From assembly GCF_003264855.1 (NCBI RefSeq), contig NZ_NFZS01000001.1:682001-746000 (forward strand): DNA of 64,000 nt, read 5' to 3'. A model generated the notes under the pieces. It did not search any database. It saw only the letters and a list, made by a program, of their open reading frames with translations, and had not been told where the DNA came from. Source of the stretch: Dyella jiangningensis. Its GTDB lineage: Bacteria; Pseudomonadota; Gammaproteobacteria; Xanthomonadales; Rhodanobacteraceae. The number at the start of each line of letters is the position of its first letter. The stretch's first letter is position 1. This document shows, one piece after another, positions 1 to 64,000 of the stretch. The position numbers and the translations under genes are program-made.

Positions 1-381
1 ACGCCGCTACGGATGCGCAAGCCGATCTATCCTGCAGGCGCGCTGGAGAAGGGTATCGAAGGCAAGGTCGTCATCGAGTTCAGTCTCGCGAGTGACGGCT
101 CCGTGCAGGACATGCGAGTGGTCAACGCCGATCCTGCGGGCGTCTTCGAGCAGGCGGCGCTGGTGGCCATGCGCGGATGGGTGTATTCGGTGCCGCCCGG
201 CCATCTGCTCTCCGAACGCTATCGCCAAGTGATGGCCTTCAGCCTGGATGGTGGTGCAAGTAGCGCCAACAGCCGGGAAATCCAGGCGCGCGTCGGTTGC
301 CAGGTGGTCACCGGTACGCACATCTGCCGTTGGCCGGAAGAAACCGGACGCCAGGGGGCGATCGAAGGTTCGTCTAACTGA
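1..381 (+). CDS. Energy transducer TonB-like C-terminal domain (5' partial)
   Basis: Open from the first base of the window, so the N-terminus lies outside. The visible part reads as a TonB C-terminal fold: YPAGALEKGIEGKVVIEF, then DGSVQDMRVVNADP, then FEQAALVAMRGWVY, matching the family pattern of G-x-V-x-V-x-F, a DG turn, and a final FE..A....W.Y. Such domains link an inner-membrane energising complex to outer-membrane receptors, or occur in TonB-like periplasmic proteins. About 50 residues follow the domain, including two Cys that could form a disulphide. The membrane anchor and proline-rich linker cannot be seen, so whether this is a true TonB is open. Confidence 0.7.
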   Translation, partial: TPLRMRKPIYPAGALEKGIEGKVVIEFSLASDGSVQDMRVVNADPAGVFEQAALVAMRGWVYSVPPGHLLSERYRQVMAFSLDGGASSANSREIQARVGCQVVTGTHICRWPEETGRQGAIEGSSN

Positions 382-500
382 GCGAGCAGCAGTGCGTGAG
401 CGTCGCGTGACGACGCATTGCATAACTGCCGTCTGAAGGTTAACGAGTGGGTGAGGACCGATTAACCGCACCGTAACTCTGCGACCCCTATAAAGTCCCC

Positions 501-614
501 ACTGCAATTTGCTCGGCACTTCAACCGAAAGGTCTGGTGACAGCAGATTACGGTATCGGGGCAGTAGCTTGAGCCCAGGCGAGCGACGTCATGTCAGCGA
601 GCCTGGGCTTTTTT
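501..614 (+). ncRNA. Candidate small RNA / leader transcript
   Basis: The stretch begins just after a TATAAA box, contains a GNRA-type tetraloop hairpin (ACC-GAAA-GGT) and ends in an intrinsic terminator. There is no open frame with a ribosome site inside. It could be a free small RNA, an attenuated leader of the downstream two-component operon, or only the 3' end of the upstream transcript. No -35 box is clear. It is an inference from arrangement, not from a recognised family. Confidence 0.25.
572..614 (+). terminator. Intrinsic terminator
   Basis: A 9-bp perfect stem, AGCCCAGGC pairing with GCCTGGGCT, is followed at once by TTTTT. The 20-nt loop contains a smaller GAC/GTC pairing. It terminates whatever is transcribed from upstream. 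Confidence 0.8.
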
Positions 615-731
615 CTTGCCGGTCGACAGGTTTATTCAGCTTGGCGCACGTCGGAAGCCCCTCTCCCGTCATCCAAGTTGTTAAGCTTGGGCCCTCGGCC
701 GGCCCCTATGCCGGCTGCGTATGGAGGACGC

Positions 732-1401
<670 letters not shown>

Positions 1402-1418
<17 letters not shown>

Positions 1419-2685
1419 GCTCAGGTTTCGCCTGGTTGTCTCGTTCGCGCTGTTCGGCTTTGGCCTCAGCGCGTTGTTTGCGTTTGCGGCACTCAACATT
1501 CGTAGCCGCGTCGAAGATCAGCTGGTCAATTCCAGTCTGCTGGATGACGCCCGATGGGCCAACCAGCAGGCTCAGCAACATCCCGGCGCACCGCAGGGCT
1601 CACGCCTGCTGACCGGCAGCATGTACAGCGATCGCACCCTCTACCGCGCTCCACTGGCGTGGCAGAACCTGGATACGGGGGTGCACGACATCTACGAAAA
1701 CGAACCCGATGGTCAGCGCCACCATTACAAGCTGGCCGTCTATCGCGAGAACGGTATCATCAGTTTTCTGCGCTATGACGTGTCGCGCGAGGAGCTCGGG
1801 AAGCAACAATTGTTGTTCAGCGTGATCGGTGCGGTTTTCCTGTTCGGTCTGCTTTCGCTCGTGCTCGGTCTGTGGCTTTCGCGCAAGGTGCTCAAGCCCG
1901 TCAGCGAGCTCGCGCGTCGCCTGCGCGACTTCCGCAAGACCGGCAAGGCCGAACCGCTCGCGCCGCATTTCGCCGACGACGAAGTCGGTGAGCTTGCATT
2001 GGCGCTCGATGAGTACTCGCACCGCCTCACCGCCATGGTCGAGCGCGATCGCGAATTCAACTCCGACGTAAGCCACGAACTGCGTACGCCGCTGGCAGTG
2101 ATCGCCAGCACCACCGAACTGTTGCAGGGATCGCCCGACCTCACCGACAAGCTGCGCGAGCGCCTCAAGCGCATCGAGCGCTCGTCACGCCAGGCGACCG
2201 AGCTCATTGAAGCCCTGCTGCTGCTGTCGCGTGCGGAGCGCCGCGGCCCTACGCGCGGCGAGACCACCGAGGTGGCGAAGGTGGCATCCGACGTGATCGA
2301 GAGCCAGCGTCCGCAGATGCGCGACAAGCCGATCAGCATCGAGCTGGTGACGAGGCAGCCGTTGAGCGTCAACGCGCCGGCGTCGGTATTGTCGGTGGCC
2401 TTGACCAACCTGATCGGCAACGCGATCAAGTACACGCTGGAAGGCACGGTGACGGTGGAAATAACGGGCGATCGCATCGAGATCATCGATACGGGCCCTG
2501 GTATCAAACCGGAAGACGCCGAGCGCCTGTTCCAGCGTGGCGTGCGCGGCGAAGGTGCCGGCGGCAGCGGTGCAGGCCTGGGCCTGGCCATCGTGCGTCG
2601 CCTGTGCGACCTCTACGGTTGGGAAGTGTCGATGCGTCCGCGCACCGGCGCCAATGGTGCGATCGCCAGCATCGTCTTCGCCTGA
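1402..2685 (+). CDS. Two-component sensor histidine kinase
   Basis: A 427-residue membrane kinase, partner of the overlapping response regulator. Membrane segments lie near residues 9-31 and 135-159 and enclose a periplasmic sensor region of about 100 residues. A HAMP-like linker follows, then the dimerisation domain with phospho-acceptor His225 in SDVSHELRTPL. The ATPase domain shows the N box (LTNLIGNAIKYT, about 335-345), the G1 box DTGPGI (363-368) and the G2 box GAGLGLAIV (about 390-398). All catalytic motifs are intact. The ligand cannot be told from sequence; the sensor domain is short and not a recognised PAS or Cache fold. Confidence 0.92.
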
Positions 2686-2702
2686 TCGGTTCTCAGGTCT
2701 CC

Positions 2703-2752
2703 TGTAGGAGCGCACCCAGTGCGCGATCGGCGCCGAGCAGGCCGATCGCGCA
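2703..2752. repeat. REP-like palindrome (copy 1, single)
   Basis: It starts with the family signature TGTAGGAGCGCACCCAGTGC seen six more times in this window. Here the second half is not the usual inverted copy; the TGCGCGATCGGC arm instead folds back on GCCGATCGCGCA. It lies between the convergent kinase and ilvE genes and may act as a bidirectional terminator. Confidence 0.7.
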
Positions 2753-2768
2753 TGCAGGGTCTTGCTGC

Positions 2769-3686
2769 TTACAGCGGTTCCAGCCAGCCCCACTGGTCGT
2801 TGGTCTTGCCGTTGAACAGGCCAAAGAACAGTTCCTGCAGTCGTCGCGTGACGCGGCCAGCCTTGCCGTTGCCGATCTTCTTGCCATCGACCGAGCGGAT
2901 GGGCGTGATCTCGGCCGCCGTGCCGCACATCAGCAACTCATCGCACAGGTACAGGTATTCGCGCGGGATATCGCGCTCGATCACTTCGATGCCGTCTTCG
3001 CGCGCCAGCGTCTTGAGCGTATCGCGCGTGATGCCGGTGAGGATCGAGGCGCTGGCGGGCGTGGTGTGCAGCACACCGTCGAACACCAGGAACAGGTTCT
3101 CGCCCGCGCCTTCACTGAGCAGGCCGGTGGATGCCATGGCGATGCCCTCGCCGAAACCCAGACGACGCGCCTCGCGCGCGATCAACTGGCCGGAGAGGTA
3201 ATTGCCGCCGGCCTTCGCGCCTGCGGGAATGGTGTTTGGCGCGAAGCGCTGCCAGCTCGACACGCAGGCGTCGATGCCGTTTTCCAGCGCCTCGGGACCG
3301 AGGTAAGGGCCCATCGGCCATGCCGCGACAGCCACGTCGATCGGCGTTTCCGCCGAGAGGCCAAAGCCGCCCAGGCCGCGATACGCCACCGGACGCAGGT
3401 AAGCGGCACTGAGGCCGTTCTTGCGCACCACTTCGCGGCAGGCGGCGGCGAGTTCGTCCTGCGTGTAGGGCAGGGTCATGTCGTAGATCTTGGCCGACTG
3501 GTACAGGCGCTTGAGATGGTCGGTCAGGCGGAAGATCGCCGCGCCATCGGGTGTCGCGTAGCTGCGGATGCCTTCGAACACGGACGAGCCGTAGTGCAAC
3601 GCATGGGCCATGACATGCGTGGTGGCCTCCTGCCAGGGCTTGATCACGCCGTTCTGCCAGATCCATTCGGGGTACTGCTGCGCCAT
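2769..3686 (-). CDS. ilvE: Branched-chain amino acid aminotransferase
   Basis: This 305-residue class IV PLP-dependent aminotransferase interconverts Leu, Ile and Val with their 2-oxo acids in the cytoplasm. The PLP lysine is Lys158 in AGAKAGGNYL, and the flanking blocks PMGPYLGPEALENGIDA, GLLSEGAGENLF, GITRDTLKTLA and CGTAAEITPIRSVDG follow E. coli IlvE closely, including the WGWLEPL ending. Length is normal for the family. It is transcribed alone, convergent with the kinase. Its 2-oxo acids are also substrates of the 2-oxoacid dehydrogenase near 37-40.6 kb if that complex is of the branched-chain type. Confidence 0.95.
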   Translation of the reverse strand: MAQQYPEWIWQNGVIKPWQEATTHVMAHALHYGSSVFEGIRSYATPDGAAIFRLTDHLKRLYQSAKIYDMTLPYTQDELAAACREVVRKNGLSAAYLRPVAYRGLGGFGLSAETPIDVAVAAWPMGPYLGPEALENGIDACVSSWQRFAPNTIPAGAKAGGNYLSGQLIAREARRLGFGEGIAMASTGLLSEGAGENLFLVFDGVLHTTPASASILTGITRDTLKTLAREDGIEVIERDIPREYLYLCDELLMCGTAAEITPIRSVDGKKIGNGKAGRVTRRLQELFFGLFNGKTNDQWGWLEPL

Positions 3687-3744
3687 GTCGATGCTCCGGG
3701 GAAAAATCGCACCATGATAACCCCGGCAGCGTTGTGATCACCTT

Positions 3745-4323
3745 TCAGCCGCGTCCCCGCAGCCACAGGCACCCCGAACGCCGCACGACATCGAAGCGCG
3801 TTTCATGGGCTTGGCCGCTGCCGTCGCCGGCGGCCGTCCGCACCACCAGCTGGCGCTCTTCACCGGCCGACGTCGGAGGCACTGCCGCCGATGATGCGGT
3901 CGTGGCGGGGCTTTCGTCGTCACCGGTGGAATCGTCCCCAATGCCCAGCAGTGGCCGTTGCATCAGGCCGCCCAGCGAACGTATGTCCGCCACGACGCTC
4001 TCACGCCCATAACCGCCCCATAGCATCAGGCCGGCGAGTCGATTCGGATCGCGAGCGGAGAAAGCATCAAGCACGCTCTGGCGCAGTTCCGACACCGTGG
4101 CGGCGCAGAGCACGGGTGGTGGCGTGGCAGCTGTGGTGGGAGCGGTAAGCGTGGCAGGAGGCTCGTCCCGCGGCGGCGTGACCGGTGTGGCCTGTAGCGC
4201 CGCGCACGGTTGATCCGTGAACAGCGGCGTGCCCTCGGGGCCTACGCAGCGGTGGATACCGTCCTGCGCCCGGGCGCCCAGCGACAGACAGACAAGCAAC
4301 AGCAAGAGGCCATAACGAAGCAT
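3745..4323 (-). CDS. Secreted protein with DUF4124-like N-terminus
   Basis: A 192-residue protein of unknown function. Residues 1-19 form a signal peptide ending ARAQ. The next stretch, DGIHRCVGPEGTPLFTDQPC, has the two-cysteine look of DUF4124 domains, followed by a Pro/Thr/Ala-rich linker and a region with FSARDPNRLAGLMLWGGYG. Two more Cys lie further on, so disulphides in the periplasm are likely. It lies between ilvE and metF on the same strand but nothing ties it to either pathway. Confidence 0.6.
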   Translation of the reverse strand: MLRYGLLLLLVCLSLGARAQDGIHRCVGPEGTPLFTDQPCAALQATPVTPPRDEPPATLTAPTTAATPPPVLCAATVSELRQSVLDAFSARDPNRLAGLMLWGGYGRESVVADIRSLGGLMQRPLLGIGDDSTGDDESPATTASSAAVPPTSAGEERQLVVRTAAGDGSGQAHETRFDVVRRSGCLWLRGRG

Positions 4324-4351
4324 CCGCCGAGCTTACGCCCGGCGGCATCAC

Positions 4352-5179
4352 TCAACTGTGCAGTCGGTTCAGTACTGCTTGCGTGGCCCGGGCCCGATTC
4401 AACGTGTAGAAGTGCAGTCCCGGTGCACCGCCGTCCAGCAGGCGGCGGCACATCTCGGCCACCACGTCGGCGCCGAGCTCGCGGACCGATGCGGCATCGT
4501 CACCATGGGCCTGCATGCGCTTGACGATCCAGCGAGGAATCTCCGCGCCACACTGATCGGAGAAGCGCTTGAGCTGCGAGAAGTTGGAAATCGGCATGAT
4601 GCCCGGGACGATCGGCACCTCGACACCAAGCCGGCGTACGTCGTCAACGAAGCGGAAATAGGCATCCGCGTTGAAGAAGTACTGCGTGATCGCGCCATTC
4701 GCGCCGGCATCCACCTTGGCCTTGAAGTGCCGAAGATCGGCCAGGGCGTCGTCGGCCTGTGGATGGGTTTCCGGATAGGCCGCTACTTCGATGTGGAAGT
4801 GATCGCCTGTGTATTCGCGGATGAAACGCACCAGTTCCGAGGCATAGCGGAAATCGCCCGGGCTGGCCATGCCCGAAGGCAGATCGCCGCGCAGCGCCAC
4901 GAGGCGGCGGTAGCCGGCGGCCCGGTACGCATCCAGCAGTTCGGCCAGTTCGGCCCGCGTGCCGCCCACGCAGGACAGGTGCGGCGCCACGTTCAGACCG
5001 TGATTGCCATGCAGCCTCGCCACGGTTTCGCCGGTATAGCTCAGCGTCGAGCCGCCGGCGCCGAAGGTGACCGAGACGTACTCGGGCGAAAGCGACTTGA
5101 GCAGGGTGGCGGCCTGGTCCAGCTGGGCGCGCTGCTCGTCGGTTTTGGGCGGAAAGAACTCAAAGCTGATGGAGGGCAT
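4352..5179 (-). CDS. metF: 5,10-methylenetetrahydrofolate reductase
   Basis: MetF reduces 5,10-methylene-THF to 5-methyl-THF, the methyl donor for methionine synthesis. The protein starts MPSISFEFFPPKTDEQ, the hallmark N-terminus with its SFEFFPPK motif; VSVTFGAGGST, HLSCVG and LVALRGD follow in order as in FAD-dependent MetF. The frame stays open 24 codons further upstream, but that part overlaps the palindromic promoter element and is unlike the family, so I chose the ATG at 5179 (275 residues). The gene is divergent from the cbb3 operon. The operator-like element at 5207-5239 is shared with metK. Confidence 0.93.
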   Translation of the reverse strand: MPSISFEFFPPKTDEQRAQLDQAATLLKSLSPEYVSVTFGAGGSTLSYTGETVARLHGNHGLNVAPHLSCVGGTRAELAELLDAYRAAGYRRLVALRGDLPSGMASPGDFRYASELVRFIREYTGDHFHIEVAAYPETHPQADDALADLRHFKAKVDAGANGAITQYFFNADAYFRFVDDVRRLGVEVPIVPGIMPISNFSQLKRFSDQCGAEIPRWIVKRMQAHGDDAASVRELGADVVAEMCRRLLDGGAPGLHFYTLNRARATQAVLNRLHS

Positions 5180-5206
5180 CGCGAGGGTCCTGGCGGGGTC
5201 GTTCCA

Positions 5207-5239
5207 AGTATATATCTCTTTTTCGCGATGAAGAGATAT
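5207..5239 (-). promoter_or_regulatory. metF promoter and palindromic operator shared with metK
   Basis: On the minus strand a 9-bp perfect inverted repeat, ATATCTCTT-N10-AAGAGATAT (5212-5239), runs into a -10-like TATACT (5207-5212). The element upstream of metK aligns with it over about 28 positions. This suggests one regulator of the SAM cycle binding in the promoter spacer. SahR-type ArsR-family regulators are a possible class, but identity cannot be read from the DNA. Confidence 0.55.
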
Positions 5240-5295
5240 GACGTCCCTCAAATTTGACCTGCGACAAACCGCGACAGCCTTTCCCTGGGCTCCAG

Positions 5296-5309
5296 TTGAT
5301 CTAGATCAA
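5296..5309 (+). promoter_or_regulatory. FNR/Anr box upstream of ccoN
   Basis: TTGATCTAGATCAA is a perfect match to the FNR/Anr consensus TTGAT-N4-ATCAA. Its centre is about 69 bases before the ccoN start, fitting class II activation. This is the expected oxygen control of a cbb3 oxidase. An FNR-type regulator gene lies at 51.1 kb. Confidence 0.9.
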
Positions 5310-5371
5310 CTGTGAGGTGAGGCCCGGCCCACAGACTTCCCGCCGTTCAGTTAAGCCTAGGAGTGGGCCTC

Positions 5372-6817
5372 ATGGTGGGCGTCGAGGGGAGTTACAACGA
5401 TAAGGTCGTCCGGCAATTCGCCGTGATGACCGTGGTATGGGGCGTGGTCGGGATGCTGGTCGGCGTCATCATCGCCGCCCAGCTGTACTGGCCAGGCCTT
5501 GATTTTGATCTGCCGTGGCTCAGCTACGGACGTCTGCGCCCGCTGCACACCAATGCGGTGATCTTTGCTTTCGGCGGATCGGCGCTGTTCGCCACCAGCC
5601 TCTACACGGTGCAGCGCACCTGCCATGTCCGCTTGATCTCGGACAAGCTGGCTTCGTTCGTGTTCTGGGGATGGCAACTGGTGATCGTGGCGGCGGCGGT
5701 GACCCTGCCGCTGGGCCTCACCCAGGGCAAGGAGTACGCCGAGCTGGAATGGCCGATCGACCTGCTCATCACCGTCGTGTGGGTGGCCTACGGCGTGCTG
5801 TTCTTCGGCACCATCGCCCAGCGCAAGGTGAAGCACATCTACGTCGCCAACTGGTTCTACGGCGCGTACATCATCACCATCGCCCTGTTGCACATCGTCA
5901 ACAACCTCGCCATTCCGGCCGGCTGGTTCAAGTCGTACTCGGTGTACTCGGGTGCGGTGGATGCGATGGTGCAGTGGTGGTACGGCCACAACGCGGTCGG
6001 TTTCTTCCTGACCACCGCATTCCTCGGCATGATGTATTACTTCGTGCCCAAGCAGGCCGGCCGTCCCATCTATTCCTACCGTCTGTCGATCGTGCACTTC
6101 TGGGCGCTGATCGCGGTGTACATGTGGGCCGGTCCGCACCACCTGCAGTACACGGCGCTGCCGGACTGGGCGCAGTCGCTCGGCATGGTGTTCTCGCTGG
6201 TGCTGCTGGCGCCGTCGTGGGGCGGCGCGATCAACGGCATCCTCACGCTCTCGGGCGTGTGGCACAAGCTGCGTACCGACCCGATCCTGAAGTTCCTCAT
6301 CGTCTCGCTCTCGTTCTACATGATGAGCACGTTCGAGGGACCGATGATGTCGATCAAGACGGTCAATTCGCTCAGTCATTACACCGACTGGACCATCGGC
6401 CACGTGCATTCGGGCGCCATCGGCTGGGTCGCGATGATCTCGATCGGCTCCATCTACGCGATGCTGCCGCGCCTGCTCAACCTGCCGAAGATGTACTCGA
6501 CCAAGCTGATCGACCTGCATTTCTGGCTGCACACGATCGGCCTCGTCGTCTACATCGCCTCGATGTGGATCGCCGGCGTCACACAGGGACTCATGTGGCG
6601 CGCCACCGATCCCGAGAACGGCACCTTGGTCTACTCGTTCGTCGAAGCGCTCAACGCCACCAAGCCGTACTTCCTGTTCCGCCTCGGCGGCGGACTGATC
6701 GTGCTGAGCGGCATGTTGGTGATGGGTTGGAACGTGCTGCGGACCTTCCGGCTGTCCGCTGCGAGCACGGCGCCGCAGCCGGTGCTGCCGCCTGACGCTG
6801 CCGATGCGCGTGCCTGA
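5372..6817 (+). CDS. ccoN: cbb3-type cytochrome c oxidase subunit I
   Basis: The 481-residue catalytic haem-copper subunit of the high-affinity cbb3 terminal oxidase, reducing O2 and pumping protons. It has about 12 membrane helices. Candidate metal ligands are visible: His59 (RPLHTNAV), His206 (YGHNAVGF), His256/257 (GPHHLQYT) and His344/346 ([11 protein letters not shown]). The ATG at 5372 was chosen because AGGAG lies 8 bases before it; a GTG three codons upstream overlaps that site. It is the first gene of ccoNOQP and the assembly genes, all nearly overlapping. Confidence 0.96.
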
Positions 6818-6827
6818 GGGAACAGAC

Positions 6828-7469
6828 ATGAGCCATATGCACGCAAAGATCGAAAAGAACATCGGCCTGATGGCCATCCTGGTGGCCGTGGCGGTGTCGT
6901 TCGGCGGTCTCGCCGAAATCGTCCCGCTGATGTTCCAGGCCGAAACCATCAAGCCGCTGCCGGGCATCAAGCCGTATCCCGCGCTGGAGCTGGCCGGGCG
7001 CGACGTCTACATCCGCGAGGGTTGCTACAACTGCCACTCGCAGATGGTACGTACGCTGCGCTTCGAGACCGAGCGTTACGGTCACTACTCGCTCGCGGGC
7101 GAATCGGTGTACGACCATCCATTCCAGTGGGGCAGCAAGCGCACGGGTCCGGACTTGGCACGCGTGGGTTTGCGTGGCTATTCCGACGACTGGCATCGCG
7201 CGCATCTCAACAATCCGCGCGATGTGGTGCCCGAGTCGAACATGCCAGCCTATCCGTGGCTGGCCAAGGCGAAGCTCGATGGCGCGGAAGTCGCCCAGCA
7301 CATGCGCGCGTTGAAGCGCATCGGTGATCCATACAGCGATGCAGAGATCGCCGCCGCACCGACCGCTGTCGAAGGCAAGACCGAACTGGACGCCGTCGTG
7401 GCCTACCTGCAAAGCCTCGGTACGCATGTATCGCAGGCAGACATGCAGGTCGCAGAAGGAGCCGAGTGA
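6828..7469 (+). CDS. ccoO: cbb3-type cytochrome c oxidase subunit II (monohaem cytochrome c)
   Basis: A 213-residue membrane-anchored c-type cytochrome passing electrons to CcoN. An N-terminal helix (about 15-36) anchors it. The haem motif CYNCH is at residues 66-70 and the axial methionine is probably that of NMPAYPW. The ATG at 6828 follows GAGGGAACAGAC; an in-frame ATG eight codons earlier overlaps the ccoN stop and is less likely. It overlaps ccoQ by one base. Confidence 0.95.
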
Positions 7470-7609
7470 TGATTCCCGGTCTGATCACAGCCTTCCTGCT
7501 GGTGCTGTTTATCGTGGGCTGCATCCTGCTCTGGAGGCCGGGTGTGAAGCCCGTGCTGGATGCCGCTGCCCGTATGCCTCTGGATGACGACAAGGAGGAG
7601 AGGGCATGA
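7469..7609 (+). CDS. ccoQ: cbb3-type cytochrome oxidase subunit CcoQ
   Basis: A 46-residue single-span membrane protein: [19 protein letters not shown] is the helix, followed by LLWRPGVKP and an acidic tail. Size, position between ccoO and ccoP and the W-R/K-P step after the helix are those of CcoQ/FixQ, which stabilises the oxidase. Its ATG overlaps the ccoO stop, and its stop overlaps the ccoP start (ATGA), so the three are translationally coupled. Confidence 0.85.
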   Translation: MIPGLITAFLLVLFIVGCILLWRPGVKPVLDAAARMPLDDDKEERA

Positions 7610-8538
7610 CTTCCGCATGGACGTGGTACGTGGTGGCCATCACCGTGTTGAACCTGCTGGGCTGCGTCTGGCTGCTCAGGGCCAACATCAAGCGTCGCCC
7701 AACCGACCCCAGACCGGATGAAACCGGACACGTGTGGGATGGCGACCTCACCGAATACAACAAGCCGCTGCCGCGGTGGTGGATCAACCTCTTCTACATC
7801 ACGCTGGTGTTCTCCGTCGGCTACCTCATCTGGTATGGGCTGGGCACGCTGAAGGGGTGGGGTCATTGGAGCTCGCGGTCGGAATGGGCGAAGGAGACGG
7901 CGGCGGAGAACGCGCGCCTCGATGACACGCTGAAGCTCTACGCGGGCAAGCCCGTCGATGAGCTGGCCAAGGATGCCGGCGCCGTGTCGATCGGCCGCGC
8001 GATCTTCATCAATCGTTGCGCCGCCTGCCATGGTTCCAGCGGTCACGGTGCGGCCGGTTATCCGGATCTCACCGACGACATCTGGCACTGGGGCGGAACG
8101 CCTGCGCGCATCCTGGACACCATCCAGAACGGCCGCCACGCCGTGATGCCGGCCTGGGCCGATACGCTCACCGCACAAGGTGGCGCCACGGCGGTGGATG
8201 ACACCATTGCCTACGTCCTCTCGCTGTCGCGTTCGGACCAGCCGAAGGATGCGGCTGCGCGAGGCGAGAAGTTGTTCGCTGGCATTTGCACCGCATGCCA
8301 TGGTCCACAGGGCAAGGGCAACCAGGTCATGGGCGCGCCGGATCTCACGGACAGCTACTGGTTGTACGGCAGCAGCGCGGCGTCGTTGCACAAGACGCTG
8401 GCCGAAGGTCGTCAGGGTGTGATGCCGGCCTGGAAGGATCAGTTGGGCGACACCCGCACGCGACTGGTGGGTGCCTATGTGTGGACGCTGTCGCCGCACA
8501 AGGACCCACCGCCTGCTGGCGCCGTGGTTGCCGAATGA
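7606..8538 (+). CDS. ccoP: cbb3-type cytochrome c oxidase subunit III (dihaem cytochrome c)
   Basis: A 310-residue dihaem cytochrome that accepts electrons for the oxidase. Two N-terminal membrane helices (about 6-25 and 60-80) precede the periplasmic part. Haem motifs are CAACH at 138-142 and CTACH at 228-232; the matching axial methionines are in the two HAVMPAW / QGVMPAW repeats. The region after the first helix has the FixP/CcoP signature DETGHVWDGDLTEYNKPLP. Length is normal. Confidence 0.96.
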   Translation: MTSAWTWYVVAITVLNLLGCVWLLRANIKRRPTDPRPDETGHVWDGDLTEYNKPLPRWWINLFYITLVFSVGYLIWYGLGTLKGWGHWSSRSEWAKETAAENARLDDTLKLYAGKPVDELAKDAGAVSIGRAIFINRCAACHGSSGHGAAGYPDLTDDIWHWGGTPARILDTIQNGRHAVMPAWADTLTAQGGATAVDDTIAYVLSLSRSDQPKDAAARGEKLFAGICTACHGPQGKGNQVMGAPDLTDSYWLYGSSAASLHKTLAEGRQGVMPAWKDQLGDTRTRLVGAYVWTLSPHKDPPPAGAVVAE

Positions 8539-8843
8539 TGATCGCGCGTTCCGCCAAACCTCCGGAACAGGAGCCGACGCCTGCTTCTCAGCGCGTCGGC
8601 GCCATCCTTTGGCCGATCTTCTTCGTCGCCGGGGTCATCACGGCGGCGTTCTTCACCATCGTCGATCCCGAGCGGCTCAGGGAGATCACCTTCCCGTCGC
8701 TGCGCCTCAGTCGCGAACTGGGCTATTCCCTGGGCTTCTTCCTCTTCTGGCTGGCTACCGCCTCGTCCAGCCTGTTCACCTGGATCTTGCTGCGGCCATC
8801 CTGGCAGGTGAAGCGCGGATTCCACCCCGGGAACGCACCATGA
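8535..8843 (+). CDS. Small two-helix membrane protein in the cbb3 operon
   Basis: A 102-residue protein coupled to ccoP (its ATG overlaps the stop) and to ccoG (its TGA overlaps the next ATG). Two hydrophobic segments are visible, roughly residues 24-42 and 63-86. I do not recognise it as a classical cco subunit. Its place between the structural and maturation genes suggests an assembly or stabilising role, which is inference only. Confidence 0.7.
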   Translation: MMIARSAKPPEQEPTPASQRVGAILWPIFFVAGVITAAFFTIVDPERLREITFPSLRLSRELGYSLGFFLFWLATASSSLFTWILLRPSWQVKRGFHPGNAP

Positions 8844-10393
8844 GTCGTCGCATACCGCTGCATGTCGTCGACGACGAAAGCAGTTCCTATTACGTCAGCG
8901 AGCGCAAGGTCTATCCACGCGAGGTGTCGGGCACCTTCAACCGGCTGCGCGTGGCGGCGGTGATCTGGCTGCTCGGCATGTACTACCTGTTTCCCTGGCT
9001 GCACTGGAACGGCAAGCAGGCCGTGCTGCTGGACCTTCCTGCGCGCAAGTTCCACGTGTTCGGCTGGATGTTCCTGCCGCAGGATTTCCTGTTCCTCTCC
9101 ACGTTGCTGATCATCGCCGCGCTGGCGCTGTTCTTCTTTACGGCGCTGGCGGGTCGCCTGTTCTGCGGTTACGCCTGTCCGCAGACGGTATGGACCGAAG
9201 TCTCGCTGTGGATCGAGCGCTGGTGCGAAGGCGACCGCAACAAGCGCATGAAGCTCGATGCAGGCCCTTGGACGCGCGAGAAGATTCTCCGCAAGACGGC
9301 CAGGCACGGCCTGTGGGCGCTGTTCTCGTTGTGGACCGGCTTCACCTTCGTCGGCTACTTCAGCCCGATCGTGGGCTTGGCGCATCGCACGCCGTTTGGC
9401 CTGGGCGGCTGGGAAACGTTCTGGATCCTGTTCTACGGGTTTGCCACTTGGGGAAATGCAGGCTTCCTGCGCCAGCAGGTGTGCAAGTACATGTGTCCGT
9501 ACGCGCGCTTCCAGAGCGCGATGTTCGATCGCAACACGCTGATCATTGCCTACGATCCCATGCGAGGCGAGCCGCGCGGTCCGCGCAAGCGTGGCCTGTC
9601 CAGTGTGCTGGAACGGGCGCGTGGCCTGCTCGACAAGGTCACGGCCTACGATTACGTATTCCGCGCGAGTCAGCATCCCTCGGCGGCGGACAATCGTGCG
9701 CAGGCCGGCGGCACCATCGCGTTGGCCAGTGCCGGCATGGTCGCCGAGCCGCTACCGAAATTCGCTCCGGAACTGCTGGGCGACTGTGTCGATTGCACGA
9801 TCTGCGTGCAGGTGTGCCCGGTTGGCATCGATATCCGCAACGGTTTGCAATACGAGTGCATCGCTTGCGGTGCCTGCATCGATGCCTGCGACGACGTGAT
9901 GGGCAAGCTGGGCTACCCCAAGGGCCTGATCCGCTACACCACGCAGAACCAGATCGACAGCAAGTCTACCCACGTACTGCGGCCGCGCATCATCGTCTAT
10001 GCCTGTCTGCTGCTCGCCTTGCTGGGCGGCTGGATGTATGGCGTGACCCATCGCAGTGTGCTGCTTGCCGAGGTCCTGCGCGATCGCAATGCGATGTACA
10101 GCCAGGCGAGCGACGGCCGCATCGAAAACAGCTACACGCTCAAGCTGGTGAACAAGGAGCAGCAGACGCACCATTTCGTCATTGACGTGGCATCCACGGA
10201 CATGCCCGGTATCGCACTTCGCGGTGGCGCACGGACGGTGGCAGCCGAGAGTGGCGAAGTGTTGTCTATTCCGCTCACGGTCAGCGCCTCGTCCGAGGTG
10301 ACTGGGCGGCACGACGTGCAATTCGTGGTGCGGGGCGCCGACGTGGACGCCGACACCGCCATCAAGAGCAGTTTCTTCGGACCTTCGCTATGA
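8840..10393 (+). CDS. ccoG: cbb3 oxidase maturation polyferredoxin-like protein CcoG/RdxA
   Basis: A 517-residue membrane ferredoxin family protein implicated in copper handling during cbb3 assembly. Several membrane helices carry CGYACPQTVW and CKYMCPYARFQ, followed by two 4Fe-4S motifs around residues 316-351 (CVDCTICVQVCP and CIACGACIDACD). The C-terminal about 100 residues form the Ig-like domain typical of FixG. Start chosen at the ATG overlapping the previous stop; the frame is open further upstream but reads through other genes. Confidence 0.94.
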   Translation: MSRRIPLHVVDDESSSYYVSERKVYPREVSGTFNRLRVAAVIWLLGMYYLFPWLHWNGKQAVLLDLPARKFHVFGWMFLPQDFLFLSTLLIIAALALFFFTALAGRLFCGYACPQTVWTEVSLWIERWCEGDRNKRMKLDAGPWTREKILRKTARHGLWALFSLWTGFTFVGYFSPIVGLAHRTPFGLGGWETFWILFYGFATWGNAGFLRQQVCKYMCPYARFQSAMFDRNTLIIAYDPMRGEPRGPRKRGLSSVLERARGLLDKVTAYDYVFRASQHPSAADNRAQAGGTIALASAGMVAEPLPKFAPELLGDCVDCTICVQVCPVGIDIRNGLQYECIACGACIDACDDVMGKLGYPKGLIRYTTQNQIDSKSTHVLRPRIIVYACLLLALLGGWMYGVTHRSVLLAEVLRDRNAMYSQASDGRIENSYTLKLVNKEQQTHHFVIDVASTDMPGIALRGGARTVAAESGEVLSIPLTVSASSEVTGRHDVQFVVRGADVDADTAIKSSFFGPSL

Positions 10394-10869
10394 ACACGAT
10401 ACGAAGCGCATGGCGCGAACCCATGGTGTGGATGCTGGTGGGCCTGCCGCTGGCGTCGGTCGCCATCGGTTTCGCCCTGCTGTTTGCCGCCGTCCATCCG
10501 GGGCGCGAGGACATGGAAACGGTCGGCCGGGTCACCAAGGTGGGCAAGCTGCTGGTATCCGCCGAGGCCGCGCAATCACCGGCCGAGGTGTCCACCGAAG
10601 GCGTGGTGCTGCGTACCAAGGGCGACATGGTCGAGGTCTTGCCGTTGGACGGGGATTTCCCTCGCGGCGGCAGGCTGACCTTGACCCTGTCCGATTCGTC
10701 GGGCGAACAGCGCATCGTGCATCTTTCGCCGAGTGAGCTGGGTTGGCGTGGAGTCGGGTCGCTGGATCGCGATCGCGACTGGACGGTACGGCTCGCGTCC
10801 GATAGCGGCGCTTGGCTGATGCATGGACGTTGGGCACCGCAGGCTCGGTCCATCCGATTGATGCCCTGA
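10390..10869 (+). CDS. fixH: FixH family protein
   Basis: A 159-residue protein with one N-terminal helix (about 12-34, MVWMLVGLPLASVAIG) and a periplasmic domain ending WAPQARSIRL. Position between ccoG and the copper ATPase and the REPMVWMLVGLP opening identify FixH/CcoH, an assembly factor of cbb3 oxidase. Its ATG overlaps the ccoG stop by four bases. Sequence similarity in the periplasmic part is naturally low in this family. Confidence 0.85.
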   Translation: MNTIRSAWREPMVWMLVGLPLASVAIGFALLFAAVHPGREDMETVGRVTKVGKLLVSAEAAQSPAEVSTEGVVLRTKGDMVEVLPLDGDFPRGGRLTLTLSDSSGEQRIVHLSPSELGWRGVGSLDRDRDWTVRLASDSGAWLMHGRWAPQARSIRLMP

Positions 10870-10871
10870 AC

Positions 10872-13280
10872 GTGGATTGCGCGGTCGATGCCATCAACCA
10901 GGTCGGCTTCGAGACCTGTTACCACTGCGGTGAGGCTTTGCCGGCGTCGCCTGTATTGCTGGACGTCGATGGCAGCGTCAAGGGTTTCTGCTGCGAAGGT
11001 TGCCTCGCCGCAGCGCAGTGGATTCGGTCGTCCGATCTCGGTGACTACTACCGGTTGCGTAGCGCCGCCGGTGCACGGGTAGATGTGGAACTATCCGACC
11101 TGGCCGTGTGGGACCGTGACGATGTATTGGCAGATCACGCATCTCCCGTGACCGGGGGGCTGGAGATCACACTGCTGACGGATGGCATGCGGTGCGCCGC
11201 ATGTGCCTGGCTGATCGATCGCGCCCTGCAACGTGTGGATGGTGTGCTGGACGTTGGTGCCAACGCGGTGACGGGGCGCATCCGCCTCGCCTGGGATCCG
11301 GCGCGCGTGCCGCTGTCGTCGGTGCTGGAACGACTCACCTTTCTCGGTTATCGGCCCTATCTGGCCAGCGGTGCCGTACAGGAACGCGAGAAGCTGGCCG
11401 ACCGCCGACGCTGGTTGCTGAGGCTGGGCATCGCGGGGCTTGGCGCCATGCAGACCATGATGCTGTCGGAGGCGCTCTACCTCGACGTCAATCATCACAT
11501 GGCGCTGTACACCAGGGATTTCTTTCGCTGGGTGACGTTTCTCGTCTGTACGCCGGTGGTGTTCTATGCCGGCTGGCCCTTCCTGCTTGGTGCGTGGCGC
11601 GAATGGCGCGAGCGCCATCCGGGCATGGATACGCTGGTGGCGGGCTCGACCTTGCTGGCCTATCTGGCGAGTGCCGTGGAGACGGTACGCGGCGGTGAGC
11701 ATGTCTGGTACGACGCGGCGGCGATGTTCGTGTTCCTGCTGTTGTGCGCGCGCATGCTGGAACAACGTGCGCGGCGCATCGCGAGCTCGCAGGTGGATGC
11801 GTTGGCGCGGGCACGCCCGGCGTTGGCAGTGCGCGAACGACCCGATGGCACGCGCGAATCCGTTCCGCTGACGGCGCTTCAGGTCGGCGACGTTGCCTGC
11901 ATGGCCGCAGGTGAAGCGGTGCCGGCCGACGGCGTGCTGCTGGACGAGCAGGCGATGTTCGAAGAAGCGCTGTTGACGGGTGAGTCGCACCCCGTCGCCA
12001 AAGCGCAGGGTGCCCCGGTATTCGCGGGCACGGTTTGCCATGAAACGCCCGCGCGCATCGAGATCACTCGCGTGGGAAGCGCCACTCGGCTGTCGCAGCT
12101 TACGCGCCTGGTCGAACAGGCGCAGGCTCATAGGCCGCCGCTTGCACGCGTGGCGGATCGCGTCGGCAGCGGGTTCGTGGTGGCGTTGTTGATCGCGTCC
12201 GTGGCGGTTTTCATCGGCTGGCGCATCCACGATCCGTCACGCGCTTTTGAAGTGACGCTGTCGCTGCTGGTCATCAGCTGCCCGTGCGCATTGTCGCTCG
12301 CCGTGCCCGCAGCATTGGCTGCGAGCCATGGTGCGCTCGCGCGGCTGGGCGTGCTTTCGTTGCGCGCGGAAGGGCTCGACAGCCTTGCGCGTGCGACTGA
12401 TATCGTGTTCGACAAGACGGGCACGCTCACGCGCATCGATCCATCGATCGGCGAGGTACAGACGTTCGGCGGCATGTCCGCGGATGAAGCCTTGGCCATC
12501 GCCGCTGGGCTCGAACGCGACAGCGGCCATCCCATCGCGGCGGCTTTTGCGTCCGTGCTGACACTACGCACGGCGAGTGGCCTGAGGGTGCATGCAGGGC
12601 AAGGCTTGAGCGGCCGGGTAAACGGTGCGGAATGGCGACTGGGACGCGGCCCTTTCGCGGCGAACCAGGATGACGATGGCCGGCTGTGGCTCGGTGATGG
12701 CACGACTGCTGTTGCGCGTTTCACGTTGGAGGAACGCATGCGCGCCGAAGCGCGCGTCGCGGTGAACGCGCTGCGCGAACTGGGCCTGCGCCTCCATCTC
12801 GCCAGCGGCGATGCTTACGGCGCCGTGGAACGCCTGACGCGCCAGCTCGATATCGACGATGCCCATGCGAGGCAGAGCTCCGAGGACAAGCTGGCGCTGG
12901 TGCGCAAGCTGCAGGCGGAGGGGCGTGTGGTCGCCATGGTGGGCGATGGGCTCAATGACGCACCCGTGCTCGCGGGTGCGGACGTATCGCTTGCGATGGG
13001 CGAGGGCGCGTCGCTGGCGCAGCGCGCGGCCGACATGGTGCTGACGGCGCCGTCGCTGCTGCGCATTCCAGCGGCGGTGCAGCTGGCGAGGCGCACGCAA
13101 CGCATCATCCGGCAGAACTTCGCCTGGGCTGTCGGCTACAACGTGTTGGCGCTGCCGCTGGCGGTGATGGGGCAGGTGACTCCGTCGCTGGCTGCGCTTG
13201 GCATGGCGCTGTCGTCGCTGATGGTTACCGCCAATGCGCTGCGCCTGATGCGCGTGTCCGTGCCGGAGTCGTCGCCATGA
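10872..13280 (+). CDS. ccoI: Copper-translocating P1B-type ATPase CcoI/FixI
   Basis: An approximately 802-residue P-type ATPase supplying copper for the cbb3 active site. In order: a CxxC zinc-finger-like start (CYHCGE, Cys16/19) and FCCEGC; an HMA domain with MRCAACAW (Cys108/111); membrane motif CPC at 470-472; phosphorylation site DKTGTLT (Asp514); SGHPIAAAF; and hinge GDGLNDAP. The start is uncertain: I took the GTG at 10872, just after the fixH stop, but no clear ribosome site is seen and TTG codons upstream are possible. Confidence 0.94.
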   Translation: MDCAVDAINQVGFETCYHCGEALPASPVLLDVDGSVKGFCCEGCLAAAQWIRSSDLGDYYRLRSAAGARVDVELSDLAVWDRDDVLADHASPVTGGLEITLLTDGMRCAACAWLIDRALQRVDGVLDVGANAVTGRIRLAWDPARVPLSSVLERLTFLGYRPYLASGAVQEREKLADRRRWLLRLGIAGLGAMQTMMLSEALYLDVNHHMALYTRDFFRWVTFLVCTPVVFYAGWPFLLGAWREWRERHPGMDTLVAGSTLLAYLASAVETVRGGEHVWYDAAAMFVFLLLCARMLEQRARRIASSQVDALARARPALAVRERPDGTRESVPLTALQVGDVACMAAGEAVPADGVLLDEQAMFEEALLTGESHPVAKAQGAPVFAGTVCHETPARIEITRVGSATRLSQLTRLVEQAQAHRPPLARVADRVGSGFVVALLIASVAVFIGWRIHDPSRAFEVTLSLLVISCPCALSLAVPAALAASHGALARLGVLSLRAEGLDSLARATDIVFDKTGTLTRIDPSIGEVQTFGGMSADEALAIAAGLERDSGHPIAAAFASVLTLRTASGLRVHAGQGLSGRVNGAEWRLGRGPFAANQDDDGRLWLGDGTTAVARFTLEERMRAEARVAVNALRELGLRLHLASGDAYGAVERLTRQLDIDDAHARQSSEDKLALVRKLQAEGRVVAMVGDGLNDAPVLAGADVSLAMGEGASLAQRAADMVLTAPSLLRIPAAVQLARRTQRIIRQNFAWAVGYNVLALPLAVMGQVTPSLAALGMALSSLMVTANALRLMRVSVPESSP

Positions 13281-13462
13281 TCATTCTGCTGATGCTTATC
13301 CCGCTGAGCCTGATGTTGCTGGCGGTCGCCATCGGTTCGTTCGTATGGGCCGTGCGCAAGGGGCAGTTCGACGACATGGAAACGCCGGCCATCGACATCC
13401 TGCGTGAGGATCGGCCTTTCCCGCCGGATGCCGAACATACGGAGGGGCGCGGCCATGGTTAA
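13277..13462 (+). CDS. ccoS: cbb3-type cytochrome oxidase assembly protein CcoS
   Basis: A 61-residue single-helix protein (residues 3-26) followed by WAVRKGQFDDMETPA, the CcoS/FixS signature. It is needed for cofactor insertion into cbb3 oxidase. It overlaps the ccoI stop by four bases and the next gene by eight. Confidence 0.93.
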   Translation: MIILLMLIPLSLMLLAVAIGSFVWAVRKGQFDDMETPAIDILREDRPFPPDAEHTEGRGHG

Positions 13463-14177
13463 CGCTGCAGCGCTATCGGCCGTGCTGTTGACCGGCCTGC
13501 TTGGTGCCGCGCATTGCGCCGCGATGTGCGGCGGCATCGCCACGGGTTTCTCGATGTGGTCGCCGCGCATGGGTTGGGGCAATGCACTGCAGCTCAACCT
13601 GGGCCGGGTGATGGGCTACGTGCTGGCCGGTGCGGTTGTAGGCGGCATTGGCGATGGCGTACTGCGCGTGTTCGAGCTGGATGCACTGGCGCTCGCCATG
13701 CGCACCGCCGTCGGGTTGGTGCTGGTGGTGATGGCGTTGCGCCTGCTGGATCGGAGCGGGCGCCTGGGTTTTCTTGCGCGGCCTGGCGCGCGTATCTGGA
13801 CATGGCTGCAGCCCCTGCAGCGGCGACTGGTTCCGGCGAATACGCCGGTACGCCGCCTGGCGGCGGGGATGTTGTGGGGATGGCTGCCATGCGGTCTGAG
13901 CACCACGGTGCTGGCGGCGGCCTGGTTGTCGGCGAGTGCGCGCGATGGTGCGCTGATCATGGCGGCCTTCGGGCTGGGTACCTTGCCCGTGATGTTGCCT
14001 TTGACGTGGTCCGGCGCGCGGGTGGGGCGTTGGCTGCAGCGGCCGGGTTTGCGCCGAGGTGCCGCCGCATTGGTGATGTGTGCAGGCGTGCTGACATTGT
14101 CGGCGCCGTGGCTGATGCACGTGCGGGCGCTGCACGGCGTGTTGGGCATGCTGGGCTGCGGCCCGGCGAGCGGTTAG
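13455..14177 (+). CDS. Sulfite exporter TauE/SafE-family membrane protein
   Basis: A 240-residue multi-helix protein, last gene of the cbb3 operon. The GAAHCAAMCGGIATGF motif near residues 16-31 and the WGWLPCGLSTTVLAAA block near residue 140 are shared by the cco-linked SafE/CcoH-type proteins, where conserved Cys and His suggest metal handling. It has about six helices. The ATG at 13455 follows GGAGGGG. Whether it moves copper, sulfite or something else is not settled by sequence; the context favours oxidase assembly. Confidence 0.8.
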   Translation: MVNAAALSAVLLTGLLGAAHCAAMCGGIATGFSMWSPRMGWGNALQLNLGRVMGYVLAGAVVGGIGDGVLRVFELDALALAMRTAVGLVLVVMALRLLDRSGRLGFLARPGARIWTWLQPLQRRLVPANTPVRRLAAGMLWGWLPCGLSTTVLAAAWLSASARDGALIMAAFGLGTLPVMLPLTWSGARVGRWLQRPGLRRGAAALVMCAGVLTLSAPWLMHVRALHGVLGMLGCGPASG

Positions 14178-14240
14178 GGGAGCGATTGCGCGCAGGGCAC
14201 GCTCGATGGGGGCGTGTCCTGCGCGCGATTCGTCCATGCA

Positions 14241-14268
14241 TGAAAAAGGGCCGCCCATGGGCGGCCCT
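14241..14268. terminator. Bidirectional terminator between cbb3 operon and ahcY
   Basis: AAAGGGCCGCCC pairs with GGGCGGCCCTTT around a short AT centre. On the minus strand it ends in a run of T, so it clearly serves ahcY; on the plus strand it could also end the cbb3 transcript. Confidence 0.85.
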
Positions 14269-14295
14269 TTCACTTGAAGCAAAGACCGGTGCCGC

Positions 14296-15729
<1,434 letters not shown>

Positions 15730-15771
15730 GGCGTAGCTCCGGGTGTTGCGACCAGAAGGCCGCATCGTTGT

Positions 15772-15875
15772 CCGGGCGCCGTTGCAAAGGAAATCCATCG
15801 AGCCTGGCCGGTGGGCGGGAACAGCACAGGCATGTGCGGTCTCGCCCGTGTCCGGTCGCAGCGCCCCTCGACGGG
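15772..15875 (-). promoter_or_regulatory. SAH riboswitch upstream of ahcY
   Basis: Read on the minus strand, the leader carries the conserved pieces of the SAH (ahcY) riboswitch in order: GTCGAGGGGCGCTGCGAC, a variable GC-rich hairpin, GGCCAGGCTCGAT, and AACGGCGCCCG. P1 forms from TCGAG / CTCGA, and the pseudoknot from GGGCGC / GCGCCC. It ends about 42 bases before the ahcY ATG. This family turns on ahcY when S-adenosylhomocysteine accumulates. Recognition is from memory of the consensus. Confidence 0.88.
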
Positions 15876-15882
15876 ACCTTGG

Positions 15883-15888
15883 AGTATA
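15883..15888 (-). promoter_or_regulatory. -10 box of ahcY
   Basis: TATACT on the minus strand lies 8-10 bases before the riboswitch starts, the right place for a sigma-70 -10 element. No good -35 hexamer is visible at 17 bases. Confidence 0.5.
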
Positions 15889-16010
15889 GCGTCAGGCACC
15901 CGCGGTTTTGGGCGATGAGGGGCATGCGCCCTGCCGATAGACAGGCTTGGCTCACGGGCACCGAGACCGTTAATGTCGCAAGTTCATACGATTGGAGGCC
16001 TTGCCACGCC

Positions 16011-18509
16011 ATGGAACGTTCGCTCCGATGCCTTGCCCTCGTGGGTTTCCTGCTCGCCGCGCTGCCGCTGGCGACCATGGCCGATACGCCACCGGCTGCT
16101 GTTACGGCACAAGCCAGCGGCTACCTCACGCCGCCCGCGCCGTTGCAGGCGCTGGTCGATGCGCCACGCCCGCCGGCGGTATCGATCAGTCCCCACCGCG
16201 ACCTGCTTGCCTTGACCCAGGCGCCGGCGTTGCCAGGCATCGACGTCGTGGCGCAGCCCGAACTGAAGCTGGCGGGCTTGCGCATCAATCCGCGCGTCCA
16301 TGCACAGAGCCGATTCCTGTTCGGCACCGACCTGTGGCTGCTCGACATCGCCAGTGGCAAGGACATCCGCCTGCAGGGTTTGCCCAGGCCGTTGTCGATC
16401 GCCACGTCCAGTTGGTCGCCGGACCAGCGTTTCCTGGCGTTCAATCAGGTGGATGCCGCGCAGGGACGCAACGAATTGTGGGTGGTCGATGTCGCCACGC
16501 ATACGGCACGCCGCCTGACCGCGTTGCCGCTCAACACGGTGGCCGGCCGCGGTTATCGCTGGATGCCCGACAGCAAGCAACTGCTGGTGCAGCTGCAGCC
16601 CGAAGGGCAGGGCGCGCCGCCGGTGGCCAGCACGATTCCGACCGGCCCGAACACGCAGCAGACGCAGGCAGGCAGCGGCGTGAAGGCGATCCGCACCTAT
16701 CAGGACATGTTGCGCAACGAAGATGATGCGCGACAGCTGGAGTATTACCTGCGTTCGCAGTCCGCGCTGGTGGACCTCGATGGCAAGGTCACGCCGCTGG
16801 GCGAGCCGGCGCTCACGCTGGCGATCAGTCCTTCGCCCGATGGTCGCTACCTGCTGCGCGAACGCGTGGAGCGGCCGTTCTCGTATCTGGTGCCGGTGGA
16901 GAGTTTCCCGCGCCGCATCGAAGTGCTCGATCGCGACGGCAAGCTGGTGAAAGAGATCGCGCATCTGCCGCTGGTGGAAGGCCTGCCGACCGGCAATGAC
17001 GCCGTGCCCACGGGTGTGCGCGATATCGACTGGCGCGCGGATGCGCCGGCCACGCTGGTGTGGGCCGAAGCGCAGGATGGCGGGGACCCGGCGCGCGCGG
17101 TCGAGATTCGCGACCTGGTGCTGATGCAGGCTGCGCCGTTCGACCAGGCGCCGGTGACGCTCGCCAAACTCGGCAGTCGTTACGCCGGCGCCTATTGGGG
17201 CAACGGCAAGCTCGCGCTGATCGACGAGTTCTGGTGGAAGACGCGCAAGGTGAAAGAGTGGCGCGTGGCGCCGGACCAGCCGTCGCAGGCCCCTTCGCTG
17301 GTGCACGAAGGATCGTCGGAGGATCGTTATCGCAACCCCGGCAAGCCGGCGACGATGATCGATGAGCGCGGCGAATCGCGGCTGCTGACAGCGGCCGATG
17401 GCGAAAGCATCTACCGCCTCGGCGATGGCGCCTCGCCCGAAGGCGATCGCCCCTTCCTGGACAAGGTGAATCTCGCCACGGGTCAGAGCACGCGCCTGTT
17501 CCGCTCGCAGGCGCCGTACTACGAAGCGGCCCTGGTGCTGCTGGACGCCGAAGGCAAGCGGGCGCTGGTGTCGCGCGAATCGCCCAGCGAGCCGACCAAC
17601 TACTACGTGCGCGATCTGGCGTCGAACGGCCCGCCGCGTGCGCTTACGCATTTCCCCCATCCGCTGCCGCAGCTGAAGGGCGTGCAGAAGGAGCAGATCC
17701 GCTACAAGCGCAAGGACGGCGTGGAACTCTCGGCCACGCTGTATCTGCCGCCGAACTACGATCCGAAGAAGGACGGTCCGCGGCCGATGCTGATGTGGGC
17801 CTATCCCACCGAGTTCAAGTCGGCCGACGCGGCGGGCCAGGTCACCGATTCGCCCTATCGCTTCAACAGCATCGGCTTCTGGGGGCCACAGGCGTTCCTG
17901 GCCATGGGTTATACCGTGCTGGATCACTTCTCCGTGCCGATCGTGGGCGAAGGCAACAAGGAGCCCAACGACACGTATGTCCCCCAGCTGGTGGCGAGCG
18001 CCGAAGCGGCGGTGGACGAAGTGGTGCGCCGTGGCGTGGCCGACCGCAACCGCATCGCCGTGGGCGGGCATTCGTACGGCGCGTTCATGACCGCGAACCT
18101 GTTGGCGCACACGCGGTTGTTCAAGGCGGGCATCGCGCGCAGCGGTGCGTACAACCGCACGCTCACGCCGTTCGGCTTCCAGTCGGAGGAACGCAACTAC
18201 TGGCAGGCGCAGGACGTGTACCAGGCGATGTCGCCGTTCAACTACGCCGAGAACATCAAGGATGCGTTGCTGTTGATCCACGGCGAACAGGACAACAACT
18301 CCGGCACGTTCCCGGTACAGAGTGAACGACTGTATGCGGCCATCAAGGGCCTGGGCGGCACGGCGCGACTGGTGATGCTGCCCAATGAAGCCCATGCGTA
18401 TCGCGCGCGCGAATCCATCATGCAGATGTTGGCCGAGAGCAACGCGTGGCTGGAGCGCTACGTGAAGCAGGCCAAGCCCGCGGAAGGCAGTGGCGCCGGC
18501 TCGCACTGA
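16011..18509 (+). CDS. S9 family prolyl oligopeptidase-like peptidase (exported)
   Basis: An 832-residue serine peptidase with a signal peptide (residues 1-24, ending TMADT), so periplasmic. The N-terminal about 570 residues form a beta-propeller-like region with repeated SPDQRFLAF / [10 protein letters not shown] strands. The C-terminal alpha/beta-hydrolase domain has the triad Ser688 (GGHSYGAF), Asp761 (HGEQDNNSG) and His795 (NEAHAYR). It resembles the glutamyl/prolyl peptidases common in Xanthomonadales. The ATG at 16011 follows GGAGG; upstream reading is riboswitch DNA. Likely role: peptide scavenging. Confidence 0.9.
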
Positions 18510-18529
18510 GCGGAATGGTTGCAAGTGAA

Positions 18530-18553
18530 ACGGGGCGCCGGGCGCCCCGTTTT
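18530..18553 (+). terminator. Terminator after S9 peptidase
   Basis: ACGGGGCGC pairs with GCGCCCCGT across a 3-nt loop, followed by TTT. It lies 20 bases past the stop. Confidence 0.8.
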
Positions 18554-18646
18554 CGTTACTGCCGGCGGAACGTCTTTTGTGGCGGTGCACAAAACCTGTT
18601 CGCTTCGAGTAGTCTTGGACGTCCAGACATCTGCACCGTGGCATCG

Positions 18647-21352
18647 ATGAACCAGCACCGCAGTCCTGAGTTCGCTCCACACGACGCGCCCCTGCGCGAA
18701 GACGTCCGCCGCCTTGGCGCCCTGGTCGGCAACATGCTGGCCGAACAGATTTCTCCCGACTTTCTCGACGAGATCGAGCGCATCCGCATGGCCGCGATCG
18801 AACGCAGGCAGGAGAACCTGCCACTCGATGCGCTTTCCGGTTTGTTGACCGGCGTCGACACCGGGCATGCGGAATCGCTGGCCCGCGCGTTCGCCACCTA
18901 TTTCCAGGCGGTGAACATCGCCGAGCGCATCCATCGCATCCGCCGCCGTCGTGACTACCAGCGCGAAGGTGGCGCGCCACAGCCGGAATCGCTGCTGGAT
19001 GCGCTGACGCGTCTGAAGGCGCAAGGCGTGGAAGCGGGCGAGCTGCTCGAGTGGCTCGAACGCCTGCAGATCGAGCCCGTGTTCACGGCGCATCCCACCG
19101 AAGCCGTGCGTCGCTCGCTGCTGGAGAAGGAACAATCCATCGTGCGGGCGCTGGTCGACAACTTCGATCCCACGCGCACGCCGCAGGAGCGCAAGGAAGA
19201 CGACGACCGCATCTACATGGCGCTGAGCGCCGGTTGGCAGACGGCCGAGGCATCGACCATCAGTCCCACCGTGCAGGACGAGCACCATCACGTCGGCTTC
19301 TATCTCGCCAACCCGATCTACCGCATCGTGCCGGCGCTGTACGAATCGCTCGCCGACGCCTTGCAGACGGTGTACGGCGTGGCCGTGCCGATCCCGCGAC
19401 TGCTCAGCTTCGCCACCTGGGTCGGTGGTGACATGGACGGCAATCCCAACGTCGGCGCGGCCACCATCGCCAACAGCCTCGCGACGCAACGCGCGCACGT
19501 GCTGGAGCATTACATCGAAGACTTGTCCGGCCTTGCGCGCCTGCTCAGCCAGACAGAGGACCGCGTGGATGTCGGAAGCGCGCTGGCGCAGCGGCTGTTC
19601 GACTATCGCGTGCGCTATCCGGAAGCGGCGGCGCGGGTTCGTCCGCGTCATGCCGACATGCCGTATCGCAGCCTGCTGACCATCATCAGGGCGCGCCTGG
19701 ATGCGACGCATGACGACGAGCATCCGGAAGCCTATACGTCGGTGCGGGATCTCCTGGATGACCTGCATCTCATCGCGGCAAGCCTGATCGATCATCGCGG
19801 CCTGCATGCGGGTGCCTATGCCGTGCGTCGCTTGATCTGGCGCGTGCGCACCTTCGGCTTCCATCTCGCACGCCTGGATGTGCGCCAAGATTCGCGCGCG
19901 CACGACGACGCGCTGGCGTTGCTGCTCGGCCATGCCGACTGGTCCACGCGTGACGCAGCCGACAAGGCAAAGCAGCTGCGACCGTTTGCGGGCGGCGAGC
20001 AGGCGCTCGCGGAGAACGAAGACGCGTCGGTGGTGGCCTTGCACGACGTCTTCGCCACCTTGCGCGAATCCCGTGGCCGGTACGGCGCCGACGCGCTGGG
20101 TCTCTACATCATCAGCATGGCGCGTTCGGCGGCAGACGTGCTTGCCGTGCTGGCGCTGGCGCGCTACGGCGGGCTCGTCGAGCACGACAAGGTGCCGCTG
20201 GATATCGCGCCGCTGTTCGAGACGGTAGACGATCTCACCAACGCGCCGGCCACGCTGCGTGCGCTGCTTGAGGATCCGGTGTACCGCGAACATCTGGCCT
20301 CGCGCGGTGGACGCCAGTGGGTGATGCTCGGGTATTCGGACAGCGGCAAGGATGGCGGCACGCTGGCGTCGCGCTGGGGACTGCAGCGCGCCCAGGTGGA
20401 ACTGCTGGAGGTGGCTGCGGAGTTCGACATCCGCCTGTCGTTCTTCCATGGCCGCGGTGGCTCAGCCAGCCGCGGCGGTGCGCGGATCGCGCCGGCGCTG
20501 ATGTCGTCACCGCGTGGATCGGTGGCCGGCGTGTTGCGCGTCACCGAACAGGGTGAAGTCATCCATCGCAAATACGGCATCCGCGCGCTCGCCTTGCGCA
20601 ATCTCGAGCAGACCGTGGGCGCCGTGCTGCGTGCCTCGTTGCGTCCGCGCACGAGCGAGGCGCGCGAAGAGGCATGGCGCGAACGCATGGGCAAGCTCGC
20701 TGCACACAGCCGTCAGCACTATCGCGCCTTCGTGGATCGCGAAGGCTTTGTGGACTACTTCCGCACCGCCACACCGATCGACGTGATCGAGCGCATGACG
20801 CTCGGCTCCCGTCCGGCACGTCGACGCAGCATGCGCGGCGTGCAGGACCTTCGCGCGATTCCCTGGGTGTTCGCATGGACCCAGTGCCGGTCGATCCTGC
20901 CGGGGTGGTATGGCCTTGGTTCGGCGCTCGAATTTGGCGCGGCGGCATACGGCGAAGCCGCGATGGTCGAGATGGCGAGTGATTGGCCGTTCTTCGCCAA
21001 CATGCTCGATGACGTGGCGATGGTATTGGCCAAGAGCGACCTCGGCATCGCGGAGGCATTCTCGCAGTTGGCCGGCCCGCTGCACGAACCGTTCTTCGGG
21101 TTGATCCGCGACGAATTCGAGCGCACGCATCGCTGGCTGCTGCGCCTCAGGCGCAGCGACAGCCTGCTGCAGCATGAGCCGCGATTGGCCGTGTCGATCG
21201 GCCTGCGCAACCCCTATGTCGATCCGATGAGCCTGTTGCAGGTGGATCTGCTGAAGCGCTGGCGTGAGGGTGGCGAGAGCGACGATGCGCTGCTCACGGC
21301 GCTGGTGGCCTGCGTCAATGGGGTATCGCAGGGTTTGCAGAATACGGGTTGA
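18647..21352 (+). CDS. ppc: Phosphoenolpyruvate carboxylase
   Basis: A 901-residue anaplerotic enzyme making oxaloacetate from PEP and bicarbonate. Catalytic blocks are present: [13 protein letters not shown] (with the essential His), [37 protein letters not shown], and the C-terminal QNTG ending. Length is normal. The start at 18647 (MNQHRSPEF) is chosen because the longer reading overlaps the terminator and is unlike the family; no strong ribosome site is seen. It stands alone. Confidence 0.95.
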
Positions 21353-21380
21353 GCGTCACCGGCCTCTGCAGGTCTTTTTC

Positions 21381-21463
21381 TGTAGAAGCGCACCCAGTGC
21401 GCGAAAAGCCTACACAGCGGTGACGCATTGGCTCTGCGGTCGCGCACTGGGTGCGCTCCTGCA
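21381..21463. repeat. REP-like inverted pair (copy 2)
   Basis: TGTAGAAGCGCACCCAGTGC and its inverted partner, ending GTGCGCTCCTGCA, are separated by a spacer of about 35 bases. The pair sits between the convergent ppc and uup genes, next to copy 3. Confidence 0.85.
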
Positions 21464-21493
21464 AGGTCGCGCTAGTGTGTGGCGTAGCTCTAC

Positions 21494-21576
21494 TGTGGGA
21501 GCGCACCTTGTGCGCGACAAGCCGACGAAGCGGCGAGCACGCCGCTCCGCAGTCGCGCACAAGGTGCGCTCCCACA
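21494..21576. repeat. REP-like inverted pair (copy 3, variant)
   Basis: The same architecture, but with the variant head TGTGGGAGCGCACCTTGTGC and a complementary change in the inverted partner (GCACAAGGTGCGCTCCCACA). Compensating changes in both arms indicate the palindrome is maintained as a pair. Confidence 0.85.
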
Positions 21577-21590
21577 TGGGTCAGGTGCGT

Positions 21591-23465
<1,875 letters not shown>

Positions 23466-23781
23466 CCCGCCATTCTAGCGGTCTGCCGGTGTGCCCGCCG
23501 AGCTCCGAGGCCATGCCCCTCAAGGGAAAAAAGAAGCCGCCGATAGGGAAAAAAGCCTTTCGCCTATGGCCTTTTGCGGGCACACTCGACTGGCAACGTA
23601 GACGCCGTTTTCACGGTGAAATCTGCGTAAAGGCGGCGCCAATGGCGCCGTCATGATTTATCGTCCATGGAAACATGGACTTATGCGTGCTAATTCAAGT
23701 ATTGTCTCTGCCCATGGCTGGCGCTGCGAAGAAGCTTTCGCATCGCCCTGTTGTCGGCGAGCTGGAAGCGAGGGTAACGGG
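23466..23781. other. Intergenic stretch upstream of the carboxypeptidase
   Basis: About 316 bases between two divergent genes. It contains the self-complementary GGCGCCAATGGCGCC near 23635-23650 and CCATGGAAACATGG near 23667, both possible regulator sites, and AT-richer DNA around 23690 that could hold the promoter. An open frame from 23653 runs through it but does not look like the protein family. Confidence 0.4.
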
Positions 23782-24858
23782 GTGGCTATCAAGTCCGAAA
23801 CGCCGGCCAGGGGGGGTACCTGGCGTCGAGGCCTGATCGCATTGTTGGTGTCTGTCGCCGGCAGTGTCATGGGTATCGCACATGCAGGGTCCTCCGCCAT
23901 CGTGGTGGACGACACCGACGGCCAGGTGATCACCGCCGTCAACCCCGACGAAGCTGCTCATCCGGCCTCGCTGGCCAAGATGATGACGCTGTACCTCACC
24001 TTCCAGGCGGTGCAGAACGGCACGCTGAAGATGGACCAGGAACTGCCGGTGTCCTCGTGGGCTGCCTCCAAGGCGCCGACCAAGCTCGACCTGCGCAATG
24101 GCCAGACCATCTCCGTCGAAGACTGCGTGCTCGGCATGATCACCAAGTCCGCCAACGACGCGGCCACCGTGGTGGCTGAAGGCATGGGCGGCACGGAAAG
24201 CCATTTCGTCGAGATGATGAATGCCCAGGCCCAGCTGCTGGGCATGAGCAGCACCCGCTTCGCCAACGCCTCGGGCCTGCCCGATCCGGAAGACACCACC
24301 ACCGCCCGCGACATGAGCAAGCTGGCGATGGCGCTGTACCACGACTTCCCGCAGTACTCGCACTACTTCTCGACCAAGGAATTCATGTTCCGCGGTCGCC
24401 TGGTGCGCGGCCACAACAACCTGATGGACAAGTACCCGGGCATGGACGGCCTGAAGACCGGCTACACCAATGCCGCAGGCTTCAACCTGGCCTCGACCGC
24501 CGTGAAGGATGGCCGTCGCTTGTTCAGCGTCGTGCTGGGCGGCCGTACTGCCTCGACCCGTGATCGCCTGATGGCGCGTCTGCTGGACGACGGCTTCGAG
24601 AACCAGGAGACGCCGGCCGAGCTGGTCGCGCAGGTGGGCGCCGCCCCGGTCGTCGCCAAGGGCCGCCGTTCGGCTGCGAAGGCCACCGCCGTGGCCGACG
24701 CCACGCCGTCCTCGCGACGCCACCATCGCCGCAGCAAGGCCGATGCGGTGGCGGCTCGCAGTACGGCGACCTGTTCGAAGAAGAAGGCCGTGACCTGCCC
24801 GGCGCCGAAGGCGACGGCGCGCAAGGTGGCCTCGGTGGGTTCGTCGCCGGACAAGTGA
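23782..24858 (+). CDS. D-alanyl-D-alanine carboxypeptidase (S11, penicillin-binding)
   Basis: A peptidoglycan-trimming DD-carboxypeptidase of the PBP5 type. Motifs: SxxK as Ser63-Lys66 (HPASLAKMM), SxN in KSANDAA and KTG in LKTGYTNAAG. A hydrophobic export signal covers residues about 17-35 (ending GIAHAG). The C-terminal 80 residues are unusual: rich in Lys, Arg, Ala and Ser with four Cys-containing or basic clusters in place of a PBP5 amphipathic anchor. The GTG start at 23782 follows GAGGG; an ATG at 23653 would add 43 unfamily-like residues. A good terminator follows. Confidence 0.9.
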   Translation: MAIKSETPARGGTWRRGLIALLVSVAGSVMGIAHAGSSAIVVDDTDGQVITAVNPDEAAHPASLAKMMTLYLTFQAVQNGTLKMDQELPVSSWAASKAPTKLDLRNGQTISVEDCVLGMITKSANDAATVVAEGMGGTESHFVEMMNAQAQLLGMSSTRFANASGLPDPEDTTTARDMSKLAMALYHDFPQYSHYFSTKEFMFRGRLVRGHNNLMDKYPGMDGLKTGYTNAAGFNLASTAVKDGRRLFSVVLGGRTASTRDRLMARLLDDGFENQETPAELVAQVGAAPVVAKGRRSAAKATAVADATPSSRRHHRRSKADAVAARSTATCSKKKAVTCPAPKATARKVASVGSSPDK

Positions 24859-24885
24859 GGCGATGGGACAACGAGGATGCAGCAG

Positions 24886-24910
24886 ACGGGTCGCGCAAGC
24901 GGCCCGTTTT
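24886..24910 (+). terminator. Terminator after carboxypeptidase
   Basis: ACGGGTCGC pairs with GCGGCCCGT (one G-U) around a GCAA loop, followed by TTT. Confidence 0.8.
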
Positions 24911-24936
24911 CGTTGAAGCAGGGCGAAGCGGCTCTT

Positions 24937-24960
24937 TGTAGGAGCGCACCCTGTGCGCGA
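24937..24960 (+). repeat. REP-like single unit (copy 4)
   Basis: One head unit, TGTAGGAGCGCACCCTGTGC, without an adjacent inverted partner, 50 bases before copy 5. Confidence 0.7.
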
Positions 24961-25010
24961 CGGCCTTTCGCCGCGGTCTCCAATGTTCGTCATCCCGGAT
25001 GCGAGCTCTT

Positions 25011-25093
25011 TGTAGGAGCGCACCCAGTGCGCGAGAAGCCTACGGAGCGGTGATGCCGGAACGCTGCGGTCGCGCACTGGGTGCGCTCCTACA
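25011..25093. repeat. REP-like inverted pair (copy 5)
   Basis: TGTAGGAGCGCACCCAGTGC and its inverted partner ending GTGCGCTCCTACA flank a short spacer. It lies between the convergent carboxypeptidase and metK genes, beside the metK terminator. Confidence 0.85.
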
Positions 25094-25113
25094 GGAGGGG
25101 TGTGGAGGTGGCG

Positions 25114-25143
25114 CAAAAAAAACGGGCCGCTTTCGCGGCCCGT
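25114..25143 (-). terminator. metK terminator
   Basis: On the minus strand ACGGGCCGC-GAAA-GCGGCCCGT is followed by nine T. It lies 25 bases after the metK stop. Confidence 0.92.
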
Positions 25144-25168
25144 TCCCATGTGAAGCAAAGCAAATGGC

Positions 25169-26368
25169 TTACTTCAGCTTGGCATCGGCGCGCAGCGCCT
25201 CGGCCTTGTCGGTCTTTTCCCACGAGAACGCGGTGTAGGTCTTGCCGTCCGGACCCTTCACTTCGTACGGGGTGCGGCCGAAGTGGCCGTAGCTGGCGGT
25301 CTGCTGGTACATCGGGTGCACCAGGTCGAGCATCTTGATGATGCCGTACGGGCGCAGGTCGAAGTGCTTGCGGATCAGCTTCTCGATCTTCTCGTCGGCG
25401 ATCTTGCCGGTGCCGAAGGTGGTGACCGAGATGGAGGTCGGCTCGGCCACGCCGATGGCGTAGCTCACCTGCACTTCGCAGCGGTCGGCGATGCCGGCGG
25501 CCACAATGTTCTTGGCCACGTAACGGGCGGCGTAGGCGGCCGAACGGTCCACCTTCGACGGATCCTTGCCCGAGAACGCGCCGCCGCCGTGACGGGCCCA
25601 GCCGCCGTAGGTGTCGACGATGATCTTGCGGCCGGTCAGGCCGCAGTCGCCCACCGGGCCGCCGATCACGAACTTGCCGGTCGGGTTGATGTGGAACTTG
25701 GTGCCCTTGTGCAGCAGCTTGGCCGGCAGCACCGGCTTGAGGATGTGCTCGCGCACGGCCTCGATCAGGTCCTTCTGCTTCACGTTCGGGTCGTGCTGGG
25801 TCGACAGCACCACCGCGTCGATGGCGGTCGCCACGCCGTCTTCATAGCGCAGGGTGACCTGGCTCTTGGCGTCCGGACGCAGCCACGGCAGTGGCGAGTT
25901 CTTCTTCTTGCGGACCTTGGCCTGCTGCTCGACCAGACGGTGCGAGTAGTAGATCGCCGCCGGCATGTAGTCCTTGGTCTCGTTGGTCGCGTAGCCGAAC
26001 ATCAGGCCCTGGTCGCCGGCGCCCTGTTCTTCGGGCTTCTTGCGGTCCACGCCCTGGTTGATGTCCGGGCTCTGCTTGCCGATCAGGTTCAGCACGCCGC
26101 AGGTCTCGCCGTCGAAGCCGACGTCCGAGGAGTCGTAGCCGATGTCGGTGATGACCTTGCGGGTCAGCGCTTCCAGGTCGATCCAGGCGCTGGTGGTGAT
26201 TTCGCCGGCGACGATCGCCACGCCCGTCTTCACCATCGTTTCGCAGGCCACGCGCGCACGCGGATCCTGCGCGATGATCGCATCGAGGACGGCATCGGAG
26301 ATCTGGTCGGCGACTTTGTCCGGATGGCCTTCGGAGACCGATTCGGAGGTGAAGAGGAAGTTGCTCAT
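25169..26368 (-). CDS. metK: S-adenosylmethionine synthetase
   Basis: A 399-residue enzyme making SAM from methionine and ATP. It has the start [33 protein letters not shown], the [18 protein letters not shown] loop and [14 protein letters not shown]. Length is normal. With ahcY and metF it makes the third methyl-cycle gene in the window; its upstream element matches that of metF, suggesting a common regulator. A strong terminator follows. Confidence 0.97.
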
Positions 26369-26374
26369 CGCGGG

Positions 26375-26406
26375 TTATATCCTTCCTTACGGATAAAGAG
26401 ATAAAA
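26375..26406 (-). promoter_or_regulatory. metK operator-like element, matching metF
   Basis: On the minus strand TTATCTCTTTATCCGTAAGG continues into AAGGATATAACC. It aligns without gaps with the metF element: TATCTCTT, ATC, AA and GATAT occur at the same spacing. The palindrome is less perfect than at metF. TATAAC at its downstream edge may be the -10 box. It begins 6 bases before the metK ATG. Confidence 0.5.
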
Positions 26407-26622
26407 GGGGTGGCGCATGATACACGGCCCACCCCCGCTTTGCAGCCTCAGCATGGGGTCGGGACATGACGATTTCATGCCGATTCAGCCGTTTGGACGG
26501 CTTTGCGGCCTTTTGCCACCGCCAGAAAACGGGCGCGCCGGCGGCCCGCGGGCCACCAGCGCCGTCTCAGCATAGCCCAGCCGGGTCGCAGCGGCCCGGA
26601 GCGTCAGGGGCGTGGCGCGTTC

Positions 26623-28437
26623 TCAGCGCCGGGTGAAGCCATCGTCACTCCAGGCCTCGCTGCCCACGCCGTGGCGCACGAAGAACAGGCCGTCGGGGTC
26701 GTAATGACGCTTGGCCGCGGCCAGGCGCGGATAGTGGCTGCCCCAGAACGACGCCTGCCAGTCGCGCTCGAAGTAGTTGCTTTCGGACACGTACGACCCG
26801 GCACCTGGTGCGACCTTCAGCAAGGCGTCCATCGAGGCGTCGATGCGCCTGGCTTCCGAACGTGCATCGGCGAGGTCGGGGCTCGCGCCGGGCATCCCGG
26901 GGAAGGCGGGGCCGCTTTCGCCGCCGGTGATGGCCAGCGCGAAGGCGTCCAGCACCTGCGGGTTCGTGGCGGTGTCGCGCGATCGTTCCAACGCATCGGC
27001 CGGCGCGCCGGCGAGCCCCTTGTTGAAGTGCAGAGAAAATCCCCAGTGGCGCGTGGCGGCAAATACCGCGTCGGCCAGCGCGGCCTGCCGCTGTGGATCG
27101 AGCAGCGATTGCGGCAGCCAGGCGGAGCGATAGCCATGGATGAACTGGCCGACCTGTCCTTCGTCGCCCGCCCACAGCACGTGGTCACGCGGCGCGTCGG
27201 GACGGCGGTCGGGAACGATCAGCTGCGGCGCGTGCTGGCGGAAAAATTCCGCGTCCCAGAAATGCCGCGCAGGCAAGGCGATCACGTGGGGCTCTTCCTT
27301 GAAGCGGCAGTCCTTGCGCGCACGCACCCACGCGAAGAATGGCGCCCAGGTCTGCTCCGCCGTTTTCTGGTCCAGCCCCTGGAACACCATCGACAGGCGC
27401 AGCGCGTTGTCGCTGCGGAAGACCATCTGCTCGCCCCAGTGCGGATTGAACAGCGCCTCGCGGTAGAAGCGAATCGCCTCGGCGATGAGTGCGCGATAGG
27501 CGTCATCGGAATCCGCCTGGATCACGCCGAACACGGCACCGAACATCTCCGGCAGCTCGTGCGTGCGCAGCGTGAGCCGGGTGACCACGCCGAAGCTGCC
27601 GCCACCGCCGCCCTTGATGGCCCAGAACAGTTCCGGCTCCTGGCGTGCGTTGGCCACGCGCACCTTGCCATCCGCCGTCACCACTTCCGCCTCCAGCAGG
27701 CTGCCTGACGCCGTACCGAACCGCTTGGAAAAACTGCCGAATCCGCCGCTCTGCACCAGGCCGGCCACGCCCACCGTCATGCAGCCGCCACCCTGCACAT
27801 AGCGGCCGGCTTCGGTGGTGACGGCGCCGTACGCATCCACCCACATGGCGCCCGCCTGCACCGTGACCGCCGGCAGCGGCGCCTGCAGCCCTTCGCAGCC
27901 CTGCGGGACGAATCGGTCATGCAGGCTCACCGCATTCATGTGGCGCGTCCAGATCAGCAGCGAATCAGGCGCATCCGACGTGCCCTGGTAGCTGTGGCCG
28001 CCACCCTTTACCACCAGGCGCAGATGGTGCTCGCGCGCGAAGTTCACGGCGGCGACCACGTCGGCTGTCGTCGTCGCAGCCACCGCGTAGGCACTGGGTC
28101 GCGAGGTCCAGGCATCGACCCAGCCGCTGGTCTGGGTGAGCGCGGCCGTGTCGCCGAGGTAGTAGGGATTCTTGATTTGGGCGAGCGCTTCCTCACGGGC
28201 GGCCGCGCTGGCTGCCGCATCGAAGGGCGACTGCACGCGTTCGAGGCGTCCGCCGACTGCGTGGCGCAGCTGTTCCCATTGCGCTTCGCTTGGCCAGCCC
28301 GGCTGGCCGGGGCGGACGCGCGCGCGCCAGGTGCCGACGGCTGCCATCGCCTCCCGGGCGAACGCGAGCGAGGGGGATGCCGCCCAGGGAATCAGGGGCA
28401 GCGTGAGTGCAGCCTTGAGCAGGTCGCGACGGCGCAT
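26623..28437 (-). CDS. Tat-exported FAD-linked oxidase with berberine-bridge-enzyme C-terminus
   Basis: A 604-residue flavoprotein. The start MRRRDLLKAALTLPLIP is twin-arginine signal-like, so the folded enzyme is probably exported. The FAD-binding domain (PCMH type) shows VKGGGHSYQGTS and GGGCMTVGVAGLVQSGGFG; His and Cys in these two motifs are the residues that bind FAD covalently in related oxidases. The C-terminus has the BBE signature NYFERDWQASFWG and HYDPDGLFFVRHG. Substrates of such oxidases are sugars or small aromatics; which one here is unknown. It is a single gene. Confidence 0.85.
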   Translation of the reverse strand: MRRRDLLKAALTLPLIPWAASPSLAFAREAMAAVGTWRARVRPGQPGWPSEAQWEQLRHAVGGRLERVQSPFDAAASAAAREEALAQIKNPYYLGDTAALTQTSGWVDAWTSRPSAYAVAATTTADVVAAVNFAREHHLRLVVKGGGHSYQGTSDAPDSLLIWTRHMNAVSLHDRFVPQGCEGLQAPLPAVTVQAGAMWVDAYGAVTTEAGRYVQGGGCMTVGVAGLVQSGGFGSFSKRFGTASGSLLEAEVVTADGKVRVANARQEPELFWAIKGGGGGSFGVVTRLTLRTHELPEMFGAVFGVIQADSDDAYRALIAEAIRFYREALFNPHWGEQMVFRSDNALRLSMVFQGLDQKTAEQTWAPFFAWVRARKDCRFKEEPHVIALPARHFWDAEFFRQHAPQLIVPDRRPDAPRDHVLWAGDEGQVGQFIHGYRSAWLPQSLLDPQRQAALADAVFAATRHWGFSLHFNKGLAGAPADALERSRDTATNPQVLDAFALAITGGESGPAFPGMPGASPDLADARSEARRIDASMDALLKVAPGAGSYVSESNYFERDWQASFWGSHYPRLAAAKRHYDPDGLFFVRHGVGSEAWSDDGFTRR

Positions 28438-28671
28438 GGTGGACTCCGGATCAGTCGGGATGCCGCCACTTTCCGCCGGCCGCGGCGAGGAACAAGCGCC
28501 AGGTGACGAGGTGAGGCGGCGCAGGGACGAAATGCGGGTGAGCAGGGACGGAGCGGAGCGAATGCCAAAGCGCCGAAGGCCTCGGTCAGCCTTGCCGTCG
28601 CGCGTTTGGCGATACCTGCCGCGGCCTCCATAATCGACAGCCTCCCGAAAGCCGCAAAGAGGATGACGAGA

Positions 28672-29373
28672 ATGAAGTCACTGATCTGGCGCGTACTGGC
28701 CACCTTGCTCCTGCTCGGCCCGCTGTCGTCGGGCGCCATGGCGGACAGCGCGCCGCCCTCGCACTGGGCGCCCGACATCAACGCCTTCGTCGCCGCCGAC
28801 CGCGAGCATCCGCCGGCACCACACGGCGTGCTGTTCATCGGCAGCTCGTCCATCCAGTACTGGAAGTCGCTGGCGCAGGATTTCCCCGGCATTCCGGTGA
28901 TCAACCGTGGCTTCGGTGGCTCGGCGCTGCCCGACTCCACGTACTACGCCGACCGCATCGTGTGGCCATACAAGCCGAGCCTGATCGTGATGTATGCCGG
29001 CGACAACGACGTCAACGACGGCGCCACGGCGGACCAGGTGCTGGCTTCGTTCCAGACGTTCGTGGCGCGTGCGCGCGAAGGCGTCCCGGGCGTGCCCATC
29101 GTCTACATCTCGATCAAGCCGAGCATCGCGCGCCTGAAGTTATGGCCGACCATGAAGGCGGCCAACGACAAGATCCGCGACTGGGCTGCCACGCAGAAGG
29201 ACGTGCGCTTCGTCGACATCGCGCCGGTGATGGTCGACGCGAACGGCAAGCCGCGTCCGGAACTGTTTCGCCCCGATGGCCTGCACATGGTGCCGGCCGG
29301 CTATGCGCTGTGGATCGCCGCGCTCAAGCCCGTGCTCGCCCAGTACGGCTTCGTTACCAAGCCCGTTCAGTAA
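28672..29373 (+). CDS. SGNH/GDSL-family hydrolase, exported
   Basis: A 233-residue esterase-like protein. After a signal peptide (about residues 1-24) block I reads FIGSSSIQYW (GDSL variant with the nucleophile Ser), block II has NRGFGGS, block III AGDNDVND and block V DGLHMVPAGY with the catalytic Asp and His. The ATG at 28672 has AGAGG nine bases upstream; earlier ATGs lack a site. The substrate is unknown; related proteins deacylate lipids or sugars. It overlaps the 3' end of the convergent methyltransferase by seven bases. Confidence 0.85.
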   Translation: MKSLIWRVLATLLLLGPLSSGAMADSAPPSHWAPDINAFVAADREHPPAPHGVLFIGSSSIQYWKSLAQDFPGIPVINRGFGGSALPDSTYYADRIVWPYKPSLIVMYAGDNDVNDGATADQVLASFQTFVARAREGVPGVPIVYISIKPSIARLKLWPTMKAANDKIRDWAATQKDVRFVDIAPVMVDANGKPRPELFRPDGLHMVPAGYALWIAALKPVLAQYGFVTKPVQ

Positions 29374-30197
29374 ACCAGCGCACGCGCCTGCACGAAGGCG
29401 AAGAAGAACACCGCGTTCGGATCGTTGCGCACGGCCTGCAATTCCTGCCGCATGCCCTCGACCGTCGCGGTGTCCACCTTGCCGGTGGCTACCAATTGCT
29501 CCGCCGCCGACAGCAGCAACTCCTCCCAGAACTCGATCATCTGCTTGCGCTTGCCGGGCTGGCGGTTGTCGAGATGGAAGCTCTTCACCTCGGTCTGCAC
29601 GTCGCGATAGCCGCCGGCCAGCAGCAGGTTGCCGAGCTTGGCGCCGATGAACGGGTCGCCGCCGCTGTCGTACTGCAGGTCGTTGAACGCCATCCAGTAG
29701 CGCAGCAGGTTCGGTGAATATGGGTCGAGGAAGAACGACGAATTCAGCACCTCGGTCACGTAGACCACCGCGCCGGGGCTCAGCACGCGACGCAGTTCGC
29801 TCAGTACGCGTGCCGGGCTGGGCATGTGCTCCAGCACCCAGCACAGATAGGCCGCATCGAAACTGCGGTCGGGGAAGGGGAGGTCGGTGGCGTCGGCTTG
29901 CTGCAGCGTGTAGCGCGAGCTGCACCAGGCTGTCTGCGCGAGGTTCTGTTCAGCGGCGGCGAGCTGCGCTTCGGAGAGATCCACGCCCGTCACCTCCAGG
30001 TTCGGAAAACGCCGCAGCAGGATTTCCGTCTGCGCGCCCACGCCTGACCCAATCTCCAGCAGCCGCGTCGCTTCGCTGTAGTCGATGCGGCTGAACAGGA
30101 TGGTCTCGAACATGCGGGCCTGCCGGATCAGCCGCGACTGCTCCTCGGCCGAGAAGCCGTGGATATAGGGAAACTCGCCGGTCACGATGCTGTTCAC
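29367..30197 (-). CDS. Class I SAM-dependent methyltransferase
   Basis: A 276-residue methyltransferase. Motif I is LLEIGSGVGAQTEILL, motif II VTGVDLSEAQL and motif IV FDAAYLCWVLEHMPSP, the order of the methyltransferase-11/25 group. No transmembrane segment is seen. The target is unknown; no neighbour points to ubiquinone or lipid substrates. The start at 30197 is the only good ATG. Confidence 0.8.
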   Translation of the reverse strand: MNSIVTGEFPYIHGFSAEEQSRLIRQARMFETILFSRIDYSEATRLLEIGSGVGAQTEILLRRFPNLEVTGVDLSEAQLAAAEQNLAQTAWCSSRYTLQQADATDLPFPDRSFDAAYLCWVLEHMPSPARVLSELRRVLSPGAVVYVTEVLNSSFFLDPYSPNLLRYWMAFNDLQYDSGGDPFIGAKLGNLLLAGGYRDVQTEVKSFHLDNRQPGKRKQMIEFWEELLLSAAEQLVATGKVDTATVEGMRQELQAVRNDPNAVFFFAFVQARALVY

Positions 30198-30271
30198 GGA
30201 GGCAGCCCCACCCCGGGCGCGTGGATCGGATGCCTCAACCTACGCGCCGGCGTGTGGATGGAAGGTCGCGA

Positions 30272-31177
30272 TCAGCGCGCCGCCGGATGCGCGTGGATGA
30301 ACGTCAGCAGGTCCGGCAGTGTCGGTGCATCGCCGCGCATCGGCCGTGACAGCGCGAGCAGCACGGCTTCGTGTCCCACGTCGGGATACAGCTTCAAGGT
30401 GACATCCTCGTGCCGCGCATCCATCGCCCGCGTCAGCGAGATGGCGTTGGAGGGCACGACCTCGCGGTCATCCACGCCTTGCAGCAACAGCATGGGCGGC
30501 TCGTTGCCCTGCACGTAGGACACCGGCTGCCCGCGGCGCTGTGCCTCGGGCGTGTCACCAAACGCAGCGATCATGTCCTCGTCGTCGTCCGGCACGGGCA
30601 CGAAATCGTAGCAGCCGGCGAGGCCGATGAAACCAGCCAGGTCACGCGGACGCATGCCGGAGGCGGCCAGCCATTCCGGATCGGTGGCGAGCAGGGCGGC
30701 AATCTGGCCGCCTGCGGAATGGCCCATCACGAAGATGTCGTTCGCGGCGCCGCCGAATTCGTCGGCATGGGCATGCGCCCAGGCAACGGCGCTGGCGGCA
30801 TCGCTCATGAAGCCATCCAGCGCCACCTTCGGCACCTTGCGGTAATCCGGTATCACCACCACCACGCCTTCAGCGGCCAGGGCCGATCCCACGAAGCGAT
30901 ACCAGGCGCGTTCGCCACGCGCCCAATCACCGCCGTAGAAGAACACCACGACCGGTGCGTGATTCGCCTGCGCGGGTGCGTACACGTCGAGAGCCAGCGC
31001 ATGTTCTGTGTCGAACACCACGCCGTGTTGCTCGGTGATGCCGTGGTGCTGGTCGGTGGCATTGAGTCCCGCGAACAGCGTGGCTTCGCAGCCCGAGAGC
31101 AGCAGGCAGCTACAGGCCAGCAGCGGCACCAGTCGCGCCTTCCGGCACTTCACTTGGATCGACTGCATGAAGGGCAT
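30272..31177 (-). CDS. Alpha/beta hydrolase lipoprotein (BD-FAE/esterase-like)
   Basis: A 301-residue carboxylesterase-like protein with a lipoprotein signal (LLLSGC near residues 25-30), so membrane-anchored in the envelope. The oxyanion motif is FFYGGDW, the nucleophile motif GHSAGG, and Asp and His lie in GVDDREVV and YPDVGHEAVL. The start at 31177 has GGCAGG upstream. It resembles the alkyl-ester/kynurenine-formamidase-like esterases; the substrate is not predictable. Confidence 0.8.
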   Translation of the reverse strand: MPFMQSIQVKCRKARLVPLLACSCLLLSGCEATLFAGLNATDQHHGITEQHGVVFDTEHALALDVYAPAQANHAPVVVFFYGGDWARGERAWYRFVGSALAAEGVVVVIPDYRKVPKVALDGFMSDAASAVAWAHAHADEFGGAANDIFVMGHSAGGQIAALLATDPEWLAASGMRPRDLAGFIGLAGCYDFVPVPDDDEDMIAAFGDTPEAQRRGQPVSYVQGNEPPMLLLQGVDDREVVPSNAISLTRAMDARHEDVTLKLYPDVGHEAVLLALSRPMRGDAPTLPDLLTFIHAHPAAR

Positions 31178-31258
31178 GGACCTGCCAATGGAAACCAAGC
31201 GTCATGATGCCCTGAGCGTTATCGCAAGGGGTTGCGATGCCCTTCGAGGCCGGCCCGG

Positions 31259-32245
31259 TCACGCCGCGAGGCGGATGCCTTCCTGCAGCGCGTCGAAGTA
31301 ATCGCGGGTGAGCCGAAGCTGGTCGGCGGCAGTCTCGGCGCGATTCACCACCTCGCGGAACGCGGCGTTTTCCGGGCGATCCTTCGCATACCAGCCCAGG
31401 TGCTTGCGCGCGATGCGTACGCCCTGCAGCTCGCCATAGAACGCGTACAGCTGTTCCAGGTGATGCACGAGGATGTCACGCACGTCGGCGGGTGCCGGCT
31501 CGGGCAACGTTTCACCCGTGGCGAGGTAATGCGCGATCTCGCGGAAGATCCATGGGCGCCCTTGCGCGCCACGACCCACCATCACCGCATCGGCGCCGGT
31601 GACATCGAGCACGTGCTTCGCCTGCTTCGGCGTGAGCACGTCGCCGTTGGCGAGCACGGGAATGCGGACGGCTGCCTTCACGGCGGCGATCGTTTCGTAT
31701 TCGGCCTCGCCTTCGTACTTGTCGGCGCGCGTGCGGCCGTGCACGGCGAGCGCGGCGATGCCGGCGTCCTCGGCGATCTTCGCGATGGTGAGCGCGTTCT
31801 TGTTCTGGCGATCCCAGCCGGTGCGGATCTTCAGCGTCACTGGCACGTCCACGGCATCGACCACGGCCTTCACGATGCGCGCGACCAGCGGCTCATCCTG
31901 CAGCAGGGCGGAACCGGACCACACGTTGCACACCTTCTTGGCCGGGCAGCCCATGTTGATGTCGACGATCTGCGCACCGTTGTCGGCGTTGTAGCGCGCG
32001 GCCTCGGCCAGCATCGTCGGGTCGTAACCGGCGATCTGCACGCTGACCGGTTCGGGCTCGCCCGCGTGGTCCATGCGTTGCCGCGACTTGCGTGTCTGCC
32101 ACAGGCGGGGATCGGCATTGGTCATCTCGGACACGGCCAAGCCCGCGCCCAGCCGTTTGCACAGCAGGCGGAAAGGCTTGTCGGTGACACCGGCCATGGG
32201 CGCGAGCACCACGGGCGGGTCGATACGGTAGGGGCCGATCTGCAT
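31259..32245 (-). CDS. dusB: tRNA-dihydrouridine synthase
   Basis: A 328-residue FMN enzyme reducing uridines in tRNA. It opens MQIGPYRIDPPVVLAPMAGVTDKPFR in pieces typical of DusB, with the catalytic Cys in DINMGCPAKKVCN, the K-H FMN/tRNA motifs LKIRTGW and VHGRT, and GRGAQGRPWIF. In many gammaproteobacteria dusB is followed by fis; here it is not, and a REP pair separates it from the next gene. Confidence 0.92.
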   Translation of the reverse strand: MQIGPYRIDPPVVLAPMAGVTDKPFRLLCKRLGAGLAVSEMTNADPRLWQTRKSRQRMDHAGEPEPVSVQIAGYDPTMLAEAARYNADNGAQIVDINMGCPAKKVCNVWSGSALLQDEPLVARIVKAVVDAVDVPVTLKIRTGWDRQNKNALTIAKIAEDAGIAALAVHGRTRADKYEGEAEYETIAAVKAAVRIPVLANGDVLTPKQAKHVLDVTGADAVMVGRGAQGRPWIFREIAHYLATGETLPEPAPADVRDILVHHLEQLYAFYGELQGVRIARKHLGWYAKDRPENAAFREVVNRAETAADQLRLTRDYFDALQEGIRLAA

Positions 32246-32302
32246 CCGGGTATTGTAGCGGGCCCCGGTTTGGCCCGGTGAATGCGGCTGGCAGGCTACC
32301 CT

Positions 32303-32385
32303 TGTAGGAGCGCACCCAGTGCGCGACCGCGGCGCTTGAGCGTTTCCTCTCCGTAGGCTTATCGCGCACTGGGTGCGCTCCTACA
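32303..32385. repeat. REP-like inverted pair (copy 6)
   Basis: TGTAGGAGCGCACCCAGTGC and the inverted partner ending GTGCGCTCCTACA, separated by about 35 bases. It sits between dusB and the nucleoside permease, both on the minus strand. Confidence 0.85.
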
Positions 32386-32400
32386 GAAAAACGGGGCTGG

Positions 32401-33669
32401 TCAGTGACTGGCTCTGGCTGCCAGCTGCTGCGCCTGCATCGGCTCATGCTTGTGCTTGAACAGCAGCATGAACAGCACCGCCACCACCAGCGAATAGGTC
32501 GCGAAGGTGATCCAGATGCCGTGCCAGTCCTTGCTCTGGTCCGGATGGGTGAAGAACGCCTCGATGATCACGCCGCTGATCGAGCTGCCCAACACCGCGC
32601 CGATGCCGTTGGTCATCAGCATGAACAGGCCCTGCGCGCTGGCACGGATCGACGGGTCGCTCTGGCCTTCCACGAACAAGGAGCCGGAGATGTTGAAGAA
32701 GTCGAACGCCATGCCATACACGATGCACGACAGCACGATCATCCACAGGCCCGAGCCCGGGTTGCCGTAGGCGAACAGGCCGAAGCGCAGCGTCCACGCC
32801 AGCATGCTGATCAGCATCACCGTCTTGATGCCGAAGCGGCGCAGGAAGAACGGAATGGCCAGGATGAACAGCGTTTCCGAGATCTGCGAGATCGACATGA
32901 TGATGGCCGGATAACGCACCGCCACCAGCTCCTTGTACTCGCCCATCTGCGCGAAGTCGTGCAGGAAGGTGTCGCCATAGGCATTGGTGAGCTGCAGCGC
33001 CGCACCCAGCAGCATGGCGAAGATGAAGAAGATCGCCATGCGTGCTTCGCGGAACAGCTTGAACGAGGTGAGGCCGAACGTATCGAGCCACGACTGGTTC
33101 GCGCGGCGCTGGAAGCGCGGCGGGCAGGCCGGCAGCGTAAAGGCGTACAGCCCCAGCAACAGTGCCGCGCCGGACGCCACGTAGAACTGGCCCGAGGAAG
33201 TTTCCAGGCGAAGCAGGCTCACCGTCCACAGTGCGGCGATGAAGCCGACCGTGCCCCACACGCGGATCGGCGGGTAGTCCTTGACGATGTCCTTGCCGTC
33301 GCTCTTGAGGGCGTTGTAGGCCACTGCGATGGAGAGTGAGATGGTCGGCATGTAGAACATCATGTTGAGCAGCATCACCCAGAACATCAGGCTGGGCGAC
33401 TGCACCATCGGCACGCAGAACAGCACGGCGGCGCCGCACAGGTGGAAGATGCCGTAGAGCTTCTCCGCATTGATGTACTTGTCCGCGATCACGCCCGCGA
33501 TGGACGGCATGAACAGCGAGGCGATGCCCATGGTCGAGAAGATCGCGCCGAACTGCGCGCCCGACCAATGCTTGTCCTGGAACCAGTAGGCACCGATGGT
33601 GAGCAGCCACGACCCCCATACAAAGAATTGCAGGAAGTTCATGGCAATCAGGCGGAGTCGCAGGCTCAT
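32401..33669 (-). CDS. Nucleoside:H+ symporter family MFS transporter
   Basis: A 422-residue, about 12-helix permease. The beginning (LRLIAMNFLQFFVWGSWLLT) and the block MFYMPTISLSIAVAYNAL resemble the NupG/XapB nucleoside family rather than sugar MFS proteins, as do RVWGTVGFIAALW and FFNISGSLFVEGQ. The likely job is uptake of nucleosides driven by protons; the exact substrate is inferred. It is a single gene bounded by REP copy 6 downstream. Confidence 0.82.
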   Translation of the reverse strand: MSLRLRLIAMNFLQFFVWGSWLLTIGAYWFQDKHWSGAQFGAIFSTMGIASLFMPSIAGVIADKYINAEKLYGIFHLCGAAVLFCVPMVQSPSLMFWVMLLNMMFYMPTISLSIAVAYNALKSDGKDIVKDYPPIRVWGTVGFIAALWTVSLLRLETSSGQFYVASGAALLLGLYAFTLPACPPRFQRRANQSWLDTFGLTSFKLFREARMAIFFIFAMLLGAALQLTNAYGDTFLHDFAQMGEYKELVAVRYPAIIMSISQISETLFILAIPFFLRRFGIKTVMLISMLAWTLRFGLFAYGNPGSGLWMIVLSCIVYGMAFDFFNISGSLFVEGQSDPSIRASAQGLFMLMTNGIGAVLGSSISGVIIEAFFTHPDQSKDWHGIWITFATYSLVVAVLFMLLFKHKHEPMQAQQLAARASH

Positions 33670-33890
33670 CAGCGTCGTCGTTGGTTCAAAAGCGGTGGAG
33701 TCGGTCCGGGAGGCACGCGTCTAGCGGCAGGCCGGGCCGAAGCCGGGCCTGTCTAGTAGAGGCGGAGATCCCCTGCACGGCCAAGGGTGTCCCGAGGACG
33801 TGTAAAAATAGCAGCCTAGAGGAACCACCGCTGTGGCGACAAGCTGCGGCGCCGCGAGAAAGTACGGTTCCGCCATCGTGGAGAGCGCCC

Positions 33891-34520
33891 GTGAACCTGT
33901 TCCTGACCATCGCCGTCGTGCACCTGGTGGCCCTGCTGAGCCCCGGCCCGGACTTCTTCTTCGTGTCGCAGACCGCCGTGAGCCGCACGCGCCGCCAGGC
34001 CATGTTCGGCGTCATCGGCATCACCCTGGGCGTGGTGGTGTGGTCGGCGCTGGCGCTGGCGGGCCTGCAACTGGTGCTGCAGCGGCTGGCCTGGCTGGAG
34101 CGGCTGATCAGCGTCGCCGGCGGCCTCTACCTCGCCTGGATGGGCGTGAAGATGCTGCGCGGCGCACTGCGCGCACCCGCCACGACGGCCGGCGAACCGC
34201 AGCAGGTGCTGCAGCAGAGTGACTGGGCCACACTGCGCGCGGGCTTGCTCACCAACCTGTCCAACCCGAAGGTGGTGATCTACTTCGGCAGCGTGTTTTC
34301 CGCCTTTCTGGGCGATGGCGTGAGCGCGGGCGCGCGCTGGGGCCTGTGGAGCATGGTGGTGGTGGAAACCTTGCTGTGGTTCACCGTGGTGGCCGGCGTG
34401 TTTGCCCTGCCTGCCATGCGCCGTGGCTACCTGCGCCTTTCGCGCTGGATCGATGGCCTAGCCGGCGCCGTGTTCGTGGCGTTCGGCCTCCACCTGATCT
34501 TTTCGAAGCGCGCGGTCTGA
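33891..34520 (+). CDS. LysE/RhtB-family amino acid exporter
   Basis: A 209-residue, six-helix exporter. It shows the family hallmark LLSPGPDFFFVSQTAVSRTRRQAMFG split over helix 1, and NLSNPKVVIYFGSVF in the middle. The GTG start at 33891 follows GGAGAGCG; the longer frame has no ribosome site. The most likely substrates are threonine or homoserine-like amino acids (RhtC/RhtB style), but the family is broad. Confidence 0.85.
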   Translation: MNLFLTIAVVHLVALLSPGPDFFFVSQTAVSRTRRQAMFGVIGITLGVVVWSALALAGLQLVLQRLAWLERLISVAGGLYLAWMGVKMLRGALRAPATTAGEPQQVLQQSDWATLRAGLLTNLSNPKVVIYFGSVFSAFLGDGVSAGARWGLWSMVVVETLLWFTVVAGVFALPAMRRGYLRLSRWIDGLAGAVFVAFGLHLIFSKRAV

Positions 34521-34538
34521 GCAAGGCCTGCCTTCTCT

Positions 34539-34640
34539 CGTAGGAGCGCACCCAGTGCGCGACCGCGGCGTTGCAGGGTTACCGCAACCCGGCGTCACCT
34601 GCGCGCGATAGGTTTATCGCGCACTGGGTGCGCTCCTACA
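34539..34640. repeat. REP-like inverted pair (copy 7)
   Basis: CGTAGGAGCGCACCCAGTGC is paired with an inverted partner ending GTGCGCTCCTACA; the spacer is slightly longer than in the other copies. It lies between the convergent LysE and VOC genes. Confidence 0.85.
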
Positions 34641-34658
34641 GGGGAGGACTGTTCCGCC

Positions 34659-35042
34659 TCACTCCCAGCGATTCAGATGCGGGCCGAATTTTTCCCGTTG
34701 CGGACGGACCACGCAGAATCGATGGCCACTCGGCGCCTGCATCACCCACCAGCGATCGCGCACGAAGGCGATGCGCGTCGCTCCCAGCTGTTCCAGCCGT
34801 TCCACTTCCGCATCGAGATTGTCGGTTTCGATGTCCAGATGGACGCGGCTCTCATGTTCCACGCGCTGCAGCAGGATGATCGGCTCGTCCGCTTCGGTGA
34901 CCAGTTCCGCATAGCGACCATCACCATCTTGGTCGACCGTGGCGATGCGCTTGTTGAGTGCGCGGCTCCAGAAGGTGGCAGCGTCCTTGAGGTCATCGAC
35001 CTTGCAATCGATGACGACGGTGCACAGGCGGCTATGGTGCAT
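34659..35042 (-). CDS. VOC-family (glyoxalase-like) protein
   Basis: A 127-residue single-domain vicinal-oxygen-chelate protein. The beta-alpha-beta-beta-beta pattern is visible: CTVVIDCKVDDLKDAATFWSRAL, then ELVTEADEPIILLQRV, then RVHLDIETDNLDAEV, then MQAPSGHRFCVVRP. The start at 35042 (MHHSRLC) is preferred to the longer reading, which begins with low-similarity sequence. The function is unknown; candidates are an antibiotic-binding or isomerase-like protein. Confidence 0.75.
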   Translation of the reverse strand: MHHSRLCTVVIDCKVDDLKDAATFWSRALNKRIATVDQDGDGRYAELVTEADEPIILLQRVEHESRVHLDIETDNLDAEVERLEQLGATRIAFVRDRWWVMQAPSGHRFCVVRPQREKFGPHLNRWE

Positions 35043-35202
35043 GGTGGCGACTCCTGTCGTACGGCAATGGCGTCCGTATAGCCGTGCACCGGTCGAGGTG
35101 CCGTCAACATGGAAAGACGCTGGCGTTGCGACCATGCGCCTCTACGGTACGCGCAAAAACGCGTGTTAGCTTCCTCGGTCTCGGAAGGTGCAGGAAGCAG
35201 GG

Positions 35203-35607
35203 ATGACCGATACGTTCGACGATCTGCAGACCAGCTATGGACGCTGCCTGCGCCATGGCGGATTCATCGCCCGCTTCTACGAGATCTTCATGGCGAGCCA
35301 CCGGGATATCCCCGGCATGTTCAGCCATACCGATTTCAGCGTGCAGCACCTGGCCCTGCGTCGCGGCATCAGCGCCGCCATCGCGCATGCAGGTGGCAGC
35401 ACGCTCACGCGACGTACGATGACCGAGATGGCGCAGGTGCACGGCCGCAAGGGCAGGGCGCCGGTGCCCCCGCATCTTTACCCGTATTGGTCCGACAGCC
35501 TGCTGCGGGCCATTGCCGAGCACGATCCGGAGTACGACTTCACGCTTGAGCAGCGCTGGCGCAAGGCGTTGGATCACACCACGTCGTACTTCATCCAGCA
35601 CTACTGA
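35203..35607 (+). CDS. Globin-family protein
   Basis: A 134-residue single-domain haem-protein-like sequence. The helical pattern, LRHGGFIARFYEIFM with FSHTDFSVQHLALRRGISAAI and the candidate proximal His in MAQVHGRK, fits the single-domain globins found in Xanthomonadales. The C-terminal WRKALDHTTSYFI helix is typical. It may bind O2 or NO, relevant to the nitrite-reducing part of the genome, but that is inference. An in-frame ATG 15 bases earlier is possible. Confidence 0.65.
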   Translation: MTDTFDDLQTSYGRCLRHGGFIARFYEIFMASHRDIPGMFSHTDFSVQHLALRRGISAAIAHAGGSTLTRRTMTEMAQVHGRKGRAPVPPHLYPYWSDSLLRAIAEHDPEYDFTLEQRWRKALDHTTSYFIQHY

Positions 35608-35713
35608 GACTTCGGGTGTCCGCCATCGGACAGGAGCGACATTCCATGCGGCTTCGCCATAAGCAGCGGAACACGAGCCGAGTCGGACCCGAACGCCAGG
35701 CGTGAAGCGCGAG

Positions 35714-36310
35714 CTAGGCTCTCATGCCACGAAACATGATTTCCATCGAGGCCATGAAGAAGGCTCGAAATTCCGCTTCTTCGTAGCTGAAGCGACCTGC
35801 GCGGTACAGCGATACGAGGCCGTGCGCATGAGCCCACAGGGACATGGCGTAGTCGTATGGGTCGCCCTTCGCTAACAGTCCATCGCGTATACCCGCGGCC
35901 AGCGAGTCGACCATCACGTTGAAGGCCGGCGACTGCCTATCGCGGAAGTCCTCGGGATAGCGTCGCGCGTGCGGCTGCCTGGCACCGAATACGTAGTCGA
36001 ACAAATGGGGGTGGGCGAGCGCGTAGTCCAGGTAGTACCCGAGCGGCGCATATTCCCGCTTTATGCCCTCGGACAGGCCCGAGGTGGCCCAGGCCGTGGC
36101 CACCTCGTGCGCCAGCTGGTTGTTCACGGCGCGCATGATCGCCGCCAGATCCTCGAAATGACGGTAGATGGCCATCGGCGTGATGCCGACCTCGGCTGCA
36201 ATGCGTCGAATGGACACCGCCGGCGCACCCTCGTTTTCGATGAGGGTCCGGGTGGCCTTGAGGATCTTCTCCGACGTGGTCAGGCTCGGCACGTATACAC
36301 CCGTATACAA
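35714..36310 (-). CDS. TetR-family transcriptional regulator
   Basis: A 198-residue repressor-like protein. The N-terminal helix-turn-helix reads ILKATRTLIENEGAPAVS then IRRIAAEVGITPMAIYRHF, the TetR pattern. The C-terminal half is a ligand-binding helical domain of the TetR_C type with no recognised ligand. The listed ATG lies inside a GTATAC palindrome; a GTG six codons later (36292) would leave that palindrome upstream as an operator. A small unknown gene is divergent. Confidence 0.85.
   Translation of the reverse strand: MYTGVYVPSLTTSEKILKATRTLIENEGAPAVSIRRIAAEVGITPMAIYRHFEDLAAIMRAVNNQLAHEVATAWATSGLSEGIKREYAPLGYYLDYALAHPHLFDYVFGARQPHARRYPEDFRDRQSPAFNVMVDSLAAGIRDGLLAKGDPYDYAMSLWAHAHGLVSLYRAGRFSYEEAEFRAFFMASMEIMFRGMRA
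36293..36308. promoter_or_regulatory. Palindromic operator candidate for the TetR regulator
   Basis: GTATAC-ACCC-GTATAC overlaps the start of the TetR gene and faces the divergent gene at 36382. The half-site spacing fits TetR-type operators. Autoregulation is likely. Confidence 0.5.
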
Positions 36311-36381
36311 AGAAACGGAATTCCTGCACGATTGTAAGGCGGGTCGGGGTTCCGACCAGGGACGCGCAGGGTCCCGCCATC

Positions 36382-36789
36382 ATGTATTGGCTGCTGAGAG
36401 GATTCCGGGAAGATATGGTCTCGATGGTGGTAGCAGCGCGCGCCCTGGCCGTCGGGCGGGCTTTCGTCGAACTGGCTGACGAGGCCATCACGTACGGGAA
36501 GCTTCCGCAGGGGATGGCTTCAGGCATTGCGAAGGAAGCAAGCGAAACGGCGGCGTCCCTGCGAACGGCGCTTGCTCATGCGAACCCGCGATTGTCACCG
36601 AGCGCCCGTCGACTCATGGAGGGCTGCCTCGTTGATCTCGATGCACTCACTCAGTTGGCCGAATTGATCGTCAAGAAAGGCATCACGCCAAGCAATGCAG
36701 CCCACTATGCGCCTTCGGTTCGCTATACGGCGGGCGTGGTGATCGCGGCGGCCCTTGCGCTGGAATCGGCACTCGGCGAATCCGAGTAA
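36382..36789 (+). CDS. Hypothetical protein, divergent from TetR gene
   Basis: A 135-residue protein I do not recognise. It is largely helical, alanine-rich, and ends VRYTAGVVIAAALALESALGE, a possible amphipathic or hydrophobic helix. No signal peptide or catalytic motif is obvious. It could be a target of the adjacent repressor because the palindrome lies between the two genes. Confidence 0.5.
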   Translation: MYWLLRGFREDMVSMVVAARALAVGRAFVELADEAITYGKLPQGMASGIAKEASETAASLRTALAHANPRLSPSARRLMEGCLVDLDALTQLAELIVKKGITPSNAAHYAPSVRYTAGVVIAAALALESALGESE

Positions 36790-36952
36790 GCCGGTTCGAC
36801 GCCAACACCGGCGATAGATCGGTCCTGCCGATCTGCCTTGGGTGCTCGCACTCGGCCACAGCGCATCCTTACTGGCCGCGGAGCCCGCATCTGTCGCCTG
36901 CCGCCCCATGTCGTTGTAGCTAGTGCGGCAGCGTCGCCAAAACCCGGAGGCG

Positions 36953-36982
36953 AAAAAAAGCCCCGGGCGTGCCGGGGCTTTT
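36953..36982 (-). terminator. Terminator of the 2-oxoacid dehydrogenase operon
   Basis: On the minus strand AAAGCCCCGGCACGCCCGGGG is followed by CTTTTTTT. It is just past the E2 stop. Confidence 0.9.
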
Positions 36983-36998
36983 CGTGGAGCGTCGAACC

Positions 36999-38387
36999 TC
37001 AGTTCGGCAGCGACAGATCGTCGAGCAGCGCCTTGAGGAAGCGCGCGGCTTCGCCACCGGTGGCGGCGCGATGGTCGAAGGTGAGCGAGATCGGCATGCG
37101 GCGATGCACTTCGATGCCGCCCATCACCGCCACCACGTCGTGGCTCAGCTTGCCCGCGCCGATGATGGCGACGCACGGCGGCACGACGACAGGCGTGGCG
37201 TAGCGGCCGGCGAACATGCCGAAGTTGGACAGGCTGATGGTGTAGCCCGAGAGCTCCGACGCCGGGATCGAACGATCTTCCACCGAGGTACGCAGGCGCT
37301 TGATCGCGGCGCGGATCCCAGCGCCGTCGAGCACGTCGGCGTTGCGCAGCGCGGGCACGAACAGGCCTTCTTCCGTATCGACGGCGATGCCGATGTCCAC
37401 GTGCGGATGCAGCGTGCGGGTGAGGTTCTTGCCGTCGAACCAGGCGTTGAGCGCCGGCACGGCCTTGCAGGCGGCGACGATGGCGCGGATCAGGCGGGCG
37501 GTGATGTCCTGCTTGCCGATCCAGGCGTGCAGGTCGGCGTCATCGACCAGCGTGGTCGGCACCACGTTGGCGTGGGCCTCGGCCATCACGCGCGCCATGT
37601 TGCGGCGGACGCCCTTGAGCTGTTCCGGCTGGCCGCTGGCCTGCACGCTCGGCGGAGCCGTGCGCACCGGCTTGCCGGCGAGCGAGGTGGCCGTGCGAGC
37701 CGGTTCGGGTTCCGGCAGCTGCGGAGCAAGATGGCGACCGGCGGACGCCGGCACGGCAGCACGGGCCGGGGCAGCGCCCAGCGCGGCGGAACCGTTGGCG
37801 GCGGCGTTCTTCACGTCGGCCAGGGTGACCACGCCATCGGCGCCGGTCGGCTTCACGCGGGTGAGGTCGACCTTCAGCTTCTTGGCGAGTGCGCGCACCG
37901 CCGGCACGGCCTTCACGCCACCGACGCTGGAAGCCTGCTCCACGTGCACGTGGCTGCCTGAGATCATCGCGCCGACCACGGTGCCTTCGTCTTCACGATC
38001 GGCCGCGCCGTTGCTGTCGATCTCGCCGCCTTCGTCGGAAGCGACCACCTTCTTGCCCTGGTCCGGAGCCGGGCTGCCGGCACCCTTCTTCGGGCCGTGG
38101 TGATGGCCGGTGGATTCGGCTTCGGCACGCTGCTTGGCGTTCGGGTCGGGCTCGAACTCGGCCAGCGCGGAACCGGTTTCGATGATGTCGCCGGCGGCGC
38201 CATGCAGCTTGGTGACCTTGCCGGTATACGGCGAGGGCACGTCGACGACGGCCTTGGCGGTTTCCATCGACACCAGCGGGGCGTCGAGCTTGATGGTGTC
38301 GCCTTCCTTCACGTGCCACTCGACGATGGTTGCGTCGGGAAGGCCTTCGCCGAGGTCGGGCAGGTAGAAAGTCTTGATGTCGGCCAT
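36999..38387 (-). CDS. 2-oxoacid dehydrogenase complex E2 (dihydrolipoamide acyltransferase)
   Basis: A 462-residue E2 core. Residues 1-80 are one lipoyl domain with Lys45 in SMETAKAVVD; an Ala/Pro/Lys linker follows; VPAVRALAKKLKVDLTRVKP is the E3-binding domain (about 160-195); the C-terminal acyltransferase domain ends TFDHRAATGGEAARF. The active-site His is present, but the usual D of the HRxxDG motif is T here. With E1alpha and E1beta upstream the complex is either branched-chain oxoacid or pyruvate dehydrogenase; an iso-branched fatty acid organism favours the former. No E3 gene is in the window. Confidence 0.9.
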   Translation of the reverse strand: MADIKTFYLPDLGEGLPDATIVEWHVKEGDTIKLDAPLVSMETAKAVVDVPSPYTGKVTKLHGAAGDIIETGSALAEFEPDPNAKQRAEAESTGHHHGPKKGAGSPAPDQGKKVVASDEGGEIDSNGAADREDEGTVVGAMISGSHVHVEQASSVGGVKAVPAVRALAKKLKVDLTRVKPTGADGVVTLADVKNAAANGSAALGAAPARAAVPASAGRHLAPQLPEPEPARTATSLAGKPVRTAPPSVQASGQPEQLKGVRRNMARVMAEAHANVVPTTLVDDADLHAWIGKQDITARLIRAIVAACKAVPALNAWFDGKNLTRTLHPHVDIGIAVDTEEGLFVPALRNADVLDGAGIRAAIKRLRTSVEDRSIPASELSGYTISLSNFGMFAGRYATPVVVPPCVAIIGAGKLSHDVVAVMGGIEVHRRMPISLTFDHRAATGGEAARFLKALLDDLSLPN

Positions 38388-38431
38388 GGGGTTGGTTCCG
38401 GTAATCAGGCTTGAGTGTTTCGGTTTTTGAA

Positions 38432-38544
38432 CGTCATCCCGGCGCAGGCCGGGATCCAGTAGCAGTGATGCACAGTCGTGGCGGAAGGTTATGCGTGCTT
38501 CGCACGACGTATTTGACTGGATTCCGGCCTACGCCGGAATGACG
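38432..38544. repeat. Inverted pair of extragenic repeats inside the dehydrogenase operon
   Basis: CGTCATCCCGGCGCAGGCCG (continuing GGATCCAGT) is followed 55 bases later by ACTGGATTCCGGCCTACGCC (continuing GGAATGACG). Each unit carries its own small stem. The pair resembles the widespread GTCAT-CCGGC-GCCGG-ATCCAGT repeats. It separates E2 from E1beta and could form a stem in the transcript. Confidence 0.8.
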
Positions 38545-38558
38545 CTCCGTAGAAAAGG

Positions 38559-39539
38559 TTACGACGCCGCCAGCGTGCGCTTGGCGGCCTCCACCACGCG
38601 CTCGGTGCTCGGCAAGTACTTCATTTCCAGGCGGAACAACGGGATGTGCGTGTCGAAACCGGTGACGCGCTCGACCGGGGCCAGCAGGTCGTACAGGCAT
38701 TCCTCGGCGATGCGCGCGGCGATTTCCGCGCCGAAGCCGGCGGTCTTCGGGGCTTCGTGCACGATCACGCAGCGGCCGGTCTTCTGCACCGACTCGGCGA
38801 TGGTGTCGAAGTCCAGCGGGGTCAGCGTGGCCACGTCGATCACTTCGGCGCTGATGCCGTCGGCGGCGAGCTCGTCGGCGGCTTCCAGTGCTTCCTTCAC
38901 CTGGGCGCCCCAGGTAACGATGGTGACGTCGGTGCCGTCGCGCAGCACGAAGCACACGTCCAGCGGCAGTGCCTCGCCGTCATCGGGCACTTCTTCCTTG
39001 TACTGGCGGTAGATGCGCTTGGGCTCGAAGAACATCACCGGGTCCGGATCGCGGATCGCGGCGAGCAGCAGGCCGTAGGCACGCGCCGGCGACGACGGCA
39101 TCACCACGCGCAGGCCGGGGATATTGGTGAACAGGTGCTCGTTCGCTTCCGAATGATGCTCCGGCGCGCGGATGCCGCCGCCCCACGGGGCGCGCCACAC
39201 GGCCGGCACGGTGATGCGGCCGCGCGTGCGGTTGCGCAGGCGCGCGGCGTGGCAGGCGATCTGCTCCATCATCGGGTAGATGAAGCCTTCGAACTGCGCC
39301 TCGGCCACCGGCTTCATGCCCTGTGCGGCGAGGCCCACGGTGACGCCGGCAATGGTGGTTTCGTCCAGCGGCGTGTCGAGCACGCGCAGCTCGCCGAATT
39401 TTTCCTGCAGGCCCTGGGTGGCGCGGAACACGCCGCCGTTGACGCCGACGTCTTCGCCCAGCACCACGACGCTGTCGTCGTGCGCCATTTCATAGGCAAG
39501 CGCCTGGGTGACGGCTTCGATGAGAGTGATCTGTGCCAT
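38559..39539 (-). CDS. 2-oxoacid dehydrogenase E1 beta subunit
   Basis: A 326-residue transketolase-like subunit. It shows LGEDVGVNGGVFRATQGL, RVLDTPLDETTIAGVTVGLA, the GGIRAPEHHSEANEHLF loop and the C-terminal GFDTHIPLFRLEMKYLPS. It forms an alpha2-beta2 E1 with the next gene, three bases upstream in the operon. The sequence matches branched-chain oxoacid dehydrogenase betas at least as well as pyruvate ones. Confidence 0.92.
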   Translation of the reverse strand: MAQITLIEAVTQALAYEMAHDDSVVVLGEDVGVNGGVFRATQGLQEKFGELRVLDTPLDETTIAGVTVGLAAQGMKPVAEAQFEGFIYPMMEQIACHAARLRNRTRGRITVPAVWRAPWGGGIRAPEHHSEANEHLFTNIPGLRVVMPSSPARAYGLLLAAIRDPDPVMFFEPKRIYRQYKEEVPDDGEALPLDVCFVLRDGTDVTIVTWGAQVKEALEAADELAADGISAEVIDVATLTPLDFDTIAESVQKTGRCVIVHEAPKTAGFGAEIAARIAEECLYDLLAPVERVTGFDTHIPLFRLEMKYLPSTERVVEAAKRTLAAS

Positions 39540-39542
39540 GGC

Positions 39543-40628
39543 TTAGTGGGCCTTCTTGTCGAGCTGGAGTGCGAGGTCGCGCTGCTTGGCGAGGTCGGCG
39601 GGGACGTCGGCGAAGGTGTAGTCGAACATCGCTGTGACCGGCTGCGTCTTGGTCTCGAGGTAGGCGTTCACCTCGTTGTCCATCCACTCGTCGCACTCGT
39701 TCTTCCAGGCCTCTTCCTTGGCGTCGTCCCACACGCCCTTGGCCACGAGCCAGGCGCGCAGGCGCTTCATTGGCTCCTTCGCCCAGGCGTCCTTCACTTC
39801 CTGCTCGCCGCGGTAGCGGCGGGCGTCGTCGGCGGTGGTGTGGTCGCTCAAGCGATAGGTCACCAGTTCCAGCACGCTGCCGCCCTCGCCGTTGCGTGCG
39901 CGGTCCAGGGCATCACCCATGGCCTTGCGCACGGCGATGATGTCGTTGCCGTCCACCTGGATGCAGTACAGGCCGGCCGCGATGCCCTTCTGCGCGAGCG
40001 TCGGGGCGCCCGACTGGATCTTGCGCGGCACCGAGATGGCCCACTGGTTGTTTACGATCACGGCGACCAGCGGCAGGTTCTGCGCGCCGGCGATGTTGAT
40101 GGCGCCGTAGAAGTCGCCCTTGGATGAACCACCGTCACCGATGGTGCACACGGCCACGCGCTTTTCGTTGCGGATCTTGAACGCCAGCGCGGAGCCGGCG
40201 GCATGCAGGCATTGCGTGGCGATCGGCACCGACCAGGCGAAGTCGTGGCGCGCCGGTTCCTTCTGGTAGTCATTGCCGCGCTCGTCGCCGCCCCAGTACA
40301 TGTACACCTCGCGCGGTTGCACGCCGCGGTAGAGCTGCGCACCGTATTCGCGATAGCTCGGCGCGAACACGTCTTCGGGCTTCATGGCGCTGCCGATGCC
40401 CACGTGGGCGGCCTCGTGGCCCAGGCAGCTGGCATAGGTGCCCAGCTTGCCGGTGCGCTGAAGGGCGACCGACTTGGCGTCGAACACGCGGGTCGACATC
40501 ATCAGCTTGTACAGCTCGACCATGTGGTCGAGGTCATTGGCGAAGGCAGGCAGGTCGTCACGGACCTGCTTGCCTTCCGCATCGAGATACTGCAGGTATT
40601 CGATTTCGAACTTGGCGGCGATGGACAC
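39543..40628 (-). CDS. 2-oxoacid dehydrogenase E1 alpha subunit (TPP-dependent)
   Basis: A 361-residue thiamine-diphosphate subunit. The TPP motif is seen as CTIGDGGSSKGDFYGAIN, then AVIVNNQWAISVPR; TYASCLGHEAAHVGIGSAM and FAPSYREYGAQLYRGV line the active site; the regulatory-loop sequence YRLSDHTTADDARRYR is present. It is the first gene of the operon E1a-E1b-E2. The substrate is probably 2-oxoacids from Val, Leu and Ile, giving primers for iso-fatty acids, which is inference. Confidence 0.92.
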   Translation of the reverse strand: MSIAAKFEIEYLQYLDAEGKQVRDDLPAFANDLDHMVELYKLMMSTRVFDAKSVALQRTGKLGTYASCLGHEAAHVGIGSAMKPEDVFAPSYREYGAQLYRGVQPREVYMYWGGDERGNDYQKEPARHDFAWSVPIATQCLHAAGSALAFKIRNEKRVAVCTIGDGGSSKGDFYGAINIAGAQNLPLVAVIVNNQWAISVPRKIQSGAPTLAQKGIAAGLYCIQVDGNDIIAVRKAMGDALDRARNGEGGSVLELVTYRLSDHTTADDARRYRGEQEVKDAWAKEPMKRLRAWLVAKGVWDDAKEEAWKNECDEWMDNEVNAYLETKTQPVTAMFDYTFADVPADLAKQRDLALQLDKKAH

Positions 40629-40889
40629 AACTCGCTCCCGGAGAGAGTTAATGGAGATCTGGGATGCTGGAAGCGGCGGCCCATCCAGTGGGGCCAGCAG
40701 CGGACAAGCGCTTGTTCAAGCTTTCGGCGCGGGCCGCGCCGAGGCCTTGAACAGGCTCTAAAGCCCTGAGCAAGACCAAAATTGTTACAGGGGGCCATGT
40801 TGCGCCGCAAGGCACGGTGCAGCATGCGCCCTCGTACGGGGCCGGCCTTCACACGGGTTACCATGCGACTTTTCCGCACCCGGATCGAC

Positions 40890-41738
40890 ATGACCGAGAA
40901 CCAGCGCGACCTTGAGGCCGGTATCGAACTCGACCTGAACGGGCGACTGACCTACGGCGGCTACCTGCGGCTGGACCAGCTGCTTACCGCGCAGCACCCC
41001 CTGAGCGACCCGCCGCACCACGACGAGATGCTGTTCATCGTGCAGCACCAGGTGGCGGAGCTGTGGATGAAGCTGATCATCCACGAACTGAAGGCCGCCA
41101 TCGCCAGCCTGCGCCGCGACGACCTCGACCCGTGCCTGAAGATCCTGGCGCGCGTGAAGCAAGTTCAGCGACAGCTGTTCGAGCAGTGGGGCGTGCTGGA
41201 AACGCTGACCCCATCGGAATACCTGGAGTTTCGCGGCGTGCTTGGCTCCTCGTCGGGCTTCCAGTCGCTGCAGTACCGCACCATCGAGTTCCTGCTCGGC
41301 AACAAGAACGCGCAGATGCTGCAGGTGTTTGCGTACGACGAGGCGGCGCAGGCCGATCTGAGAGCCGTGCTGGAAGCGCCCAGCCTGTACGACGAATTCC
41401 TCATGTATCTCGCGCGCCGCGGTCATGCGGTGCCCGCCGAATTGACCGACCGCGACTGGTCGCAGCCGTACAAGCGGCATGCGGATCTGCTTCCGGTGCT
41501 CAAGCGCATCTACGAGAACCGTTCGACGTATTGGCCCGAGTACCACATGTGCGAGCAACTGGTGGATATGGAAGGCAGTTTCCAGCTCTGGCGTTTCCGC
41601 CATATGAAAACCGTAGAACGGATCATCGGACACCGTCGCGGTACGGGTGGTTCCTCCGGCGTGGCTTTCCTCAAGAAAGCGCTGGAACTGGAGTTTTTCC
41701 CGGAACTGCTCGACGTGCGCACGGAGCTGGGCAGCTGA
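40890..41738 (+). CDS. kynA: Tryptophan 2,3-dioxygenase
   Basis: A 282-residue haem enzyme opening the tryptophan indole ring to N-formylkynurenine. Key blocks: [24 protein letters not shown] with His43/44, [20 protein letters not shown]-like [26 protein letters not shown] with the haem ligand His, and RGTGGSSGV. It is close to the Xanthomonas enzyme throughout. The start at 40890 is chosen by alignment to that family. No kynB or kynU is in the window. Confidence 0.95.
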
Positions 41739-41831
41739 GCCATTCCTTTCGTTTCGCGGCGCATCGACGCCAACACTTGCGAATCATCACCCGATCGGCG
41801 GGTTGCGCCGGTCTGCTCTGAAGGGGCCTGC

Positions 41832-43340
41832 ATGAGCAACACCGCTGAAACCGCACCCGCGACGGTGCCCGATTTCCCGCAGACGATGGGGCATCCGCGC
41901 CCGCTGTGGATGCTGTTCATGACGGAGTTCTGGGAGCGCTTCGCGTTCTACAGCGTGAGCTGGGCGCTGGCGCTGTACATCGTGGCGCACTTCTTCAACG
42001 GCGACCCGGCCGGCGAGGCCTGGGCCAGCAAGATCTACGGCGCGTATACCGCGCTGATCTACGCCACCAGCATCTTCGGCGGCTACGTGGCCGACAAGGT
42101 CATCGGCTACCAGCGTTCGATCCTGATCGGCGCGGCGGTGATGGCCCTTGGCCTGTTCGTGGTGATGCTGCCGAGCAAGGACATCTTCCTGTTTGGCCTG
42201 GCGATGGTCGTGGTCGGCAACGGCCTGTTCAAGCCGAACATCTCCTCGATGGTCGGCCAGCTCTACGGCCCGAAGGACGAGCGCCGCGACCGCGGTTTCA
42301 CCCTGTTCTACATGGGCATCAACGGCGGTGCGTTGCTGGCGCCGCTGCTCACCGGCTGGCTGGCCAGCTATTTCACCGATACGCCGACGCAGGAGAACTA
42401 TCGCATCGTGTTCGGCGCCGCCGGCGTGGGCATGGCGCTCAGCCTGTTCTGGTTCTGGTTCGGCCGACGCGGGTTGAAGAGCGTCGGCCGGCCCGCGCCC
42501 GATCAGGCGAACCGCATGCGCGTGGTGTGGGTGCTGGTGGCCGTGGCGGTCGCGGTGCCGCTGGTGTACCTGTTGCTGGCGTTCATCGGCGCGAATGGCC
42601 TGCAGTGGCTGCTGAGCCTGCTGTTCGTCGGTGTGGCCGCGATGCTGGTGGTGGAGGCTGCGCGACATGATCGCGTGCAGCTCGACCGCGTGATCGCGAT
42701 GCTGATCATCTTCGCGTTCAACATCCTGTTCTGGATGATGTACTTCCAGCTCGGCACCTCGTTCAACTTCCTTGCGGCGAACATGGTCGACCGCGAGATG
42801 TTCGGCGGCTGGATGTTCCCGGTGGGCTGGTTCCAGTCGGTGAGTCCGGTCGCGATCATCGTGCTGGCACCGCTGGTGACGCAGGTATGGGCGCTGCTGG
42901 CGCGCCGCCACAAGGAGCCGTCGATCCCGCGCAAGTTCGGCCTGGGCCTGGTGTTCAACGGCCTCGGCTTCACGGCGTTGATGTACGCGCTGACCTATTC
43001 GGTCGACAGCCATGGGCTGATCCCGTTCTGGCCGCTGACGGCCTGCTACGTGCTGCAGACCATCGGTGAACTATGCCTGTCGCCGATCGGCCTCTCGATG
43101 GTGACCAAGCTTGCGCCGCCGCGCGTGGTGGGCGTCGCCATGGGCGGCTGGTTCCTGTCGATGGCGGTGGGCGGCAACCTGTCGGGCCTGCTGGCGGGCC
43201 AGATCAGCGGCGACAGCGGCATGACGGCTGCCTCGGCGCTGGCCGGCTTCACCTTCAGTTTCTGGTTGCTGGCCGGTGCCGGCGTGCTGCTGCTGCTGAT
43301 TTCGCCGCTGATCAACCGCCTGATGCACGGCGTGCGCTAA
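41832..43340 (+). CDS. POT/PTR2-family proton-dependent peptide transporter (copy 1)
   Basis: A 502-residue peptide:H+ symporter with 12-14 helices. The ExxER motif is TEFWERFAFY near residue 36; the PTR2 signature blocks are GGYVADKVIGYQRSI, GNGLFKPNISSMVGQLY and FTLFYMGINGGALLAP. It is followed closely by a paralogue. Its position after kynA and before the tyrosine pathway suggests supply of amino acids as peptides. Confidence 0.92.
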   Translation: MSNTAETAPATVPDFPQTMGHPRPLWMLFMTEFWERFAFYSVSWALALYIVAHFFNGDPAGEAWASKIYGAYTALIYATSIFGGYVADKVIGYQRSILIGAAVMALGLFVVMLPSKDIFLFGLAMVVVGNGLFKPNISSMVGQLYGPKDERRDRGFTLFYMGINGGALLAPLLTGWLASYFTDTPTQENYRIVFGAAGVGMALSLFWFWFGRRGLKSVGRPAPDQANRMRVVWVLVAVAVAVPLVYLLLAFIGANGLQWLLSLLFVGVAAMLVVEAARHDRVQLDRVIAMLIIFAFNILFWMMYFQLGTSFNFLAANMVDREMFGGWMFPVGWFQSVSPVAIIVLAPLVTQVWALLARRHKEPSIPRKFGLGLVFNGLGFTALMYALTYSVDSHGLIPFWPLTACYVLQTIGELCLSPIGLSMVTKLAPPRVVGVAMGGWFLSMAVGGNLSGLLAGQISGDSGMTAASALAGFTFSFWLLAGAGVLLLLISPLINRLMHGVR

Positions 43341-43346
43341 GCGAAG

Positions 43347-43380
43347 AGCGCCACGGCCTCCCTTTCCGTGGCGCTTTTTA
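43347..43380 (+). terminator. Terminator between the two peptide transporter genes
   Basis: AGCGCCACGG pairs with CCGTGGCGCT across nine bases and is followed by TTTT. The T run overlaps the palindrome at 43376. Confidence 0.88.
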
Positions 43381-43393
43381 CGAATTCGTAAAA
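43376..43393. promoter_or_regulatory. 18-bp perfect palindrome upstream of the second transporter
   Basis: TTTTACGAATTCGTAAAA is fully self-complementary and AT-rich against a GC-rich background. It lies about 105 bases before the ATG of transporter copy 2 and overlaps the T run of the preceding terminator. It is a candidate operator for an unknown dimeric regulator. Confidence 0.5.
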
Positions 43394-43496
43394 TGTTGCG
43401 GTGCATTTGACGGGCTCGGCTCAGGCCGGTTACATCTCCCGTTGGCTTCAACCGGTCCGCACGCGACGTGCCGACCCGCACCCAACAGGGGAACGC

Positions 43497-45005
43497 ATGA
43501 CCTATCCCACCTCGACCGGCACGACGTCGGCGCCCGATTACCCGCAGACCATGGGCCATCCGCGTCCGTTGTGGATGCTGTTCATGACCGAGTTCTGGGA
43601 GCGCTTCGCCTTCTATGGCATGCGCTGGGCGCTCACGCTGTACATCGTGGCGGAGTTCTTCAACAACGATCCGTCGGGACAGGGTTTCGCCAGCCGCACC
43701 TACGGCGCGTATCTCGCGCTGGTCTATGCGGCGGCGGTGTTCGGCGGCTATGTCGCCGATCGCATCATCGGCTACCAGCGATCGATCCTGGTCGGCGCCA
43801 TCGTGATGTCGGCCGGCCTGTTCATGATCATGGTGCCGAACGAGCAGGTATTTCTCCTTGGCCTGTCCACGGTGATCGTGGGCAACGGCCTGTTCAAGCC
43901 GAACATTTCCTCGATGGTGGGCCAGCTCTACGGCGTGGGCGATGCGCGCCGCGACCGCGGCTTCACCCTGTTCTACATGGGCATCAACGCCGGCGCGCTG
44001 GTGTCGCCGCTGGTCACCGGCTGGATGGCGAGCTACTTCACCGACACCCCGATGCAGCAGAACTATAAGCTGGTGTTCCTGGCATCGGGCATCGGCATGC
44101 TGATCAGCCTGCTGTGGTTCTGGATTGGCCGCCGCCAGCTCAAGGGCGTGGGCCGTCCGACGCCGGAGCAGGCCAACCGGATGCGCGTGGTCTACGTGTT
44201 CATCGGCTGCGTGCTCGCCATTCCGCTGGTGTACCTGGTGATGGCCAAGGCGGGCGCGGTGGTGCTGCAGTGGATGCTGAGCGTGCTGTTCGTCGGCCTC
44301 TCGCTGCTGCTGCTGGTCGAAGGCATCCGCGAGGGCAAGGTGCAGCGCAACCGCGTGATCGCGATGCTGATCATCTTCGTGTTCAACGTGCTGTTCTGGA
44401 TGTTCTACGAACAGGCCGGCAGCTCGTTCAACTTCCTCGCGCAGAACATCGTGGACCGCCAGATGTTCGGCGGCTGGGAGTTCCCGGTGGGCTGGTTCCA
44501 GTCGGTCGCGCCGCTGTCGCTGGTGCTGCTGGCGCCGTTCGTGTCGATCGCCTGGGGCTGGCTGGACAAGCGCAACATGGAGCCGTCCATCCCGCGCAAG
44601 TTCGGCCTGGGGCTGCTCGGCAACGCGCTGGCCTTCGTGGTGCTGATGTATGCGCTGTCCAGCCTGGTCGACAGCCGCCACCTGATCCCGTTCTGGCCGC
44701 TGGTGGTGGTCTACGTGCTGCAGACGCTGGGCGAGCTGTGCCTGTCGCCGATCGGCCTCTCCATGGTGACCAAGCTGGCGCCGGTGCGCCTGGTCGGCTT
44801 CGCCATGGGCGGCTGGTTCCTCTCCACCGGCATCGGCAACAACCTTTCGGGCATCTTCGCCGGCCACGTCAGCGGCGAAACCGGCATGACCGTCGCCTCC
44901 GCGCTCAGCGGCTTCACCTTCAGTTTCTGGCTGCTGGCAGGCGCCGGCGCGCTGCTGTTCCTGATCGCACCGCTGATCAACCGGCTGATGCACGGCGTGA
45001 AGTAA
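43497..45005 (+). CDS. POT/PTR2-family proton-dependent peptide transporter (copy 2)
   Basis: A 502-residue protein, the same length as copy 1 and alignable from end to end with it, so a tandem duplication. ExxER is TEFWERFAFY; the blocks GGYVADRIIGYQRSI, NGLFKPNISSMVGQLYG and FTLFYMGINAGALVSP are conserved. It has its own promoter region after a terminator. AGGGGAACGC precedes the ATG at 43497. Different regulation of the copies seems likely. Confidence 0.92.
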   Translation: MTYPTSTGTTSAPDYPQTMGHPRPLWMLFMTEFWERFAFYGMRWALTLYIVAEFFNNDPSGQGFASRTYGAYLALVYAAAVFGGYVADRIIGYQRSILVGAIVMSAGLFMIMVPNEQVFLLGLSTVIVGNGLFKPNISSMVGQLYGVGDARRDRGFTLFYMGINAGALVSPLVTGWMASYFTDTPMQQNYKLVFLASGIGMLISLLWFWIGRRQLKGVGRPTPEQANRMRVVYVFIGCVLAIPLVYLVMAKAGAVVLQWMLSVLFVGLSLLLLVEGIREGKVQRNRVIAMLIIFVFNVLFWMFYEQAGSSFNFLAQNIVDRQMFGGWEFPVGWFQSVAPLSLVLLAPFVSIAWGWLDKRNMEPSIPRKFGLGLLGNALAFVVLMYALSSLVDSRHLIPFWPLVVVYVLQTLGELCLSPIGLSMVTKLAPVRLVGFAMGGWFLSTGIGNNLSGIFAGHVSGETGMTVASALSGFTFSFWLLAGAGALLFLIAPLINRLMHGVK

Positions 45006-45010
45006 CGAGC

Positions 45011-45038
45011 CGGGAAGCGCGCTCCCAGCCGCTTCCCG
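45011..45038. terminator. Hairpin between convergent transporter and marR genes
   Basis: CGGGAAGCG pairs with CGCTTCCCG across ten bases. There is no strong T run, so termination strength is uncertain. Confidence 0.45.
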
Positions 45039-45039
45039 A

Positions 45040-45528
45040 TTACTTCGGCTCGATCGCCTGCAACTTGTCCAGGATGCGCACCAGCCAGGTGCGCTCCTCG
45101 TCGTCGAGCTTCTCCAGCAGGTTGCGCTCGTGCGCCCGCGCCATCGGCGCCACCACCTCATGGATCGCCCAACCGGCCTCGCTCAGGCCCAGCACCGAGC
45201 GGCGCTTGTCGCCGTCGTGGGTGGCACGGGTGACCCAACCGGCCTCGACCAGTTTGGCCAGGGCCCGGCTCACCGCCACCTTGTCCATCAGGGTGCGTTC
45301 GGCCACTTCACGGGCCGACAGGCCGTCAAAGCGGGCCAGCACGGCCATCACGCGCCACTCCGTCATGCTCAGGTCGAAGCGCCGCTGGTAATCGTCGGCG
45401 ATGGCCTGGCTGACCGCGTTGGAAAGGATGGAGAGCCTGTAGGGAAGGAAGTGCTCCAGCTCCAGCGGGGCATGGTCGGGGTGGCGTTCTTCGGACACTG
45501 ATGCGATGCTCCTTGCAACTGGTTTCAT
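45040..45528 (-). CDS. MarR-family transcriptional regulator
   Basis: A 162-residue winged-helix regulator: FDLSMTEWRVMAVLARF, LSAREVAERTLMDKVAVSRALAKLVEAGWV as recognition helix and wing RATHDGDKRRSVLGLSEAG. It is divergent from hppD with an 82-base intergenic region, so it probably controls the tyrosine-degradation operon. Related regulators act on homogentisate or aromatic-acid genes. The ligand is unknown. Confidence 0.85.
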   Translation of the reverse strand: MKPVARSIASVSEERHPDHAPLELEHFLPYRLSILSNAVSQAIADDYQRRFDLSMTEWRVMAVLARFDGLSAREVAERTLMDKVAVSRALAKLVEAGWVTRATHDGDKRRSVLGLSEAGWAIHEVVAPMARAHERNLLEKLDDEERTWLVRILDKLQAIEPK

Positions 45529-45535
45529 ATGTAAC
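45522..45535. promoter_or_regulatory. Imperfect palindrome at the marR start
   Basis: GTTTCATATGTAAC (one mismatch) overlaps the marR ATG, 75 bases from hppD. Its size fits a MarR dimer half-site pair. Confidence 0.4.
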
Positions 45536-45610
45536 TATAACGTCAGGATTATGAGGATGGTCGCACGCTTGGCGTAGGGCCATTGAGCATTAGTCGATCA
45601 GGAGATTCCC

Positions 45611-46708
45611 ATGAGCGCGCAGCCCAATCTTGGCATGCAGGTCACCACCTTCGAAAACCCCATGGGCATCAACGGCTTTGAGTTCGTCGAGTTTGCCGCC
45701 CCGGCGGGTTGTGGGCAGGAGCTGCATGACCTGTTCAAGAGCATGGGGTTCAGTGCCGTGCTCAAGCACAAGAGCCGCCCGATCACGGTCTACCGCCAGG
45801 GCGACGTGAACCTGCTGGTCAACGAAGATCCCGATTCCTTCGCCGCCGAATTCGCCAAGGCGCATGGGCCGTGCGCAGCCGGCTTTGCCATCCGCTTCCG
45901 CAAGCCTGCCGACGAGGTGCGCGCCACCGTGCTCGGCAATGGCGGCGAGGCGATGAGCGAAAAGGCCGAGGCCACCAAGGCGATCAACGCACCGGTGGTG
46001 AAGGGCATCGGCGACTGCATGCTTTACCTGGTGGACCGCTACGGCGATGGCGGCAACATCTATGGCGACGACTACGCGCCGATCCCGGGGGCCGACCAGA
46101 ACCCGAAGGGTTTCGGCCTGACCTTCATCGACCACCTCACGCATAACCTCTACTTCGGCAATATGCAGAAGTGGTCGGACTACTACGAGCGCCTGTTCAA
46201 CTTCCGCGAGATCCGCTACTTCGACATCAAGGGTGCCAAGACCGGCCTGGTGTCCAAGGCGATGACCGCGCCGGACGGCATCGTGCGCATCCCGCTCAAC
46301 GAATCGAGCGATCCGAAGTCGCAGATCAACGAATACCTCGACGCCTATCACGGCGAAGGCATCCAGCACATCGCGCTGTTCACCGACAACATCTACGACA
46401 CGGTGGAAGCGATGCGCGCGCAGGGCGTGGAATTCCTCGACACGCCGGACACCTACTTCGACGTGATCGACATGCGCATCCCGAACCATGGCGAGGACGT
46501 GCCGCGCCTGGCGAAGAACAAGATCCTGATCGACGCCGACCCGGAGACCAAGCAGCGCAAGCTGCTGCAGATCTTCACGCAGAACAACATCGGCCCGATC
46601 TTCTTCGAGATCATCCAGCGCAAGGGCAACGAGGGCTTCGGCGAAGGCAACTTCCAGGCGCTGTTCGAGTCGATCGAACGCGACCAGATGAAGCGCGGCG
46701 TGCTGTAA
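45611..46708 (+). CDS. hppD: 4-hydroxyphenylpyruvate dioxygenase
   Basis: A 365-residue Fe(II) enzyme converting 4-hydroxyphenylpyruvate to homogentisate. The iron ligands are recognisable as His in [14 protein letters not shown], His in [11 protein letters not shown] and Glu in [11 protein letters not shown]. Length is normal. AGGAG precedes the ATG. It is the first gene of hppD-hmgA-fahA, interrupted by the DUF559 element before hmgA. The maleylacetoacetate isomerase gene is not in this window. Confidence 0.94.
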
Positions 46709-46723
46709 CGCTTTTGCTCTAAA

Positions 46724-46764
46724 GCCCCTCTCCCCTTGGGAGAGGGGTTGGGGAGAGGGTGCGG
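46724..46764 (+). repeat. Left 41-nt inverted repeat of the DUF559 element
   Basis: GCCCCTCTCCCCTTGGGAGA continues GGGGTTGGGGAGAGGGTGCGG. It carries its own hairpin (CCCCTCTCCC / GGGAGAGGGG). Its reverse complement matches 47120-47160 over 41 bases with changes only at the hairpin loop. It starts 16 bases after the hppD stop. Confidence 0.9.
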
Positions 46765-46766
46765 AG

Positions 46767-47186
46767 ATGCGAGGAGGCAGGAAGCCACCGTTGCCAACCA
46801 GAACGCGCGGTCATGCGCGCGAACTTCGGCATTCAAGTACGGAAGCCGAACAGCGCCTCTGGCTACACCTTCGGGCTGGACGCTTGAACGGCCTGAAATT
46901 CCGCAGGCAGCATCCCCTCCCTCCCTACGTAGCGGATTTTTACTGCGAGTCGGTGAGGCTGGTGATCGAGCTCGACGGTTCGCAGCACAACGAGGGCGTG
47001 GACGAAACCCGCACTCGTTTTCTTGAATCGCTTGGCCTCAAGGTCCTGCGTTATTGGGACAATGAGGTTCTGCAACAAACGGCTGCGGTGCTCGAGGCTA
47101 TCCTTGGCGCCGCGCAAGACCGCACCCTCTCCCCAACCCCTCTCCCGGAGGGAGAGGGGCTCAAGCAGAAAGCACAAGGCGGATGC
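46767..47186 (+). CDS. DUF559 endonuclease-like protein, frame continuous with hmgA
   Basis: About 110 residues of a DUF559 domain (Vsr/PD-(D/E)XK-type fold): [58 protein letters not shown] and [25 protein letters not shown] and the following H are likely active-site residues. The frame has no stop: it runs through the right inverted repeat (PTPLPEGEG) and into hmgA. A DUF559-HmgA fusion of 573 residues could therefore be made, as well as HmgA alone from its own start. The cellular role is unknown. Confidence 0.75.
47120..47160 (-). repeat. Right 41-nt inverted repeat of the DUF559 element
   Basis: CCGCACCCTCTCCCCAACCC continues CTCTCCCGGAGGGAGAGGGGC. It is the inverted partner of 46724-46764 and also codes for part of the DUF559 reading frame. 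Confidence 0.9.
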
Positions 47187-48488
47187 ATGTCTGAAAAGGT
47201 CAGCAAGGGTTACCAATCGGGTTTCGCCAACGAATTCGCCACCGAGGCCATGCCCGGTGTGCTGCCCGAAGGACAGAACTCGCCGCAGCAGGTCGCGCAT
47301 GGCCTGTATGCCGAGCAGCTGTCTGGCACCGCCTTTACGTCGCCGCGCCACAGCAACCGCCGCAGCTGGCTGTACCGCATCCGTCCGGCGGCGATGCATC
47401 ACCCGTTCGAGGCGATGCGGGACGGCCGCTTCCACAATCGCTTCAACGAAGTGCCAGCCAGTCCCAACCAGTTGCGCTGGGATCCGCTGCCCTTGCCCGT
47501 CGAGCCCACCGATTTCGTCGATGGCATCGTCACCATTGCCGGCAACGGTGCTTCGTCCGAGCAGTCGGGCGTTGGCATCCACCTGTATGCTGCGAATCGC
47601 TCGATGCAGGGGCGTTTCTTCTATAACGCCGACGGCGAGTTGCTCATCGTGCCGCAGCAGGGGCGCCTGCGTCTGGCCACGGAGCTGGGCGTGATCGAGC
47701 TGGAGCCGTTGGAAGTGGCCGTGATTCCGCGGGGCGTGCGCTTCCGCGTGGAGCTGCTGGACGATACCGCACGTGGCTATATCGCCGAGAACTTCGGTGC
47801 GCTGCTGCGCCTGCCGGACCTCGGCCCGATCGGCAGCAACGGCTTGGCCAATCCGCGTGATTTCCTCACGCCGGTGGCGGCCTACGAAGACGTGGAAGGC
47901 AACTTCGAACTGGTCGCCAAGTTCCAGGGCAACCTGTGGCGCGCGCAGATCGATCACTCACCGCTCGACGTGGTCGGCTGGCACGGCAACTACGCGCCGT
48001 ACAAGTACGACCTGCGGCGCTTCAACACAATCGGCTCGATCAGCTACGACCATCCGGACCCGTGCATCTTCCTCGTGCTGCATTCGCCCAGCGACACCGC
48101 GGGCGTCGACAACATCGACTTCGTGATCTTCCCGCCGCGCTGGCTGGCGGCGCAGAACACGTTCCGCCCGCCGTGGTTCCACCGCAACATCGCCAGCGAG
48201 TTCATGGGCCTGATCACCGGCGCCTACGACGCCAAGGCTGAGGGTTTCGTGCCGGGCGGCGCCTCGTTGCACAATTGCATGAGCGGCCACGGGCCGGATG
48301 CGGCGACGTACGAGAAGGCGTCGACCCGCGACCTGTCCCAGCCGGACGTGATCACCGGCACGATGGCCTTCATGTTCGAGACGCGCCGGGTGATCCATCC
48401 GACCAGGCAGGCGCTGGAATCGAAGCAACTGCAGGGCAACTACTACGAATGCTGGCAGGGCATCCGCAAGCATTTCAGCGGCAAGTAA
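47187..48488 (+). CDS. hmgA: Homogentisate 1,2-dioxygenase
   Basis: A 433-residue Fe(II) enzyme opening homogentisate to maleylacetoacetate. The start [14 protein letters not shown], then [39 protein letters not shown] and the C-terminal [10 protein letters not shown] and YYECWQGI blocks are typical. The iron-binding His/Glu cluster near [19 protein letters not shown] is present. The start at 47187 has AAGGCGG just upstream; the longer frame belongs to DUF559. Loss of this gene in other bacteria gives brown pyomelanin. Confidence 0.94.
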
Positions 48489-48551
48489 GCAGCACGCCAC
48501 CGAATCAACCAAGAACGAAAAGACCGCCCTGCGCTGTCTTCGGAGCAAAAC

Positions 48552-49538
48552 ATGAAACTGGGTTCCCTGAAGGAAGGCGGCCGCGACGGTACGCTCATCG
48601 TCGTCAGCCGCGACCTGACCAAGGCCGTGAAGGCCACCGGCATCGCCGCCACCCTGCAGGCCGCCTTGGATGACTGGTCGAACGTGGCGCCCCGCCTCAA
48701 CGCGCTGTCCGCCGACCTCAACGCCGGCAAAGCGGCCGATGCCTTTGCGCTCGACATCGCAGCAATGGCGTCGCCGTTGCCGCGGGCCTATGAATTCGTC
48801 GATGGCAGCGCCTACCTGCCGCACGTGGAACGCGTGCGTCGTGCGCGCGGCGCCGAGGTGCCGGAATCCTTCTACGTCGATCCGCTGATGTACCAGGCCA
48901 CCAGTGCCGGCTTCCTCGGTCCCCGCGACCCGGTGGTGGTGCCCAGCGAGGACTACGGCATCGACCTGGAAGCCGAGGTGGTGGTGATTACCGACGACGT
49001 GCCGATGGCGGTGACGCCGGCGCAGGCCGCGGGTCATATCCAGCTGGTCGGCCTGGTCAACGACGTGTCGTTGCGTGGCCTGATTCCGGCCGAACTCGCC
49101 AAGGGTTTCGGCTTCCTGCAGTCCAAGCCGCGCTCGGCGCTGTCGCCGGTATTCGTCACGCCGGACGAACTGGGCGACGCATGGCAGGACGAGAAACTGC
49201 ATCTGCCCATGCGCACCTGGCTGAACGGCCAATGGTTCGGCGAAGCCGAGTGCGGGGTGGACATGCAGTTCAACTTCGCCCAGCTGGTGGCGCACGCCGC
49301 CAAGACGCGCCCGCTGACGGCCGGCACCATCGTGGGTTCAGGCACCATCGCCAATGAGGACACCAGCAAGGGAGCGTCCTGCCTGGCCGAACAGCGCACG
49401 GTGGAAACCCTGCGTGACGGCAAGCCGAGCACGCCGTTCCTGAAGTTCGGCGACAGCCTGCGCATCGACGTGACCGATGCGTCCGGCGCCTCGATCTTCG
49501 GTTCCATCGAACAGGTGATTGCGCCGCAGAAGCGCTGA
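48552..49538 (+). CDS. fahA: Fumarylacetoacetate hydrolase
   Basis: A 328-residue enzyme that ends tyrosine degradation, giving fumarate and acetoacetate. It has the metal site YGIDLEAEVVVITDD, LVNDVSLRGLIPAEL, GFGFLQSKPRSALSPVFVTPD and GTIVGSGTIANED. The N-terminal about 80 residues are of the short FahA type. It lies 63 bases behind hmgA. Confidence 0.9.
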   Translation: MKLGSLKEGGRDGTLIVVSRDLTKAVKATGIAATLQAALDDWSNVAPRLNALSADLNAGKAADAFALDIAAMASPLPRAYEFVDGSAYLPHVERVRRARGAEVPESFYVDPLMYQATSAGFLGPRDPVVVPSEDYGIDLEAEVVVITDDVPMAVTPAQAAGHIQLVGLVNDVSLRGLIPAELAKGFGFLQSKPRSALSPVFVTPDELGDAWQDEKLHLPMRTWLNGQWFGEAECGVDMQFNFAQLVAHAAKTRPLTAGTIVGSGTIANEDTSKGASCLAEQRTVETLRDGKPSTPFLKFGDSLRIDVTDASGASIFGSIEQVIAPQKR

Positions 49539-49612
49539 GCGGCGACAGGAAAACCTGCGGCGCTTTACCACAGGGATTTGCGCCGAAAACCTACACTAAA
49601 TGTCGCAGGCGC

Positions 49613-49626
49613 CTGACTGGCGTCAG
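49613..49626 (+). promoter_or_regulatory. FNR/Dnr-like box upstream of hemN
   Basis: CTGACTGGCGTCAG is a perfect inverted repeat of the form TGAC-N4-GTCA, 36 bases before the hemN ATG. Confidence 0.75.
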
Positions 49627-49661
49627 ATGGGTCTCGCATGGGCGGCTAGATACTGCCGCCC

Positions 49662-51062
49662 ATGCGCACCGATACCATCGTCCCCGAATTCGACGCCCAT
49701 CTCATCGCCCGGTACGACGTCGCTGGCCCACGCTATACCAGCTATCCGACGGCACCGCAGTTCCACACCGGGTTCGATGAAGGCGCCCTCCGAGCGGCGG
49801 CGCAAGCTTCCAATGAAGACCTCGTGCCGCGGCCGCTCTCGGTCTATGTGCATGTGCCGTTCTGCTTCAGCCCATGCTTCTACTGCGGATGCATGCGCGT
49901 CATCACGCGCGACATCGCCAAGGCGGACCACTACCTGGAGCTGCTGTTCCGCGAGATCGCCATGGTGGGTCCGATGTTCGATCGAGACCGCCCGTTGAAG
50001 CAGCTCCACTTCGGTGGTGGTACGCCGAACTACCTCGACCTGCCGCGCATGACGTCGGTGATCGAGACGCTGGAGCGCCACTTCGATTACCGCCGCCGGG
50101 GCGAGCGCGAGTACGGCATCGAGATCGATCCGCGCTTCGCCGACGGCCGCTACATCAAGGAACTGGCCACGCTGGGCTTCAACCGCATCTCGGTGGGCAT
50201 CCAGGACTTCGACCCGGCCGTGCAGCAAGCCGTCAACCGCGTCCAGAACGTTGAACAGACGCGCGAAGTGCTGGACGCGGCACGTGCTTCGGGCTACGGC
50301 TCGGTCAGCGTCGATCTCATCTATGGACTACCCCGGCAGACCCTCGATGGCTTCGACCGCACCCTGGACGAGGTGCTTGGCCTCGCTCCCGATCGCATCG
50401 CCGTCTACGGCTACGCCCATCTTCCCAAGCTGTTCAAGGCGCAAAGGCAGATCGACGCCAACGAGCTGCCCGACCCGGCCACGCGACTGGCGCTGTTCGG
50501 TCGCGCGTTCAAGCGCTTGTGCGATGCGGGCTACGTCTATGTGGGCATGGACCACTTCGCCCGCGCGAACGACGAGCTGGTACGCGCGCAGCGCAGCCGC
50601 ACGTTGCAGCGCAATTTCCAGGGTTACTCGACGCACGGCGATTGCGACATCATCGGTCTCGGTGTCAGCGCCATCAGTCGCATCGGCGACAGCTACAGCC
50701 AGAGCGCACGCGACCTCATCGGCTACGAAGCGGCGATCAAGGCGGGGCGACTTCCCGTGGCTCGCGGCATCTCGCTGAGCGGCGACGACATTGTCCGCCG
50801 CGCCGTGATCAGCGAGCTGATGTGCCATGGCGAGCTGGATATGCACGGTTTCGGGGATCTTCACCAGCTGGATTTCGGCGATCGCTTCGCGATGGAACTG
50901 GATCGGCTTCGTGAGCAGGCCGCTGATGGTCTGGTCGTGGTGGACGACGCCACCATTCGCATCACCGCACGCGGCCGGTTGCTCCTGCGCAATATCGCCA
51001 TGAACTTTGACGCCTATCTCAACAACCCGGCAGAAACGTCCCGCTACTCGCGCACGATCTGA
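49662..51062 (+). CDS. hemN: Oxygen-independent coproporphyrinogen III dehydrogenase
   Basis: A 466-residue radical-SAM enzyme that makes protoporphyrinogen IX without O2. The cluster motif CFSPCFYCGC places Cys68, Cys72 and Cys75 (CxxxCxxC) with the extra Cys77 of true HemN. YTSYPTAPQF, LHFGGGTPNYL, NRISVGIQDFDPAVQQAVNR and GFNRI follow the family. It is linked to the fnr gene 27 bases downstream and preceded by an FNR-type box. Confidence 0.96.
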   Translation: MRTDTIVPEFDAHLIARYDVAGPRYTSYPTAPQFHTGFDEGALRAAAQASNEDLVPRPLSVYVHVPFCFSPCFYCGCMRVITRDIAKADHYLELLFREIAMVGPMFDRDRPLKQLHFGGGTPNYLDLPRMTSVIETLERHFDYRRRGEREYGIEIDPRFADGRYIKELATLGFNRISVGIQDFDPAVQQAVNRVQNVEQTREVLDAARASGYGSVSVDLIYGLPRQTLDGFDRTLDEVLGLAPDRIAVYGYAHLPKLFKAQRQIDANELPDPATRLALFGRAFKRLCDAGYVYVGMDHFARANDELVRAQRSRTLQRNFQGYSTHGDCDIIGLGVSAISRIGDSYSQSARDLIGYEAAIKAGRLPVARGISLSGDDIVRRAVISELMCHGELDMHGFGDLHQLDFGDRFAMELDRLREQAADGLVVVDDATIRITARGRLLLRNIAMNFDAYLNNPAETSRYSRTI

Positions 51063-51089
51063 CGGATGCACCCAGCTAGGGGGCTGAAC

Positions 51090-51851
51090 ATGCTTTCCGG
51101 GAAGTCCATCGACTGCACGCTCCAACCGTGCAATCCCATCGCGGTTGATGGTGACGAGGTCCACTTCTGCAGCACCTGCGCCTTCTCCGATGCCTGCCTG
51201 TCGGTGGGTTACGGCAAGCCTGAACTGTCCGCGCTCCATTGCCTGGTCGAACACGTGGGGCCCTATCGCACGGGAGCGCACGTGTTCCGCACGGGCGATC
51301 CGTTCCGCGCAATCTATGCGGTGCGCGCCGGCACGGTGAAGACGTGTGTGGTCGACAAGGACGGCCGCGAGCAAGTCTTGGGCTTTTACCTGCCGGGCGA
51401 AGTGATCGGGCTCAATGCGATCTATCCGGACCAGTTTCCCTGCGATGCAGTGGCATTGGAAGCGGCACAGTTCTGTCGCTTCTCGTTTCCCGCCATGAGT
51501 GCATTGGCGTCACGCATGCCGGCCCTGCAACAGCATCTTTTCCGCCTGTTGAGCAAGGAGCTTGGCACGGCGACGCTGCTCGCGGCTGATCACACGGCGG
51601 ACGAGCGCATGGCCGCGTTCCTGCTGGACCTGGGCGATCGCTATCAGGCGCGCGGTTTCTCGGGCACGCAATTTCGACTGAGCATGGCGCGCGGCGATAT
51701 CGCCAACTATCTACGCCTCGCCGCCGAAACGGTGAGTCGTGTACTGGGCCGTTTTCGCAGCCAGAAACTCATCGACATCAACGGGCGCTCAGTCACGTTG
51801 CTCGATCGAAAAGCGCTTCGCGATCTGTCGCGCGACGAATGCGCGAATTGA
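51090..51851 (+). CDS. fnr: FNR/Anr-type oxygen-sensing transcriptional regulator
   Basis: A 253-residue CRP/FNR protein. The Cys cluster CSTCAFSDAC gives Cys27, Cys30 and Cys36 (CxxCx5C), with Cys129 as the fourth, the pattern of 4Fe-4S FNR/Anr. The recognition helix LRLAAETVSRVLGRF keeps Glu213, Ser216 and Arg217, the FNR contacts for TTGAT. The ATG at 51090 is favoured by AGGGGG; another ATG lies eight codons earlier. It is co-transcribed with hemN, so probably autoregulated through the box at 49613. It is the best candidate for all FNR boxes listed here. Confidence 0.93.
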   Translation: MLSGKSIDCTLQPCNPIAVDGDEVHFCSTCAFSDACLSVGYGKPELSALHCLVEHVGPYRTGAHVFRTGDPFRAIYAVRAGTVKTCVVDKDGREQVLGFYLPGEVIGLNAIYPDQFPCDAVALEAAQFCRFSFPAMSALASRMPALQQHLFRLLSKELGTATLLAADHTADERMAAFLLDLGDRYQARGFSGTQFRLSMARGDIANYLRLAAETVSRVLGRFRSQKLIDINGRSVTLLDRKALRDLSRDECAN

Positions 51852-51900
51852 AGGAAACGCCGTGGCAGGTTGACGCATTTGGTCATGGGTTTATCCGTCT

Positions 51901-51914
51901 CTGACATCAGTCAA
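51901..51914 (+). promoter_or_regulatory. FNR/Dnr-like box upstream of nirK
   Basis: CTGACATCAGTCAA has the form TGAC-N4-GTCA, with its centre 60 bases before the nirK ATG. Confidence 0.8.
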
Positions 51915-51967
51915 GCGGAGATCCACGACGCTGCCTAGGCTTGAGTCGGGAATCAAGGGAGAACCCC

Positions 51968-53485
51968 ATGTCACGTCTGTTAGCCACTGTACTCATCGCC
52001 GCTGGCTTGCTGCCCGGCGCCGTACTCGCCGGCAAGGCGACAGGTACGGCACCACTGGCCATCGTTGCAACGGCCAGTCCGGCACCGCTCGCCGCGCCGG
52101 TCGATTTCGGCCCGCCGCAGGGCGAGCCCATCCACGCGGTGCTCGGCATCCCGCCGAATGTGCCGCCGCCGATCCATCGCAAGAATCCCGCAAAGGTGAT
52201 TGTCGATCTCGAAGTGATCGAAAAGGAGATGCAGATCTCCGAAGGCGTTACCTACACCTATTGGACCTTCGGCGGCACCGTGCCCGGCAGTTTCATCCGC
52301 GTGCGCCAGGGCGACACGGTCGAGTTCCATCTCAAGAACTCGCCCGACAACAAGATGCCGCACAACATCGACCTGCACGGCGTCACCGGTCCGGGTGGCG
52401 GCGCGGCGTCGAGCTTCACCGCGCCGGGTCATGAAAGCCAGTTCACCTTCAAGGCGCTCAATGCCGGCCTGTACGTCTATCACTGCGCCACCGCGCCGGT
52501 GGGCATGCATGTCGCGAACGGCATGTACGGCCTGATCCTGGTCGAGCCGCCGGAAGGCTTGCCGAAGGTGGATCACGAGTACTACGTGATGCAGGGCGAC
52601 TTCTACACCACGGGCAAGTATCGCGAGAAGGGCCATCAGCCGTTCGATATGGACAAGGCCATCGAGGAGCGTCCGACCTATGTGCTGTTCAACGGTCACG
52701 AGGGTTCGCTTACCGGTGACCATGCGCTGACGGCGAAGGTGGGCGAGTCGGTACGCCTGTTCGTCGGTAACGGTGGCCCGAACCTGGTGTCGAGCTTCCA
52801 CGTGATCGGCGAGATCTTCGACAAGGTCTACTACGAAGGCGGCACGCACGCGCAAGAGAACGTGCAGACCACGCTGATCCCTGCCGGTGGCGCGATGATG
52901 GCGGAGTTCCACGTCGACGTGCCAGGCAGCTACGTGCTGGTCGACCACTCCATCTTCCGTGCCTTCAACAAGGGCGCGCTGGGCATCCTCAAGGTGGATG
53001 GTCCGGAGAACAAGGCGATCTACTCGGGCAAGGAAGTGGACTCGGTATATCTGGGTGATCGCGCCAACCCCAACCTGCATGCCGTGGCCGTGGCTGCCAA
53101 GGCCAACGCTACCGGCACGCTGAGCAAGGACGACCAGATCGCCGCCGGCAAGCAGCTGTTCACCGGCACCTGTTCCGTCTGCCACCAGGCGAATGGCGAA
53201 GGCCTGTCGGGTGTGTTCCCGCCGCTGGCCAAGTCGGACTACCTGGCGAAGCAGGACAAGGATCACCTGATCGGCATTCCGCTGCATGGCCTGACCGGAA
53301 AGGTCACCGTCAACGGCAAGGAATACGACTCGGTGATGCCACCGATGAGCCAGCTGACGGATGACGAAGTGGCCAACATCCTCACCTACGTGCTGAACAG
53401 CTGGGGCAACCCGGGTGGACAGGTAAGCAAGGAAGAAGTGTCCAAGGTACGCGCCACGCCGGCGCCGGCAGCCACGGGACACTGA
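51968..53485 (+). CDS. nirK: Copper nitrite reductase with C-terminal cytochrome c domain
   Basis: A 505-residue periplasmic enzyme reducing nitrite to NO. A signal peptide (1-21, ending VLAG) is followed by two cupredoxin domains. Type 1 copper ligands: His132, Cys173, His181, Met186. Type 2 copper ligands: His137, His172, His327; His278 matches the catalytic His. After about residue 380 a cytochrome c domain has CSVCH at 402-406 and the axial Met in [10 protein letters not shown]. Such fused NirK proteins occur in several beta- and gammaproteobacteria. The ATG at 51968 follows GGGAGA. Confidence 0.96.
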
Positions 53486-53486
53486 G

Positions 53487-54248
53487 ATGAAACGGCTGGC
53501 CGTGATCCTTTCCGGCCTGCTGCTAGCCCTCCCGGCAGCGGCGGCAGATTATGTCGCCTTGCCGGGAGGCAGCTTTTCCAGCGTCCTTCCGGCGGATGGC
53601 AAAGTGGCGCCTGCGCGTATAGCGCCCTTCCATCTGCGTACCGAGCCGGTCACCAACGCCGAGTTCCTGGCGTTCACGCAGAAACACCCGGCATGGCGCC
53701 GTGATCGCGTGCCAGCTCTGTTTGCCGACGCCGGATACCTTTCCCACTGGGCCGGCGACGGCTCGCTGGGCGCGGCGATATCGCCTTCACAGCCGGTCAC
53801 CCGCGTCAGTTGGTTTGCAGCGGAAGCTTATTGCGAGAGCGAACAGGCGCGCCTTCCCACCTGGTATGAGTGGGAGTATGCGGCCGCCGCCGACAACCAG
53901 CGTGCCGATGCGCGAAACGATCCTGCATGGCGAGAGCGTGTGCTGATCTGGTACAGCCGTCCATCGAATGCGCCGCTGCCGGAGATCGGTGGAGCTGCCG
54001 ACGTCCACGGCGTGCGCGACCTCAATGGCGTCGTATGGGAATGGGTCGATGACTTCAATGCGCTGCTGGTGGGCAGCGATAGCCGCGACCAGGATGGCGC
54101 AGACAAATTCAAGTTCTGCGGCGCCGGCGCGCTCAATATGCAGGAGAAGGAGAACTACGCCACGCTGATGCGCGTCGCCATGTTGTCCTCGCTCAAGGCA
54201 TCCAACACCACCACGAATCTTGGTTTCCGCTGTGCAAAGTCCGACTGA
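53487..54248 (+). CDS. SUMF1-type (formylglycine-generating enzyme family) protein, NirV-like
   Basis: A 253-residue exported protein starting one base after nirK. A signal peptide (1-20) is followed by a formylglycine-generating-enzyme fold: LPGGSFSS, PVTNAEFLAFTQ, PVTRVSWFAAEAYCESEQARLPT with the WEYAAAA block, and DLNGVVWEWVDDF. The last residues TTTNLGFRCAKS are typical. The NirV proteins next to nirK in denitrifiers belong to this family; their role in NirK maturation is presumed, not proven. Confidence 0.85.
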   Translation: MKRLAVILSGLLLALPAAAADYVALPGGSFSSVLPADGKVAPARIAPFHLRTEPVTNAEFLAFTQKHPAWRRDRVPALFADAGYLSHWAGDGSLGAAISPSQPVTRVSWFAAEAYCESEQARLPTWYEWEYAAAADNQRADARNDPAWRERVLIWYSRPSNAPLPEIGGAADVHGVRDLNGVVWEWVDDFNALLVGSDSRDQDGADKFKFCGAGALNMQEKENYATLMRVAMLSSLKASNTTTNLGFRCAKSD

Positions 54249-54258
54249 GGAATGATCG

Positions 54259-54822
54259 ATGAAGCGGCTGCTCGTGTTGCTATGCCTTCTCTTCTTCGCC
54301 GCGGCACATGCAGAGACACCGTTGCCCAGGGATTCGATCTACCAGCTGGATGTAAAGCTGACCGACCAGGGTGGCAAGACATGGCCCCTGGCATCACGTC
54401 GCGGTCATGTACAGTTGGTGTCGATGTTCTATTCCTCGTGCACGATGGTGTGCCCGATGATCGTGGATACGCTGAAGCTGACCCAGAAGGCGGTAGACGA
54501 GTCCGATCGTGGCCGACTCGATCTTCTGCTGATCAGTTTCGATCCCGCGCGCGACAGCGTGTCGGTGCTTCGTCAATACGCCGAGCGGCGCAAGCTGGAC
54601 GCACCACGATGGACGTTGGCTCGCTCCGAGCCGGCCTCCACCCGACAGCTGGCGGCACTGCTCGGCGTCCAATACCGGCCCCTGCCGGATGGCGATTTCA
54701 ACCACTCCAGCGAACTGCTCCTTCTGGATGAAGAAGGTCGTATCGTGGCTCGCACGGCCATCATCGGACGCCTCGATCCCGAGTTCGTGCAGGCTGTGGA
54801 GAAGGCGCTTCGCACGCCGTAG
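54259..54822 (+). CDS. SCO1/SenC copper chaperone
   Basis: A 187-residue periplasmic thioredoxin-like protein. After the signal peptide (1-18) the copper-binding CxxxC is Cys61-Cys65 (SSCTMVCP) with His149 in DFNHSSELLLLD. In cbb3 or aa3 oxidase systems SCO delivers copper; next to nirK it probably loads the nitrite reductase. It is third in the nirK operon with a 10-base gap. Confidence 0.9.
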   Translation: MKRLLVLLCLLFFAAAHAETPLPRDSIYQLDVKLTDQGGKTWPLASRRGHVQLVSMFYSSCTMVCPMIVDTLKLTQKAVDESDRGRLDLLLISFDPARDSVSVLRQYAERRKLDAPRWTLARSEPASTRQLAALLGVQYRPLPDGDFNHSSELLLLDEEGRIVARTAIIGRLDPEFVQAVEKALRTP

Positions 54823-55166
54823 CCTTGTCGTCGTGACATAGGCGGATCGCCATCATGGGTGGATGTGTGGTGGACGAGCTTGATCGCCCTGCGCGTGTGC
54901 CCTGATCTTCGCGTGGGACGTGTGATGTATGGGCGCGGATCCCGGCGCATCCGCGTTGCATGCGTGGATGTCATGCGCAACGTGTACGCGGAAATCGCCT
55001 GCATCATCCCGGCAAAGATTCCTTTCGCAAGCACCTGCCATCGACGTGGCGCGTTGTCACAGTAAGTCTTCATGTGCCAATGGCTTGACAACGGTCAGGC
55101 CGGACCGATGCCCACCTGTCGAGACTGACTTCACTCAATGGGGAGTAGGTCGACAGGAGTGGTTGG
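54823..55166. other. Intergenic region upstream of the porin
   Basis: About 344 bases. Apart from the FNR-like box at 55085 I see no gene with a convincing ribosome site or domain. Weak open frames here are not supported. Confidence 0.4.
55085..55098 (+). promoter_or_regulatory. FNR/Dnr-like box upstream of the porin
   Basis: TTGACAACGGTCAG keeps the TGAC-N4-GTCA form; its centre is 75 bases before the porin ATG. Confidence 0.7.
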
Positions 55167-56399
55167 ATGAAAAGGGCATGCCATCGTCGTTCATTGGCAG
55201 CATGTGGTTTGGCCATGCTTGGATTTTCCTTCGCAGCGAATGCCCAGTCAGGCACGGATGCATCACCGCCGCTGCAAGTGGAATGGAACGCACGCCTTCG
55301 TCACGAGCAAGTTGATGATGATGCTTTCCACCGCGACGCGCAGGCGGACACCTTGCGCCTTCGACTGGGACTGCGGGCCAATTTCGGTAGCGGATGGAGT
55401 GGTTTCATCGAAGGCGCGGGTGTAGCGAGCGCCAACGATCATTACAACAGCGGTGCGAATGGCCAGGCGCAGTACCCGGGCATTACCGATCCGCATGGCA
55501 CGGAACTCAACCAGGCCTGGTTGGCGTGGCAGGGCAGCGATTTCGGCGCCAAGGTCGGTCGACAGGAAATCGTGCTGGACAACCAGCGCTGGGTCGGCAA
55601 TGTGGCCTGGCGCCAGTTCGAGCAGACCTTCGACGCCGTCGCCCTGCAATGGAAGCCGGCCGCTGACTGGACCCTGCGTTACGACTGGCTCGACCGCGTG
55701 AATCGCGTGGCCGGACCCGATGCGCTCAATCCCCTGGCTCGCAAGCGGCTGCTCAATACACACCTGTTCAATGCCGCGTGGGTACATGGCAATCAGCAAG
55801 TGTCGGGCTATGCGTATCTGCATAAGGACAAGGATGTCGCTGCCGCCTCCACCGCGACCTATGGTGCGCGTTGGGTTGGCAAGCCCTCGCCCGAAGGCGG
55901 ATTCGGCTGGGCGTTGGAAGGCGCGCGTCAGTACGACTATGCCAACAACCCGCAGAACGTCAGCCACAGCTATTGGCTGCTGGAGCCGGCATGGACGCGG
56001 TGGGGCGTCACGGGCAAGCTGGCCTGGGAGCATCTGGGCGGCGATGGGCATACCGCGATGCAGACGCCGCTGGCCACGCTGCATGCCTTCAACGGCTGGG
56101 ATGACCAGTTCACCGTGACGCCGGTGAACGGCCTCGAGGATTACTATTTGTCCCTCAACGGCCAGCTCGGCAAGCAGGGCTGGGCGAGCAAGCTCGGTTG
56201 GGTCGTGGCCTATCACGATTACCACGCCGACAAGGGCAGCACGCGCTACGGTGATGAGTGGAATGCGTCGCTGTCGTTCCCGCTGGTGCCGGGCTTGACC
56301 GGACTGGTGAAGGTCGCCAGCTACCGTGCCGATCATTATGCGCACGATGACACCAAGGTCTGGCTGCAACTGGAATGGCAGGGCAAGCAGCGGTTGTGA
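55167..56399 (+). CDS. Outer-membrane alginate-export-family porin
   Basis: A 410-residue beta-barrel protein. A signal peptide ends near residue 26 (AANAQ). Alternating short strands with aromatic ends fill the rest, and ELNQAWLAWQGSDFGAKVGRQEIVLDNQRWVG is the AlgE-like GRQ-x4-D motif region. The C-terminal strand ends WLQLEWQGKQRL. Family members occur in nitrate or nitrite clusters as porins; transport of nitrite or nitrate here is inference. Confidence 0.78.
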   Translation: MKRACHRRSLAACGLAMLGFSFAANAQSGTDASPPLQVEWNARLRHEQVDDDAFHRDAQADTLRLRLGLRANFGSGWSGFIEGAGVASANDHYNSGANGQAQYPGITDPHGTELNQAWLAWQGSDFGAKVGRQEIVLDNQRWVGNVAWRQFEQTFDAVALQWKPAADWTLRYDWLDRVNRVAGPDALNPLARKRLLNTHLFNAAWVHGNQQVSGYAYLHKDKDVAAASTATYGARWVGKPSPEGGFGWALEGARQYDYANNPQNVSHSYWLLEPAWTRWGVTGKLAWEHLGGDGHTAMQTPLATLHAFNGWDDQFTVTPVNGLEDYYLSLNGQLGKQGWASKLGWVVAYHDYHADKGSTRYGDEWNASLSFPLVPGLTGLVKVASYRADHYAHDDTKVWLQLEWQGKQRL

Positions 56400-56443
56400 T
56401 GACGCGGCCGTTACGTGCGTCCAGTGATGGCTTCATCGATGCG

Positions 56444-56457
56444 CTGACTCAAGTCAG
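56444..56457 (+). promoter_or_regulatory. FNR/Dnr-like box upstream of the DUF2249 operon
   Basis: CTGACTCAAGTCAG is a perfect palindrome of the TGAC-N4-GTCA type, centred about 41 bases before the DUF2249 ATG. Confidence 0.82.
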
Positions 56458-56491
56458 CGCATCGCGGTGCCGCATTCGGTGAAATGGCGGC

Positions 56492-56797
56492 ATGAACACG
56501 TCTACCCATACCTGCCACTGCCGTGATGCGGTCAGGCCGGCGGCCACGGCCTTGCTCGATCTTCGCTCCCTGCAACCGCCGGAGCCGATGCGGCAGGCAT
56601 TGGCGGCGGCCGATCGATTGGCGCCAGGTGAAGTGCTGGAGGTTCTGACCCCGCTGATGCCGATGCCCCTGTTGTCCGCCCTGGCCGAGCGCGGGTTCCA
56701 GGCACAAGCGACCATGCTTCCCGAAGGCGGCGCGAGAGTGGCCATTCGTTGCATTCCGCAGTGGGCGTCGACCAGTCATGGCCCGACTGGCGCTTGA
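56492..56797 (+). CDS. DUF2249-domain protein
   Basis: A 101-residue TusA-like fold: LDLRSLQPPEPMRQALAAAD, LAPGEVLEVLTPLMPMPLLSALAERGF. Proteins of this family are frequent in denitrification and low-oxygen clusters, where their role is unknown. His8 and Cys9 near the start (HTCHC) might bind metal. It overlaps the next gene by 20 bases. Confidence 0.8.
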   Translation: MNTSTHTCHCRDAVRPAATALLDLRSLQPPEPMRQALAAADRLAPGEVLEVLTPLMPMPLLSALAERGFQAQATMLPEGGARVAIRCIPQWASTSHGPTGA

Positions 56798-58034
56798 TCA
56801 GGCACCAGTCGTCTCGCTTCCGCGCCGGTTTCTGTGCTCCATGCCGATCTGGGGCGTGCTGGCGGGGCTGCTGCTGGTGATCGACGGCGATAGCCTGGTG
56901 CGGTCTCGTTGGCATCCCGGTACGTTGGCCCTCGTGCATACCTTCACCCTGGGTGTGCTTGGCAATGCGATGTTCGGCAGCCTGCTGCAATTCCTGCCCG
57001 CCGCCGCCGGTGTTCCGCTTCGCGTCGGCCGGCTGGGCGCCTGGATGCACATCGCATTGAACACGGGTGTGCTGCTGCTGGTGGCTGGCTTCCATTTCGG
57101 GTCGGCCGTGTTGCTGTCGCTTGCAGGGCTGCTGTTGCCGTTGGCTTTTCTGGCCTTGGTGGGCATGACCTTGCCCGCCGTATGCCGAGCCGCGGGCCAG
57201 CGGTTGCTGCGTGCGGGTATCGGCGGCTCCCTCGTGTTCGGGCTGATCACGGCTGTGCTTGGCGGCGCTTTGGCGCTGTGTAGCGGTGGCCGGTTGGCGC
57301 TGGTGATGCCGCCCTGGGTGGATGTCCACGCCTCGCTCGGTGTGCTTGGCTGGGTGATATTGCTACTGGCCAGCGTGGGACGCGTGGTGATGCCCATGTT
57401 CCAGGGAACCGGCATGAGCTCGGTGAAGTGGCATGGGGTTTGGTTCGCCAGCCTCGTCGTGCTGTTGACGCTTGCTTCTGCGTGGCGCTTGGTGGGCGAT
57501 GGCGAGGCCGGTTTGCAGGCGACACTGGCATGCTTCGGCGTGTCGTTCGCACTCACGGTGGTATGGCTGCAGAAGCGCACGGCGGCGGCGCGTCGCGGTC
57601 CGTTGTGGTGGAGCTGGCGAGCAGGTGCGCTCGTGCTGGTTGCCTCGGCAGTGGCACTGCCCTGGCAGATCCGCGAGCCGTTGCTTGCCGCTGCGCTCGC
57701 CCTGGGTGTGGCGTTGCCCCTGCTGGTGGTCGGCATGGCGTTGGAAATCGTGGCCTTCCTCGGTTGGATCGAGCTGCACCGGCGTGTTGGTCGGGGCGTG
57801 CAGTTGCCTGGCGTGCAGCGGTTGATGCCTGCACGCGAACGTGGTGCGGCAGTCATGGCTCTGGGGAGCGCTGGCGCGGCCGTCGTGCTGGCAACCGTAC
57901 ATCCGGATGCCTGGCTCGCCCGAGCTGCCGGGCTGCTTCAGTGCATGGCATGGGGAGGCGTTGCAGCCGTCTTCCACGGCACACGTCGGCGCGTGCAGCG
58001 GTTCCTGCGTGATCAATGGAAATCGGAGCGATGA
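56778..58034 (+). CDS. NnrS-like / haem-copper-like multi-helix membrane protein
   Basis: A 418-residue protein with about 12 hydrophobic segments. Two blocks have conserved His-rich features: LVHTFTLGVLGNAMFGSLLQ and DVHASLGVLGWVILLLASVG. They resemble those of NnrS, a haem/copper membrane protein of nitric-oxide-exposed bacteria. It lies in an operon with DUF2249, DGC and UbiT, and its TGA overlaps the next start (ATGA). The exact family is uncertain. Confidence 0.6.
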   Translation: MARLALDQAPVVSLPRRFLCSMPIWGVLAGLLLVIDGDSLVRSRWHPGTLALVHTFTLGVLGNAMFGSLLQFLPAAAGVPLRVGRLGAWMHIALNTGVLLLVAGFHFGSAVLLSLAGLLLPLAFLALVGMTLPAVCRAAGQRLLRAGIGGSLVFGLITAVLGGALALCSGGRLALVMPPWVDVHASLGVLGWVILLLASVGRVVMPMFQGTGMSSVKWHGVWFASLVVLLTLASAWRLVGDGEAGLQATLACFGVSFALTVVWLQKRTAAARRGPLWWSWRAGALVLVASAVALPWQIREPLLAAALALGVALPLLVVGMALEIVAFLGWIELHRRVGRGVQLPGVQRLMPARERGAAVMALGSAGAAVVLATVHPDAWLARAAGLLQCMAWGGVAAVFHGTRRRVQRFLRDQWKSER

Positions 58035-58438
58035 ACATGCCCAAGGGAATGCTCGTCTACGCCTGCTCGGGATGATCGAGCGCGGCCCAGATGGCCAATC
58101 ACTTCGCGCTGCGCCTCGATCGCGAGCGCGTGGCGAAGATGTCTTGCATCGCCGGCGTGGGCGGTGGCGTGCCTGGACTGGTGCGCACGGCGCAAAGCGG
58201 ACGCCGGATACTCGCGCTCGATGGATGCGAGATGCGTTGCGCCGTCGCCTGCTTGGCAAGGGCGGGCGTGGTCGCCGACGCGCATCTTGTGCTGTCCGAG
58301 CATGGCGTGAAGAAACGCCAGCATGTCGACTTCGAACCGGATGAGGCGAGGCGTGTGTACGTCGACGCCGTGCTGCCCGCCGCGCACGCCCTGGCCGCTG
58401 TCGATGAGGAGAGAAACCATGTTGTCGCTTCCGCGTGA
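58031..58438 (+). pseudogene. DGC-domain putative zinc-binding protein, interrupted by in-frame TGA
   Basis: Frame and length give a 135-residue protein of the DGC family with one TGA at 58073-58075. It reads MLVYACSG, TGA, SSAAQMANHFALRLD, AKMSCIAGVGGGVPGLV and LDGCEMRCAVACL. In relatives the TGA position is Cys in CSGC. So either TGC changed to TGA (mutation or sequencing error), or the codon is recoded, possibly as selenocysteine. A stem GATCGAG...CTCGATC follows immediately. The ATG overlaps the previous stop; the 3' end overlaps the next gene. Confidence 0.75.
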
Positions 58439-59300
58439 GCGCTGGTTGCTGGATCGTGCGCGCGGTGCCATCGATGGTGTCGACGACGGCTTGATCCTGC
58501 TGTTGGCGGCACGGCGACGCCTCGTGCACATCGTGGCGTGGTTGAAGGCGCGCACCGGCATGACGGGGCGCGATCCCCATCGCGAGAAATACATGCATGC
58601 GCGTGCGCAGACGCTTGCTTCTCGCGTGGGTGTGCCGGATGCCACGGTGCGCACATTGGTGAACCTCGCCATTGACGATGCCTGCATGCAGCAAGGCATC
58701 GCTGGCGACGTTCACGGCCTTGATGTTGGTCAGGGCAGGGTGGGAATGAGCCGGTCGATGATCCCGCCCATGCCGATCTCCCTTGCTCCCTCCACGCTGG
58801 CGCCGCACCTGCTGCGCTGGATGCCGCCGCCGCGTCGCGTGGCACCGCTGGTTCGTGCCATCCCGGGCCGCTGGCAGCATGCCCTGCTGGAGAAGGCGAT
58901 CAGCCGCGTACTGGCCTTGCCCCTCCGCGATGGTTCGCTCGATTTCATGAAGGGGCGTCGCCTCGGTATCGAAGTCAGCGATCTCGGTCTTCGTTGGGTG
59001 CTGACCTGGGCGGACGGAGCCCTGCGCGTGATCACCGATGAACCCGAAGCCAGCGTGCGCGGTAGCGCTACGGATCTGCTCCTGCTGGCGGGGCGACGGG
59101 AAGATGCCGACACGCTGTTCTTCCAGCGCGCGCTCGTCCTCACCGGTGATACCGAACTTGGGCTGACGGCGCGCAATCTGCTTGAGCGCCTGCCCTGGGA
59201 AGACGTCCCGCTAGGGCTGCGCATCGCGCTTCATCGAGGTGCCGGCTTTGCTCGCATGGCGCGAGAAGCGCATCGCGAGCGATTCGACGGATCGTATTGA
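58419..59300 (+). CDS. ubiT: Chorismate-mutase-like domain fused to UbiT (SCP2) domain
   Basis: A 293-residue fusion. Residues about 5-90 look like an AroQ-type chorismate mutase (RARGAIDGVDDGLILLLAARRRLV, then K in WLKART, RDPHREKYM and CMQQG; AroQ-like Arg, Lys and Gln positions are present). Residues about 110-290 are the SCP2-type UbiT: LDFMKGRRLGIEVSDLGLRW and ITDEPEASVRGSATDLLLLA. UbiT carries lipid intermediates in O2-independent ubiquinone synthesis with UbiU and UbiV. An internal ATG at 58746 could make UbiT alone. The start at 58419 has GGAGAG. The fused first domain is unusual. Confidence 0.78.
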   Translation: MLSLPRERWLLDRARGAIDGVDDGLILLLAARRRLVHIVAWLKARTGMTGRDPHREKYMHARAQTLASRVGVPDATVRTLVNLAIDDACMQQGIAGDVHGLDVGQGRVGMSRSMIPPMPISLAPSTLAPHLLRWMPPPRRVAPLVRAIPGRWQHALLEKAISRVLALPLRDGSLDFMKGRRLGIEVSDLGLRWVLTWADGALRVITDEPEASVRGSATDLLLLAGRREDADTLFFQRALVLTGDTELGLTARNLLERLPWEDVPLGLRIALHRGAGFARMAREAHRERFDGSY

Positions 59301-59327
59301 CGCAACCCCGCGTTGCGTCGCGCCCTC

Positions 59328-59341
59328 TTGATCCGCGTCAG
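59328..59341 (+). promoter_or_regulatory. FNR/Dnr-like box upstream of fabA
   Basis: TTGATCCGCGTCAG combines a canonical TTGAT half with a GTCAG half. Its centre is 64 bases before fabA. Confidence 0.75.
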
Positions 59342-59397
59342 GGCCGGGTGGGAAGAGCTTGCCCAGACTCGTCATTCCCTTCTTCTGCGGACATGAC

Positions 59398-59913
59398 ATG
59401 ACACGCGCCTCCTCGTTTGATCGCGAGCAGCTCCTCGCCTGCGCCCGCGGCGAACTATTCGGTCCCGGCAATGCGCGCCTGCCATCGCCGCCCATGCTGA
59501 TGTTCGACCGCATCACGCACGTGGACGAGCATGACGGCGCCTTCGGCAAAGGATCGCTTCGCGCCGAGCTGGATATCAGCTCGAACCTTTGGTTCTTCGC
59601 GTGCCACTTCGATGGCGACCCGGTAATGCCCGGCTGCCTGGGCCTGGACGCCTTGTGGCAGCTCAGCGGGTTCTTCCTGCCATGGCTGGGGCTGCAAGGA
59701 CGCGGGCGTGCGCTTGGCGTCGGGCAAGTGAAGTTCACCGGGCAGGTGCTGCCCAGTGCCCAGCTGCTGAGCTATCAGGTGGACATCAGTCGCGTGATCA
59801 AGGGCCGCATGAATGTGGTGGTCGCCAACGGCACCGTCCACGTCGACGGACGCCAGATCTACGTGGCCACCGACATGCGCGTGGGCCTGTTCCAGTCGAC
59901 GGAGGGCTTCTGA
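59398..59913 (+). CDS. fabA: 3-hydroxydecanoyl-ACP dehydratase/isomerase
   Basis: A 171-residue hot-dog enzyme making the cis double bond of the anaerobic unsaturated fatty acid route. The catalytic pair is His70 ([15 protein letters not shown]) and Asp84 (LGLDALWQL), at the same numbers as E. coli FabA, and [13 protein letters not shown] follows. The chosen ATG at 59398 gives [13 protein letters not shown]. It overlaps fabB. The FNR box upstream is notable. Confidence 0.95.
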
Positions 59914-61121
59914 TGCGCCGCGTCGTCGTTACCGGCATGGGCATCGTGTCCTGCCTTGGCCATGCTTCCGGCGTGGTGCAGCGGGCATTGCAGGACCTCA
60001 AGAGCGGCATCTGCGCGATGCCCGAGTACGCGGCCAAGGGTCTGCGAAGTCACGTCGCCGGCATGCCGAAGATCGATCTGGATGCCCTGGTCGATCGCCG
60101 TCTGCGCCGCTTCATGGGTGACGCCGCCGCCTATGCGTACCTTGCCATGCGTTCGGCGATCGAGGACGCGGGGCTCGCATTCGAGCAGATTCGACATCCA
60201 CGCATCGGTGTGATCGCCGGCTCGGGCGGCGGTTCCGCGCAGTGGCAGATCGAGACGGCCGACCTGTTGCGCGAAAAGGGCGTGCGCCGTGTGGGTCCAT
60301 GCATGGTGCCGAAGACCATGTGTTCCACGGTGTCGGCGACCTTGGCGACGGCGTTTGGCATCCTGGGTTTGAGTTACTCGATTGCCGCCGCCTGCGCCAC
60401 GTCGGCACATTGCATCGGTGCGGCGGCCGACTTGATCCGTCACGGCGCACAGGACATCGTTTTTGCCGGCGGCGGCGAAGAAGTGCATTGGGGCATGACC
60501 GCGCAGTTCGATGCGATGGGCGCGTTGTCCTCCCAGTACAACGCCACGCCGGAATCCGCCTCGAAGCCGTATGACGCCTCGCGCGACGGTTTCGTCATCG
60601 GCGGCGGTGGCGGCATGCTGGTGCTGGAAGACTACGAACACGCGCGGAAGCGTGGGGCAACCATCCATGCCGAACTGGTCGGCTACGGCGTGACGTCCGA
60701 CGGCGCCGATATGGTGGCGCCTTCCGGCGAAGGTGCCGTGCGCTGCATGCGCATGGCGCTGGCCGGCCGCGAGGCGCCGATCGACTACCTCAACACGCAT
60801 GGTACCGCCACGCCGCTGGGCGACATCATCGAGCTCACCGCAGTGCGCGAAGCCTTCGGCCAGAACGTGCCGCCACTGTCGTCCACCAAGGCGCTCACCG
60901 GACACGCGTTGGGTGCAGCCAGTGTGCACGAAGCGATCTTCAGCCTGCTGATGCTCAAGGGCGGCTTCATGGCCGGATCGGCCCATATCGAGCAGCTTGA
61001 CGAACGAGCGGAAGGCTTCCCCATATTGCGCGAGACGCGTGATGCGGCCTTGCGCACCGTGATGTCCAACAGCTTCGGTTTTGGTGGCACCAACGCGAGT
61101 CTGGTGTTCGCGAAGGTTTGA
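59913..61121 (+). CDS. fabB: 3-oxoacyl-ACP synthase I
   Basis: A 402-residue condensing enzyme extending the cis-unsaturated acyl chain. The catalytic triad is Cys161 ([10 protein letters not shown]), His296 ([11 protein letters not shown]) and His331 ([10 protein letters not shown]). The length and start [10 protein letters not shown] are normal. Its ATG overlaps the fabA stop (TGATG). A terminator-like hairpin lies 16 bases after the stop. Confidence 0.95.
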
Positions 61122-61136
61122 ACCAGGCGAGTTGAA

Positions 61137-61166
61137 GAAGAGGCCCCGCAGGGCCTCTTCTCCTTT
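61137..61166 (+). terminator. Terminator after fabB
   Basis: GAAGAGGCCC-CGCA-GGGCCTCTTC is followed by TCCTTT. Its U tract is weak. Confidence 0.7.
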
Positions 61167-61252
61167 GGCGACATCCCCCATCCAGCGTGCGTCGCTGGCG
61201 GAAAGGATCTACGCCGGCATCGATGCGTCACTCGCTGGTCGGCCGTCGCCAT

Positions 61253-62131
61253 TCAAGGCAGATCGACGGATCGCATGCCCGCCGTACCGTGCCAATAGCC
61301 ATTGCGTGCGCCGATGCGCGGAGGCGGGGTGACCGAGCGGCGCGCCAGGTCGAAGTGCGCCACGATCTCATCCATGCCCTCCGCTTGCGGATACAGACGC
61401 AGCACGTCCACGCCGAGCGCGCGCAAGGCAGGCAGTTCGGGGCCCAGGTCCGTGATTTCCTCGCCCTGGATCTGGATGCCGTTGATGCGCAGGAAGGGAC
61501 GGCCTTCGCGCGTGGCCAGCGGGAGGCCATCGGGATAGTCGATGCAGCGGAAGCCACATTGATCCTTGGCCACATCCAACGCACGCGCGGTGAAGCAGCG
61601 CGCAGAGTAGGAAAGCGGCAGGCGGCCGAATCCGATGACTTCGACTTCAGGCATGTCGCCGCCGTCTTCGAGTAATGCGCTGCGCAGCTCGTCGATCAGC
61701 GCGGCCCCTTGCTCGACACCTGGCACCCAGCGGAGCAACCCGTCTTCCATGAGCATGGCCAGTGCGCGATGGTTGTACACGTTGAGCGTGGGACTGGCCA
61801 CGAACGGCACGCCGCGTGCGCGGCAGAGCTGGACCGCGGAGAGGTCGTTCGCCTCGATCCATCCCTGGCCCTGCTCGATCAGGCGTTGCAGCGCGCCCAG
61901 TTCGGACTCGGCTTCGATCAGCGCAAGCGACGACAGCACGATCTGCTTGCCGCTTTCCGCGAGTTCGTGGGCCAGCATGATCCAGTCCAGCGTGCGCAAT
62001 TCACGGCGCTTGCTGCATACCGTCTCGCCCAGGTAGATGATGTCGACCGGCCATTGGACAGCCTGGCGATAGAACGCAAACGTGCGTTCGCGCGGCCAGA
62101 AGTACTGCAGCGGGCCGAGACTCAGTTTCAT
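61253..62131 (-). CDS. ubiV: O2-independent ubiquinone hydroxylation protein UbiV
   Basis: A 292-residue U32-family protein that works with UbiU in hydroxylating ubiquinone precursors without O2. The four 4Fe-4S cysteines occur as in E. coli UbiV: Cys39 (GETVCSKRREL) and Cys179, Cys192, Cys196 (Cx12Cx3C). No U32 peptidase function is expected. The start at 62131 follows that alignment. It is downstream of ubiU on the same strand, 13 bases apart. Confidence 0.92.
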   Translation of the reverse strand: MKLSLGPLQYFWPRERTFAFYRQAVQWPVDIIYLGETVCSKRRELRTLDWIMLAHELAESGKQIVLSSLALIEAESELGALQRLIEQGQGWIEANDLSAVQLCRARGVPFVASPTLNVYNHRALAMLMEDGLLRWVPGVEQGAALIDELRSALLEDGGDMPEVEVIGFGRLPLSYSARCFTARALDVAKDQCGFRCIDYPDGLPLATREGRPFLRINGIQIQGEEITDLGPELPALRALGVDVLRLYPQAEGMDEIVAHFDLARRSVTPPPRIGARNGYWHGTAGMRSVDLP

Positions 62132-62144
62132 GGCATGCATCGTG

Positions 62145-63144
62145 TCAGTGCCAATGGCGGTGATAGGGGCCAAGCGTGGTTTGATGGCCTTCCGCGTGCC
62201 TGGAAAGCGCGGATTGCCATTCTGGGCGCGCCTGCCAGCGCTCGGGTGCGGCGTGGTAGCGATCCAGCGCTTCACGCCAGGTGTGCGTCACCGAGGCCAC
62301 GTAGGCCACGCCACGCTGGCGTCCTTCGATCTTCAGCGCGGCCACGCCGGCGCTCGCCAGGCGCGGCAGCAATTCGAGGGTGTTGAGGCTGGTCGGCTCT
62401 TCCAGCGCATGGAAAGTCTCGCTGCCTACGGCGTAGCGACCCTTGCATACGGTGGGGTAGCCGGCGGGCTCGGAAGGATCGAAGCGGTCGATCAGCACAC
62501 GGTTGAGGCGCACACTGCGGCCGCCGTCGTCGTGTTCCTCCCACCGCACGAAGCTCGCCGGTGAACAGACGCCATGGCGATTCGGCGAGGCGCCGGTGAC
62601 ATAGCTGGACAGCTGGCAGCGTCCTTCGACCATGATGCAGAGGCTGCCGAAGGCGAACACTTCCAGCGGCACGGGCGCCTGCTCGCACAACCGTTCCACC
62701 TGCTGCACCGACAGCACGCGGGGCAGCACGGCGCGGCTGATGCCGAAGCGCTCGTACATGTAGCGAAGCGCGGGCGCGGTGGTGGCCGAGCCCTGTACCG
62801 ACAGATGCCGGGCGAGCTTGGCGTGATGGCGCGCGGCATAGTCGAGCACGGCCATCTCGGCGGCGATGATGGCGTCACAACCGAGCGATGCCGCCTTGTC
62901 CACTGCAGCGTACCAGTGCGGCAGACGCGCACTGTCCGGATAGGTGTTGAGTGCGAGGTAGACCTTGCGCTGGCGCGTTTGCGCATAGGCGATGCCTTGC
63001 CGCAGCTCCTCGTCGTTGAAGTTGAGGCCGGGGAAAGGCCCGTGCATTGGTCTGGTCGCGCAGGCCGACGTAGACCGCATCTGCGCCGGCATCCACCGCC
63101 GCTTTCAAGGCCGGCAGGTTGCCGGCGGGACAGACCAGTTGCAT
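62145..63144 (-). pseudogene. ubiU: UbiU, frameshifted at a CCCC run
   Basis: The UbiU sequence continues across two frames. The first gives MQLVCPAGNLPALKAAVDAG through GLRDQTNARAFP; the second takes over as GLNFNDEELRQGIAYAQ and runs to the end. The break is a CCCC at 63030-63033 on the minus strand, one C longer than needed. The downstream half keeps the cluster cysteines (SLCIMVEGRCQLSS, GVCSPASF and TVCKGRY). Causes may be a homopolymer sequencing error, real inactivation, or slippage at CCC-C. It is divergent from a His-rich periplasmic gene. Confidence 0.85.
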
Positions 63145-63203
63145 GCAGACCTCGATACCCAGAACGTCGGGCTGCATCCTGATTGTCGCGGGCCAGGGCG
63201 TCG

Positions 63204-63217
63204 CTGACATGCGTCAG
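63204..63217. promoter_or_regulatory. FNR/Dnr-like box between ubiU and the His-rich periplasmic gene
   Basis: CTGACATGCGTCAG is a perfect inverted TGAC-N4-GTCA repeat, about 60 bases from both divergent starts (63144 and 63276). It can serve ubiUV and the divergent gene. Confidence 0.8.
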
Positions 63218-63275
63218 GGGAGAGGCCGATACCCGGACCTATGCTCGACTTCACTACGATGCAGGAGTCACCCGC

Positions 63276-63764
63276 ATGTTCAAATCAAGAATGGCGCTGT
63301 TGCTGTGCGGTGCCCTCGCGCTAGCCGGCCCGGTGTGCGCCGCTCCCCAGCATGACCATGCCGCTCACGCTGCCTTCGACGGCACGCAGGTGCCGGTACC
63401 GTCGCCGCGCTGGGCGGCCGATGAACCGCTGCGCGACGGCATGGGACGCATCCATCAGGCGCTCGATGAGCTCCGTCACCACGAGATGGGTCATATGAGC
63501 GATGCGATGGCGCAGGATCGCGCCGGCCTTATCCTGGATGCAGGTGCCTACATCTTCGCCCACTGCAAGCTCCAGCCGCAGCAGGACGCGGTATTGCACA
63601 GCATGCTGGTGCCGCTGCTGTCGGCGGCGCAGAAGCTCAAGGACCAGCCGCAGGACGTGGCCGAAGTGGCCGCCATGCGCAAGGCGGCGGCGGACTATCC
63701 GCGTTACTTCGATGATCCGGCCTGGGCAGCGGACGCTGCCGCGGAACACGCGCACCACGAGTAG
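63276..63764 (+). CDS. His-rich exported protein (DnrO-like)
   Basis: A 162-residue periplasmic protein of unknown function. A signal peptide (1-20, ALAGPVCAA) is followed by HDHAAHAAF and many His and Met residues (ELRHHEMGHMSDAM) and a terminal AAEHAHHE, suggesting copper or another metal. Proteins of this kind are called DnrO in some Xanthomonadales genomes, from memory. AGGAG precedes the ATG at 63276. It follows the FNR-type box. Confidence 0.65.
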   Translation: MFKSRMALLLCGALALAGPVCAAPQHDHAAHAAFDGTQVPVPSPRWAADEPLRDGMGRIHQALDELRHHEMGHMSDAMAQDRAGLILDAGAYIFAHCKLQPQQDAVLHSMLVPLLSAAQKLKDQPQDVAEVAAMRKAAADYPRYFDDPAWAADAAAEHAHHE

Positions 63765-63805
63765 CAAGGTCACGGAGGACGGCGTGCACCGTCCTCCGTT
63801 TTGGC

Positions 63806-64000
63806 TCAGTACTTCACGTCCAGCTTCAGCCAGAACGTGCGGCCCGGTTCATTCACCCGCACCGTATTGACGTAACCCACCAGGCCCGCACTCGCGGCAT
63901 TGACGTGTTCGGCGTAGGTCTTGTCGAACAGGTTGTCGATGCCGGCGGTCACGGTCGTTGCGCGGTCGATGCGATAGCCGCCATTGAGCGAGAACACACC
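63806..64000 (-). CDS. TonB-dependent receptor, C-terminus only (OprC/NosA-like)
   Basis: The gene continues past the right edge. The final strands read TVTAGIDNLFDKTYAEHVNA and VNEPGRTFWLKLDVKY, matching the end of TonB-dependent copper receptors of the NosA/OprC group. This would bring copper for NirK and cbb3 oxidase. Only the last about 65 residues are visible. Confidence 0.75.
   Translation of the reverse strand, partial: GVFSLNGGYRIDRATTVTAGIDNLFDKTYAEHVNAASAGLVGYVNTVRVNEPGRTFWLKLDVKY

Follow-up and report, generated by a model that had tools for sequence, protein, structure and literature searches.

The DGC-family gene of Dyella jiangningensis carries an in-frame TGA at codon 15, in place of the second cysteine of the CSGC motif, and the best reading of this codon is that it arose by a recent nonsense mutation or else reflects an assembly error; that the gene is a newborn selenoprotein is unlikely. 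A recent nonsense mutation is the favoured reading, with a probability of about 0.75, a figure which, like the weights behind the ordering of the alternatives, is a judgement and was not computed.

Identity of the DGC gene and its interrupted frame

The gene lies in a 64,000-nucleotide stretch of the genome (the window), whose numbering is used throughout (Table 1). When the TGA is read as a residue, the translated frame matches the PF08859 DGC profile at 119.9 bits (E 6.1e-35, profile positions 1-103 of 106) against a cut-off of 27 bits. A six-frame search of the whole genome returns this segment as the sole DGC match, with one TGA inside and a score of 117.8 bits when the stop is counted. 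The gene therefore passes the profile cut-off of the family, while its frame is interrupted at codon 15. The original prediction that the TGA stands in frame with open sequence on both flanks is confirmed by the sequence and by a frame check across the full gene.

Table 1. Features at the DGC locus, in window coordinates.
Feature	Coordinates	Strand	Remarks
Upstream gene	56778..58034	+	418 aa; shares 4 bases with the DGC start
DGC (PF08859) gene, interrupted	58031..58438	+	136 codons including in-frame TGA and final stop; profile match
In-frame TGA	58073..58075	+	codon 15, second Cys of CSGC
Hairpin after the TGA	58074..58121	+	like hairpins in Cys-bearing genus relatives; feature of the coding sequence, putative SECIS at most
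Open frame left after the TGA, from first ATG	58091..58438	+	115 aa, without CSGC
Chorismate mutase II domain fused to UbiT/SCP2	58419..59300	+	open frame that starts within the DGC 3' end; GAGGAG ahead

The stop codon among DGC homologues

DGC scores above the cut-off in 83 distinct genomes, and a TGA at the position of codon 15 occurs only in the genome of the window; the other TGA-bearing homologues that a selenoprotein family might offer were thus found in 0 of the 82 other DGC genomes. Sampling covered five overlapping sets, in which DGC-bearing genomes number 37/233 (family), 31/368 (order), 15/369 (class), 4/385 (another class of the phylum, one below cut-off) and 21/398 (phylum, one below cut-off); for DGC genomes whose locus was not fetched, the absence of a stop is taken from the search output alone. 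Among the first loci inspected letter by letter, 31 of 32 have Cys, the thirty-second being the window itself. Specifically, the nearest genus relatives (G049, G044, G060 and G054) keep the locus in the same order and encode Cys at the TGA position, so that the disabling change is missing from close relatives, as is characteristic of a pseudogene. A search of phage records for DGC gave no match.

The TGA is aligned to a conserved cysteine, as a selenocysteine codon would be, and the earlier statement that relatives have Cys at this position holds for the homologues read, with one exception. Alignments A2 and A3 and a set of 53 distinct sequences were chosen by a pattern demanding CSGC or a stop, so that the constancy of Cys within them is by construction. 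Among loci left out by this pattern and read later, L084, L103 and L091 have CSGC, L095 is divergent, and L088 has CSGA; the CSGC site was not found in L092 and L121. The exception, L088 (genome G352), is a DGC homologue with no inner stop and Ala at the second Cys of the motif, and it indicates that this cysteine may not be strictly required.

A scan of a genome contig collection with the UGA form of the pattern gave two matches, both due to chance, in a collection that may omit the window's own genome. The sensitivity of the Cys form is 39 of 50 distinct sites, with 25/25 recovered in the family and 14/25 outside it. Some published selenoprotein candidates, in the portion of PMC12013277 drawn on here, likewise have no UGA-bearing homologues elsewhere.

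Two other stop-bearing matches were rejected as parallels. In L093 (G242) the DGC copy has decayed, its TGA and TAA standing at codons other than this one and its CSGC motif being incomplete; as an instance of DGC decay elsewhere it fits the nonsense reading. L117 (G915) falls below the cut-off and seems, by eye, to lie inside another gene. As a separate observation, G049 carries two equal-scoring DGC copies (C1:141353-141661 and C1:5193357-5193665) in a genome rated 9% contaminated.

Mutational routes, constraint and assembly quality

The nearest relative, G049, is 88.7% identical over 8 kb, and its DGC gene offers 32 one-base routes to a stop. Ten of these yield TGA, and since six of the ten lie at Cys codons, a TGA at a Cys needs no special cause; among all one-base routes to any stop in the same gene, Cys codons account for 12-19%.

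Selection was estimated as dN/dS across five genus members under two tree shapes. The host branch of DGC has an omega of 0.244 or 0.227, where the background value is 0.094 or 0.092, and the other single branches tested have values of 0.116, 0.119 and 0.084. Setting the host branch to omega = 1 gives 2dlnL of 3.68 or 4.19, at the edge of rejection, and equality with the background gives 2.51 or 2.25. The rise on the host branch is not special to DGC, as the upstream gene (0.296 vs 0.150), the downstream gene (0.334 vs 0.139) and a ketosynthase (0.070 vs 0.027) show it too. Within the 53 distinct sequences, the host protein has no deviation at columns that all the others share, nor at those with conservation of at least 95%. 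Downstream of the TGA it carries a Gly to Arg change (Gly is shared by 47 of the 52 other sequences and Arg by none of them) and a Glu to Lys change (Glu in 48 of 52), which would fit loosened constraint.

With the rest of the frame intact, the sequence family-like and the branch dN/dS well below 1, a pseudogene must be recent. The selection data are compatible with a recent stop, with a product still in use, or with an error in the sequence. The last of these, an assembly or base-calling error in a strain whose gene is intact and encodes Cys, is the strongest of the alternatives, though considerably less probable than a real stop: the TGA occurs in a single genome, the gene looks intact outside that codon and the branch is not neutral, but the assembly consists of 7 contigs, with completeness rated at 99.99% and contamination at 0.08%, and the genes directly upstream and downstream have no inner stop. 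A recent nonsense mutation is further favoured because the loss of a dispensable gene is a common event, and DGC is dispensable in the genus, where 7 of 20 genomes have it.

Assessment of a selenocysteine reading

The original prediction offered two readings of the TGA, a one-base change from TGC and recoding as selenocysteine. The first is the better supported; for the second, the decoding machinery is present, and the positive tests failed, with no other TGA-bearing homologue found in the genomes searched, an unspecific hairpin and no SECIS match. In its full form the selenocysteine reading supposes a selenoprotein at birth, in which one base change placed a UGA at a redox-type Cys codon, before a ready-made coding hairpin and decoding by SelB kept the gene, yielding a CSGU protein unique to the species and the first selenoprotein of the DGC family. 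We regard this as improbable.

The absence of selenocysteine machinery had been named as grounds for dismissing recoding, and selA, selB, selC and selD are all present. A single cluster contains tRNA-Sec (selC; found by ARAGORN, and separately at 80.1 bits), SelD (496.9 bits), SelB (405.5 bits), SelA (573.3 bits) and FdhE, and a formate dehydrogenase alpha gene (TIGR01553) with one in-frame TGA lies near it. A CxxC-type motif in an organism that decodes selenocysteine is the usual place for that residue, and the UGA of the DGC gene falls at the conserved Cys of such a motif, in an intact frame with dN/dS below 1. The host selenocysteine system is nevertheless accounted for by formate dehydrogenase without DGC, since tRNA-Sec and a UGA-bearing formate dehydrogenase both occur in 20 of 20 genus genomes and DGC in 7 of 20.

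The predicted stem itself exists, pairing GATCGAG (58074-58080) with CTCGATC (58115-58121) and CGCGGC (58081-58086) with GCTGCG (58108-58113, one G-U), and two bases of the TGA take part in it. For the 53 bases that start at the TGA the folding energy is -23.7 kcal/mol (z -2.16), and 7 of 200 shuffles equal or better this, making the fold mildly unusual only. The same stretch in Cys-bearing genus relatives folds at -28.7 (G060), -25.6 (G054), -19.1 (G044) and -14.9 kcal/mol (G049), the last reaching -19.6 kcal/mol with the stop written in. Among the 32 Cys homologues folded, 10 have a stronger fold than the DGC site and 22 a weaker one. The hairpin is therefore no novelty of the window, though the nearest relative has a weaker one.

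The bacterial SECIS rule, as given in the portion of PMC13188914 used here, asks for a loop 3-9 bases long with G in its first two places, an upper stem of 4-16 pairs, a spacing of 16-37 and an energy of at most -7.5. Applied in a simplified fold form, with the stem-length demand dropped, the rule is passed by the DGC site (loop GCCAAUCA, spacing 18, -18.8 kcal/mol), which formally favours recoding, but it is unspecific, being passed also by 610 of the 1513 TGA triplets of the window (40%) and by 4 of the 7 distinct Cys relatives folded. In a strict form requiring an unbroken stem of at least 4 pairs, the DGC site has no hairpin and the formate dehydrogenase SECIS has one; this form is not leaned on, as the bare upper stem of the formate dehydrogenase SECIS, at -6.2 kcal/mol, would miss the energy bound as applied.

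Rfam SECIS families find nothing at the DGC site at E values up to 10. A covariance model, R1, was built from seven formate dehydrogenase SECIS and recovers elements outside the model at 80.2 (L098), 76.3 (L097) and 55.6 bits (L100, which shares its genome with L096, a member of R1). At the DGC site R1 scores 1.6 bits (E 7.6), below the 2.4 bits that it gives elsewhere in the 601 bases examined; across the whole window it gives three weak matches, none at the DGC site. Part of what R1 measures is the coding sequence of formate dehydrogenase, and SECIS of bacteria vary much between genes, so that this result is strong, not final. A model-recognised SECIS that Cys homologues lack, the mark of a selenoprotein gene, is accordingly not seen at the DGC site, with the same reservation that SECIS differ between genes. 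The suggestion that the hairpin serves as a SECIS, put forward as suggestive only, is not borne out: it is recognised neither by Rfam nor by R1, like hairpins occur in Cys homologues, and the loose rule is unspecific.

The selenocysteine reading is disfavoured because it needs a new selenoprotein in one species and a hairpin that does not rise above background. More generally, selenocysteine genes, a Cys-aligned TGA and a stable hairpin together make weak evidence for a selenoprotein, since most one-base TGA routes in this Cys-bearing, GC-rich gene are Cys codons and 40% of the window's TGA triplets fit the loose SECIS rule. Were the selenocysteine reading true, the locus would present a selenoprotein born by a single change ahead of a ready-made hairpin.

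Least probable of all is continued function, whether by readthrough that inserts an ordinary amino acid at the UGA or by a possible restart at the putative start codon at 58091, for although this ATG lies 15 bases past the TGA at the head of the remaining open frame and L088 has Ala at the TGA position, no clear ribosome-binding sequence is seen by eye ahead of 58091, and a restart would remove predicted strand 1 and the adjoining CSGC, as judged from the model of the relative L010.

Genomic neighbourhood and consequences of the stop

The DGC gene sits among genes of anaerobic respiration, comprising a copper nitrite reductase that includes a cytochrome c domain, the chorismate mutase-UbiT fusion, UbiV and UbiU. 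At E 0.001 neither Pfam nor NCBIfam matches the upstream gene, which is presumably NnrS-like. In the downstream product, PF01817 (chorismate mutase type II) covers residues 15-91 and NF047962 (UbiT/SCP2) residues 146-261, while every NCBIfam chorismate mutase model scores under its own cut-off. The position of this fusion near UbiV and UbiU possibly links chorismate use to oxygen-independent ubiquinone synthesis. Two further features were observed in the window. The protein encoded at 53487-54248, between the nitrite reductase and a gene of 187 aa that is presumably SCO-like, has weak NCBIfam matches to EgtB and SenA, far under cut-off, and an SAH riboswitch lies at 15767-15875 on the minus strand (56 bits).

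Under the nonsense reading, an AnvM-type DGC gene near the nitrite reductase and the oxygen-independent ubiquinone genes would have acquired its codon-15 stop, probably at a late point of the branch towards Dyella jiangningensis. Translation would then end after 14 residues and the CSGC-bearing protein would not be made, leaving at best a remnant of 115 aa restarted at 58091. Such a loss need not harm the genes on either side, whose frames are open, the downstream one having its own GAGGAG.

Comparison with known systems

The closest case within the same genome is formate dehydrogenase alpha, which shares with DGC an in-frame TGA. The two differ in that the formate dehydrogenase TGA is present in 20/20 genus genomes, its SECIS is recognised by Rfam SECIS_3 at 81.9 bits, and the sequence past its UGA is near-identical across the 20 genomes. 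Selenoproteins with a CxxU Cys/Sec pair resemble the host gene in having a UGA aligned to the conserved Cys of a CxxC motif in the presence of selenocysteine genes; the DGC site differs in having neither a recognised SECIS nor a second UGA homologue. A word search of PMC13188914, a 2026 review on prokaryotic selenoproteins, finds neither 'DGC' nor 'zinc-binding' in its main text, and a literature search in one paper collection returned nothing joining the DGC domain with a selenoprotein and nothing naming PF08859.

For the fold of the intact protein, a confident structure model of the relative L010 (pLDDT 95.9, pTM 0.88) predicts an alpha/beta architecture with CSGC directly after strand 1. 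Among solved structures there was no sequence match (best E 0.16), nor any fold match at E <= 0.001.

One named relative is AnvM (PA3880) of Pseudomonas aeruginosa, which, in the portion of PMC6650552 consulted, is reported to interact with Anr and MvfR and to matter in anaerobic conditions; the same portion reports no significant Zn, Cu or Fe in AnvM obtained from dissolved inclusion bodies. The cysteines, taken with AnvM, would suggest a metal- or redox-linked regulatory role for the intact protein. The host gene departs from AnvM and the rest of PF08859 in that its frame is cut at codon 15 and the family protein is probably not made. It otherwise resembles them, sharing the CSGC-, MSC- and DGC-type motifs that accompany its profile match and showing 65% identity to a plasmid gene that is annotated anvM, and its anaerobic-respiration neighbours agree with the anaerobic role that this portion of PMC6650552 reports for AnvM.
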